From Tachypleus tridentatus (taxonomy: Eukaryota; Arthropoda; Merostomata; Xiphosura; Limulidae), in NCBI RefSeq assembly GCF_004210375.1, contig NC_134829.1, positions 56,722,107 through 56,786,106 on the forward strand: a DNA stretch of 64,000 nt, written 5' to 3'. How positions within the stretch are numbered: the stretch's first letter is position 1; each line of letters starts with the position of its first letter. Positions 1 through 64,000 of this stretch are shown here, one piece after another. The notes beneath the pieces were generated by a model. That model did not search any database, was not told the origin of the DNA, and saw only the letters and a program-made list of their open reading frames with translations. The position numbers were made by a program, and so were the translations under genes.

Positions 1-1105
1 GCTGTTTTTTATCATAATGTAATAGTTTCAGAAATATGTTTTGTAAGCCATTTTTACTCATAGGGTAATAATTTCAGTAAGATGTTTTGTTGGGTGTTTT
101 TGTCATAGGGTAATAGTTTGTGTAAGATGTTTTGTAAACTGTTTTTGTCATAGGGAAATAGTTTCAGTAAGATGTTTTGTAAGCTATTTTTTATCATAGG
201 GTAATAGTTTCAGTAAGATGTTTTGTAAGCTATTTTTATCATAGGGTAATAGTTTCAGTTAGATGTTTTATGAGCTGTTTTTATCATAGGGTAATAGTTT
301 CAGTAAGATGTTTTGTACTCTGTTTTTATCATAGGGTAATAGTTTCAGTAAGATGTTTTGTACGCTGTTTTTATCATAGGGTAATAGTTTCAGTAAGATG
401 TTTTGTAAGCTGTTTTTATCATAGAGTAATAGTTTCAGTAAGATATTTTGTAAGCTGTTTTTATCATAGTGTAATAATTTCAGTAAGATGTTTTGTAAGC
501 TGTGTTTTATCATAGGTTAATAGTTTCAGTAAGATGTTTTGTAAACTGTTTTTTATCATATGGTAATAGTTTGAGTAAGATGTTGTGTAAGCTGTTTCTA
601 TCTCAGGGTAATAGATTCAGTAAAATGATTTGTAAGCTGTTTTTCATCATAGGGTAATGATTTCAGTAAGAATTTTTTAAACTGTTTTAATCATAGGGTA
701 ATATTTTCCGTAAGTTATTTTGTAAGCTGTTTTTTATCATAGGTTAATAGTTTCAGTAAGATGTTTTGTATGCTGTTTTTATCATAGGGTAATAGTTTCA
801 GTAAGATGTTTTGTTAGTTGTTTTTACCCTAGGGTAGTAGTTTCAGTGAGATGTTTTGTAAGCTATTTTATCATAGGGTAATAGTTTCAGTAAGATGTTT
901 TGTAAGATGTTTTTTATCATAGGGTAATAGTTTCAGTAATATGTTTTGTAAGCTATTTTTATCATAGGGTAATAGTTTCAGTAAGATGTTTTGTGAGCTG
1001 TTTTTATCATAGGGTAATAGTTTCAGTAAGATGTTTTGTTAGTTGTTTTTACCCTAGTGTAGTAGTTTCAGTAAGATGTTTTGTAAGGAATTTTTATCAT
1101 AGGGT
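1..1105. repeat. 45-bp minisatellite
   Basis: About 24 tandem copies of a roughly 45-bp unit whose core reads CATAGGGTAATAGTTTCAGT followed by AAGATGTTTTGTAAGCTG. Copies diverge by a few substitutions and by length changes in the T run. Because 45 is a multiple of three, stretches of both strands stay open (270-515 on plus, 268-513 on minus), but these peptides are only the repeat read in phase and are not genes. The array begins before the window. Confidence 0.95.
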
Positions 1106-1167
1106 AATATTTGTTACACTTCATTTGCTTCTAATTTTAACAAAAAATGTTAATATTCTTCAATGCT

Positions 1168-1320
1168 ACGTGTAATGTAATGTTATGTAAAGTAATGTAA
1201 TAAAATGTTATGAAATGTAATGTTATATAATGTTATGTAATGTTATGAAATGTTATGAAATGTAATGTTATATAATGTTATGTAATGTTATGAAATGTTA
1301 TGAAATGTAAAGAAATGTGA
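1168..1320. repeat. ATGTA/ATGTTA microsatellite
   Basis: Impure pentamer/hexamer repeat of TAATG, TTATG and AAATG words directly after the 45-bp array. A local 45-50 bp duplication is visible at 1216-1310. Confidence 0.9.
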
Positions 1321-1441
1321 TGAAGCCGGTACGGGTTGTTTTTTCGAAGTATGAAAACTATTAAACAGTGTTGAAATAGGAACTGTTGCTTGATTAAAAC
1401 CAACAAACGATATATGTTTGTTTCAAAATTGTCAAATATTG

Positions 1442-1697
1442 GTTTGTTTAAAATTTCGCGCAAAGCTACTCAAGGGCTATCTGTGTTATCAGTCCCTAAT
1501 TTTGCAGTGTAAGACTAGAGTAAAGGCATCACCCACCGCCAACTCTTGGTCTACTCTTTTAACAACGAATAGTGGGATTGACAGTCACCTATAAAGCCCT
1601 CACGGCTTAAAGGTCGAACCAGTTTGGTGTGAAGGGGTTTCGAACCCGCGACCCTCAGATTAGGAGTCGAGTCCCTTAACCACCTGGTCATGCCGAG
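1442..1697 (-). mobile_element. Family A tRNA-derived SINE
   Basis: On the minus strand the tRNA-like head (ATGACCAGGTGGTTAAGG, then B-box GGGTTCGAAACCCC) is followed by the conserved body (CCACTATTCG, AAGAGTTGGCGGTG) and a tail ending near GCGCGAAATTTTAAACAAAC. The copy lacks a few bases before the ACCACC box compared with other copies. Confidence 0.9.
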
Positions 1698-2425
1698 CTG
1701 CTGCCGAATATAAAATATCATTTAGAGATGCGGATAATGGTAATTTAATAGTGTTTAATATATAAAAATACAAATTATTTTATAAGAAAATAGTGTATTT
1801 AAATAGACAAAATCCCAAATAGCCTTTCAATGTTTTGATTATAGTTTTACATTTATTTAAGTAAAATATTCCATAAACGTCGTATCTTAAAGATGTGAAG
1901 AAAAACGACTAAAATAACAAGTAATATAAACAGTCGTTAAAATTCTCACACTCAGATCGCTCGTGCTTAGTTGTCAGAATGTGAATCAGTTTCCAGATTT
2001 TACCTTTATATTCTGATGTCAGAATGTGGGTTAGTTCTTCAGAACCGCGATAAAACATAACTGCTCCTACATCGTATATTATATATGATATTATCGAACA
2101 AATGTAACCGCTACCCAGGTTATAACAACATCAGTTTTTATTCTTCCTTAAGTTCGAGCTTTTCTAGATCCATCATGGATCTTACTTGTCCGGTTTCTTT
2201 CTGATGGATATTTTCGTGGACATAATTATAGTTATAAACTTTTTTTTTCCTCTTAATAAGAACTCTGAGGAAATGTATTCATATTTTGTATTTCATATCT
2301 AGATAAAACTTCCAATCTTCGCCAAGTTATAGCTTTTAAATCAAATTCCCAACCAATAATCTATCAGTTCACGTTTCTTTCTGCCTTCCACTGACTTGAT
2401 GGCAAAGTCAAGTCCTGTAATGTTA
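1698..2425. other. No recognised feature
   Basis: AT-rich sequence with stops in all frames. The only local structure is a short inexact duplication around 1965-2035 (GTCAGAATGTG occurs twice). Confidence 0.5.
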
Positions 2426-2472
2426 AAAACCAAGTTTTGATTACCATGGTGGGCACAGTAAAGATAACCCAT
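2426..2472 (+). mobile_element. Family B SINE fragment
   Basis: Short stretch resembling the B-box and GTGGTGGGCACAG region of family B (AAAACCAAGTTTTGATTACC). Too short to be certain. Confidence 0.4.
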
Positions 2473-2579
2473 AACCCAAAATCGTTGTTGATTTTATAGT
2501 GTTGGATAATGAAAAACTAAATGTTCTTCTTTTCTTCGCGCATCAGTTTTACAATGAAGAAACGTAAAGAGGTTTGTCT

Positions 2580-2832
2580 ATTTGTTTCTTTGAATTTTGC
2601 GCAAAGCTACACAAAGGCTGTCTTCGTTAGTCGTCACTAAGTTAGCAGTGTAAGACTAGAGGGAAGGCAGCTAGTCATCACCACCCACCGTCAACCCTTG
2701 GGCTACTCTTTTACCAACGAATAGTGAGATTGACCGTCAAATTATGACGCCCCCACGGCTGAATGGGCGAACGTATTTGGTGTGACGGGGATTCGAACTT
2801 CGAATGCCTTAACTACCTGGCCGTGTTGGGCT
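2580..2832 (-). mobile_element. Family A tRNA-derived SINE
   Basis: Near full length. The body matches well, but the B-box region is damaged (GGGATTCGAACTTCG on the plus strand) and the anticodon-side segment is shortened, so internal Pol III promoter function is unlikely. Confidence 0.9.
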
Positions 2833-2879
2833 AGTGAACTAGGAGCCACGTTTTTGAATAAAGAATCAGTTATTTTTCG

Positions 2880-3370
2880 TTTTTAGCCTTGTGCACAATA
2901 GAACAGGAACAAAGAACCAGTTCGTTTTTCAGTTTTTAAACAACGAAACATAAACAATCACTTTCGTTCCTCGTTTTTTCATTTTCTGAATAACAAAAAA
3001 CGAACTGCCTCACTGTTCGTAGTTCAGCTACTGTCTAAACGAACAACGAACCACTAGGTTTTTCATCGTTCGTTTATTTTAGTTTCTCGGTTTTTGAGTG
3101 AGAAAACATAAACGGGAAACAACTGAGTTTTTGCGGCAAAAACAACAAAAACCGAGCAGCGAACTAGTTTGGTTAACGAAACACGAACTGGTTTTGTTCT
3201 TTTCGTTTTTCAGTTTGTAAATATCTGCGGACTTGCAACACGTGAAACAAGGTTTTGATAACCGTCGCGAGCAGAGAATTAATAATACATTATGTGTGCT
3301 TAGTTACAATTTATTTTTGTTCGTTTTATGAATAACGAAAAACGAGCCAGTCTGGTTTTTGCTTGCCGTT
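2880..3370. repeat. Degenerate ACGAAC/GTTCGT motif cluster
   Basis: A non-tandem cluster in which GTTCGTTTTTCAG-like and ACGAACTGGTTTTGTTC-like words recur many times on both strands, interspersed with AACGAACAACGAAC. It looks like a scrambled minisatellite or foldback-type region. No coding frame persists. Confidence 0.6.
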
Positions 3371-3477
3371 TCGTTATAAGTTAAAGCTTCGGGCTGCCTC
3401 CACTCATGAGAAAATAATTTTTGTAATTAATTAACATTTATGTTGTAACTGTATTTCATTAGAAAATGACTCACACT

Positions 3478-3562
3478 GCTAAAACCGAGTTTTGATACCC
3501 GTGTTGGGCAGAGCACTGATAGCGTAGCTTTATGTTTGATTCCAAAAGAAATAAACAAATCA
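3478..3562 (+). mobile_element. Family B SINE, 5'-truncated
   Basis: Begins at GCTAAAACCGAGTTTTGATA, runs through CCCGTGTTGGGCAGAGCACTGATAG and ends in AAATAAACAAA. The A-box half is missing. Confidence 0.75.
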
Positions 3563-3958
3563 TTTTTTAGCAAAATATTACCAACAAGCTGAAGTATCCG
3601 TTCTGTGTCCGAGTTACGAACTTAAATACATGTGTTAGTGGACAATATAATTAATAACACAATAATTCTAAATTTCATACAATTTATTTATAACCTTAGA
3701 AATTATTAATATATTCATTACTACCTCACCAAATTTTCTATGTAAGATTTAAAAAATCAAAGTGTATAAATTTAAAACATGGTGTGAGATGGTCGGGATG
3801 ACTTTGTAGGAAGAGGTAGCGGAAAAACTAGTGACGGTGGGAGTGCTTTCTGTTACCCAGCTCTTAATGTCGTTCCGTAGTGCTTAACGTCATTAATTAA
3901 TTGATGGTCACTGGCCAAAGAAGCCTGGCCAAAGTTGAAAGGTCATGGGTCACGGTAG

Positions 3959-4028
3959 GAAGTTGGTGTAACTAAAGAAACAGTTCTTTATATCGGTCTT
4001 ATGGTGGATGTTGGACTAGAAATTACAG
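3959..4028 (+). other. Candidate coding exon (weak)
   Basis: A 70-nt open segment flanked by AG at 3957-3958 and by a strong donor GTAAGT at 4029-4034. It reads EVGVTKETVLYIGLMVDVGL and a few more residues, ending in phase 1, with more balanced codons than its surroundings. The upstream acceptor has no pyrimidine tract. An alternative is a first exon from the ATG at 4001. I do not recognise the peptide and see no partner exon, so chance is quite possible. Confidence 0.2.
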
Positions 4029-4578
4029 GTAAGTTTATGTGGTATTGCAATAGTGGTGGACATTTTTTTCATTGAATTCCTCCATAAAGAGTGCTAGAAC
4101 ATTATGTGTATACCCCCTTCCCACTGTGCTTACTTTGTGTTATGGAAAATTTAATAGTTTTTTGTTGTAAAGACGTGGCAGCGTCATCTATGGAAATAAT
4201 TAATGTTAACTGATGTCAAAGAAGACAAATGTTCAATAACAGAAATAATAGGGGACTGGAGAGGGCTCAGCGAGAAGTTAGATAACGGACAAACAGACAG
4301 ATACACAGTTTTTGTGCTTTATATACATGTTTATGTGTATGTATAGGTTAGCCTACATGATGGCTGTTAAAAACACATTTAAGTTTGATATTATAAAATT
4401 CATTTCTAGTTACTTTTATACCAAACAAACTGTCCTACCAGAATCTGTCGTTTTAGCTGATTATGAAACTTTAAGAACTGATCATGCTTGTTTTGGAAAA
4501 AAATATAGATTGATCCTTCTACGATTCTTGGTTTTTTAACTTACTTTTATCATTATATTATGTCCTGATATGTAATAT

Positions 4579-4842
4579 GTTTGTTTGTTTTGGAATTTTA
4601 CGTAAAGCTACACGAGAGTTATCTGCGTTAACCGTCCCTAATTTAGCAGTGTAAGACTAGAGGGAGGGCAGCCAATCATCACCACCCACCGCCGACTCTT
4701 TTACCAACGAATAGTGGAATTGACAGTCACACTATCACGCCCTCACGGCTGAAAGGGCGAGCATGTTTGGTGCGACGAGGATTCGAACCCACGACCCTCA
4801 GATCACGAGTATAACGCCTTAACCCCCCTGGCCATGCCGGGC
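4579..4842 (-). mobile_element. Family A tRNA-derived SINE
   Basis: Complete head-to-tail copy. On the minus strand it runs from GCCCGGCATGGCCAGG to the poly-purine tail AAACAAACAAAC. It lacks the GGCTACTC block found in most copies. Confidence 0.92.
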
Positions 4843-4904
4843 ATAATATGTAATCTCATCAAGCTGCTGTATAATCATTTACAAACATCCAATCAGTTTT
4901 CATC

Positions 4905-5465
4905 ATAAAATATCAAAAATATTTTGAAATAAAACAAAATGAAGAGACAGATGTATCGGTCGGAAACAATGATGTAGAAAATGATGTATGGAGAAAAGAC
5001 TTGGATGTTGTAAATGTTGATGTATCATTTCAGACGGAAATAAACTTACATTACTATTCTCAATTCCTTTTGATGAGAGGAAGGGCTGTAAAATGAAAGT
5101 TGATGGAAGAAGAGGTTCATTGGAACAATCTGTTTGTGGATGAATGTGGTGCAGAGGATCCATTGTGATCTTCACTCTTCATGAAGAATCAATTTGTGTC
5201 CAGAATATGTTTTGAAAATAGAAAATGAACCAGAACAAGGAAAGCCAGCGAATGTAAAAGTATTCATGATAAGAATGTATAAGTATTCATGATAAGTCCA
5301 TATAGTATTCTCAGGCATGAGGTAGGGCACATCAAAGGCAGACCAATAAGAGAGATCTGGCAACTGTTAAGAATAATCAGATCAGCTCATCAAAAGCATA
5401 TGAATAGAACTTAGTTGAAGCTTTGGAGATTTTCATTACTTAAAGATTTAGGACAGAAAATGTAA
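4905..5465 (+). pseudogene. Decayed coding remnant, unidentified
   Basis: Three protein-like stretches follow each other on the plus strand with frame changes. Segment 1 (about 4911-5168, one frame) reads an acidic region, a stop at 5094-5096, then EEEVHWNNLFVDECGAEDPL. Segment 2 (about 5190-5270, shifted frame) reads LKIENEPEQGKPANVKVFMI. Segment 3 (5295-5465, first frame again) reads YSILRHEVGHIKGRPIREIW, then QLLRIIRSAHQKHMNRT, an in-frame TAG, and LKLWRFSLLKDLGQKM before TAA. A 16-bp direct duplication (AAGTATTCATGATAAG) at 5260-5296 accounts for one disruption. Residue composition and continuity argue for an ancient gene or a retro-copied exon set. I cannot name the family. The open frames on the opposite strand here are shadows. 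Confidence 0.5.
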
Positions 5466-5579
5466 TTATCCAAGTTTCATTACTGAGATAAATGTATGAT
5501 GATTTGAATTCAATGAACCCTGTGCAGTAAACGTCAATATCTGCCTATGCACCCATTTGAAGTTCATCTATGTGGAAAG

Positions 5580-5707
5580 GTTTGTTTGTTTGGAGTTGTT
5601 CACAAAGCTACACAAAGGGCTATTTGTGTTCTACCCAACAAGGGTATTGAAACCCGGTTTCTAGCGTTGTAAGTCCTCATACATACAGCTGTGCACTGCT
5701 AGAGAGG
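5580..5707 (-). mobile_element. Family B SINE, full length
   Basis: Minus strand: A-box side GCAGTGCACAGCTGTATG, B-box GGGTTTCAATACCC, body TAGCCCTTTGTGTAGC, tail CAAACAAAC. Near-identical flanks ATGTGGAAAG (5570-5579) and ATATGGAAAG (5708-5717) are a probable target-site duplication, so the boundaries are well supported. Confidence 0.85.
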
Positions 5708-5942
5708 CATATGGAAAGAAGAATTTAACAGATAAAATTGTTAACAAGAAAGGAATACTTTGTATTAATGCTACACCCAGAAAAGAGGTGTTATGTTATT
5801 TAATACCCTCAATAGACAAGAGGAAGGAAGCCCACCACTACCAGTATTGTAAATAACCAGTAAAAACCACAACACTGCTTCTGTGTCTAACTTTCTTATG
5901 CATATGAATCAAGATTTTCGATAAATTCAAACAGTATATATG

Positions 5943-6240
5943 TTAAAACGCCTCGTTTGGGTTGAGAAAATATTTTACGTAAAGGAGCGAACAACGTTTC
6001 GACCTTCTTCGGTCATTGTCAGGTTCACAAAGAAAGAAAGAGGTAACTGACCGGAAGCTGACCACATGTTTGAAAGGGGTTGTGTAACTGAGTGTCGGAA
6101 TGTAGAGGGCGGTGTTAGATGTTTGAATATATAATATATAATAATATAATAAATAATATAAAATTTTACAACCCAAACAAGCCGTTTGTACATATATATT
6201 TTTCTCTTCAAGTGGGTTTTCACGACATCACTGAAATACA
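5943..6240 (-). mobile_element. PLE terminal-repeat fragments, head to head
   Basis: 5945-6130 matches the minus-oriented terminal repeat of the PLE at 18.5-18.7 kb almost base for base (words TCGACCTTCTTCGGTCAT and GTGTAACTGAGTGTCGGAAT occur in both). The piece at about 6168-6235 (CAAGTGGGTTTTCACGACAT) instead matches the outer end of the same repeat but in the opposite orientation. The fragment is therefore two inverted partial copies joined by an AT-rich linker. No reverse transcriptase remains here. Confidence 0.8.
5987..6028 (-). ncRNA. Degenerate hammerhead ribozyme core
   Basis: Minus-strand counterpart of the motif at 18543-18584. Stem I strands GUGAAC/GUUCGC and stem II GACC/GGUC are kept, but the core reads CUGACAA instead of CUGANGA, so an essential G has become A. 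Predicted inactive. Confidence 0.5.
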
Positions 6241-6244
6241 AACA

Positions 6245-6919
6245 AAATAAAAAATCATCTTGTCATTAAGAGGTTGAGTACAGTTAGGTTTTCATTTTGT
6301 TTTCGTTCAAACAATAGCACATGTCCAGTACTTTATGAGAAGTGCTACTCAAGAAGTGCGAATTGGAAGAGAAGACGGTTGTTCACATGTGTTCTGCATA
6401 CTCGCGACATAAAACTTCTGAACATATTCACAAAGTGGTGCAGGATAAAAGACCGCTCTTGATGTGTGTGACTGACCTTACGATTAATGTATAAACTATT
6501 AAGACAAATAATTCACGATTTAACTTCAAGAACACACTTCTTTGTACAGCCATTACATGTAATCCAGAATACACCCAGCAAAGTCCAAACTAGAAGGTAG
6601 CATTGAATCCCAAGTTTGGAATATGATTCATTACGTTGTGATGAAAATTATTATTATAAGTTTGACAATTAAAGTTCTTGCAAAGTTTTCCAACATTTTA
6701 AGGACCACATAAATTTAGCGTTGGGTTATTTTGTTGTTACTGATGAAAACGATGAAATCTTACATGTTTACCGAATGCTATATTCGTTAACCTGTGCAGT
6801 GACATTTCTTTAGTCCTGTTTGTTAGAACTTCTTTAAAAATTATCTTTGTTTTCTCATATTTTGAAAAATGATAAAAAATACATACTTTAACTGAAATAG
6901 TAATGTAAACAAAGTGTGG
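6245..6919. other. No recognised feature
   Basis: Contains only short open frames with no recognisable domain and no repeat structure that I can see. Confidence 0.5.
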
Positions 6920-7186
6920 ATTTGTTTGTTTGTTTGTTTCGGAATTTCGCACAAAGCTACTCGAGGGCTATCTTTGCTAGCCGTCCCTAATTTAACAGTG
7001 TAAGACTTAAGGAAAGGCAGCTAGTCATCGCCACCCACCGCCAACTCTTGGGCTACTCTTTTACCAACGAATAGTGGGATTGACCGTCACATTATAACGC
7101 CCCCACGGCTGGGAGGGCGAGCATGTTTGGCGCGACCCTCAAATTACGAGTTGCATGCCTTAACGCGCTTGGCCATGCTGGGCCCG
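6920..7186 (-). mobile_element. Family A SINE with 10-bp TSD, B-box deleted
   Basis: Flanked by perfect 10-bp direct repeats CAAAGTGTGG at 6910-6919 and 7187-7196, which fix the insertion boundaries. The tRNA head has lost about 18 bp spanning the B-box (the plus strand reads GTTTGGCGCGACCCTC), so this copy should no longer support Pol III transcription. Confidence 0.93.
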
Positions 7187-7196
7187 CAAAGTGTGG

Positions 7197-7758
7197 CACA
7201 GATGTATTAAACTAATCCAGTATTTTGTAATCTCGGATATTTGTAATATATTAGTGTATCTTGAAGTTTTGTTAATAAAGGTTTCACATTATTATTTTAA
7301 GATGTGTTTCGTAACGATAAACTGTAAATATATTAGATTTATAAAATTAGAAAAAAATTCCTTGATCTATGACTAAAGATCGTTTAACGATTATGACTGT
7401 CAACATTTGTTGCGATTATAAACAATGTTCAACTGTTAAAAATCTATGTTATGCTTTGGGGAATTAGTAAGATTAAATTTTATCTTGCACATAAACTGAA
7501 AATTTCAAAAATACACTAGCAAATTTGTTAGCTTGTCTGTTTGTTTAATAGACATGAAAGAATTATATGTTTTAGCCTTGCACAAGAACTGAGTTTTATT
7601 AGCACGACATCAGTTGTATGTATGTTTACGACATGAGTCATTATGTATCTAGCAATCATTCGATGGTAAACATAATAGAGCAGAAAAAAATGGTTAAATA
7701 TTTAATATGTTGGGTGAGTGGCATATATCAATTTTTGACAATCAAAGTTTAATTTTAT
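7197..7758. other. No recognised feature
   Basis: AT-rich. The open frame at 7191-7376 has no domain signature and low-complexity composition. Confidence 0.5.
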
Positions 7759-7759
7759 T

Positions 7760-8029
7760 TGCTTTAAATTTCATGCAAAGCTACATGAGGGCTATCTGCG
7801 CTAGCCATCCCTAATTTAGCAGTGTAAGACTAGAAAGAAGGCAGCTCGTCATCACCATCCACCGCCTACTCTTAAGCTACTCCCTTAAGCCAATTAATAG
7901 TAGGATTGACTGTAACATTATAATACCCTCACGGCTCAAAGGGCGATTATGTTTGGTGTGAAGGGGACTCGAGCCCGCGACCCTCGGATTATGAGTCGAG
8001 TACTTTAACCACCTGGCCATGCCGCACCC
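7760..8029 (-). mobile_element. Family A tRNA-derived SINE
   Basis: Full-length but older copy. Head and body are recognisable with many substitutions (TTAAGCTACTCCCTTAAGCC in place of the usual TTGGGCTACTCTTTTACC). Confidence 0.9.
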
Positions 8030-8784
8030 AATCAGTGTTTATCGAGATTTTAGTGTATTTCAAAATATTTTCAGTCAGTAAGAAACAAGCTGTAGACAAA
8101 TATTTCCGAAAATATCTAAAGAAAGTTAAGTAAATGATTAAACGTAATTATTAACACAGATGGTTTTTGTGGAACAACTCGGCTTACAAATTAAACGTGA
8201 AATTTAAATAAGCGTCCTTTTCAGGATGAATAGATGTTATATATTAATGACAAAAATGAATTAGGGATAAGTCTTTTAAATATAAGATATCAGAAATGAT
8301 ATAGTATATCGTGCAAGTTAAATATAAAAGAAAAATTATAGAACTAATAAATTAGTGAAGTTTTGTACATAAAATGATAGATAATTGTAAAAGTATCTAA
8401 GATAGGTTACTTGCATCATTCAAATAACAGATAATACGTAAAATAAAAATTGAACTATTTACTAGTACTATAATAATAATTTAATTGCAATAATGGTTTG
8501 ACTTGTCGAAACAAAACAGCAGATATTTTAAAATATCATGGAGTTATGGAAACAGTGACACTATCATTTAGCAGTACCTTATAATGAAAACATTGTCTGA
8601 CACATAAACACTATCAGTCTTTGTAAAACATATGTAAGTGAAAACTATACTCTAACTGTCAACATATTTAAAATGAAATGTTTTGTCAAGAACTTATTTA
8701 CTGTTGACTTTTTAAGACAAATAATTAATTCTAGACTACATTGTTGATGACATAATCACATGATGAGACACGTTGAGACCTCTT
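8030..8784. other. No recognised feature
   Basis: Very AT-rich, stops in every frame. Confidence 0.5.
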
Positions 8785-8890
8785 ATGATGAACTATCTTT
8801 CTAGTAACACTATCCGCATTAGCAGTTCTAACCTTAGTAACAAAATTTATCATCCACGTGAGACAGAATCTCCCACTGGTGACACTTCAG
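8785..8890 (+). other. Candidate first coding exon (weak)
   Basis: Starts at tandem ATG codons (8785 and 8788) and stays open for 106 nt to a consensus donor, CAG followed by GTAAGT at 8891. It reads MMNYLSSNTIRISSSNLSNK, then a Ser/Thr-rich IYHPRETESPTGDTS segment, with base composition less AT-rich than either flank. No acceptor, partner exon or homologous family is visible. Confidence 0.25.
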
Positions 8891-10327
8891 GTAAGTCTAA
8901 TGTAATCTTCTTCGGCGTGTGATACTATGACGTCATTGTATCTTCTCCTTAACCTGACGTAGCTCGTGTGTCTAAACTGTCCTGATAACTACTAACCTAC
9001 CAATTTAACAATTCAATTTTTCGCCCATACAACTCACTTCGTCAAAGAAAATACATCAGTTATTCCACATGTCTGAATAACAATAAGCAGTAAGAAAAAA
9101 TGAAAAATTATGTACTTTAACCTTTCGCGTGCTAAACCAAATCCTAAACTAAATGAATGGCAGAAAACCCAAAATTTAGAAATTTACACATAATAAACAT
9201 TGAATTGGAAAAGCCAAATCTACCTACCCCAAGAAGTCGTCGATATCTCAAATGTACAATTGATAAATTACTCATATTTTTACATTTGTCTCTTCAAGCA
9301 CCAATCATCAAAGAATAATTTAAAAATCAAACACGTGAAACAGAAATATGTTTACTTCTAGATAATGTCAACCTTTTTATGCAAACAGTACAGAAAGTTA
9401 AGGCATCATATCTTCAAAATGACATTAAGCCTACTTTACTCATTTTATGAGGGAGTGAAGCAAAAACGTTAGTTGAAGGTGCTGTCGTAATATAAGAAAC
9501 AATGTCACCCAACGTATGAGACAGTATTGAGCAAGGAATTATTACATGAATAGGCTTCTCTCCATCGTTTCTGATATAAAACCTACATATAAAATATAAA
9601 TAAAGTTGTTTTTCTCCTTATATTTGCATCTAACGTGTTATTCTGAAAATAGCTTTCCACAACTGTTAAGAAAATTAACTATAGTCGAGCATCTCAGGCC
9701 CTGCAAATGTATATCACTGAGCAGTGAAACTAACATCTTAGATATATCTAGAGACAATTATTAAAATAAATACCGTTTCAGTATAAGGCTCTATAGAGTT
9801 TCCTGGTCTCCCTTGTTATGTGTGCAACACGATTTGTTTGACATGTTTAACAGTACAGTGGCATCGCAGAAGAGCATTTACAATGGGATTAAGGTTTTCT
9901 AACCGTTTAGTTGGTTTTTCTGTTTTGGTGTGCAATAAACGACTGGTTCTGTTACTTAATATTTTTTAACTATGCACGATAAGTAAAAATTATAACAGTG
10001 ATATAGATACCATATGTATTATTCTATTACGTATTTATAATAATATGTAGCTATGGACAAAAACTATTTATTTACAATGAATTTGAATAGGAATGTTTGA
10101 ACTTGTATACAGTGGAATACGGTTGGTTCATTTCTCAACCGAAAGAGGGAGCTTCGAAAGAAAAATGTCCTAAATTGTGTAGATGTTCTGGAGGGAAAGT
10201 AAATATACAGAAGGTTTTTTTTTTTCTATTTATACATTTGTATAAAGTTTATACAACCTTTTGGGACTCGCGACATGAAAATGTAATTGATGAAATAAAA
10301 TTAATGTTATCCCAAGCTACTTCTAAC
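8891..10327. other. No recognised feature
   Basis: Ordinary AT-rich sequence. I see no array, SINE or sustained coding frame. Confidence 0.5.
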
Positions 10328-10450
10328 AAGGCTACGCGACTCCCCTGCCAAGGCTTTGCGACCTCCTTGCCAAGGCTACGCGACTCCCCTGCCAAGGTTT
10401 TGCGACCTCCCTGCCAAGGCTTCGCGACCCCCAAGGGGTCGCGACCCTCC
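10328..10450. repeat. GC-rich short tandem repeat with hairpin
   Basis: About five 21-bp half-units, alternating CGACTCCCCTGCCAAGGCT and CGACCTCCTTGCCAAGGCT, form a GC-rich island in AT-rich DNA. It ends in a perfect 9-bp inverted repeat (CGCGACCCC at 10423-10431, GGGGTCGCG at 10435-10443) with a 3-nt loop. Open frames on both strands across it (10097-10516, 10332-10598) reflect repeat composition. Confidence 0.85.
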
Positions 10451-10794
10451 AGTTTGGAACCCTTGATTGGACACGGAAAAAAAAAGCAAACTGATCCAGT
10501 AATTCTGATTGGCTGATTAACTTAAAACTTGTCACGTGTTCCGGATAACAACATCTAAACTGCAATAATTTTATTTCTATTTCAATTTTACATAACACGT
10601 GATATATTTGTTGTGTTGAGCAACATAACGATTTGTTATTTCAAAGATTGAATTACTTTTTGTGGCTTCCTTTGGGATGAAGGCTGTAGCGTGTAGTGTG
10701 AACATGATGGATTGTTAGCTCCAGAAACCGAAACGGTGAAAGAAAAGATGTAAGACTTAAACTTGTTGTTTAACATTTTCATACAGAAAGAACG

Positions 10795-11063
10795 GTTTGG
10801 TTTGAATTTCGCGCAAAGTTACACTAGGGCTATTTGCACTATCCGTCCCTAATTTAACAGTGTAAGACTAAAAAGAAGGCAACTAGTCGTCACTTCCCAC
10901 CGCCAACTCTTGAGCTACTCTTTTACAAACGAATAGTGGGATTAACCGAACATTATGACGCCACTAAGGCTGAAAGGGTGAGCATATTTGGTGTGACAGG
11001 GATTCGAACACGCAATTTTCGAATTACTATTCGAGTACCTTAACCACTATGACCATGCCGGAC
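10795..11063 (-). mobile_element. Family A SINE inserted in a duplicated segment
   Basis: Recognisable full-length copy with diverged ends. The flanks share a longer similarity than a TSD: GTAAGACTTAAACTTG...ACAGAAAGAACGG on the left and ATAAGACTTAAACATG...ACAGAGATAACGG on the right (about 45 bp). The SINE probably landed in an existing tandem duplication. Confidence 0.85.
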
Positions 11064-11232
11064 TTAGAGAGAAAGGATATAATGTAAGAAAAGGATAGTG
11101 ATATAAGACTTAAACATGTTGTAGCATTTTCACACAGAGATAACGGATATTATGATTTATTTATCTTTGACATTGTTGTATTATTTTTCATCAAATGGAA
11201 CGACATAAGAGTAAGTTGTAAACTTACGAATA

Positions 11233-11350
11233 TCCGCTCCCCGCTAGTATAGCGGTATGTCTAAGGATTTACAAAGCAACAATTAGGGGTTCGATTCCTC
11301 TTGGTAGGCTCAGTAGATAGGCTGCTGTGGTTTTGTTAAAACACATAATT
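11233..11350 (+). mobile_element. Family B SINE, full length
   Basis: CCCCGCTAGTATAGCGGTAT (A-box side), GGGGTTCGATTCCTC (B-box), GGCTCAGTAGATAGGCTGCT body and an AAAACACATAA end. It belongs to the 'GGTTCGATTCC' subtype. Confidence 0.85.
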
Positions 11351-11511
11351 TTTGTTACATTTCATTTGTTTTCTTTTCATTTCGGACTTTTTATAGTTAA
11401 CGAAATCATTTCAATATTTTTGGATATTGAATGTGTTTCATATTAACCTCGTTTATTTCAATTATTGAACTAACAGACATTTATTTGGCTTTAATTTCAG
11501 CTCTTGGGACA

Positions 11512-11660
11512 TTGCAATTTGACGGTCAATCTCACTCTTCGTTGATAAAAGAGTAGCTCAAGAGTTGGCGGTGCGTGGTGATGACTAGGTGTCTTCTCTC
11601 TGCTAAATTAGGGACGGCTAACGTGTGTAGCTTTGAGCGAAATTCAAAAACAAACAAAAC
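11512..11660 (+). mobile_element. Family A SINE, 5'-truncated
   Basis: Only the 3' half is present, from TTGACGGTCAATCTCACTC to AAACAAACAAAAC. The tRNA head is missing, as expected from truncated reverse transcription. Confidence 0.85.
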
Positions 11661-11761
11661 TTATCTGTAAGAAATAGAATCAAGACTGCAAAATTATTTG
11701 AACTTTGAGAAACTGAAAGAGTATGTCAGGTAATCCCTAAATATTTCATGTTTAACAAAGA

Positions 11762-11870
11762 TGGGGCCCCAGTGGCACACCGTTAAAACCGGCCTTCGAT
11801 ACCCGTGGTGGGCAGAGCACAGATATCCTCTTGTGTAACTTTGTACGTAATTATAAATAAGCTAAATTAG
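11762..11870 (+). mobile_element. Family B SINE, internally shortened
   Basis: GGGGCCCCAGTGGCACACCG is joined directly to GTTAAAACCGGCCTTCGATA, so the segment between the A and B boxes is lost. The body GTGGTGGGCAGAGCACAGAT follows. Confidence 0.8.
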
Positions 11871-12061
11871 CCAAGATGGGCGGAAATGAAAATTGTGTCA
11901 TGATAAGTCATTTCTTTTAACTTCTTCAAAGTCCAAACAACTGGTGTTTACTGCCCTTAGTGAAGATAGTTTTAAGTTTCTGTATGATATACACAAGTAA
12001 AGCAGAAAGAACTGCGTGTGTTTTCCACAATCCTCTGAAAAGTATTACTACAGAAAAGATC

Positions 12062-12185
12062 ACGTCCCCCGCTGGTATAGCGATAAGTTTACGAATTTAC
12101 AACACTACAATTGGTGGTTTGAATCCCCTCGGTGGATTCAGCAGACAGCCCGATGTAGCTTTGCTATAACAAAACACACAGCGCA
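12062..12185 (+). mobile_element. Family B SINE, full length
   Basis: CCCCCGCTGGTATAGCGATA head, GTGGTTTGAATCCCC B-box, GATGTAGCTTTGCTATAACA body and AAAACACACAGC end. The open frames at 11960-12228 overlap it and are not genes. Confidence 0.85.
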
Positions 12186-12515
12186 CACAAAATCTTTAGA
12201 CTTATTTAATAGTAAAAAAGGGAAATAGACTCTGAAAATGCAGCTAAAGTTTCGGATTTCTGAAAATAGAAAAAAAAAAGTAGAAATGAGATGCCGTTTC
12301 GTACCCAAAAGTTACAAAAACCGAAGTATAAAAAACAATAGAAACGTTTTTATTCGCTTTTTTAAGAAACGTACAAATAAATGTGCTTATTTTTTTCGTG
12401 CTCTGTTATTTAAAAACAGAAAACGAATAAATATACGTTTGTAGATGAGTATTTTAACATATAAAACGTGAAATCCTGTTGTGCAAATTGTGCACATTAA
12501 TTGCACAATTGCACC

Positions 12516-13187
12516 CTTGTACAAATTAATTCAAACAAGACGGAAAATAACGTGTTTTTTTTCATTTTTTTTACGTTTTATTTTTGAGAATTCATAAATT
12601 ACTCACAAATTAATCCATGATATGACCGCCTTTATTTTTCAGAAGATCATTAATCCGCTTTGGTGGGCCTGGCATGGCCAAGCGCGTAAGGCGTGCGACT
12701 CGTAATCCGAGGGTCGCGGGTTCGCGCCCGCGTCGCGCTAAACATGCTCGCCCTCCCAGCCGTGGGGGTGTATAATGTGACGGTCAATCCCACTATTCGT
12801 TGGTAAAAGAGTAGCCCAAGAGTTGGCGGTGGGTGGTGATGACTAGCTGCCTTCCCTCTAGTCTTACACTGCTAAATTAGGGACGGCTAGCACAGATAGC
12901 CCTCGAGTAGCTTTGTGCGAAATTCCAAAAACAAACAAAACAAACAAACCGCTTTGGCATCGAGTCCACGAGTTGACTGCAATCTTTACTAACTTTTGTA
13001 TCACGGTACCACACCTCAATTATGGCCTCAATTAGCTTATCTTTCGTAGTACAGTCTTTTCCCCGAAGTCTTTCTTTACAAATCGTCTAAACATTTTCAA
13101 TAGGATTTAAGTCCGGAGAGTTCCCAGACCAGTCCAGCATGCTGAAAATATTGTAAAATGATCATTTGTTTCAATTAATTTGCACAA
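12516..13187 (-). mobile_element. Tc1-like deletion derivative
   Basis: Imperfect terminal inverted repeats: CTTGTACAAATTAATTCAAA at 12516-12535 against CTTGTGCAAATTAATTGAAA on the minus strand (13187 downward). Inside is only the C-terminal part of a Tc1/mariner-type transposase on the minus strand (about 12615-13160): LDWSGNSPDLNPIENVWTIC is the classic third-catalytic-residue block, followed by KERLRGKDCTTKDKLIEAII and EVWYRDTKVS...MPKRINDLLKNKGG. The N-terminal helix-turn-helix and the first catalytic Asp are absent. The coding part is split by the SINE at 12664-12948. Confidence 0.8.
12664..12948 (+). mobile_element. Family A SINE, young copy with 9-bp TSD
   Basis: Complete copy with intact A-box and B-box, inserted in the Tc1-like remnant. 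Direct repeats CCGCTTTGG at 12655-12663 and 12949-12957 flank it. It is one of the least diverged copies in the window and is a good reference sequence for the family. Confidence 0.95.
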
Positions 13188-13323
13188 GAATGTAACAATG
13201 GTAACAGAATACTTATACAATCATGACCTTAAACTTTCAGTTTTCATACGTTAATGTACCTCAATTAACAGATTATATGAATGATACAATGTTTACAACA
13301 ACTAAGTACATAAATAACCACCT

Positions 13324-13355
13324 CCCACCTCCAGTGGCACAGCGGGATGTTTACG
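13324..13355 (+). mobile_element. Family B SINE head, interrupted
   Basis: CCACCTCCAGTGGCACAGCG followed by GGATGTTTACGG is the 5' end of family B. It breaks off exactly where a minus-strand family A copy begins, suggesting a nested insertion. Confidence 0.6.
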
Positions 13356-13576
13356 GTTTGGTTTGAATTTCCCTCAAAGCTACACGAGGGCTATCTGCAT
13401 CAGCCGACCCGACTTTTGCAGTGTAAGACCAGATGAAAGGCAACCAGTAATCATCACCCACCGCCAGCTCTTGAGCTACTCTTTTACCAAGGAATAATGG
13501 GATTGAACGTTACATTATAACGCCTCTACTGCTGAAAGGGCAAGCATAATTGGTAGGACGGGGAGTTCACCCTCGG
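13356..13576 (-). mobile_element. Family A SINE, head-truncated
   Basis: Begins GTTTGGTTTGAATTTCCCTC and keeps the body, but stops near the B-box position (GACGGGGAGTTCACCCTCGG). Confidence 0.8.
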
Positions 13577-13825
13577 GTTTGCTTTGCAACTTTCACACAA
13601 TGAACCACATTAATAAATATGTTATCTTTATACCATTAAATACACAAACATACAGTTACTTCTGTAGCCTTCCAATCGTCAAAACCTCAAATATATGATT
13701 TATATATAGTTATTTAAGTATTCTAAAACATCCAGTGAAACCCGCGAATTGACTGGACCAGAAGAACGTATGATAAAAGATAACAAAAACAAACCGAAAC
13801 AGAAAACGCTGCATTAACTGAAAAG

Positions 13826-14692
13826 ATCCCAGAGTACAAACATCAAGTGGGATCAGAGTACAAACATCAAGTGGGATCAGAGTGCAAACATCAAGTGGGA
13901 TCAGAGTACAAACATCAAGTGGGATCAGAGTACAAGCTACAAGTGTGATCAGAGTACAAACATCAAGTGGGATCAGAGTACAAACATCAAGTGGGATCAG
14001 AGTGCAAACATCAAGTGGGATCAGAGTAAAAACATCAAGTGGGATCAGAGTAAAAGCATCAAGTGGGATCAGAGTACAAGCTACAAGTGTGATCAGAGTA
14101 CAAACATCAAGTGGGATCAGAGTACAAGCTACAAGTGGGATTAGAGTATAAACATCAAGTGGGATCAGAGTACAAGCTACAAGTGGGATCAGAGTACAAA
14201 CATCAAGTGGGATCAGAGTACAAGCTACAAGTGGGATTAGAGTACAAACATCAAGTGGGATCAGAGTACAAGCTACAAGTGGGATCAGAGTACAAACATC
14301 AAGTGGGATCAGAGTACAAGCTACAAGTGGGATTAGAGTACAAACATCAAGTGGGATCAGAGTACAAGCTACAAGTGTGATCAGAGTACAAACATCAAGT
14401 GGGATCAGAGTACAAGCTACAAGTGGGATTAGAGTACAAACATCAAGTGGGACCAGAGTACAAGCTACAAGTGGGATCAGAGTACAAACATCAAGTGGTA
14501 TCAGAGTACAAGCGACAAGTGGGATTAGAGTACAAACATCAAGTGGGATCAGAGTACAAACATCAAGTGGGATCAGAGTACAAGCGACAAGTGGTATCAG
14601 AGTGCAAGCGACAAGTGGGATTAGAGTACAAACTACAAATGGGATCAGAGTACAAGCGACAAGTGGTATCATAGTACAAGCTACAGGTGGGA
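13826..14692. repeat. 24-bp minisatellite, two alternating unit types
   Basis: About 36 copies of a 24-bp unit. Type 1 is ACAAACATCAAGTGGGATCA plus GAGT; type 2 has ACAAGCTACAAG at its start. From about 14090 to 14500 the two types alternate, giving a 48-bp dimer period. The unit length being a multiple of three keeps a 320-codon frame open on minus (13710-14672, repeating IPLDVCTL) and several on plus (VQTSSGIR). I do not regard these as genes. Confidence 0.95.
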
Positions 14693-14945
14693 TAATAATG
14701 GTATTATAATATTATAATAATGGTATTATATTATTATAATAATGATATTATAATATTATAATAATGGTATTATATTATTATAATAATTGTATTATAATAT
14801 CATCAGTTCTTCTTTCTGCAGCTTCGTTTTGTTTTATTTGTTTTTGTTTCGGCTTGTTTGTAAGCTATAACAAACTAATATAATTATAATTATATGTTGT
14901 AACAAACTAATATCATTATAATTATATGTTATAACAAACTAATAT
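14693..14945. repeat. AT-rich short tandem repeats
   Basis: 14693-14800 repeats TATTATAATAATGGTATTAT units. After a short gap, 14868-14945 carries three copies of a 28-30 bp unit AACAAACTAATATAATTATA. Confidence 0.85.
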
Positions 14946-15067
14946 AATAAGTCAAAGGTTTGGATTTGCTGTTTTTCAAAGACTATTCTGTGGTTTTACT
15001 TATTTTATTATTTAACTTCATTAAAAATATTTATTTTCACTGATAATATATATATGTATGCGTGTGT

Positions 15068-15152
15068 GTTTTTTTTTCTTATAGCAAAGTTACATTGGGC
15101 TATGTATTGAGTTCACCGAGAGGAATCGAATCCCTGATTTTAGCGTTGTATA
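15068..15152 (-). mobile_element. Family B SINE fragment
   Basis: Minus strand: ACAACGCTAAAATCAGGGAT, TCGATTCCTCTCGGTGAACT, then GCCCAATGTAACTTTGCTAT. Truncated at its 5' end next to a TATATATA run. Confidence 0.75.
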
Positions 15153-15332
15153 TATATATATATGAAAAATTTGCAGAAGTGTTAGAACAAGTAAAAAAAA
15201 ACAAGATTTGAGGCAACTTTTAAAGAAACATGGAAGGTAAATCACAAATGAAACATCAAAAGTTTAATAATCTTCGTACTTAGTACAACACGAAATCAGT
15301 GGAAGTGCTTGAGTTTTGCAAACAGTTAATAT

Positions 15333-16470
15333 TTTGTGTGTCCCACGTTTGATTCAATAACTGTAGACAGTCTTTCAGGTGTTGTTATAACATATTTAAT
15401 CGAACTGTTCTTTGAGATTTTATTTTATGTGTCTCTGATACACTCGCATAAGCACTTCCCATTAACGGACTTCTATTGGTTGAAACCGGGTTTTGATACC
15501 CGAGGTGGTCAAAGAATAGATTGCCCTTTCTGTAGCTATGTGTTTAATAACAAACAACAGCACTCCACAAATTTTTTGAAGGTAACTTTTGAAATGTCAA
15601 AGGTTTTTAATCTCTCAAGTCCCAGATCTGCTCAATTGGGTTGAGGTCGTATCTGTGGGGGCTGTTACATCATTTGAATGACTCCAGCAGCTTCTTTATT
15701 AGCTAAATAATTTCTATATAGATTGGATGAACGTTTGGGGTAATTATCGTTTTGATAGTAGAAACCTTTACCAATAATACACAGACCACTGGGTATACCA
15801 TGACGGAACATTATCTGATGGTACTTGTACAGGTCCATTATTACATCTATCTCACAAATATCTCCTGTAGCCTCAGTGGAAAAAAACAAAACCTCGAACC
15901 GCCAAACTGCATCCACCATGCTTTATGATAGGTGCTACACACTTAGATATGAATCTTTCATATTTTTCGCCGGACGTAAAACTACACTTTGAACCAAATA
16001 TTTCACACATTGACTCATCTGTTTACAACACCTTTCTCCAATCACCAGTTGTCCAATTTATGTACTTTTTGACATATTTCAGTCTATTAACAATATTTGT
16101 AGATAGTCAAGGTTTTCTTAACTGATACAGAACCAAATATTCCATCATTATTGAGTCTTCTGAATACTGTAGATGTGGACACTTTCCTATCATTTGGTAC
16201 ATGGTTGTTTATCTCATGCTTGAGATCAGTATCATTCTTCCTTCTGTCCTGATGGCTGAATAAACAAAGATACTTAACATCAGTATCATTGAAGTTATGT
16301 GTTCTGTCTCTTCCTTTCTTAGTTTCAAATCTACCTGTCTCACGATCCAGGGTTTACTTGACAGTGTTTGGGAAATATTCCAAGTCTGTAGCTATTTGTC
16401 AGAGAGTCCAACCAGCATCACGTAAAGCTGTTATGCGAAATCTCTGTTCTTCTTACAGTTCTCTTCGCTT
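15333..16470 (-). pseudogene. Tc1-like transposase, decayed
   Basis: Read on the minus strand, recognisable Tc1-family blocks occur in order with stops and frame changes: near 16380-16460 the N-terminal helix-turn-helix end (LQTWNISQTLSSKPWIVRQV); at 15665-15919 an open block VWRFEVLFFSTEATGDICEI, MDLYKYHQIMFRHGIPSGLC and KGFYYQNDNYPKRSSNLYRN (the second catalytic Asp is the one in QND), then YLANKEAAGVIQMM; near 15625 LNPIEQIWDLRD (third catalytic position); and near 15350 ERLSTVIES. It catalysed cut-and-paste transposition when intact. A family B SINE interrupts the C-terminal part. Confidence 0.85.
15478..15562 (+). mobile_element. Family B SINE inside a Tc1-like gene
   Basis: GGTTGAAACCGGGTTTTGAT, ACCCGAGGTGGTCAAAGAAT and TAGCTATGTGTTTAATAACA. 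It sits between conserved transposase blocks, so it arrived after the transposon. Confidence 0.75.
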
Positions 16471-16529
16471 ACTGTTTTATCAAGGTTTATTGGTTAAGTG
16501 CAATGACATTGATTTCTTATAGCATATAC

Positions 16530-17220
16530 CAATACTGTATAGTAAGTAGCTCGTTGCTTGCTTCTATCTGTATAGTTAAGACACTGCATGAGGTTCCATG
16601 AGAGTTATTTCAGACCCTAAAATTAATGTGCGTTCTTTCAAAGGGAACCCTTATGACATACCCTCGGTACAAGTATATGAGAATTATAGAGTGATAAGTA
16701 TTTTAACCCTGGCTCATTCAATTGTGAACAGATATTAGTAAAACATTACCACAGTGTTGAAATCTGTGACAGCATGGAAGAAGCCTCATAAAATAGAAAG
16801 GATAGCAAAATATTCACTTGTAACTTTGGCATACAATAGAGTTTCACGTTATAATTATAATATTTAACATTGTAAGAGATGTAAAAAAAAACATTTAAAT
16901 TGTTTATGGTGTGAAAAGAAAGGAAACTGTGTGAAAGGACACACACAAAAACTCATTGAACGTAACAACATGAGTTTCACCGTTAAAACGTAGGACCTCT
17001 GATGTCACACAGTGTTATACATGTAAATATCTAACCTTAGAGTCACTTTATATGACGAATTGTTCTTCATGTCACGTGCTCTATAGAGAATGATGCTACA
17101 AACACGTGTTTTATCGAAACTTTAATAATGTTATAATGTTGGGAAATCATTAGTTATTGAGAGTTACTGATTTTCACACAATTTGACGCAGTGACGTGTT
17201 TGAATTAAATCAAAATTTAT
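16530..17220. other. No recognised feature
   Basis: AT-rich sequence without arrays or coding blocks. Confidence 0.5.
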
Positions 17221-17229
17221 TTATCGGAG

Positions 17230-17885
17230 AAAAATATGAAAACTGTGGATATATATATAAATACAGATAGAACAGTTTTGTTATGACTGTGGATATATAT
17301 ATATACAGATGGAACTGTTTTCTTATGACTGTGGATATATATATATACAGATAGAACAGTTTTCTTATGACTGTGGATATATATATATATATATACTGTT
17401 GTCATAAGAAAACAGATAGACCTATTTTGTTATGACTGTGGATATATATATATATATATATATACAGATAGAACTGTTTTCTTATGACTGTGGATATATA
17501 TATATATACACAGATAGAATTGTTTTCTTATGACTGTGGATATATATATATACACAAATAGAACTGTTTTCTTATGACTGTGGATATATATATATACACA
17601 GATAGAACTGGTTTCAGATAGAACTGGATATATATTACTTATGACTGTTTTGTTATATATATATATACAGATAGAACTGTTTTCTTATGACTGTGGATAT
17701 ATATATATATATATATACAGATAGAACTGTTTTCTTATGACTGTGGACTGTATATATATATATACAGATAACGGTTTTCTTATGACTGTGGATATATATA
17801 TATATACAGATAACGGTTTTCCTCTGACTGTAGATATATAAATATAGATATATATATATGCACACACGATGGAACTGTTTTCTTA
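17230..17885. repeat. (TA)n-containing minisatellite
   Basis: About 12 units made of a (TA)4-12 tract, CAGATAGAACTGTTTTCTTA and TGACTGTGGA; unit length varies from about 45 to 70 bp with the TA tract. Minus-strand frames such as 17653-18006 (SVYIYIHSHKKT repeats) are products of the repeat. Confidence 0.93.
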
Positions 17886-17999
17886 TGATAACGGTTTCTC
17901 TTCGATCAAGAACTGGTGTTATAGACGAAAATCTTATAGCAATATTAAATGAAATTTTAATGCATAAATATACGGATGGATTTTTAAGACTATAGTAAA

Positions 18000-18360
18000 T
18001 AAACAATATATGATGCCAGCCTTGTGCTATAGTAGATAAACAGTATATGATGCCAGCCTTGTGCTATAGTAAATAAACAGTATATGATGCCAGCCTTGTG
18101 CTATAGTAGATAAACAGTATATGATGCCAGCCTTGTGCTATAGTAGATAAACAGTATATGATGCCAGCCTTGTGCTATAGTAAATAAACAGTATATGATG
18201 CCAGCCTTGTGATATAGTAGATAAACAGAAGGATTAACAACATATATATTTACAGTGTCAGCGTTATGCTGTATAGATAAACAGTAAATAAGCAGCATAT
18301 AGTGCAGCCTCGTGTTATATGAGATAAACAGAAAGATAAACAACGTGTGATGTCAGCCTT
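18000..18360. repeat. 37-bp minisatellite
   Basis: About 8 copies of GATAAACAGTATATGATGCC AGCCTTGTGCTATAGTA. The first six are near identical; those after about 18215 are degenerate. Confidence 0.93.
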
Positions 18361-18542
18361 GTTTGACATTTATGTTTAGTTACTCAAACTGAATGCTCAA
18401 GTTACAAGTGCTCACTAAGTAGGTTACACTAATGTACTTATATCGTGTCTTCTTTCTTTGTGATGTCGAGAAAACCCACTTATAGAGAAATATATATGTA
18501 AAAATGGCTCGTTTGGATTGAGAAAATATGTTACGTAGAAGA

Positions 18543-18584
18543 GCGAACAACGTTTCGACCTTCTTCGGTCATCGTCAGGTTCAC
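18543..18584 (-). ncRNA. Hammerhead-ribozyme-like motif in PLE repeat
   Basis: Minus-strand RNA: stem I strand GUGAAC, core CUGACGA, an extra U, stem II GACC-GAAGAA-GGUC, GAA, then ACGU with cleavage triplet GUU, then GUUCGC closing stem I (six pairs including one G-U). Stem III is minimal; the palindromic ACGU would pair between two motifs. Minimal-stem-III hammerheads are known from PLE terminal repeats. The unpaired U between core and stem II deviates from consensus, so activity is uncertain. Confidence 0.55.
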
Positions 18585-18733
18585 AAAGAAAGAAAGAAGT
18601 AACTGACCGTAAGCTGACCACATGTTTGGAAGGGGTTGTGTAACTGAGTGTCGGAATGTAGAGGACGGTGTTAGATGTTTGAATATATAATTTTATTATA
18701 ATATTTTCAATATAGGTATAAATGTGTTCCTTT

Positions 18734-20243
18734 CTATTGGTTTATTTTGGGCTTAGGTTGTTGTATAAGTAAGGCTTCTTTAATTTTGCGTTTGTTTATG
18801 TTTGTTTCTTTATTTAGTATTTGAGTGTTTTCTATGGTTATGTTGTGTTTATTTGACTTGCAGTGTTCGAAAACGTGTGAAGATGACTTTTTATGTTATT
18901 TGAATCTGGTTTCCATTTTTCTACTTGTTTCTCCAATATAGAAGTCGTGGCAGATATCACATTGTATTTTATAAATAATGTTGGTGTGGTGTTTGTCAGT
19001 TTAGTTTTTACATAGTATAGACCTCAGTTTTGTGCCTGGTTTTTGAATAAATTTGGTATTAACTGGAATATCATATTTTGTTTCCAGTTTTTGCCATATG
19101 TTGGTTATTTGTCTGCTAATGTCGGGAATATATGGTATGCAGCAGTTTATGGTTTCGTGATTTTTTGATTCGTGAGATATATCTACTTTTGTTGGTTGAT
19201 TTTGCTTTCTGACTAGGTGTGTGCGTATAATGTTTTTTACGATTTGTGGAAGAAACTTATTGATATTGATGAAGTATTGTTTTATTTTGTCTAATTCATC
19301 GTTAATTTTATCTGGTGAGCATAGTTTTATGGCTGTGTTTATTTGGTTTCTTAGTATGTTGAGTTTTTGTTTTGTTTCATATGCTGAGTCCCAAGGAATG
19401 TATAGTCCAGTATGGGTGATTTTTCGGTGGACTTCTGTTTTGAATTGTGTGTCGGTTCTTGTAATTTTGAGGTTAAGAAATGATATTTGATTACTTTCTT
19501 CCTGTTCACATGTGAAGTTAATGTTGGGATGTATAGAGTTAATGTGATTGAAAAAATTAAGTATGTGTTCTGTAGATTTGAATCCTGCAACCGTGTCATC
19601 TACATATCTGTACCAGTACAGTGGTGGATGTAATGCTGTGTTAATTGCTTGTGTTTCAACTTGTGTCATAAAAATATTGGCTAGAACTGGTGATACTGGG
19701 TTGCCCATGCTTAGGCCATTTGTTTGTATATAGTTGTGGTTGTTGAACATGAAGTTTGTCTTTATCGTGGTGAATTTTATGAGGGTTGCTAAATGGTTGC
19801 AGGGAATGTCTATATTTGGGTTAGGGTCTCGGATATAGAGTTCTAAGGCTATCTTGCAGGCTTCAGCGGTTTTGACTTCTGTAAAGAGGGATATAACATC
19901 GAAACTGGCCATTAAGGTTTTATGATTAAGTTGATTTAGATTAGACTTGAAATTAAAAGAGTCTTTGATGAATGAGCTGGCTGATGTTACATATTTGGAA
20001 AATGCCCATGCTATGTATTTACCAATATTGTAATTAAACGATTCATATGTGGACATTATTGGTCGTAATGGACAATCTGGTTTATGAGGTTTGGGGATGC
20101 CGTATATTTGTGGTGTGTGTGAGTCGGTTTTACATAGGTAGGAATAAAGTGTTTGTGAAATTGTGTTGGCTTTTTTCATTTTTAGTAGTAATTTGTTCAG
20201 TTGCGTCTCGCGTGTCTTTGTTGGATTTGTGTGTATTGGTTTA
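18734..20243 (-). pseudogene. PLE reverse transcriptase / GIY-YIG protein
   Basis: One frame runs across the whole region. From the Met at 20179 the open part is 392 residues: YGIPKPHK (25-32), LRPI (38-41), the catalytic Asp block SFDVISLF (92-99), GLSMGNPVSPVLA (155-167), and YVDD (192-195), the polymerase catalytic pair. The frame ends at TAA (19001-19003) but continues in phase with IIYKIQC, CHDFYIGETSRKMETRFK, a second TAA (18896-18898), then HKKSSSHVFEHC and ends at TAG (18734-18736). YIGET is the GIY-YIG nuclease hallmark of PLEs. When intact it copies element RNA into DNA at a nicked target. Only two stops separate it from a full C-terminus, so it is a fairly recent copy. Confidence 0.9.
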
Positions 20244-20254
20244 AATCTGTTCTA

Positions 20255-20545
20255 CCATCCATCTTGTTTACCATCTTGTTTAATTGTTGTTACCCATCCT
20301 TTGTTCACTTCCTGCCATCCCTACCATCTTGTTTAATTGTTTCTAAAGACTGATGTTATCCTTTGTTCACTTCCTGCCATCTCTACCATCTTGTTTAATT
20401 GTTTCTGAAAGACTTGTTCACTTTGTTCACTTCCTGCCATCTCTAACATCTTGTTTAATTGTTTCTAAAAGACTGATGTTAGCCATCCTTTGTTCACTTT
20501 GCCATTTCTAAAAGACTGATGTTAGCCATCCTTTGTTCACATCCT
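20255..20545. repeat. Degenerate ~60-bp repeat
   Basis: Four to five imperfect units combining ACCATCTTGTTTAATTGTTT, CTAAAAGACTGATGTTA and CCTTTGTTCACTTCCTGCCA, with internal deletions. It abuts the truncated PLE. Confidence 0.85.
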
Positions 20546-21002
20546 TTCATAAAAAGTTTTCTTTACTTCTTTGCTTATTTTTAATGAAGTGTTTTAATAG
20601 ACACAGGAAGGATATATTTATAACACAATGATATTTCAATTATGATATTTATCGTTTATCCATTATTGGCTGGTAATTCCTGTTTCACCCTGTAGCAAGC
20701 TTTTCAAAGGAACATCACATGTCTGTACAAAAGCGAACGTCAAGCGAATATCTAGTTTTCACCAGAATTATGATTTTTTAAATTACTACTAGTTAGTAAT
20801 ATGTATACAAACTGATACTCAATGAATAGTAAATGATTCTACAGAAGGACAGACCTCTCTTGTATTGTGTGTTCTTGTACTCTTTCAGAAACCATAATAC
20901 CTCCCTTTTCATAACTTTTTCAAAGGGTGACCTAGAATTTGTGGCTTATTTAAATAAATAAAATTTATTAAGGTGACAATTTTTTGTATGTTTATAGTTA
21001 TG

Positions 21003-21215
21003 AAAACAAAACAAAAACCTACAAAGCCTATCTGCTATGGTCCCTCATTTTTACTCAGTTACCAGAAGGAAGGAAACCACTCATTACCACCCTCCGTTTA
21101 CCCTCCACGCTTAGTGATTAGCTGTCACTCTTATAATTCACAGACAGCTTAAAGTTTGAGGAATAATTTATGGTGTTACACGAATCTGAACCGTTATACT
21201 CGCCTCAAAATTTAT
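21003..21215 (-). mobile_element. Old, diverged family A SINE
   Basis: The plus strand shows AAAGCCTATCTGCTATGGTC, CACTCATTACCACCCTCCG and GTGTTACACGAATCTGAACC in the order and spacing of a reversed family A copy, but with heavy divergence. Confidence 0.55.
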
Positions 21216-21224
21216 TATTTAAAA

Positions 21225-21720
21225 TAATACTGACCTAGTTCTGGTTCTTTTGAACATTACTATCTAGTTCTGGTTCTTTGAACATTACTATCTAGTTCTG
21301 GTTCTTTTGAACATTACTGTCTAGTTCTGGTTCTTTTGAACATTACTGTCTAGTTCTGGTTCTTTTGAACATTACTGTCTAGTTCTGGTTCTTTTGAACA
21401 CTACTGTCTAGTTCTGGTTCTTTTGAACATTACTGTCTAGTTCTGGTTCTTTTGAACATTACTATCTAGTTCTGATTCTTTTGAACACTACTGTCTAGTT
21501 CTGGTTCTTTTGAACACTACTATCTAGTTCTGATTCTTTTGAACACTACTGTCTAGTTCTGGTTCTTTTGAACATTACTATCTAGTTCTGATTCTACTGT
21601 CTAGTTCTGATTCTTTTGAACACTACTATCTAGTTCTGGTTCTTTTGAACACTACTATCTAGTTCTGGTTCTTTTGAACGTTACTATCTAGTTCTGGTTC
21701 GTTCTTTTGGACGTTAGTTT
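21225..21720. repeat. 29-bp minisatellite
   Basis: About 17 copies of TCTAGTTCTGGTTCTTTTGA ACATTACTG with a CAT/CAC and G/A variation and two shortened units. Confidence 0.95.
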
Positions 21721-21727
21721 CTATTTC

Positions 21728-21955
21728 AAGGTATAATAAACGTTTAATTAAAACACACCTTAAGACTAGTACAGAAAAGTTTATTTAAAACACAACTTCA
21801 GACTAATTCAGTAAACGTTTATTTAAAACACACCTTCAGACTAGCACAATGAATGTTTATTTAAAACACACCTTTAGACGAATACAGTAAAATTTTAGTT
21901 AAAACACAACTTCAGACTAGCACAGTAAACCTTTAGCTAAAACACACCTTCCTCC
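21728..21955. repeat. ~38-bp minisatellite
   Basis: Six imperfect units of GTAAACGTTTATTTAAAACA CACCTTCAGACTAGCACA immediately after the 29-bp array. Confidence 0.9.
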
Positions 21956-22173
21956 ATATTATTTTAATATCTTTGCATCTTTAACACAGATTTCTAATGA
22001 ACTCTACCAATGTTTTGTGTCATTTGTACATTCAAAAGTGTATTGTATATCGCTCGAGTCTACTTGCCTTCTGTCAGCAGTAAAGAGTCGAACCATGGGG
22101 TTTAGTATTGTTAATCCGTAGAACTCATTGCTGACAAAACGAGGGACCCCTTTATTTGTGAAATAATAATAAC

Positions 22174-22435
22174 TGTTTGTTTTCGAATTTCAAGCAAAGC
22201 TACACGAGAGCTATCTGCGCTGGCCGTTCGTAATTTAGAAGTGTTATACTAAATAGAAGGCAGCTAGTAATCGCAACGCATCGCTAAATCTTGGACAAAT
22301 TTTTCACTAATGAAAAGCGAGGATTGACCGTCACATAATAACGTTTCCACAGCTGAAAGGGCAAGCACGTTTTTTGTGACGGGGATTGGAACCCATGACC
22401 CTCATATTACGAGTTGAAGGCCCTCTGACGGGCCA
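22174..22435 (-). mobile_element. Family A tRNA-derived SINE, diverged
   Basis: Body words are altered (AATCGCAACGCATCGCTAAA), the head is recognisable (GGATTGGAACCCATGACCCT) and the element ends at GACGGGCC. Confidence 0.8.
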
Positions 22436-22439
22436 ATAA

Positions 22440-23340
22440 TTATAATAATAGAAACTTACTTCATGTTTGAGCTTCCTTTATCAACAAATATTTAAATCTA
22501 AAACAGATTTAACGAGGAAAATTCCTGGATATTTGTGGACAATTGTAATCATCTCGATAGAAATGATACGACATGGTTCTATGATGCTGATGAACACGAC
22601 TGCACGTGTGAATGCGTTACAAAAGTAATAGTCAGTCCTTTTATTCGACTCAAATCTGACCAACATTCTTGAAATGATGGATGATATTAACTAGGTAGGT
22701 GCTACTGACCAGCTGTTTCCTCTCTTGTTGATCAGGGCAGAATTAGAGATATCTATGTGAAGATAGCCTTCGTGCAATGTTGAACGAAAATTATAAACAG
22801 ACATATTAGTTTCATATGCAATCCAAATTAAAATCCAAAACATTTTTTTATCATTTTTGGGCTTAAACATCTTTTTAGTAAACACCAGAAATATTAGCAT
22901 ACGATAAAACTTTAAAATTGTTTAGGCCTTTCCCAGTCGCTTAACCCTAACAGAGATCATAAAAGTTTAAGGTTGCCGTTGAAGGGAATATACTTACCAA
23001 ACAAATAACAACTAAAATTCACTACAGGCGTAAGTCTAATAACGTCTTTAACATTAGTCAGTAAGTACTTGTTAAAAGTAATATGTATATAATAATAACC
23101 TTAACTAGGACATAACTTATGAAAAATTGATGTAATAGAAACTAGATACTACCCAACCCTAGGTGTAGAATCAGAAAACTTCAGTCGTCATATTTTCATG
23201 ATACAAGAACTGAAAACACAGGTATTTCATAATACAAAAATGAAATACAGAGATGTATTCTATAACACAAGAATTAATTACAATGATACGTTAGCGATAT
23301 CAAAATTTTATGAAGCGATTTTCTAAAATGAAATGTATTA
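22440..23340. other. No recognised feature
   Basis: AT-rich. Short open frames at 22481-22666 and 22691-22900 on minus have no domain signature. Confidence 0.5.
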
Positions 23341-23344
23341 AAAC

Positions 23345-23608
23345 TGTTATGTTTAGTTAATACATTGTAACTGATACATCATACTTGTAACTGATATATT
23401 ATACTTGTAACTGATACATCATGCTTGTAACTGATACATCATTCTTGTAACTGATATATTATACTTGTAACTGATATATTATACTTGTAACTGATACATC
23501 ATGCTTGTAACTGATACATCATTCTTGTAACTGATATATTATACTTGTAACTGATACATTATACTTGTACCTGATACATCATACTTGTAACTAATACATC
23601 ATACTATC
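23345..23608. repeat. 20-bp minisatellite
   Basis: About 13 copies of ACTTGTAACTGATACATCAT, with alternation between CATCAT and TATTAT endings that produces a loose higher-order pattern. Confidence 0.95.
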
Positions 23609-23679
23609 TCAGTTTTCTAATCACTTGTAGAAAATGGAATAATTAAAACAACTAAACACAGTATACAGATACGGTTAGT

Positions 23680-23946
23680 GTTTAGTTTATTTTGAACTTC
23701 GCGCAAAGCTGCACGAGGGCTATCTGCGCCAGCCATCCCTAATTTAGTAGTGTAAGAATAGAGAGAAGGCAACTAGTCATCACCACCCACCGCCAACTCT
23801 TGGGCTGCTCTTTTACCAACGAATAATGGGATTAACTGTCACATTATAACGCCCCCATGGCTGAAAGGGCCAGAATGTTTGGTGTGACGGATATTCGAAC
23901 CAGCGATCCTCGGATTACAAGCCGAGTGTCTTAAGCACCTGGTCGA
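23680..23946 (-). mobile_element. Family A SINE within a short repeat
   Basis: Complete copy. Both flanks carry ATTAAAACAACTAAAC...CAGATACGGTTA-like units, and a third degenerate unit follows at about 23995, so the SINE inserted in a roughly 40-bp repeat. Confidence 0.88.
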
Positions 23947-23999
23947 TTAAAATAACCAAACAAAGAAATCAGATACGGTTATTGTAATAACCGATGATC

Positions 24000-24780
24000 A
24001 AAACAACCAAATCCGATACTGTGCTTTAGTGATAACAATCAGAACTTGATATCTGTACTCAACAACAAACATGTGGTATTTACTTGTTAGTTTACTAATT
24101 TATTAGCAAAAAACTCTTCAATATACAAATAATAAACACACAAAACTCTTAAAGCTATTTTATTAAATCTGCTTTTTTTTCAAAATAAAACCTTATTTCC
24201 TATAATAGATAATACACAATAAATAATATAAAAAGCACACACTTCAGTAGGTTTCATCCACCATTGCTCTTGTATGGACTTTGGCGCCTCTATGACATTA
24301 GACGGTCATCCATCTTTGTTTTGTTGTCTTAGGGTTAACATATCAACAGGGATAAAAAAATAAAAATTGGCTTTACCTCTGACAATTAGAAATAGAGAGA
24401 AAGTGCAATAAAAACTGGTCTTAATATAAATAGATAGATAACATTTGTCTTTGTTTAAAAATAAAGACAAGAAGCGAAGATATAGTCAGCCATTCCCAAA
24501 TGAGCAGACGAAAAGTGTACCTAAGTTTCTTGTACGTTCAGTGATAAAGTTGTGAAATTAAAGATACCATTTATTTCATGTAGAAACAAGACCATTAAAT
24601 AAAGCACGACTTATTAAATTGCCACTATAATGATAGATTTATTATTAAAAAGGCTTAGTTCACTCCACAATGTTTCTAAAATAATTCAGCAATTCCTAGA
24701 ATATTGTAAGTAGCTTCTTACAACAAACTGATACTTGAAAAACTGAGATGGAAAATTACACACCAAATTGGTAGTTAGTG
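24000..24780. other. No recognised feature
   Basis: AT-rich with no domain or repeat that I can support. Confidence 0.5.
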
Positions 24781-25000
24781 AAAATCTTTTGATAATACAA
24801 TCCTAACGTATATACCTTTAACAACACAGAGTAGACATTTATTGATAATACAACCCTAACAAATATACCACTAACAACACGTGGTAATCTTTTATTGATA
24901 ATATAACCTGAACACATACTACAAACAACAATGGGGTCATCATTTATTGATAGTGCAACCTTAACATATATACCACTAACAACAGTGGGTCATCGTTGTT
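24780..25000. repeat. Degenerate ~60-bp repeat
   Basis: Three to four imperfect copies of TTATTGATAATACAACCCTA ACAAATATACCACTAACAAC followed by a variable segment. Confidence 0.75.
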
Positions 25001-25116
25001 AATGTATTAGTACAATTAATTATTTCAGACTACATAGACATGGTCTGAATTTGATGGAATTTATTACTACCTCAAAATAACTATTGATTGACAATGTGAT
25101 TGGTCCTATCGAATTA

Positions 25117-26004
25117 TTAGGTTCTCCAGAAATAAATGTTGTTTTTGAACTGCAAACTTTGGAAAAGTGTAAACCAGTATTGTAAAACAGGCTTTAATCC
25201 AAGTAAGCACCATTTGCTTCAACACACTTTTGCCAACGTGTAACGATGCTGTTTATGCCCCTCCTGTATAAATCAGAGTTTCTATGGCCAGTGAACTCCC
25301 TGAAAGCTTCTTCTGAACTGTCTGGTTTTGAAAATGTTTATTGTTCAAAAAGTTGTCAAAGTGCTTGAAAAAAATTGCAATCAGTAGGGAAAAGGTCTGG
25401 GGAATAAGGTGGATGAGGCAGAGCCTTAATTCCAAATTCGTTCAATTGTTGGAGCGTCATCCTTGACAGGTCTCATAACACCGATTTTGTTGATCTTCAG
25501 TCAGCTCATGCCAAACCCACTTTTCCAATCTTTTCATCTTTCCAACAACACTCAAGTGGTTGGCAATGCTTGATTTGCTTGTGCCTAGCTTTCCTGCAAG
25601 CTCTACGAGGGTCTGTCTCAACCGCTATCTTTAAAATGATTTCATCTAAGGATGGTTTCACTCCACGACCTTTGTGGTCTTCAAGACTTTCATCTCCATG
25701 TCGAAACCAACGCTGAACTATACGCTCAATAACAGACGCGTGGCTGAATGCCTGGTTGATGTTCTGTATAGTTTTGATTGCTTTTCGTCCAAGTTTGAAG
25801 TCGAAAATCAGACGAAAGTTCTTCTTGTCCATGCTGTCTTGGAGGTTGCAAAACCTACTTTGAGTATAGTTGAAACATCAGACAATAAAGACACCTTATA
25901 CACGATAAACGTTGGATTAAACCAACCAACCAACTATAAGTTACTAAATATTCAGCATTTAAATGTTATCGTAAAAGTGTGACATTTATTTCTGGAGAAC
26001 GTAA
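25117..26004 (-). mobile_element. mariner element, internal deletion derivative
   Basis: Terminal inverted repeats TTAGGTTCTCCAGAAATAAA (25117 onward) and TTACGTTCTCCAGAAATAAA (minus strand from 26004) match over about 23 of 24 bp, and TA dinucleotides at 25115-25116 and 26005-26006 are the expected target duplication. The 888-bp length is well short of the usual 1.3 kb because the middle of the transposase is gone. Confidence 0.92.
25194..25832 (-). pseudogene. mariner transposase, internally deleted
   Basis: From Met at 25832: MDKKNFRLIFDFKLGRKAIK and the paired helix-turn-helix (VIERIVQRWFRHGDESLED, GRGVKPSLDE), then after a frame change ANHLSVVGKMKRLEKWVWHE and LTEDQQNRCYE. At about 25458-25470 the sequence jumps to MTLQQLNEFGIKALPHPPYS PDL, the third-catalytic-Asp block, and ends INSIVTRWQKCVEANGAYLD before TAA (25194-25196). 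The missing piece contains the first two catalytic Asp residues. At least two frameshifts are also present, so it is not functional. The start fits the conserved mariner N-terminus. Confidence 0.9.
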
Positions 26005-26009
26005 TAATA

Positions 26010-26440
26010 GACTCGTTTCTTATAATTATTTTTGAGTCAAACTTACGTTGGTGAGTGAAATTCTTAGTCATCAGGTCACTAATTTCACCTTAGTCACTTA
26101 AAAAAATGTTGTCAATCATTTTGCTACCATTTATACCAATCATTTGAGGTCTGCTTTTCTGACGCTTGTGATCCACTTCTTTCTATCTGTGTTAGAATTA
26201 GATTCACACCACATTTCCTCATGTCCTCTCTCAGTACTTCCAACACCTTTTACAGCCCTCCTGTTGTCATTTTCTATGTGTGTATCACTCCTCTACCAGC
26301 ATATTCCTGACATGTTTATTCTATAAAAATACTATAAATATTCCAGTTAATCCTATGAATGGTTCCTGATGTTCTCTGTATATGTTGCACAGAAAATCGG
26401 TGATTTTGCTCAGTATTTTGACTCAGTTCTTACACTAAAT
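26010..26440. other. No recognised feature
   Basis: AT-rich sequence outside the mariner TIR. Two weak protein-like frames exist but without motifs. Confidence 0.4.
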
Positions 26441-26444
26441 TTTG

Positions 26445-26600
26445 TAGTATACGTTACTTGTTAGATATCATTACTTCATTGTTTAATGGTTGTAGTATAC
26501 TTTACTTGTTAGATATCATTACTTCATTGTTTAATGGTTGTAGTATACTTTACTTGTTAGATATCATTACTTCATTGTTTAATGGTTGTAGTATACTTTA
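26445..26600. repeat. 48-bp tandem repeat
   Basis: Three nearly perfect copies of GTAGTATACTTTACTTGTTA GATATCATTACTTCATTGTT TAATGGTT plus a diverged fourth. The period is a multiple of three, so the plus frame 26458-26658 is an artefact. Confidence 0.95.
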
Positions 26601-26659
26601 TGTCACGTATGATATCTTTACTTCATTGTTTATTGTATTACTACGTTTGGTACAATAAT

Positions 26660-27970
26660 ACAATATTGTATTTAACACATCAATACGCCACTACAGTGAC
26701 TAAATTAACACGTTTGAACTAGACAAAGACATATTAATACTTTAGTACAGTTGGCGTTACTGCAGTACTACCTTTCATAATATGGCATTACCATATTCAT
26801 CGTATTAATACATTACTGTATATGATTTTACTACATATATACTTTAGGCTTTACTATTTTACCACATTCATCACACTTCTGTCATTTAATTATCTACATT
26901 ACTACAGTACTGATTCGCGTCTCCTCATCCATATAGTGTTTCAAAACCAATATTGAAGACTGTTTACTCACATGTTTCAATTCCTTTAAAAATGAAAAAA
27001 ATCGACAACAAAACCATTTTCAGGAACCGATCATGATTTAGGGCCATTTAAACCATTAAGTATTATAACTCTCTTAACTGATTTTGTAACTCATAATAAA
27101 AGTCGTTGCCCGTTTATTAAAGTCAGTTATGCCATCCAAGTAAGTCGAGTTTATTTTTCTTTCGTTTAAAGATTTATGAAGTTTATACGTTTTGCAACAA
27201 ACAGAATTATAAACTGTAAGATCATAAAGTCAGCCAAAGGATGTTTTGATATTGTTCGGTTTTTGAAATAAGTTCTTTTGTTATTTAATTCTGTAACCAA
27301 TGGTAAGTTTGATTAATATAAACATTACAGAGTTTATACATTCTACCTGTCTTAGTTTGTGCCTTTTGAATAAACCAATCGTGAGCGAAGTTTTTATTAA
27401 ATCGGAGTTTTTGTCTTTTATAACAATAACACCTTGCAGGAAAATTACTTTATTTTCTTATATAAAAACTAATAATAGAAAAAAAATCTTACTATCTCCA
27501 CTGTCTTTAGAGATTTGGGATTAATAAATAGGTTTTTTTTTGTTGTTTCCAGACATATAGCATAAAAATACCATGGTAACATAACTATAATGAAAAATGT
27601 AGGTACACGCAGCTTGAAATTACCAACCAGATGACACCTGATCAATCATTTCACATCCAACCGGGCAATTAAATCATTTTATTTACCAAAGATAAAAATT
27701 ACGTGGCAATTATCCGATAAACTGAATCCTAGTTCCACGAACATAATTAATTAATCCGTGTTAATATTAAACCTTACTTTGATAAGACCTTTAGCGTTAT
27801 AAAATCATGTTTCAAACTGCTCAGACGTCTTCAAAACTTACTATTATCAGTAGGTGGGTCTTGTTTCAAAGCAGGTTATCAGATTAAAAAATGTTACGTT
27901 AAAATAGTGATAAAAACACAAGCTCGAAACTGCTGAAAATGTGTTAAAAATCTACAAAAATCTTTAAGAA
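26660..27970. other. No recognised feature
   Basis: AT-rich. An open frame at 27300-27524 lacks any motif or splice context that I can support. Confidence 0.45.
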
Positions 27971-27974
27971 CACA

Positions 27975-28275
27975 AAATTGATGGCTGGAGACAGTTTTCT
28001 TGTTTAGTTTCAATGGCCGAAGACAGTTTTGTTGTTTAGTTTCAATGGCTGGAAACAGTTTTGTTGTTTAGTTTCAATAACTGAAAACAGTTTTGTTGTT
28101 TAGTTTCAATGGATGGAGACAGTTTTGTTGTTTATTTTCAATGGCTGAAAACAGTTTTGTTGTTTAGTTTCAATGGCTGGAAACAGTTTTGGTGTTTAGT
28201 TTCAATGGCTGGAAACAGTTTTGTTGTTTAGTTTCAATGGCTGGAGACAGTTTTGGTGTTTAGTTTTAATGGTTA
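27975..28275. repeat. 32-bp minisatellite
   Basis: About nine copies of AGTTTCAATGGCTGGAAACA GTTTTGTTGTTT. Confidence 0.95.
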
Positions 28276-28579
28276 AAAATAGTTCTATTGTTATGTCCTA
28301 ATTAATCACATCAAGAGACCAAATAAGGATTTTATTCCAGAAATTACACATGTGAAAATAATCAAAACTCAATTCATTTTATTTAAAAACATAATATTTG
28401 TAGCAAACATTATAAATAACCTATTAAGATACTTCAGACCTTGCTTTAGTACATAATAAATAAATAAAACATAATGTATAATAACAAATATCAGCTCAAG
28501 AAGTGACTGAACTGTTGTGAAAGTTAATTTTATTTCTATGACAATAATTTAAAAATTAGATGCAATCGAATATTCTGAA

Positions 28580-28790
28580 AGGCTCTGACGGAACAATTGA
28601 ATATCCCAGAAAACTGTAATATTGGTCTATAACACAATTGAATATTATAGAAAACTGTAATTTCAGTTTGTAACAAGTCAAATATCCTATAAAACTGTAA
28701 TCAAAGTTCATAACACATTCGAATATGGTGGAAAATTCTAATCTAAGTTTCAGTACAATCCCATTGCCTGGAAAACTGTAAGCTATTTGT
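28580..28790. repeat. Degenerate ~55-bp repeat
   Basis: About four units around AATATCCCAGAAAACTGTAAT and TATAACACAATTG, all strongly diverged. Confidence 0.75.
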
Positions 28791-28879
28791 TTTCTAAACT
28801 ACAGCATTTAATAAAATCAATATTTAGTTTTGTGTGAGTAGATTAGTTTTAGCCTTTTAGTTTGAAACAATAATTGAGA

Positions 28880-29330
28880 CAGCCCATCACTTTGAAGAGT
28901 TCCGTTGTTCAGAAAGACCATGTCTCCAGAGTTCTTCAGGATTCCGTTGTTCAGAAAGACCACGTCTCCAGAGTTCTTCATTCATTCGTTGTTCAGGAAA
29001 ACTACATCTTCAGAGTTCTTCAGGCTTCCGTTGTTCAGAAAGACCACGTCTCCAGAGTTCTTCATTCATTCGTTGTTCAGGAAAACTATATCTTCAGAGT
29101 TCTTCAGGATTCCGTTGTTCAGAAAGACTATATCTTCAGAGTTCTTCAGGATTCCGTTGTTCAGAGAGACCATCCATATCTTCAGGGTTCTTCATTGATT
29201 CGTTGTTCAGACAGACCATTTCTTCAGGCTTCTTCACGATTCCGTTGTTCAGACAGACCATGTCTTCATGGTTCTTCATTGATTCGTTGTTCAGAGAGAC
29301 CATGTCTTTAGAGTTCTTCAGAGTACAGTT
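28880..29330. repeat. 42-bp minisatellite
   Basis: About ten units of GAGTTCTTCAGGATTCCGTT GTTCAGAAAGACCACGTCTC CA, with ATTCATTCG replacing AGGATTCCG in alternate units. The 14-residue periodicity keeps plus frames 28874-29311 and 28905-29198 open; not genes. Confidence 0.93.
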
Positions 29331-29339
29331 TGCAGGAAG

Positions 29340-30025
29340 CCTATATCTTAAAGTTATGTAGAATTTTTTTGTTTAGATGGACCACATGGACAAGTTAGAT
29401 GGACCACATGCTTAAGGTTCTTCCTGACATGTTGTTGTATTAAGCGACCATGATGTTATTATATCGTTATTGTAAGAAATCATTGAGACATATATGTATC
29501 TTTGACCCCGTTAATAAAGAGGGTAACTTGTCCCTTCATCAAAAGAATAACACCAGCGTATTGCATTGTTTATGTTCCCTTATATCAAAAACGAAACAAA
29601 GCAGCTCTGAATATTGCTGTATATACATGACGAAAATACGACTTTCACTGACTTAATTATTATAAATAAAAGATACAGGTTGACTGTTTGTATTTAAACC
29701 CGAGAGTATCAGTCGAAATCTTATTACTGGCTGAACTTCAGTAAACTGCTGATAAAAAAAGAAACTATGTTAAAGTTACAACATCACCTCACTGAGTATC
29801 AAAAACATCAGCCATATTGAGCAAATTACAAACACGTGGTGGCGCCACAATCGGGACAAATCTAATTTCAATACTTTTCATTGTTTTTTTTTATTTTTAT
29901 ATGACTTTATATTTTTAATATTTGAATACTGGTAGGTTTTCAAGAGCTTAGATTACTTGGTAAGAATCACAAACTGTGTAATGACATCCCGATATTTGTG
30001 TCATTCCAAAATATCTTTTCGGACT
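29340..30025. other. No recognised feature
   Basis: Apart from a decayed tail of the 42-bp array up to about 29440, nothing is recognisable. Confidence 0.45.
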
Positions 30026-30027
30026 TA

Positions 30028-30110
30028 CAACTCTATAAACCGGGTTTCGATACCCGGCAGAGCTCAGATAGCCGGTTGAATAGTACTGTGCTTAACTACA
30101 AAGCGTTCAT
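30028..30110 (+). mobile_element. Family B SINE, 5'-truncated
   Basis: CTATAAACCGGGTTTCGATA, CCCGGCAGAGCTCAGATAGC and TGTGCTTAACTACAAAGCG. Confidence 0.75.
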
Positions 30111-30127
30111 ATTTTTCAGACTCACTG

Positions 30128-30250
30128 TTTGTTTGTTCGTTTGTAGATAAACACAAAACTGCACAATGTGCAATCTGTACTGTGCCCATCACGAGTATCG
30201 AAACCCAATTTATAACGTTATAAGTCCGCATATTTACCGCTGTGTGGTGC
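30128..30250 (-). mobile_element. Family B SINE, inverted neighbour
   Basis: Minus strand: AGCACCACACAGCGGTAAAT head, ACTTATAACGTTATAAATTG, GGTTTCGATACTCG B-box, tail GAACAAACAAACA. With the plus copy just upstream it forms a head-to-head-like pair separated by about 17 bp. Confidence 0.8.
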
Positions 30251-30640
30251 TGTGCTCACTGAATAAAAAAATGGTTTTCGTCACTTTACTAATCACATAT
30301 TTTTAGACTTGCTGAAATCTTGATTATTATTTCATATTCCAAAAACACGTAAAAATTGTTCTTTTAATAACGTTGACTGCTTGCAATTTGAAGATTCTAA
30401 ATATAGAATCAAGTAATTTTCCATGAATAGAAAAGCTTTCTGTGAATATTTTACGTAGAATAATTCGGTAGTTGAGGTAAACTCCTAAGGCTTTTCGATT
30501 CACTATATGTGATATATTGTAAAGTTATTTGCCAATCTCTGCATTTAGACGTGTTGTTATTGAACTAAGAAACTTCTTGACTGTCGTTCCCCTAGTTAGG
30601 TGATGCAGAAAATGTGATCAGAGACGAAGTTTCCCTCTAT

Positions 30641-30873
30641 TTACGCAGGGTATGAAGGTGGAAAATGAAACATCTTTGATGTACAACTTTTGCTCCGAGC
30701 CATCTTAAATTTAAAGGCGTGTACGTCAATCTGGAATGACAGTTTGGTAATTGGTACAAGATGATTCTGTTAAGGATGTTTCTCAGATCAGATTTAGTTC
30801 GTATGTAATTGCTAGCTTTTAAAACGTGCTGAGAACTATTTTGTTCAGACAATTCATCGTCTTCTTCAAACAC
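30641..30873 (-). other. Possible coding remnant, unidentified
   Basis: Minus strand reads FEEDDELSEQNSSQHVLKAS, NYIRTKSDLRNIL in one frame, then in a shifted frame HLVPITKLSFQIDVHAFKFK, MARSKSCTSKMFHFPPSYPA and TAA at 30641-30643. Composition is more protein-like than surrounding frames, which could mean a decayed exon, but there is no motif I can name. Confidence 0.25.
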
Positions 30874-30879
30874 AAATTA

Positions 30880-31320
30880 TGTATGGTTGAGTAAAATCGA
30901 CACCTGAAAGACTAGGGGATTGTATAATGTTTCGAAATTCGTCTAACTAATTAATAATATGACAAACAAATTATCTTTACAAATTAACTGCAGTTACTAA
31001 AAGATCGCTTGTAAAGCCTTAAAAGTACTTATTTTAAATTTAAAATACACAAAATAACACATAATAAAGAGTAACTTATACCTGAAAACAACATGAATTT
31101 ACAGCGTTCTTGTTTTTAACTAGGCATCTTTACTTCTTGCATAAAGACTTCATTATGAATTTTAAAAATCACTAATTTTCTCTTATCATAAAGTACTACA
31201 AATACAAGTTCAAATACGTTTCTTCAACTTCAAACACTGATTTGTAAAAGTGAAATATGCACGCTAGTTATGAAAAATGAAGAAATATAAAAATATTAAA
31301 CAAAGAAATTGTAAAGGAAC
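30880..31320. other. No recognised feature
   Basis: AT-rich; stops in all frames. Confidence 0.5.
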
Positions 31321-31324
31321 ACAA

Positions 31325-31500
31325 AATACTGGAAATAAAACATGTATTATCAGACACTGAATTATTCAAGTTAAAATAAAACATGTATTATCAGACACTG
31401 AATTATTCAAGTTAAAATAAAACGTATTATCAGACATCGAATTATTCAAGTTAAAATAAAACATGTATTATCAGACACTGAATTATTCAAGTTAAAATTA
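31325..31500. repeat. 41-bp minisatellite
   Basis: Four near-identical copies of AAAATAAAACATGTATTATC AGACACTGAATTATTCAAGT T; the third lacks two bases. Confidence 0.95.
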
Positions 31501-31719
31501 AGAGAATGTTTCTGTGGAAAGTTGAAGTAAGTTATCAGACAAACTGATAACTAACATGAAAGCAAAAATCGGAAAATAATCAATAGTAAATATTTTATTT
31601 TGAAACTCAAGAAATTCCATTTGTCTTTTAAAAATACCTTTTGTAAAATCTCACTTACTCTATACATAGCTAAATAAACGGACGATTTAAGCCTATAACA
31701 CTTAATTTAGGTCTTCAGA

Positions 31720-31995
31720 GGCTCAGCATGGCCAGGTGGTTAAGGCACTCGACTCGTAATCTGGGGTCGTGGGTTCGAATCTCCGTCACACTATATATGC
31801 GCGTCTTCTCAGCCGTGAATGTGTTATAATGTGATGGTCAATCTCACTATTTTTGGGTAAAAGTGTAGCCCAACAGTTGGCGGTGGGTGGTGATGTCTAA
31901 TTGCCTTCCCTCTAGTTTTACACTGCTAAACTAAGGACGGCTAACGCAGATACCTCTCTTGTAGCTTTGTTCAAAATTCAAAACAAACTAAACCA
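31720..31995 (+). mobile_element. Family A SINE with 9-bp TSD
   Basis: GCTCAGCATGGCCAGGTGGT head through AAACAAACTAAACCA. Direct repeats GTCTTCAGA at 31711-31719 and 31996-32004 define the insertion. Confidence 0.93.
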
Positions 31996-32004
31996 GTCTT
32001 CAGA

Positions 32005-32600
32005 TTTTTTACACGAGAGACTATCTTACTCCGTAAACAATTCGAACAACATTCTCACACAGTTCTTAGGCTCTCCTAATGTCGTTACAGACCAGCCTAC
32101 AACTTTAATTTGAGTCACTTAAACTAAGCATTATTCTATTAACCTGTCTCTTGCAACCTTTTTGTCACGTTGAAATCAATTTTAAAGATTGAACCCGTTT
32201 ACTTTCAGGAGTGCTTACAACATTAAAATTCAAAGCTAGATGCCTTCATTGAGTTCTACGTAGATAAGCTATTGAGTAGCTTTGCACTAAGCACAACCAA
32301 ACTTTATGGTATTTCTTTATTACAAGTTACAGTTTTACCATTTGAAAGAATATTTTGAAAACTGGTACAACGTTTCTATAACTTGTGATATATAAATAAC
32401 AATTATAATCAGTAAATAAACTCAGAATGACACCATTAATTCAGACTTTAAGATATTAATTTTAGAATTAACGTAAACTTGTTTACTTGCTAGTTTAATA
32501 TGAATGTTCCTCAATTCAATAATTCGTCTAATACTTTAATCCATTTTGCTACTAGAACACTATAAAAATTGCTAACAAAAATACTCAATACATTTTACAA
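32005..32600. other. No recognised feature
   Basis: AT-rich. A short family B-like tail (AGATAAGCTATTGAGTAGCT at 32262) may be an old SINE remnant. Confidence 0.4.
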
Positions 32601-32604
32601 GTTG

Positions 32605-32722
32605 TGACGTAGTACTTAGACTCCCAGGCTCTAAATCTGAGGGTTCCCGGTTCGTGTCCGCAAAATAAATTGCAATTGGCCCTTTGACATTGTGGGTGTG
32701 ATATAAGAGTAGCAATGAGTAG
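32605..32722 (+). mobile_element. tRNA-like SINE fragment, third type
   Basis: TGACGTAGTACTTAGACTCC, CTCTAAATCTGAGGGTTCCC GGTTCGTGTCC is tRNA-like with a B-box, but the body (AATTGGCCCTTTGACATTGT) differs from families A and B. It may be a separate family or a badly diverged head. Confidence 0.45.
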
Positions 32723-32730
32723 CTTGATTT

Positions 32731-32895
32731 GATTTGGTTTTGAATTTCGCCCTAAACTACACAAGGGCTATCTTCACTAGCCGTCCCTAATTCAGTGGTA
32801 AAAGGTCACCACCACCCATAACTAGCTCTTAGGCCACCTTTTTACCAACTAATAGAAGGATTGAACGTACCATTATAATCAAGCCTGCATTAACT
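32731..32895 (-). mobile_element. Family A SINE, truncated
   Basis: GATTTGGTTTTGAATTTCGC to ATTGAACGTACCATTATAAT. The tRNA head is missing. Confidence 0.75.
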
Positions 32896-32899
32896 TAGT

Positions 32900-35130
32900 T
32901 TGAGGCTTTGGTACGGTACACTTTCTTTTTTGTATAATTATTTTGCGTTACGAAAGAATGTCAAAACATTACAATAAAATCGTATTTCCTTGCTGTAAAG
33001 GAAGCAAACTACATATTTATACTCTATTAGCTTAAGCAATGTCCTTTCTATCGTAAGCAAGAAATAAGCATTTAAGCATTCAACTAACATGAAATCATGC
33101 AATTCAGTTTTTACTGTAGCCGTTTTAGTTTTTTCTGATTGCTCTGATGTGATGTTGGGCGGATGGTATTTCACTATCAAAAAAAATCGCAAACCGTACC
33201 ATTTCATCGAAAAAACAACAGCTCTCTAGATCTGGATCTAGATCCAAATCTTTTAGCTGAATCAACAATTTTAATATCATTTAAGTTTATCAATGCAGAT
33301 ATGAAACCAAACTTCATTTCTATCGCTTTTTATGTAGTAAGCCGATTTTTCAAACAAATATGTAATTAACAACTACTGGAATACAATTTTATAGTGAAAC
33401 TTTTGGATTCCAGATTAACTATTTTCACCTTCAGAAGTCTCATCATTTGCCAGTTTTCCTTTCCTTTTTCTAAAAATATCACTCCTAAAGTGTTTTTATA
33501 GAAGGAAGATTAATAATTTTGATTTAATTATGGTGGTTACGAGGTCGGCCGCACTGATCTAGTCTTTACTGAGTAAGAATAGAATAAATAGCAGAATAAA
33601 TCTGAAGTAAAATGAATTGGATGGTCAGTAGGAGTCTCTCACCGCTTGGGACGCTGGTACAACTCCGTTACTGTTAGGGATTAGAATACCACTAAGACTA
33701 AAAAAAAAAACGAGTATATTTCGTGGAACGGGGATTCGAACCCGCGACTATAATAGTAAGAGTCAAACAACTTAAACATCTGGGCAGGCTAGACACCCGC
33801 TATTAGAATATAATAATCCAGTGTTGCTGAAAAGTACTGATGACTAGTGCCTTTCCTGTAGGGACTATTAATGCAAATAGTTTTTGAATAGATTTGCGGG
33901 AATACTCAAAATATACGAAGAAATTATGGATTAAACTTGTCTATAATCATGTGTTACACATATTTAGTTATATTTAAAATATTAGTTTAAATCTTATTTG
34001 CACTAGGAATACAGCAATTAGTATTTCAACAGAAAACAAGAGGGAATTCTCAATAGCTGTGGCACTGAAATTCTTAGGCAGGAGTAGAATATATTAATCA
34101 ATAAGATATTTATTTCTGTTATATATATTTATGTGCGCCAGTCATACCAAGGGTGGGGCTCGGGTATTTCTGATTCAATTTTATTACTCATCAGGATCTC
34201 TAAAACCTTACCCTCAAATTGTAACTCTTTTTACCTTCAAATTGTAACTCTTTTAGGTGAAATTAGAATGAATTAATCTATGAGATTTTGAACGTGGTGA
34301 AATTGATCAGTTGAAAGAGTTTGACCTCCTGGGATCAAAACTGTATTTAGATCTAAAATCAGTCAAGTGACGACGGAGTTATGAACTTAAAGCTTGTACT
34401 TGAAAAAATGTAGAATCGTTCTATGAGCCATTTCGCTGCGGCTAAAAAATCATCCTCTGTAAAGCATTATAACATTAAAGTAAAATATTTTACTTCACGT
34501 GATATGATCATTTGATTGCTGACAAATAATGTACATTTTAAGCAGAAGAACACATGAGGTTTAAGTAATGATGGCCCAATAAAAAGTTATTCAATATAAC
34601 AACGAGAAAATGTTTATTAAAATTAACGAGAAATTTATCATTGAGAAACGATTATACATGATTACGACCTCTTTAGGGTTAATAACCAAGTAAATAGCAT
34701 GGAGTAGTTAACAACCCCTTTTTTGTCCTTATAAATATTATTACTACACTGAAATGTTCAAGGTACTGTGAATGGTATGAAATAGGTTTTGGTTTTGTTC
34801 TTTAAATTCGATAGGAGTAAAGAGTAATTCGATTCTGTGAAAATAGTCTAAAACTTGTGCTGTTTTCTTTGTTATGCATTACATGAGCACGTCACGTGGC
34901 TAATGAAAATTTTCTATTAATTCCAGAAAAATGTTCATCTGTCGTGCGTTTATGGAATAAGTGTATTTTCTATTTTTGCTTGAGTTCTTTATTTTCTAAA
35001 TCAACCTTCTCTGTACTACAAACAGTCATCGTTAATTGATAAATTATTCCCAAGAATCGAAAGAAATAAAATCGATTTTCTTTTTTCTAAAGATGGATTT
35101 AACGGTCACCAAAGTACCACTGTATTACAT
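32900..35130. other. Mostly featureless AT-rich DNA
   Basis: No array or coding block. 33222-33250 contains overlapping palindromes (AGATCTGGATCTAGATCC). A SINE head fragment lies at 33715-33795. Confidence 0.45.
33715..33795 (-). mobile_element. Family A SINE head fragment
   Basis: Only the tRNA-like part remains: GGAACGGGGATTCGAACCCG followed by CGACTATAATAGTAAGAGTC and CTGGGCAGGCTAGAC on the plus strand. Confidence 0.6.
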
Positions 35131-35270
35131 TTATTTCCAGACGTAACCTCATGAGTTACGAAGTAGCACCTATATTGATTATCAACTAGTTCAACCTAGT
35201 TATTTCCAGACGTAACCTCATGAGTTATGAAGTAGCACCTATATTGATTATCAAGTAGTTCAACCTAGTT
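35131..35270. repeat. 69-bp direct duplication
   Basis: Two copies of a unit starting TTATTTCCAGACGTAACCTC and ending GTTCAACCTAG, differing at only about two positions, so a recent tandem duplication. It is unrelated in sequence to the 69-bp array at 38-45 kb. Confidence 0.95.
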
Positions 35271-36059
35271 AGACGATTAATAATTCATAAAATCCGAGAC
35301 ATTGTCTAACACTCTTGTGTGTTGTAGATGTGAGTTTTGTGTAACCACATGCGAACACCGTTTTTCACACTTTTACTTCAGTCTTCCAAAGTGTTTTGTT
35401 TTCTTTTCATAACTCTTAAAATCGAGGAAATTGTTAGGCCTTTTATGCGTTTATTTTACTTTCAACATCATCAAAAGTCACGATTATATCAATTATGTTA
35501 AATACTTATGCCTTAACAGTAGCCTTCATCCCAAACCATTTCACGCTAAATTTTAACCATTCATGAAACTGGTGAAAAAACACGTTTCTTAATAAAATAA
35601 ACAAACGTGTTTGATATCTTTGTAACAACCATAGATGCTCCTATTGAATAAATCAGAGTAACACTTGTTTAACTGACGTCGTGATAAAGGAAAATGAAAA
35701 ACGCCATCTTATCCACTTCAAATTCTGCATAAGCAAAACCTTTTATTTGTAACAGGAATAATTATCAACCTATCGTTCTTGTAAATCATTTATTAACATT
35801 GATTTTAAATAATTAGGCTAATGAGGTGCAGCACTGAATACATGGCCCCAAATAACCCCCTAAGATTCAGCAAAACCTACATGCTGTCTTTCCACTAAAA
35901 ATACTTATGACAGTGTAACGAATCTGAAGATCAAATACAGTAAAAATATTCCGATTCAAAAATGGGGCTTCCATTAAGATGTAAGACCAACTGGTAGAGA
36001 CGTTCACCCTTGTTTTAATCAACACTTTGTGTAATGTTTTGCTTACATACTGATTGCTT

Positions 36060-36334
36060 CTTTGTTTGTTTTGAATTTCGCGCAAAGATACACGAGGGCT
36101 ATCTGTGCTAGTCGTACCTCATTTAGTGGCGTGAAACTAGAGGGAAAGGAGATAGTCATCACCAGCCACCGCCAACTCTTGGGCTACTCTTTCACCAACA
36201 AATAGTGGGATTGACCGTCACATTATAATGCCCCCAAGGCTGAAAGGACGAGCATGTTTGGCGTGACGGGGATGCGAACCCGCGACCCTCGGATTACGAG
36301 TCAAGTGCCTCAACCACCTGGCCATGCCGAGTCT
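36060..36334 (-). mobile_element. Family A SINE, left arm of inverted repeat
   Basis: Full-length, well preserved. Its inner end diverges from the right copy only beyond the GGCATGGCC start. Confidence 0.93.
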
Positions 36335-37156
36335 GCTGTTTCCAGAGTGTTTGAGATTATGAGTAAATCTTCCCTAATTTCGTTTAAAACGACATAAAAT
36401 GATTTCTTTAATGGGTATCCGGTACCTGGATCCCTAAAACTATTGATGTCTTTTATTTTAAAAAAGGAAAAAAAAATCTGTGTACATGAAAATTGAACCC
36501 TAGTTGTTAGAAACGTTGTTTTATCAGTTTCTACCAGTTTCCTTTACAAACAAAGCTAATGCACGATCTGTTTATTGCTAATAATAACCTAATGAGAAAA
36601 CGTAAAACTATCGGGGTATCAAATCAGAGATTCACAGAAATTTAATAATCGTTGTTGGATGACTTTTAATACACGTAGCACCAAATCTGGAGCTTTATGT
36701 TCGACTTTTCTTATACAGTTTGTGAGACACTTTTGAAGGTTTGAATGGTTTAGTCAGTAATAAGATTTTTCTAAATACGATGATGTACCATTTATATTTA
36801 AATTTGGTGAGGAATTTATACACACATACTCTTTTACTCTATCAAAGTGAGTTATCTTTCTTTACACGAAAAATAAACGACGTTGACGTATTACAATGTT
36901 TGTACGTTAAAAGAATTCTTTGAAAATTGACTGTATTGCTAAAGTTTAGTTTCATGTTATTTTAAAAGCCATTAGGAGTAACTTGTCAATTCTCCAGCAA
37001 GAAAAGTGTAAAGAAATGAAACTTGAAAGGCACGTGGGCTAAACGACAATATTAGAGACATTTAGGATACAATTTAGTCGTCTCTAATTCTGAGTTACTC
37101 GTTAGAGGGAAGACAGCAAACTGGTAACATCCACTGTTACAGAGTATATTTAGTGG

Positions 37157-37433
37157 AGGCGCGGCATGGCCAGGTGAATTAAAGCATTCGACCCGTAATC
37201 TGAGGGTCGCGGGCTCGAATCCCCATCGTATCAAACATGCTCGTCCTTTCAGCCTTGGGGGCATTATAATGTTACGGTCAATCCCACTATTCGTTGGTGA
37301 AAGAGTAGCCCAAGAGTTGGCGGTGGGTGGTGATGACTATCTCCTTTCCCTCTAGTTTCACACCACTAAATGAGGTACGACTAGCACAGATAGCCCTCGT
37401 GTATCTTTGCGCGAAATTCAAAACAAACAAAGA
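37157..37433 (+). mobile_element. Family A SINE, right arm of inverted repeat
   Basis: Full-length mirror copy of the one at 36060-36334. The head has AGGTGAATTAAAGCATTCGA where the left arm has AGGTGGTTGAGGCACTTGA, so some divergence has accumulated since duplication or gene conversion has been patchy. Confidence 0.93.
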
Positions 37434-37577
37434 AGCAATCAGTATGTAAGCAAAACATTACACAAAGTGTTGATTAAAACAAGGGTGAACGTCTCTACCA
37501 GTTGGTCTTACATCTTAATGGAAGTCCCATTTTTGAATCGGAATATTTTTACTGTATTTGATCTCCAGACTCGTTAC

Positions 37578-37940
37578 TTTTATATATATATGTGCTTCAG
37601 AATGTCATTTAATAGAAGCTTCAGAAAATAGATAACACAATAGACAAAAAAAAATATCATTTACGAGCTACTTCAGAAAATAGATAACACAGTAGAGAAA
37701 CATTATGTCATTTAAGAGTGCGTCAAATAACACAATATAAAAACATAGATTATTTTGTCAAGGTAAACAAATTCTATACATACACTTTTATATTAAAAAA
37801 TAAGTCAAGAAATGATTATTTACTCATCGATTCTCAAAACAAGTGTTAGAGGTAAACACATAGGGATAAATATAAATACATGACTATTATGAAAACCTGA
37901 AAAATAAATTAATTTAAAGTACTAAATATAAAACTATCCA
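37578..37940. other. No recognised feature
   Basis: AT-rich, with a short partial duplication (CTTCAGAAAATAGATAACAC at about 37619 and 37671). Confidence 0.5.
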
Positions 37941-38205
37941 AATAACTCACCAAAAAACTATCCAAATAACTCACCAAACATCTTCAGTTTACCTAAACCT
38001 CACAAGTAAGGCTAACTCACCAAACATCTTCAGTTCACCTAAACCTCGCAAGTAAGGTTAAATCACTAAACATCTTCAGTTTACCCAAATCTCACAAGTA
38101 AGGCTAACTTCTAAAACATTTTCAGTTTACCTAAACCTTAAAAGTAAGGCTAACTAATAAACCGTTTTCAGTTTTTCTAAACCTTGCAAAAAAGGCTAAC
38201 CTTAG
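37940..38205. repeat. ~46-bp minisatellite
   Basis: Five to six imperfect copies of CACCAAACATCTTCAGTTTA CCTAAACCTCACAAGTAAGG CTAACT. Confidence 0.9.
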
Positions 38206-38247
38206 ATATTTTCTGTAGATGTAATATTATTATTATCCAGGAGATAT

Positions 38248-41200
38248 TAGGCTATAATATAATACATAATTATCAGTTTATATATTTAATATACTCAATA
38301 ATCTACCAATTGTTAAGGCTATAAGATCATACATAATTATCAGTTTGGATATATTTAATATACTCAATAATCTACCAATTGTTAAGACTATAAGATCATA
38401 CATAATTATAAGTTTGGGTATATTTAATATATTCAAAATCTACCAATTGTTAAGGCTATAAGATCATACATAATTATCAGTTTGGATATATTTACTATAC
38501 TCCAAAATCTACCAATATTTAAAGCTATAAGATCATACATAATTATCAGTTTCGATATATTTAATAAACTCAATAATCTACCAATTGTTAAGGCTATACG
38601 ATCATACATAATTATCAGTTTGGATATATTTAATATGCTCAAAAGTCTACCAATTTTTAAGGCTCTAAGATCATACATAATTATCAGTTTGGATATATTT
38701 AATATATTCAATAATCTACCAGTTGTTAAAGCTATAATATTATAAATAATTATCAATTTGGATATATTTAATATACTCAATAATCTATAAAATGTTAAAG
38801 CTATAAGATCATACACAATTATCAGTTTGGATATATTTGATATATTCAATAATTTACCAATTGTTAAGGCTATAATATCATACATAATTATCAATTTCGA
38901 TATATTTAATATACTCAATAATGTACCAATTGTTAAGGCTATAAGATCATACATAATTATCAGTTTGGATATATTTAATATACTCAATAATCTACCAATT
39001 GTTAAGGCTATAAGATCGTACATAATTATCAATTTAATCATATTTTATATACTCAATAATCTATCAGTTGTTAAGGCTATAATATAATACATAATTATCA
39101 GTTTGGATATATTTAATATACTCGAAAATCTACCAATTGTTAAGGCTATAAGATATTACATAGTTATCAGTTTAGATATATTTAATATATTCAAGAATCT
39201 ACCAATTGTTAAGGCTATAAGATCATACATAATTATCAGTTTGGATATATTTACTATATTCAGAAATCTACCAATTGTTAAGGCTATAAGATCATACATA
39301 ATTATCAATTTGATTATATTTAATATACTCAATAATCTATCAATTGTTAAAGCTATAATATCATACATAATTATCAGTTTGGAGATATTTAATATACTCA
39401 ATAATCTACCAATTCTTAAGGCTATAAGATCATAGAAAATTATCAGTTTGGATATATTTATTATACTCAATAATCTATCAGTTGTTAAGGCTATAATATC
39501 ATACATAATTATCACTTTGGATATATTTAATTTTCTCAAAAATCAACCAATTGTTAAGGCTATAACATCATACATAATTATCAGATTGGATATATTTAGT
39601 ATACTCAAAAATCTACCAGTTGTATAGGCTATAAGATCAAAAATAATTATCAATTTGGATATATTTATTATACTCAATAATCTATAAATTGTTAAAGCTA
39701 TAAGATCATACACAATTATCAGTTTGGATATATTTGATATATTCAATAATTTACCAATTGTTAAGGCTATAATATCATACATAATTATCAATTTCGGTGT
39801 GTTTAATATACTCAATAATGTACCAATTGTTAAGGCTATAAGATCATACATAATTATCAGTTTGGATATATTTACTATACTCAATAATCTACGAATTATT
39901 AAGGCTATAAGATCATACATAATTATCAGTTTGGATATATTTAATATACTCAATAATCTACCAATTGTTAAGGCTATAAGATCATACATAATTATCAATT
40001 TAGATATATTTAATATACTCAATAATTTACCAATTTTTAAGGCTATAAGATCATACATAATTATCAGTTTGGGTATATTTAATATATACAATAATCTACC
40101 AATTGTTAAGGCTATAAGATCATACATAATTATCACTTTAAATATATTTAATATATTCAATAACCTATAAATTGTTAAGGCTATAACGTCATAAATAATT
40201 ATCGGTTTGGATATATTTAATATATTCAGTAATCTCCCAATTGTTCAGACTATAAAATCATACATAATTATCAGTTTGGATATATTTAATATATTCAATA
40301 ATCTACCAATTGTTAAGGCTATAAGATCGTACATAATTATCAATTTTATTATATTTAATATACTCAATAATCTATCAAATGTTAAAGCTATAATATCATA
40401 CATAATTATCAGTTTGGATATATTTAATATACTCAAAAATCTACCAATTGTTAAGGCTATAAAATCATACATAATTATCAGTTTCGATATATTTAATATA
40501 CTCAATAATCTACCAATTGTTACGGCTATAAGATCATACATAATTATCAATTTGATCATATTTAATATACTCAATAATCCATCAATTGTTAAGGCTATAA
40601 TATCATACATAATTATCAGTTTGGATATATTTAATATACTCAAAAATCTACCAATTGTTAAGGCTATAAAATCATACATAATTATCAGTTTGGATATATT
40701 TAATATAGTCAATAATCTACCAATTGTTTAGGCTATAATATCAAAAATAATTATCAGTATGGATATATTTAATATACTAAAAAATCTACCAATTGTTAAG
40801 GCTATAAGATCACACATAATTATCAGTTTGGAAATATTTAATATATTCAATTATCTACCAATTGTTAAGGTTATAAGATCACACATAATTATCAGTTTGG
40901 ATATATTTGATATATTCAATAATTTACCAATTGTTAAGGCTATAATATCACACATACTTATCAATTTCGGTGTGTTTAATATACTCAATAATGTACCAAT
41001 CGTTAAGGCTATAAGATCATACATAATTATCAGTTTGGATATATTTACTATACTCAATAATCTACGAATTGTTAAGGCTATAAGATCATACATAATTATC
41101 ACTTTGGATATATTTAATAAACTCAATAATCTACCAATTCTTAAGGCTATTAGATCATACATCATTATCAATTTAGATATATTTAATATACTCAATAATT

Positions 41201-44200
41201 TACCAATTGTTAAGGCTATAAGATCATACATAATTATCAGTTTGGATATATTTAATATATACAATAATCTACCAATTGTTAAGGCATAAGATCAAACATA
41301 ATTATCAGTTTGAATATAGATAATATGTTCAATAATTTATCAATTGTTAAGGCTATGAATTCATAAATAATTATCAGTTTGGATATATTTAATATATTCA
41401 GCAATTTACCAATTGGTAAGGCTATAAGATCATACATAATTATCAGATTGGATATATTTAATAAACTTAATAATCTAACAATTGTTAAGGCTATAAGTTT
41501 CTACTTAATTATCAGTTTGAATATATTTAATGTATTCAATAATCTACCAATTGTTAACGCTATTAGATTATAAATAATTATCAGTTTGGATCTATTCAAT
41601 ATACTCAAGAATCTACCAATTGTTAAGGCTAAAAATAATACATAATTATCGGTTTGCATACTTTTAATATATTCAATAGTCTACCAATTGTTAAGGCTAT
41701 AAGATCATACATAATTATCAGTTTGGATATATTTAATATACTCAAAAATCTACCAATTGTTAAGGCTATAAGATCATACATAATTATCAATTTGGATATA
41801 TTTAATTTTTCAATAATCTTCCAATTGTTAAGGCTATAAGATCATAAATAATTATCAGTTTGGATATATTTAATATCCTAAAAAATCTACCAATTGTTAA
41901 GGCTATCAGATCATACATAATTTTCAGTTTGGATATATTTAATATACTGAAGAATCTACCAGTTGTTAAGGCTATAAGATCATACATAATTATCAGTTTG
42001 GATATATTTAATATACTCAATAATCTACCAATTATTAAGGCTATAAAATCATACATAATTATTAAGTTGATTATATTTAATATACTCAATAATCTATAAA
42101 TTGTTAAAGCTATAAGATCATACACAATTAGCAGTTTGGATATATTTAATATATTCAATAATCTACCAATTGTTAAGGCTATAATATCATACATAATTAT
42201 CAATTTGGATGTGTTTAATATACTCAATAATGTACCAATTGTTAAGGCTATAAGATCATACATAATTATCAGTTTGGATATATTTACTATATTCAGTAAT
42301 CTACCAATTGTTAAGGCTATAAGATCATCCATAATTATCAATTTGATTATATTTAATATACTCAAAAATCTACCAATTGTTAAGGCTATAAAATCATACA
42401 TAATTATTAGTTTCGATATATTTAATATACTCAATAATGTACCAACTGTTACGGCTATAAGATCATACATAATTATCAATTTGATCATATTTAATATACT
42501 CAATAATCCATCAATTGTTAAGGCTATAATATCATACATAATTATCAGTTTGGATATATTTAATATACTCAAAAATCTACCAATTGTTAAGGCTATAAAA
42601 TCATACATAATTATCAGTTTGGATATATTTAATATAGTCAATAATCTACCAATTGTTTAGGCTATAATATCAAAAATAATTATCAGTATGGATATATTTA
42701 ATATACTAAAAAATCTACCAATTGTTAAGGCTATAAGATCACACATAATTATCAGTTTGGAAATATTTAATATATTCAATTATCTACCAATTGTTAAGGT
42801 TATAAGATCACACATAATTATCAGTTTGGATATATTTGATATATTCAATAATTTACCAATTGTTAAGGCTATAATATCATACATACTTATCAATTTCGGT
42901 GTGTTTAATATACTCAATAATGTACCAATTGTTAAGGCTATAAGATCATACATAATTATCAGTTTGGATATATTTAATATACTCAATAATCTACCAATTG
43001 TTAAGGCTATAAGATCATACATAATTATCACTTTGGATATATTTAATAAACTCAATAATCTACCAATTCTTAAGGCTATTAGATCATACATCATTATCAA
43101 TTTAGATATATTTAATATACTCAATAATTTACCAATTGTTAAGGCTATAAGATCATACATAATTATCAGTTTGGATATATTTAATATATACAATAATCTA
43201 CCAATTGTTAAGGCATAAGATCAAACATAATTATCAGTTTGAATATAGATAATATGTTCAATAATTTATCAATTGTTAAGGCTATGAATTCATAAATAAT
43301 TATCAGTTTGGATATATTTAATATATTCAGCAATTTACCAATTGGTAAGGCTATAAGATCATACATAATTATCAGATTGGATATATTTAATAAACTTAAT
43401 AATCTAACAATTGTTAAGGCTATAAGTTTCTACTTAATTATCAGTTTGAATATATTTAATGTATTCAATAATCTACCAATTGTTAACGCTATTAGATTAT
43501 AAATAATTATCAGTTTGGATCTATTCAATATACTCAAGAATCTACCAATTGTTAAGGCTAAAAATAATACATAATTATCGGTTTGCATACTTTTAATATA
43601 TTCAATAGCCTACCAATTGTTAAGGCAATCAGATCATACATAATTATCAGTTTGGATATATTTAATATACTCAAAAATCTACCAATTCTTAAGGCTCTAA
43701 GATCATACATAATTATCAATTTGGATATATTTAATTTTTCAATAATCTTCCAATTGTTAAGGCTATAAGATCATAAATAATTATCAGTTTGGATATATTT
43801 AATATCCTAAAAAATCTACCAATTGTTAAGGCTATAAGATCATACATAATTATCAGTTTGGATATATTTAATATACTGAATAATCTACCAATTGTTAAGG
43901 CTATAAGATCATACATAATTATCAGTTTGGATATATTTAATATACTCAATAATCTACCAATTATTAAGGCTATAAAATCATACATAATTATTAAGTTGAT
44001 TATATTTAATATACTCAATAATCTATAAATTGTTAAAGCTATAAGATCATACACAATTATCAGTTTGGATATATTTAATATATTCAATAATCTACCAATT
44101 GTTAAGGCTATAATATCATACATAATTATCAATTTGGATATATTTAATATACTCAATAATCTACCAATTGTTAAGGCTATAAGATCATACATAATTATCA

Positions 44201-45343
44201 GTTTGGATATATTTAATATATTCAGTAATCTACCAATTGTTAAGGCTATAAGATCATACATAATTATCAATTTGATTATATTTAATATACTCAAAAATCT
44301 ACCAATTGTTAAAGCTATAAAATCATACATAATTATTAGTTTCGATATATTTAATATACTCAATAATGTACCAACTGTTACGGCTATAAGATCATACATA
44401 ATTATCAATTTGATCATATTTAATATACTCAATAATCCATCAATTGTTAAGGCTATAATATCATACATAATTATCAGTTTGGATATATTTAATATACTGA
44501 AAAATCTACCAATTGTTAAGGCTATAAAATCATACATAATTATCAGTTTGGATATATTTAATATAGTCAATAATCTACCAATTGTTTAGGCTATAAGATC
44601 AAAAATAATTATCAGTATGGATATATTTAATATACTAAAAAATCTACCAATTGTTAAGGCTATAAGATCAAAAATAATTATCAGTATGGATATATTTAAT
44701 ATACTAAAAAATCTACCAATTGTTAAGGCTATAAGATCACACATAATTATCAGTTTGGAAATATTTAATATATTCAATTATCTACCAATTGTTAAGGTTA
44801 TAAGATCACACATAATTATCAGTTTGGATATATTTAATATACTCAATAATCTACCAATTGTTAGGGTTATAAGTTCATAAATAATTATCAATTTGGATAT
44901 ATTTAATATACTCAATAATCTACCAATTGTTAAAGCTATAAGATCATACATAATTATCAGTTTGGATATATTTAATATATTCAATAATCTACCAATTGTT
45001 AAGGCTATAAAATCAGACATAATTATCAGTTTGGATATATTTAATATACTCAATAATCTACCAATTGTTTTGGCTATAAGATCAAAAATAATTATCAGTT
45101 TGGATATATTTAATACACTCAAAAATCTACCAATTGTTAAGGCTATAAGATCATACATAATTATCAGTTTAAATATATTTAATATATTCCATAACCTACA
45201 ATTGTTAAGGCTATAACGTCATAAATAATTATCGGTTTGGATATATTTAATATATTCAGTAATCTCCCAATTGTTCAGACTATAAAATCATACATAATTA
45301 TCAGTTTGGATATATTTAATATACTTAATAATCTAGCAATTGT
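38248..45343. repeat. 69-bp satellite-like array (~7.1 kb)
   Basis: About 100 copies of a 69-bp unit: ATCATACATAATTATCAGTT TGGATATATTTAATATACTC AATAATCTACCAATTGTTAA GGCTATAAG. Because 69 is 23 codons, both strands stay open for long runs (plus: repeating SLDIFNILNNLPIVKAIRS; minus: repeating LIALTIGRLLSILNISKLI). Substitutions occur at all codon positions and stops recur wherever a unit loses phase, so I treat it as noncoding. Units contain the palindrome CCAATTG-type core and several AT-rich inverted words. Confidence 0.95.
40742..44599. repeat. 1,929-bp higher-order repeat, two copies
   Basis: Diagnostic units recur exactly 1,929 bp apart: TATGGATATATTTAATATAC variants at about 40757 and 42686, the unit lacking three bases (AAGGCATAAGATC) at about 41281 and 43210, and GGTTTGCATACTTTTAATAT at about 41650 and 43579. 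Copy 1 is about 40742-42670 and copy 2 about 42671-44599, each 28 monomers. The start of a third copy follows with a further one-unit duplication. Similarity also extends left (40207-40731 against 42136-42660). Confidence 0.93.
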
Positions 45344-45499
45344 TATATCACAAAGTTCGTTTATATATCGCTTAGATAATAGATAATGAAATGTTAAATT
45401 ATTTCACGAACAGATAATAACCAACTTCGTTTCGTTCAGGTACATTTATAGTCTGGAACTTGACTCTTATATTTATGACGATATAGATAAGATATTAAA

Positions 45500-46039
45500 A
45501 TTTATGAACCATGCTGTATTGCGACCCAATTCACAATAGATATCGTAGGTAACATACTCTTATTCTTAGAAGTGATGGTTACCAAGACGGATAACTCATG
45601 TGCCACAAGAATGTAGAGGGAAATTGTTATGTCTGGTACATACCAGAACTTTAAATCAAACCACGCCAGCATTGTAAAGTCGGGCGTCATAGTAATCGGT
45701 TTTCAAATGAAGATTTCTGATACCGGAGAAGGTAGAAAGAAGGTAAAAAGTATCCCATCCGTACATCCTTCCTTAACAACGGTTACCATAGCCACTCAAC
45801 AAGGAAGTAAGTAAAGAAGACACGGGCATTTCAGAGGTTTATCTGAAAATATACAAAGAACATATAAACCGCATAATTTCAGAACAACAGTGAGAAACCG
45901 CAACGCAATATGTTTAGATTTAGTACACGCCAAATCACGTGAGGACCCGACGAAAAACCAAAACACAGTTTATGGCATCCCTTGGGAGTGTGGACTCCAC
46001 GACATTGAGGAAACCGAAAGGTCAACAAAAAATTCATAG
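45500..46039 (+). pseudogene. Second PLE family, C-terminal RT/GIY-YIG remnant
   Basis: A single plus-strand frame with two internal stops (about 45614 and 45812-45814) reads QFTIDIVGNILLFLEVMVTK, TDNSCATRM, stop, REIVMSGTYQNFKSNHASIV KSGVI, and after the second stop RGLSENIQRTYKPHNFRTTV, then AKSREDPTKNQNTVYGIPWE CG and a decayed YIGET-like HDIEETERS, ending at TAG (46037-46039). The order 'F-LEVMVTK', 'YQNFKSNH', 'NTVYGIPWECG' is that of the RT thumb and linker of a PLE. It clearly differs from the element at 18.7-20.2 kb. Confidence 0.7.
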
Positions 46040-46166
46040 TATAATAAGTAATTCATAGTATAATTGGTACAGAATGAACCACAAAGGTAGAAAAGAGAAA
46101 CGTTCGTAGCGCTGTTAATAGTGTGTTTTGACATTAATCTTTGTAAACTATGGCCTTAAAACTTAA

Positions 46167-46181
46167 TAGAGGTTTTGCGTG
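46167..46181 (+). repeat. Left terminal inverted repeat
   Basis: TAGAGGTTTTGCGTG, identical in reverse complement to 48835-48849. It is the probable transposase-binding and cleavage end of the THAP/SWIM transposon. Confidence 0.9.
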
Positions 46182-46192
46182 AACCTGTTAGT

Positions 46193-46202
46193 GTCACGTG
46201 AC
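46193..46202. promoter_or_regulatory. GTCACGTGAC palindrome upstream of SWIM gene
   Basis: A perfect 10-bp palindrome containing an E-box (CACGTG), 100 bp upstream of the ATG at 46302 and just inside the left TIR. A promoter role is inferred from position only. Confidence 0.35.
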
Positions 46203-46301
46203 CACAGCGAGGTTTGTAAACATACCACCATATTGGGTGGCAAGTGTCCCTCATGACTGAACGAGTTAACAACTGCTGTATTCAGTACTATTCACATGTA
46301 A

Positions 46302-47578
46302 ATGGCTGCCGCTGGCTTTTCATCACTTGAAGCACACCTGACAGGTGCTGAAAAGGCCAAGTATGAGGAAAAGTGAAGGAACTGGGTGTAGGAGACCCGT
46401 ATATGCTCCCGCCACGTGTATTTACGCCAGTAATATCCAGTCAAGACAACGTTGTTCAGAGTCAGACTGTTTCCGGAGTAGATCTGCCATATATTAAACA
46501 TGGTGACATTTATATATATTTGATAAACAGGACATCCACCTATACAAATGAAAGTCTAAAAGGTTACAAAAGCCTTGATGCGTACAAGTCTTTGTGGCAG
46601 GATTTGTACAGAATGTCCAGATAACCAGGGCAACGTCGGATAAAGTCATCATTACAGCAAAGGTTTGTACATCATGTTATATTACATACATGTATCATGT
46701 ACTCTGTATGATAGATTTAACTACATTTTAGACGAAGACTAGATACTGAAGTAAAGTAGGGCCCCCATTTTAATAAATGGTTCAATATTATTGTACTACA
46801 TGTGTACTGACTGTTGTCAAAGCTCTAGCTTAGGAGCACTTCTATACATGTTTGTATAATGATATTAAGATACCTTATTGTCTAGGCTGTTTCAAAACTT
46901 AATTTTTGATTTATGATTAATTTTTGGTAAGGAATCAATATATAGATAATAAATAGTACAAGTAGACATAGACCGTTAAAGCTGGTCAATAGCCATGTTA
47001 GGTTTCTGTAAAAATAATTTAATATTTAGCTGTTCTGTTATTTTTTTATATTATTTTATTATTTGAGTGACACATGTATCCCAACCTGATACCCAGTTGT
47101 CTTTAAAAGCTTATATATACACAACTTAATATTTTATTTGTTATTTTACACACCACTCTCAGCGGCTAAATGAACCACCACTAAAGCCATGGGTTGCTAG
47201 CTGCAAGAATAGAGGGATAATATCTTCCCACTGCACCTGCAAGGCTGGACTAGGTGAAGTCTGCTCCCACGTAGCAGCAACTTTGTTCCACATGGAAGCT
47301 GTCGTAAAGAGACATCACAGCACAGCTTGCACATCAATGCCTTGTGAGTGGATTGTTCCACCCAGAGGAAAGGGACACTTAAAGAGGTTACAGACATGGA
47401 CTTCACAAGTGTCACAACAACAACAAAAAAAACTGACCGAGCAGTCTACAACAGAATGCCAAGCAACAGCAACAGCATGCCCCCAATGACTGAGGAAGAA
47501 GTAAAGGCATGCTACCTTGCAATTCAGAACACTGGAGTGAAGTCTGGCTTCCTCTCATTGACTAAGGACAATTGTTGA
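46302..47578 (+). pseudogene. SWIM zinc-finger protein (YqaJ-type partner), truncated
   Basis: Exon 1 starts at ATG 46302 (MAAAGFSSLEAHLTGAEKAK), then after one frame change KELGVGDPYMLPPRVF, DLPYIKHGDIYIYLINRTS and SLKGYKSLDAYKS, and after another AGFVQNVQITRATSDKVIIT AK, ending at donor GT 46663. Exon 2 (acceptor AG 47161-47162 or slightly upstream) reads RLNEPPLKPWVASCKNRGII and the SWIM finger SSHCTCKAGLGEVCSHVAAT (CxC...CxH), then a third frame change and TEEEVKACYLAIQNTGVKSG FLSLTKDNC, stop 47576-47578. These are the N-terminal and SWIM regions of proteins that normally continue into a YqaJ-type nuclease domain, absent here. All three frame changes equal loss of one base, two or three in short homopolymers. 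The acceptor is uncertain: HSQ, normally coded before RLN, precedes the only AG. Confidence 0.75.
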
Positions 47579-47581
47579 AAT

Positions 47582-48732
47582 TTAAAGACTGAATGTGTAT
47601 CTCGGAAATATCTGTAAATTTGGTTGAATATGATCATCATATGACGGCAGACCTGTACAGTATTTGACCTTCTCGTCGTCATTTGCAAAAGTAGCATCTT
47701 CGAAACAGTTCGCTTTTGCTATACTTTTATAGTGGAGGACTTCATTCCGCAACTGTTGGCATTCAGATTCAAGTCTAACTAAGTCTGTGAATGATATTTC
47801 CGTCTATATACATGTCTCAGTTGTATATTGTGATGTACACAAGTCAAAATTATCACATGTAGCTTCAAGTTCATCAGCAGAATCAGTACAGCTGCTATCA
47901 GTGCCAGCAGATTCTATGAAAGCAAGGTCAAGCAGCCCAACAGCAGCTTCATGTCTCTTTTGTTGTTCTTTTCTCCTTTTGGTCACTTCTTTCCTGTTTT
48001 CATATTTACACAATTCAGCAGCTTTCCTTCTCTTCAGGGGAGAACGTGTAAAATGAAATATGGAAGGTACATAGTCAGGTGACAGGGGATCATCACTCTT
48101 CGTCCCTGAAACAGAGTACAATAATTTAGTTAAGATATAGATCTACAGGCATCATCAGATAATATTTATATATATAACAAATACACTGTACACTTTTAAC
48201 TGAATATATATATATAACTGAATATGCTGAACATTGTTTAACAACTGAATGTACAGCCAACAAAGTAATTATTTGCACACTTTTTAATCTTGTACCAGTT
48301 GTGGTATTCTGATGAATCACTTAAATTGGTCCTTTAAGAGATATTAACATTTTGTCTTAATGTACAAATGGCTATATAACCTATTCATCATGAATGATAT
48401 TATTCCTTCAGTAAATTTACTATTCAGTTATTTAAAAGTAAAAGAAAAGTGTGCAAAACATTTCTTTGACTGGTGCTGCAGTGTGTTCTGCTATACATAT
48501 ATCATGCATGTAAGTTTCAATTTATTCACCTGGCTATAGATGAATTATAGATACCTGACACAAAATGTTTACTACAAAGTCTGGTGTGCTCTGTGGGTGT
48601 CCAGTTTTTCCTATTGACAGCTGCAATCCATCGTCTTCTTCGGTCGGGATCTTTAGGAAATCTGTAGTATGACACATTTTCCACCTGTCCATGTCGATTT
48701 GAACAGTTAAATGCACAACACGAGTGTACCAT
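47582..48732 (-). pseudogene. THAP-domain transposase, N-terminal part
   Basis: Exon 1 (48732-48555) starts MVHSCCAFNCSNRHG, the usual THAP start, and exon 2 (48105-47582) joins in phase 1 with good GT/AG signals around a 449-bp intron. THAP C2CH: Cys5/Cys10, Cys53, His56 (LCSKHF), with YYRFPKD, RRRWIAAVNR and the closing YVPSIF (about 71-76) all in place. A basic stretch follows (SPLKRRKAAELCKYENRKEV), then an acidic region. At 47804-47806 an in-frame TAG interrupts, yet the same frame continues with a heptad-like RLESECQQLRNEVLHYKSIA and DEKVKYCTGLPSYDDHI, the segment that precedes the DDE domain in THAP/Harbinger-related transposases. It ends at TAA 47582-47584 without DDE residues. When intact it binds the transposon ends through the THAP finger. 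An upstream Met at 48792 would add 20 residues; I prefer 48732. Confidence 0.85.
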
Positions 48733-48826
48733 CGCGCACTTTTGACTATGAATCACCCTTGTGTTGGAATATAAACACGTCGAGCGTGCCACCCATCATG
48801 GCGGTCAGCAGTAATTAGGTCAAGAG

Positions 48827-48834
48827 TGACGTCA
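48827..48834. promoter_or_regulatory. TGACGTCA (CRE-type) site upstream of THAP gene
   Basis: Perfect 8-bp CRE palindrome adjacent to the right TIR and about 95 bp upstream of the THAP start on the minus strand. The regulatory role is inferred. Confidence 0.4.
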
Positions 48835-48849
48835 CACGCAAAACCTCTA
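48835..48849 (-). repeat. Right terminal inverted repeat
   Basis: CACGCAAAACCTCTA, exact reverse complement of the left TIR. Confidence 0.9.
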
Positions 48850-48850
48850 T

Positions 48851-49560
48851 AGTGTGTTGTAGTATTTAAGTATTTGGTATGACATTCAGTAAACCACAAG
48901 TATTTGTATCCAAAACCAAAACAAGATTATCGATATAAATACGGAAAGGTCAAGGAAGCTAACACGTCTTTCAACCAAAACTAATAGTTATAGGTTCTTT
49001 TTACACTATCATATCCTGTGAAATTATGAGTATTTCTGGTGAACAAAACTTACATATTTCAACATTATTCGTTGTTAAAATAGAGATAGGCTTCATAACA
49101 TTAAAATCAGAGATGCCCTTCACAACACTAAAACAGAGATACCCTTTACAACATTAACAACAGATATATCCTGGTTTATATAACAATAATAACACTTATA
49201 TCCAGGCCGTACTAAAATAAAAACAAATATTTTGTTTCCCTGTACAACAATAAAAAGATAAATATTTTAAACAGCTTAACAACAAACAATGAGGTACAAT
49301 ATATATATTCAGATCATTATATCAGTAAAAACAAATATATTCTAGACTGGAGAAGAATAAAAATATAGATATTATAGTCATCTACTCTGTATATTCAGCG
49401 AGTAATAAACTGCTCGCATGGGTATATATGTGTACGTATGTATAAGCAGCGACAATATTTAAACATCTATCAATGAAAAACAATAACCTTTCTTTCTGGG
49501 TTAGTTTTTATATTCATCGAACTTCCAGTTCACAGTGAAACAATAAGTTTAATTGACACA
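48851..49560. other. AT-rich, weak repeats only
   Basis: Around 49070-49280 degenerate words such as CAACATTAAAACAGAGATA recur four or five times. No coding block. Confidence 0.5.
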
Positions 49561-49838
49561 ATGGACCTGGCATGACCAAGCGTGTTAAGGCGTGCGACTC
49601 GTAATCTGAGGGTCGCGGGTTCGCATCCCCGTCGCGCCAAACATGCTTGCCCTTTCAGCCGTGGGGGCGTTATAATGTGAGGGTCAATCCCACTATTCGT
49701 TGGTAAAAGAGTAGTCTAAGAGTTGGCGGTGGGTGGTGATGACTAGCTGCCTTCCCTCTAATCTTACACTGCTAAATTAGGGATGGCTAGCACAAGTAGC
49801 CCTCAAGAAGCTTTGTGTGAAATTCAAAACAAACAAAA
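49561..49838 (+). mobile_element. Family A SINE with probable TSD
   Basis: Intact head (GCGTGCGACTCGTAATCTGA, GGGTTCGCATCCCC) and tail CAAAACAAACAAA. Flanks AATTGACACA and AATTGACCCA differ at one base and are the likely target duplication. Confidence 0.93.
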
Positions 49839-50114
49839 TTGACCCAACACGTGACAAAAATTTCAGTCATTACTTTCTGTTGTCCACTTTTGCCAGCTAT
49901 TTTGCTATATTTTTGTGTCCACAGAAACTGTGGACGATTTTTTTTAATTTTTTGCTGTTTGTCGTTCTTGGTAAACAAGTATATTTCTATCCTGTTATTG
50001 TATTGACTTTCACCCAGTGATCATAATTTTAGCCTCGGCAAATCGACCCATAGAGTGGGTCTGATTTTTTTGTTCCTTAGGACAAACTTTTAGCTCATGG
50101 CTCCGTCATCTCTG

Positions 50115-50395
50115 GGGTCCGGCATGGGCAGGTGAATTAATACGCTCGACTTGTAATATAAGGGTCGCGGGTTCGAATACCCGTCGCACAAAATATGCTT
50201 TGCCCTTTTTCAGCTGTGGGGGCGTTATAATGTAACGGTCAATTCCAATATTCGTTAGTAAAATAGTAGCCCAAGAGTTGGCGGTGGGTGGTGATGACTA
50301 AGTGCCTTCCCTCTAGTCTCACACTACTAAATTAGGGACGGCTTGCGCCGATAGCCCTTGAGTAGCTTTGCGTGAAATTCAGAAGAAACAAAACC
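50115..50395 (+). mobile_element. Family A SINE
   Basis: Full length from GGTCCGGCATGGGCAGGTGA, with a GGGTTCGAATACCC B-box, to TTCAGAAGAAACAAAACC. It is the second plus copy within 600 bp. Confidence 0.92.
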
Positions 50396-50829
50396 ATCAT
50401 CGCTTTACCGATTTGAAATATAATTAGTTTTGAACTCAGGAGGTCAAATCGTTTAGAATGACATATCTAACCACGTCCAAGATTTCATTGGTTACTTTTC
50501 TCTAATCCTGCCTAAAATAATTGTAACTTAAGTGTGATCCTAATGAGTGGTAAAACTTAAACATACTCTCGTCCCCATGTCTTGTATAAATAAAAACAAA
50601 GTTAGAAAAGAATTTCATAAATTTCTTTAATTCTGCACACAAAAAATTTCAAGTTCCACAATAACTGGAGATTCTCTCTTGTTTTTAATTTCAATATATT
50701 TACCTCGGAGGTACAGACTAAGCGAAAGGACATAAAATATGTTACTATGTACATACACTTGTTCATTCAAAAGTTAAGTGTGTGTTTACTATAATAATAA
50801 TATACATATATTTCATTAATGCTGTGATA
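50396..50829. other. No recognised feature
   Basis: AT-rich. Confidence 0.5.
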
Positions 50830-51180
50830 TACAAATCTAAATGTGTGTATTGATATTTAAGTTTAAGTATTTGTTTTCATATTCACCCTTCTAAAATGTG
50901 GTATTGAAACCTAATATCTTATACTAATATCTAAATTTACGTATTTGTTGTGATGGTCATCTCTCTAAAATGTGGTATTCAAACCTAATATCGTATACTA
51001 TATATTTAAATTTACGTATGTGCTGTGATATTCACCTTTCTCTGATGTGGTATTCACACGTAATATTGTGTTATGGTATTTAAATGTAGGTATTTGTTTT
51101 GATATTCACCTTTCTCAGATGTGGTATTCACACGTAATATTGTGTTATGGTATTTAAATATTGGTATCTCTTGTGACTTA
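50830..51180. repeat. ~74-bp degenerate minisatellite
   Basis: Four to five units built from GATATTCACCTTTCTCAGAT, GTGGTATTCACACGTAATAT and GGTATTTAAATGTAGGTATT; the last two complete units are nearly identical. Confidence 0.88.
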
Positions 51181-52255
51181 TTAAAGCTTAAATGTGTTTT
51201 GATGCTATTCAAACTTTGAGGGGTTTGTGTTAATTAAACCTAATTGTGTGTTTTTTATTAATCAACTTTAATTCGTGTGGTGATACATTTTTGTTTTATT
51301 TAAATAAATTTTCTACTTTTCGCTAAAATCAAAGAAAAAAGAATCACAGATTAGATTTAATTATAAATATTTTATCTTTATATTCTCTCTTTAATAATAA
51401 TAAGTAAAACGTTGTTTTACAATAACTTTCTACAAATGAAATTATTAATTAGAACAGTATTGTAATCCAAGACCACATTCTTAGGATGAAGGTTATGTTT
51501 TATAAAAAAAAAAAAAAAAACGTAAGTGAAGAAACTCGTCGTGACAAATGAGACCAAGAATCGTCAAAGATTCGTTGTACAACTTTTTTATAAGCATTCG
51601 CTGCACGTCAGCTGTGTTCGAGATGTGATGTGAAACCGAAAGATGGCGAACATCTTAATTGGATCTTAAGTTTCATTGTAAGTTCTTGATTGCTAATGTA
51701 ATAATAGTCTGTATCCGAAAGTGGTTTAAACGAAGGCCGTACAATGAGACTTGTCAACTTGGCAGTAATTTCTTATTTCGCAAATTAAAGCTTCATATGA
51801 TAATATACAGCAACAAATGTTGATGTCACTTTCCTTACAAATCTGTGTGTGTTTCGTAAGGTAAGTTAGCTTTCACTGAACACCAACATCTTGGTGATAT
51901 GAATCAGCAAATTAAACTTTGCTGAATCTCTCATCCGACTTCTACATCACAGGTTTCTAAGAAACGAACACCGTGAATACATAAAAATTATCTTGATTAC
52001 GGGATCTGACTCTAAACTAAAGAAAACCAAAAAGAAGTTACATCTCTCTCAATTCACATATCACTTGACACAGAAGTTCAGTAACTTACAAGCTTCCTAC
52101 ATTCATTTCCTGTCTAATCAACACTCTTAGATACAACTGAATGGAAACTTGAACATATAATAAAACAACAAAGTTACATTTAATTTGTTTCTAAAATTCT
52201 TAAGGTCCACAAAGGTCACAGTTACACTGTTTATAAACTGCTTTCGTAAGTAACA
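51181..52255. other. No recognised feature
   Basis: AT-rich sequence, including an A16 run near 51506, leading into the satellite. Confidence 0.45.
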
Positions 52256-52257
52256 TT

Positions 52258-55200
52258 ATACATGCATCATTCTGAACTTTACACAAACATCTTAAGTCAC
52301 ACTATAACTACACTTACATCATTCCTTAACTCTACACGCACATCTTAAGTCACACTATAGCTATACTTACATCATTCTGAATTTTACACAAACATCTTAA
52401 GTGACACTATAGCTATACTTACATCATTCTGAATTTTACACAAACATCTTAAGTCACACTATAGCTATACTTACATCATTCCTTAACTTTACACAAACAT
52501 CTTAAGTCACACTATAGCTATACTTACATCATTCTTAACTTTACACAAACATCTTAAGTCACACTATAGCTATACTTACATCATTCCTTAACTTTACACA
52601 AACATCTTAAGTCACACTATAGCTATACTTACATCATTCTGAATTTTACACAAACATCTTAAGTCACACTATAGCTATACTTACATCATTCTGAATTTTA
52701 CACAAACATCTTAAGTCACACTATAGCTACACTTACATCATTCCTTAACTTTACACAAACATCTTAAGTGACACTATAGCTATACTTACATCATTCCTTA
52801 ACTTTACACAAACATCTTAAGTCACACTATAGCTATACTTACATCATTCTGAATTTTACACAAACATCTTAAGTCACACTATAGCTATACTTACATCATT
52901 CCTTAACTTTACACAAACATCTTAAGTCACACTATAGCTATACTTACATCATTCTGAATTTTACACAAACATCTTAAGTCACACTATAGCTATACTTACA
53001 TCATTCTGAATTTTACACAAACATCTTAAGTGACACTATAGCTATACTTACATCATTCTGAATTTTACACAAACATCTTAAGTCACACTATAGCTACACT
53101 TACATCATTCCTTAACTTTACACAAACATCTTAAGTCACACTATAGCTATACTTACATCATTCCTTAACTTTACACAAACATCTTAAGTCACACTATAGC
53201 TATACTTACATCATTCCTTAACTTTACACAAACATCTTAAGTCACACTATAGCTATACTTACATCATTCCTTAATTTTACACAAACATCTTAAGTCACAC
53301 TATAGCTATACTTACATCATTCCTTAACTTTACACAAACATCTTAAGTCACACTATAGCTATACTTACATCATTCCTTAACTTTACACAAACATCTTAAG
53401 TGACACTATAGCTACACTTACATCATTCCTTAACTTTACACAAACATCTTAAGTGACACTATAGCTACACTTACATCATTCCTTAACTTTACACAAACAT
53501 CTTAAGTCACACTATAGCTATACTTACATCATTCTGAATTTTACACAAACATCTTAAGTCACACTATAGCTGTACTTACATCAATCCTGAACTTTACACA
53601 AACATCTTAAGTCACACTCTAGCTATACTTACATCATTCTGAATTTTACACAAACATCTTAAGTCACACTATAGCTATAATTACATCATTCCTTAACTTT
53701 ACACAAACATCTTAAGTCACACTATAGCTATACTTACATCATTCCTTAACTTTATACAAACATCTTAAGTCACACTATAGCTATACTTACATCATTCCTT
53801 AACTTTACACAAACATCTTAAGTGACACTATAGCTACACTTACATCATTCCTTAACTTTACACAAACATCTTAAGTCACACTATAGCTATACTTACATCA
53901 TTCCTTAACTTTACACAAACATCTTAAGTCACACTATAGCTATACTTACATCATTCCTTAACTTTACACAAACATCCTAAGTCACACTATAGCTATACTT
54001 ACATCATTCATTAACTTTACACAAACATCTTAAGTCACACTATAGCTATACTTACATCATTCCTTAACTTTACACAAACATCTTAAGTTACACTATAGGT
54101 ACACTTACATCATTCCTTAACTTTACACAAACATCTTAAGTCACACTATAGCTATACTTACATCATTCTTGAATTTTACACAAACATCTTAAGTCACACT
54201 ATAGCTATACTTACATCATTCCTTAACTTTACACAAACATCTTAAGTCACACTATAGCTATACTTACATCATTCTGAATTTTACACAAACATCTTAAGTC
54301 ACACTATAGCTATACTTACATCATTCCTTAACTTTACACAAACATCTTAAGTCACACTATAGCTATACTTACATCATTCCTTAACTTTACACAAACATCT
54401 TAAGTCACACTATAGCTATACTTACATCATTCCTTAACTTTACACAAACATCTTAAGTCACACTATAGCTATACTTACATCATTCCTTAACTTTACACAA
54501 ACATCTTAAGTCACACTATAGCTATACTTACATCATTCTTAATTTTACACAAACATCTTAAGTCACACTATAGCTATACTTACATCATTCTTAATTTTAC
54601 ACAAACATCTTAAGTCACACTATAGCTGTACTTACATCAATCCTGAACTTTACACAAACATCTTAAGTCACACTCTAGCTATACTTACATCATTCTGAAT
54701 TTTACACAAACATCTTAAGTCACACTATAGCTATAATTACATCATTCCTTAACTTTACACAAACATCTTAAGTCACACTATAGCTATACTTACATCATTC
54801 CTTAACTTTACACAAACATCTTAAGTCACACTATAGCTATACTTACATCATTCCTTAACTTTACACAAACATCTTAAGTGACACTATAGCTACACTTACA
54901 TCATTCCTTAACTTTACACAAACATCTTAAGTGACACTATAGCTACACTTACATCATTCCTTAACTTTACACAAACATCTTAAGTCACACTATAGCTATA
55001 CTTACATCATTCCTTAACTTTACACAAACATCCTAAGTCACACTATAGCTATACTTACATCATTCATTAACTTTACACAAACATCTTAAGTCACACTATA
55101 GCTGTACTTACATCATTCCTTAACTTTACACAAACATCTTAAGTTACACTATAGGTACACTTACATCATTCCTTAACTTTACACAAACATCTTAAGTCAC

Positions 55201-58200
55201 ACTATAGCTATACTTACATCATTCCTTAACTTTACACAAACATCTTAAGTCACACTATAGTTATACTTACATCATTCCTTAACTTTACACAAACATCTTA
55301 AGTCACACTATAGCTATACTTACATCATTCTGAATTTTACACAAACATCTTAAGTCACACTATAGCTATACTTACATCATTCCTTAACTTTACACAAACA
55401 TCTTAAGTCACACTATAGCTATACTTACATCATTCCTTAACTTTACACAAACATCTTAAGTCACACTATAGCTATACTTACATCATTCCTTAACTTTACA
55501 CAAACATCTTAAGTCACACTATAGCTATACTTACATCATTCCTTAACTTTACACAAACATCTTAAGTCACACTATAGCTATACTTACATCATTTTGAATT
55601 TTACACAAACATCTTAAGTCACACTATAGATATATTTACATCATTCCTTAACTTTACACAAACATCTTAAGTCACACTATAGCTATACTTACATCATTCC
55701 TTAACTTTACACAAACATCTTAAGTCACACTATAGCTGTACTTACATCAATCCTGAACTTTACACAAACATCTTAAGTCACACTCTAGCTATACTTACAT
55801 CATTCTGAATTTTACACAAACATCTTAAGTCACACTATAGCTATAATTACATCATTCCTTAACTTTACACAAACATCTTAAGTCACACTATAGCTATACT
55901 TACATCATTCCTTAACTTTACACAAACATCTTAAGTGACACTATAGCTACACTTACATCATTCCTTAACTTTACACAAACATCTTAAGTCACACTATAGC
56001 TATACTTACATCATTCCTTAACTTTACACAAACATCCTAAGTCACACTATAGCTATACTTACATCATTCATTAACTTTACACAAACATCTTAAGTCACAC
56101 TATAGCTGTACTTACATCATTCCTTAACTTTACACAAACATCTTAAGTTACACTATAGGTACACTTACATCATTCCTTAACTTTACACAAACATCTTAAG
56201 TCACACTATAGCTATACTTACATCATTCTGAATTTTACACAAACATCTTAAGTCACACTATAGCTATACTTACATCATTCCTTAACTTTACACAAACATC
56301 TTAAGTCACACTATAGCTATACTTACATCATTCTTAATTTTACACAAACATCTTAAGTCACACTATAGCTATACTTACATCATTCCTTAACTTTACACAA
56401 ACATCTTAAGTCACACTATAGCTATACTTACATCATTCCTTAACTTTACACAAACATCTTAAGTCACACTATAGCTATACTTACATCATTCCTTAACTTT
56501 ACACAAACATCTTAAGTCACACTATAGCTATACTTACATCATTCCTTAACTTTACACAAACATCTTAAGTCACACTATAGCTATACTTACATCATTCCTT
56601 AATTTTACACAAACATCTTAAGTCACACTATAGCTATACTTACATCATTCTGAATTTTACACAAACATCTTAAGTCACACTATAGCTATACTTACATCAT
56701 TCCTGAACTTTACACAAACATCTTAAGTCACACTATAGCTATACTTACATCATTCTGAATTTTACACAAACATCTTAAGTCACACTATAGCTATACTTAC
56801 ATCATTCCTTAACTTTACACAAACATCTTAAGTCACACTATAGCTATACTTACATCATTCCTTAACTTTACACAAACATCTTAAGTCACACTATAGCTAT
56901 ACTTACATCATTCCTTAACTTTACACAAACATCTTAAGTGACACTATAGCTACACTTACATCATTCCTTAACTTTACACAAACATCTTAAGTGACACTAT
57001 AGCTACACTTACATCATTCCTTAACTTTACACAAACATCTTAAGTCACACTATAGCTATACTTACATCATTCCTTAACTTTACACAAACATCTTAAGTCA
57101 CACTATAGCTATACTTACATCATTCCTTAACTTTACACAAACATCTTAAGTCACACTATAGCTAAGTACTTACTTACATCATTCCTTAACTTTACACAAA
57201 CATCTTAAGTCACACTATAGCTATACTTACATCATTCCTTAACTTTACACAAACATCTTAAGTCACACTATAGCTATACTTACATCATTCCTTAACTTTA
57301 CACAAACATCTTAAGTCACACTATAGCTATACTTACATCATTCCTTAACTTTACACAAACATCTTAAGTCACACTATAGCTATACTTACATCATTCCTTA
57401 ACTTTACACAAACATCTTAAGTCACACTATAGCTATACTTACATCATTCCTTAACTTTACACAAACATCTTAAGTCACACTATAGCTATACTTACATCAT
57501 TCCTTAACTTTACACAAACATCTTAAGTCACACTATAGCTATACTTACATCATTCCTTAACTTTACACAAACATCTTAAGTCACACTATAGCTATACTTA
57601 CATCATTCCTTAACTTTACACAAACATCTTAAGTCACACTATAGCTATACTTACATCATTCTTAACTTTACACAAACATCTTAAGTCACACTATAGCTAT
57701 ACTTACATCATTCCTTAACTTTACACAAACATCTTAAGTCACACTATAGCTATACTTACATCATTCCTTAACTTTACACAAACATCTTAAGTCACACTAT
57801 AGCTATACTTACATCATTCCTTAACTTTACACAAACATCTTAAGTCACACTATAGCTATACTTACATCATTCCTTAACTTTACACAAACATCTTAAGTCA
57901 CACTATAGCTATACTTACATCATTCCTTAACTTTACACAAACATCTTAAGTCACACTATAGCTATACTTACATCATTCCTTAACTTTACACAAACATCTT
58001 AAGTCACACTATAGCTATACTTACATCATTCCTTAACTTTACACAAACATCTTAAGTCACACTATAGCTATACTTACATCATTCCTTAACTTTACACAAA
58101 CATCTTAAGTCACACTATAGCTATACTTACATCATTCCTTAACTTTACACAAACATCTTAAGTCACACTATAGCTATACTTACATCATTCCTTAACTTTA

Positions 58201-61200
58201 CACAAACATCTTAAGTCACACTATAGCTATATACTTACATCATTCCTTAACTTTACACAAACATCTTAAGTCACACTATAGCTATACTTACATCATTCCT
58301 TAACTTTACACAAACATCTTAAGTCACACTATAGCTATACTTACATCATTCCTTAACTTTACACAAACATCTTAAGTCACACTATAGCTATACTTACATC
58401 ATTCTGAATTTTACACAAACATCTTAAGTCACACTATAGCTATACTTACATCATTCCTTAACTTTACACAAACATCTTAAGTCACACTATAGCTATACTT
58501 ACATCATTCCTTAACTTTACACAAACATCTTAAGTCACACTATAGCTATACTTACATCATTCCTTAACTTTACACAAACATCTTAAGTCACACTATAGCT
58601 ATACTTACATCATTCCTTAACTTTACACAAACATCTTAAGTCACACTATAGCTATACTTACATCATTCCTTAACTTTACACAAACATCTTAAGTCACACT
58701 ATAGCTATACTTACATCATTCCTTAACTTTACACAAACATCTTAAGTCACACTATAGCTATACTTACATCATTCCTTAACTTTACACAAACATCTTAAGT
58801 CACACTATAGCTATACTTACATCATTCCTTAACTTTACACAAACATCTTAAGTCACACTATAGCTATACTTACATCATTCCTTAACTTTACACAAACATC
58901 TTAAGTCACACTATAGCTATACTTACATCATTCCTTAACTTTACACAAACATCTTAAGTCACACTATAGCTATACTTACATCATTCCTTAACTTTACACA
59001 AACATCTTAAGTCACACTATAGCTATACTTACATCATTCCTTAACTTTACACAAACATCTTAAGTCACACTATAGCTATACTTACATCATTCCTTAACTT
59101 TACACAAACATCTTAAGTCACACTATAGCTACACTTACATCATTCCTTAACTTTACACAAACATCTTAAGTCACACTATAGCTATACTTACATATTCTAC
59201 TTACATCACACTATATTCCTTACATCACTGAATTTTACACAAACATCTTAAGTCACACTATAGCTATACTTACATCATTCCTTAACTTTACACAAACATC
59301 TTAAGTCACACTATAGCTATACTTACATCATTCCTTAACTTTACACAAACATCTTAAGTCACACTATAGCTATACTTACATCATTCCTTAACTTTACACA
59401 AACATCTTAAGTCACACTATAGCTATACTTACATCATTCCTTAACTTTACACAAACATCTTAAGTCACACTATAGCTATACTTACATCATTCCTTAACTT
59501 TACACAAACATCTTAAGTCACACTATAGCTATACTTACATCATTCCTTAACTTTACACAAACATCTTAAGTCACACTATAGCTATACTTACATCATTCCT
59601 TAACTTTACACAAACATCTTAAGTCACACTATAGCTATACTTACATCATTCCTTAACTTTACACAAACATCTTAAGTCACACTATAGCTATACTTACATC
59701 ATTCCTTAACTTTACACAAACATCTTAAGTCACACTATAGCTATACTTACATCATTCCTTAACTTTACACAAACATCTTAAGTCACACTATAGCTATACT
59801 TACATCATTCCTTAACTTTACACAAACATCTTAAGTCACACTATAGCTATACTTACATCATTCCTTAATTTTACACAAACATCTTAAGTCACACTATAGC
59901 TATACTTACATCATTCCTTAACTTTACACAAACATCTTAAGTCACACTATAGCTATACTTACATCATTCCTTAACTTTACACAAACATCTTAAGTCACAC
60001 TATAGCTATACTTACATCATTCTGAATTTTACACAAACATCTTAAGTCACACTATAGCTATACTTACATCATTCCTTAACTTTACACAAACATCTTAAGT
60101 CACACTATAGCTATACTTACATCATTCCTTAACTTTACACAAACATCTTAAGTCACACTATAGCTATACTTACATCATTCCTTAACTTTACACAAACATC
60201 TTAAGTCACACTATAGCTATACTTACATCATTCTTAACTTTACACAAACATCTTAAGTCACACTATAGCTATACTTACATCATTCCTTAACTTTACACAA
60301 ACATCTTAAGTCACACTATAGCTATACTTACATCATTCCTTAACTTTACACAAACATCTTAAGTCACACTATAGCTATACTTACATCATTCCTTAACTTT
60401 ACACAAACATCTTAAGTCACACTATAGCTATACTTACATCATTCCTTAACTTTACACAAACATCTTAAGTCACACTATAGCTATACTTACATCATTCCTT
60501 AACAATTTTACACAAACATCTTAAGTCACACTATAGCTATACTTACATCATTCCTTAACTTTACACAAACATCTTAAGTCACACTATAGCTATACTTACA
60601 TCATTCCTTAACTTTACACAAACATCTTAAGTCACACTATAGCTATACTTACATCATTCCTTAACTTTACACAAACATCTTAAGTCACACTATAGCTATA
60701 CTTACATCATTCCTTAACTTTACACAAACATCTTAAGTCACACTATAGCTATACTTACATCATTTCTTAACTTTACACAAACATCTTAAGTCACACTATA
60801 GCTATACTTACATCATTCCTTAACTTTACACAAACATCTTAAGTCACACTATAGCTATACTTACATCATTCCTTAACTTTACACAAACATCTTAAGTCAC
60901 ACTATAGCTATACTTACATCATTCCTTAACTTTACACAAACATCTTAAGTCACACTATAGCTATACTTACATCATTCCTTAACTTTACACAAACATCTTA
61001 AGTCACACTATAGCTATACTTACATCATTCCTTAACTTTACACAAACATCTTAAGTCACACTATAGCTATGAACTTACATCATTCCTTAACTTTACACAA
61101 ACATCTTAAGTCACACTATAGCTATACTTACATCATTCCTTAACTTTACACAAACATCTTAAGTCACACTATAGCTATACTTACATCATTCCTTAACTTT

Positions 61201-64000
61201 ACACAAACATCTTAAGTCACACTATAGCTATACTTACATCATTCCTTAACTTTACACAAACATCTTAAGTCACACTATAGCTATACTTACATCATTCCTT
61301 AACTTTACACAAACATCTTAAGTCACACTATAGCTATACTTACATCATTCCTTAACTTTACACAAACATCTTAAGTCACACTATAGCTATACTTACATCA
61401 TTCCTTAACTTTACACAAACATCTTAAGTCACACTATAGCTATACTTACATCATTCCTTAACTTTACACAAACATCTTAAGTCACACTATAGCTATACTT
61501 ACATCATTCCTTAACTTTACACAAACATCTTAAGTCACACACTATAGCTATACTTACATCATTCCTTAACATTCTTACACAAACATCTTAAGTCACACTA
61601 TAGCTATACTTACATCATTCCTTAACTTTACACAAACATCTTAAGTCACACTATAGCTATACTTACATCATTCCTTAACTTTACACAAACATCTTAAGTC
61701 ACACTATAGCTATACTTACATCATTCCTTAACTTTACACAAACATCTTAAGTCACACTATAGCTATACTTACATCATTCCTTAACTTTACACAAACATCT
61801 TAAGTCACACTATAGCTATACTTACATCATTCCTTAACTTTACACAAACATCTTAAGTCACACTATAGCTATACTTACATCATTCCTTAACTTTACACAA
61901 ACATCTTAAGTCACACTATAGCTATACTTACATCATTCCTTAACTTTACACAAACATCTTAAGTCACACTATAGCTATACTTACATCATTCCTTAACTTT
62001 ACACAAACATCTTAAGTCACACTATAGCTATACTTACATCATTCCTTAACTTTACACAAACATCTTAAGTCACACTATAGCTATACTTACATCATTCCTT
62101 AATTTTACACAAACATCTTAAGTCACACTATAGCTATACTTACATCATTCCTTAACTTTACACAAACATCTTAAGTCACACTATAGCTATACTTACATCA
62201 TTCCTTAACTTTACACAAACATCTTAAGTCACACTATAGCTATACTTACATCATTCCTTAACTTTACACAAACATCTTAAGTCACACTATAGCTATACTT
62301 ACATCATTCCTTAACTTTACACAAACATCTTAAGTCACACTATAGCTATACTTACATCATTCCTTAACTTTACACAAACATCTTAAGTCACACTATAGCT
62401 ATACTTACATCATTCCTTAACTTTACACAAACATCTTAAGTCACACTATAGCTATACTTACATCATTCCTTAACTTTACACAAACATCTTAAGTCACACT
62501 ATAGCTATACTTACTATCATTCCTTAACTTTACACAAACATCATCACACTATAGCTATACTTACAATTCCTTAACTTACACAAACATCTTAAGTCACACT
62601 ATAGCTATACTTACATCATTCCTTAACTTTACACAAACATCTTAAGTCACACTATAGCTATACTTACATCATTCCTTAACTTTACACAAACATCTTAAGT
62701 CACACTATAGCTATACTTACATCATTCCTTAACTTTACACAAACATCTTAAGTCACACTATAGCTATACTTACATCATTCCTTAACTTTACACAAACATC
62801 TTAAGTCACACTATAGCTATACTTACATCATTCCTTAACTTTACACAAACATCTTAAGTCACACTATAGCTATACTTACATCATTCCTTAACTTTACACA
62901 AACATCTTAAGTCACACTATAGCTATACTTACATCATTCCTTAACTTTACACAAACATCTTAAGTCACACTATAGCTATACTTACATCATTCCTTAACTT
63001 TACACAAACATCTTAAGTCACACTATAGCTATACTTACATCATTCCTTAACTTTACACAAACATCTTAAGTCACACTATAGCTATACTTTACATCATCTT
63101 TCACACTATAGCTATACTTACAACTTTACACAAACATCTTAAGTCACACTATAGCTATACTTACATCATTCCTTAACTTTACACAAACATCTTAAGTCAC
63201 ACTATAGCTATACTTACATCATTCCTTAACTTTACACAAACATCTTAAGTCACACTATAGCTATACTTACATCATTCCTTAACTTTACACAAACATCTTA
63301 AGTCACACTATAGCTATACTTACATCATTCCTTAACTTTACACAAACATCTTAAGTACATCATTACATCTTAACTTTACACAAACATCTTAAGTCACACT
63401 ATAGCTATACTTACATCATTCCTTAACTTTACACAAACATCTTAAGTCACACTATAGCTATACTTACATCATTCCTTAACTTTACACAAACATCTTAAGT
63501 CACACTATAGCTATACTTACATCATTCCTTAACTTTACACAAACATCTTAAGTCACACTATAGCTATACTTACATCATTCCTTAACTTTACACAAACATC
63601 TTAAGTCACACTATAGCTATACTTACATCATTCCTTAACTTTACACAAACATCTTAAGTCACACTATAGCTACACTTACATCATTCCTTAACTTTACACA
63701 AACATCTTAAGTCACACTATAGCTATACTTACATCATTCCTTAACTTTACACAAACATCTTAAGTCACACTATAGCTATACTTACATCATTCCTTAACTT
63801 TACACAAACATCTTAAGTCACACTATAGCTATACTTACATCATTCCTTAACTTTACACAAACATCTTAAGTCACACTATAGCTATACTTACATCATTCCT
63901 TAACTTTACACAAACATCTTAAGTCACACTATAGCTATACTTACATCATTCCTTAACTTTACACAAACATCTTAAGTCACACTATAGCTATACTTACATC
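52258..64000. repeat. 53-bp satellite array, >11.7 kb
   Basis: About 220 copies of CACACTATAGCTATACTTAC ATCATTCCTTAACTTTACAC AAACATCTTAAGT (53 bp), running past the window end. A 52-bp variant has ATTCTGAATTTTAC in the middle; others have TAGCTACAC or AGTGACAC. Every unit carries the palindrome TATAGCTATA and the palindrome CTTAAG. Variants are mixed from 52.3 to about 57.05 kb, while 57.05-64 kb is almost uniform. No SINE or other transposon interrupts it. Stops in all frames keep it noncoding. Confidence 0.97.
53571..56160. repeat. ~1.06-1.11 kb higher-order repeat in the satellite
   Basis: A signature block (GCTGTACTTACATCAATCCT, then CACTCTAGC, then GCTATAATTAC, later CATCCTAAG, CATTCATTAAC and ATAGGTACAC) recurs with starts near 53571, 54627 and 55737, that is, spaced 1,056 and 1,110 bp (20 and 21 monomers). 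Confidence 0.85.

Follow-up and report, generated by a model that had tools for sequence, protein, structure and literature searches.

A decayed 2.7-kb element in Tachypleus tridentatus, very probably an internal-deletion derivative of an ISL2EU-type DNA transposon

ISL2EU elements are DNA transposons found in animals. According to the available portions of PMC4482050, they create AT target-site duplications, encode a transposase with DDE, HTH and THAP parts, carry a second open reading frame for YqaJ and average ~4840 bp in length; the portions of PMC9179366 available to us likewise describe a DDE transposase with HTH or THAP, accompanied by a YqaJ exonuclease reading frame. Groups are defined by the composition of the target-site duplication, and the characteristics listed for ISL2EU in the same portions of PMC4482050 include insertion in an A/AT/T context and terminal inverted repeats (TIRs) usually starting with GG. 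For P elements, both KP-type repressors derived from deleted copies and truncated repressors bearing a THAP domain are known (sections of PMC7776569 and PMC12393704). Here, a 2.7-kb element was analyzed within a 64,000-nucleotide stretch of the T. tridentatus genome (the window). The element is non-autonomous and very probably derives by internal deletion from a ~5-kb ISL2EU-type DNA transposon of the PHIS superfamily; one deletion removed ~2.3 kb and left both ends. The copy in the window represents an ordinary relic of a transposon type already known, decayed but probably once mobile. Its features, with window coordinates, are as follows.

46166-48850: whole element, 2.7 kb, with two inward-facing gene remnants
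46166..46167, no strand: left target-site duplication AT; single AT in the empty sites of two other insertions
46168..46181, plus strand: left TIR AGAGGTTTTGCGTG, 14 bp, perfect inverted match
46224..46242, plus strand: left subterminal motif (common form CCGCCATATTGGGTGGCA), with an inverted counterpart at the right end
46302..46662, plus strand: remnant of gene 2 exon 1 (MAAAG... GVGDPY...); exon end placed by hand, splicing presumed
47232..47285, plus strand: SWIM-like CxC...CxH motif; sub-threshold Pfam SWIM match
47516..47578, plus strand: end of truncated gene 2, ...SLTKDNC stop; last two residues from across the junction
47569..47570, no strand: internal deletion junction GGAC/AATTG, from alignment to full-length copies
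47582..47803, minus strand: THAP frame past the nonsense codon (zipper region and junction tail), outside the translated part in this copy
47804..48105, minus strand: remnant of THAP gene exon 2 up to the in-frame TAG (47804-47806); acceptor placed by hand, splicing presumed
48555..48732, minus strand: THAP gene exon 1, THAP zinc finger; frame open; Pfam THAP 6.2e-16, PDB THAP2 1.3e-15
48787..48805, minus strand: right subterminal motif (CCGCCATGATGGGTGGCA), with an inverted counterpart at the left end
48835..48848, minus strand: right TIR, inverted match with the left end
48849..48850, no strand: right target-site duplication AT; single AT in the empty sites of two other insertions

The outermost 16 bases of the element form a perfect inverted match (46166-46181 and 48835-48850). 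An earlier reading of the DNA without database searches (the sequence-only reading) had assigned perfect 15-bp TIRs and a 2-bp target duplication to this element; the match is indeed perfect and the duplication is real, but the TIRs measure 14 bp once the AT is assigned to the target duplication. Ends were compared over 38 copies, including that in the window, from a genome in which a 35-base pattern (≤3 mismatches) detects 97 left ends. After 17 of the 38 had been dropped as duplicates or for damaged ends, AT was present at both ends in 20 of the 21 insertion sites counted, the exception being L028, which was kept in the count and has a changed right end. Two paralogous empty sites, recognized as the joined flanks of other copies, each contain a single AT, and this, together with the AT across copies, sets the TIR length at 14 bp rather than 15. 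The empty site for L013 is window 18601-18900 (minus strand), and that for the L034/L035 group is represented by SINE-like copies, e.g., window 12661-12945. The bases outside the AT pairs are T..A at 14 of the 21 sites, T..T at 4 and A..A at 3. TA was rejected as the target duplication, since it is incompatible with sites that have A on the left or T on the right, and the empty sites fit AT. The SINE-like repeat, ~275 bp long and with what we take to be a tRNA-like head, occurs at 17 places in the 64 kb (one of them 12664-12941), and the L034-type element inserted into one copy elsewhere in the genome; ARAGORN detected no tRNA in the window.

The subterminal inverted match that had also been claimed is genuine (46224-46242 and 48787-48805). 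A motif close to CCGCCATNNTGGGTGGCA, with ≤3 substitutions, occurs at 37 of 38 left ends and 28 of 38 right ends, at distances of about 60 and 47 bases from the left and right termini, respectively. It presumably resembles a YY1 site (GCCATNTT), and in the window (46225-46242, 48787-48804) it lies upstream of the first ATG of each gene; judged from its sequence and position, it may serve as a promoter element, either instead of or as well as a transposase site. The 13-base TIR core has one further match in the window at ≤2 mismatches, with 2 mismatches. The stretch of the window that contains the element sits between two tandem arrays. A 69-bp array at 38249-45345 (about 103 copies, 87% match) ends about 820 bp to the left of the element and also matches sequence to the left of a duplicate 31 kb away, while a 53-bp array occupies 52257-59197 (about 131 copies, 96% match), with more of it from 59234 to 60000, where the tandem-array scan ended.

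Longer relatives with the same TIRs, which the sequence-only reading had proposed to look for in the same genome, were recovered. A DNA search of the 2.17-Gb genome yielded 63 matches; the best 40 of 125 candidates were scored and 37 regions were fetched, among which ten copies of ~5 kb (4740-5018 bp) occupy about seven sites, the ten not being independent, given the common flanks of L011, L015 and L020 and of L014 and L017. L019 and L023 have one altered end each. Each of the ten aligns to the window element in two parts (about 1-1407 and about 1405-2685), between which lie 2.28-2.31 kb of extra DNA in nine copies and 2.07 kb in L023, which carries a small deletion of its own. In the full-length copy L014, profile searches, which had likewise been proposed for the parent, identified DDE_Tnp_4 (3.9e-51), HTH_Tnp_4 (1.3e-17), YqaJ (1.4e-17) and THAP (5.6e-16), but no Pfam SWIM match was found in the L014 segment. 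The exon with HTH and DDE_Tnp_4 lies downstream of the THAP exon, whereas YqaJ belongs to the opposite, convergent gene, at the end of which a weak PHD-like stretch is seen (0.033, under the cut-off); both genes are presumably spliced. Spacings of 74 and 46 residues separate the catalytic D, D and E. In each of the ten full-length copies, at least one of the two genes is not fully open: L014 has the longest transposase frame among them, with 448 codons between stops, and gene-2 frames reach at most 427 codons, which is shorter than the whole exon. Fully open copies may be present among the other 59 left ends.

Alignment to these copies places the deletion junction at 47569/47570, where the window reads CTAAGGAC joined to AATTGTTG and the full-length copies read CTAAGGACTATG... 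and ...TATGAATTGTTG. Relative to nine of them, ~2.29 kb is missing; one gene has thereby lost its YqaJ portion and the THAP transposase most of its HTH/DDE portion, with both ends of the element left in place. The proposal that a single internal deletion somewhere between about 47,560 and 47,645 accounts for both catalytic losses is therefore confirmed, the blind reading of raw sequence having bracketed the junction within 85 bases. No microhomology was found at the junction; a 3-base microhomology suggested by BLAST overlap was ruled out by eye, the copy reading GGAC/AATTG and the parents GGACTATG (left) and TATGAATTG (right). Overlaps at the other junctions in this study are BLAST values and may include chance extension. 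Faulty repair, either following excision or in the course of replication, may have produced the deletion, and full-length copies would have supplied the transposase that moved the short form in trans; no copy among the ten has both genes open, which weakens the case for present mobilization.

The same junction occurs exactly at three places, representing two independent sites, in answer to the suggestion that short copies sharing it be counted: the window, L009 (C5, +31 kb) and L010 (C7), as detected with a 33-base pattern at ≤3 mismatches, under which copies with >3 changes would be missed. The reversed control pattern gave no match. L009 differs from the window at 15 of 820 positions in the left flank (98.2% identity), 13 of 1947 in the right flank (99.3%) and 25 of 2683 in the element (99.1%), and the common flanks identify it as a segmental duplicate 31 kb away; transposition as the source of that copy is thereby ruled out. 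The duplication covers 45346-50800, and its second copy lies 31 kb downstream on the same contig with 98-99% identity. L010, on another contig, has flanks unrelated to those of the window and L009, both element ends and its own AT pair. The presence of the same junction at this unrelated site suggests that the short form was probably mobilized at least once, in keeping with the mobilizable derivative envisaged by the sequence-only reading, with the caveat of the arm trees considered next.

Two features argue for one origin of the short form. An 8-bp deletion about 70 bp to the right of the junction is found only in the window, L009 and L010 and is absent from the 17 others among the 20 copies with the context string, and a left-arm variant at element site 334 is confined to the same three among 24 rows. 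However, a single clade of the window, L009 and L010 was rejected by AU tests on both the left arm (p 0.031; 24 rows) and the right arm (p 0.007; 29 rows), so that simple descent of one short element is insufficient and either conversion or recurrence has to be invoked. Recurrence, i.e., an identical deletion formed once in L010 and once in the lineage of the window and L009, would explain the rejected clades, but it is very unlikely, as the junction offers no microhomology to guide a repeat event and the nearby 8-bp deletion is common to exactly the same three copies. A possible, albeit doubtful, alternative is that the short form reached its second background not by transposition but by ectopic gene conversion or template-switching repair. 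This agrees with the differing affinities of the arms of L010 and of the window and L009, and with the L016/L034-type alleles that the window, but not L009, carries at element sites 290, 307 and 325 (window 46455, 46472 and 46490), a possible short conversion tract as judged from these alleles. Nevertheless, the evidence for a tract consists of few informative sites, and L010 is complete, with both ends and its own AT pair, as transposition would also give. These data are tentatively read as a single deletion, with conversion or template switching between copies superimposed on it.

What remains of the two genes in the window is decayed. The sequence-only reading described convergent genes with stops only 3 bp apart, and the frames and their stops (TGA 47576-47578 and TAA 47582-47584) are as it described; the genes, however, are not unbroken. 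In the THAP gene, the in-frame TAG at 47804-47806 cuts the protein before the zipper in both the window and L009; L010 is free of this codon, yet a separate change has removed much of its exon 2. In gene 2, the frame of exon 1 is broken in the window by two 1-base deletions; L009 has one such deletion and L010 none. The SWIM-like motif scores 16.2 bits in the window frame against a Pfam cut-off of 19.6, and its frame stops at 47487-47489, while another frame ends at 47578. The ...SLTKDNC ending is the same in L009 and L010. Behind the motif, with L021 as the reference, the window shows three 1-base indels; L009 shows three 1-base deletions that amount to one codon, its SWIM frame continuing to the junction stop, and in L010 the gene-2 frame is open across the junction to ...KDNC-stop. 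The tract is length-variable, with indels relative to L021 in 8 of the 9 other full-length copies. Because the frames run to the junction stop in L009 and L010, the deletion probably arose while the SWIM half was still open, with decay following in the window lineage. The word "SWIM" was not found in the available main text of PMC4482050 or PMC9179366, and a literature search combining SWIM, YqaJ and transposon returned no title on transposon families, although the motif is not thereby proven unpublished. Accordingly, of the proposal that each gene keeps its binding half and loses its catalytic part, the catalytic losses and the retained THAP exon stand, whereas working halves do not, given the nonsense codon and the frameshifted SWIM gene.

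Whether retention of binding halves has meaning was assessed over 18 internal deletions defined by their junctions, the window's included, drawn from the best-scored part of the family (best 40 of 125 candidates, 38 of 97 left ends); L026, with no right arm found, was left out. All 18 deletions spare the THAP exon, 12 spare the zipper, 5 the SWIM-like motif and 9 gene-2 exon 1, against expected fractions of 0.90, 0.46, 0.48 and 0.79, respectively, under uniform placement of deletions of the same sizes (binomial p 0.15, one-sided, for the THAP exon, 0.098 for the zipper, 0.10 for SWIM and 0.006 for gene-2 exon 1). L043 was scored as sparing the THAP exon, although the exon is absent there, as the right end is missing for another reason. 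The kept right arm is longer than the left in 13 of 18 (sign test 0.096, Wilcoxon 0.038, both uncorrected), and a kept arm of <700 bp is the left one in 11 deletions and the right one in 1. Among the 18, loss of both catalytic domains together with retention of THAP, zipper and SWIM is seen in the window lineage alone. The eight copies L034-L041, with a 1112/3909 junction, have a common left flank, and the six with a right end also have a common right flank; they were therefore counted as one event. They sit within the SINE-like repeat, with five located on contig C19, and, from their flanking sequences, were apparently amplified as part of a larger unit rather than by transposition.

On the sequence-only reading, retention of both binding halves could make a repressor-type derivative. 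A KP-like derivative of this kind would occupy the element ends with its shortened THAP (and SWIM) proteins and so block transposition. The open THAP exon in the window, the sparing of this exon by every sampled deletion and of the zipper by most, the longer right arms and the precedent of KP in P elements (within the parts of PMC7776569 and PMC12393704 available) speak for such a role, but it is extremely unlikely. For the window copy it was rejected on the grounds of the nonsense codon before the zipper, which L009 has as well, together with the frameshifts in the SWIM gene; this element would now make no working repressor, even though its THAP finger exon is still open. Beyond this copy, the form with the same junction was found at only two independent sites, geometry alone keeps the THAP exon in about 90% of random deletions, and the inward orientation of the genes means that their N-termini are kept after any central deletion. 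Moreover, 9 of 16 derivative lineages have an open THAP exon, compared with 5 of 10 full-length copies (L023, both a full-length copy and a deletion event, entering this comparison as full-length only), giving no sign of selection on the THAP frame of derivatives. The lean of the sampled deletions toward the THAP (right) side is weak and, in a sample from the best-scored copies, may reflect ascertainment. It is improbable that derivatives keeping the THAP-plus-zipper side spread better, either because the family makes its own THAP repressors or because it needs a long right subterminal region in cis, with the window element as a decayed member. The preferred reading remains a decayed internal-deletion derivative of an ISL2EU-type transposon.

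Comparison with published ISL2EU elements reveals several likenesses. The family described here also makes 2-bp AT target-site duplications (20 of 21 sites); its full-length copy L014 encodes DDE, HTH and THAP parts of a transposase, with THAP on an upstream exon presumably joined by splicing, and THAP remains in the window copy; L014 has the YqaJ second reading frame, which is deleted from the window copy; and its full-length copies, mostly ~5.0 kb (4740-5018 bp), are close to the published ~4.84 kb. However, the flanks here are T/AT/A at 14 of 21 sites rather than the published A/AT/T, and the TIR starts with AGAGG rather than the usual GG, both of which count against an ISL2EU derivation. 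In addition, the YqaJ gene of this family has a SWIM-like motif and a weak PHD-like end.

P elements have a single transposase gene and are not known to carry a YqaJ gene. Those of Drosophila, with their KP derivatives, resemble this family in having internal deletions that keep both ends and can retain the N-terminal THAP region, and in occurring in many sizes beside full-length copies, as far as the consulted parts of PMC7776569 and PMC12393704 describe them. However, they belong to another superfamily and make 8-bp duplications, a length stated for zebrafish P-like elements in the part of PMC7776569 consulted. Unlike KP, the window copy cannot make a THAP-plus-zipper protein, and an open truncated frame of this kind is absent from all three copies with the junction, being cut by the TAG in the window and L009 and short of much of exon 2 in L010. 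Nevertheless, a single ISL2EU family with 18 internal deletions beside full-length copies makes self-limitation by THAP-bearing derivatives, as known from P elements, examinable outside the P superfamily.
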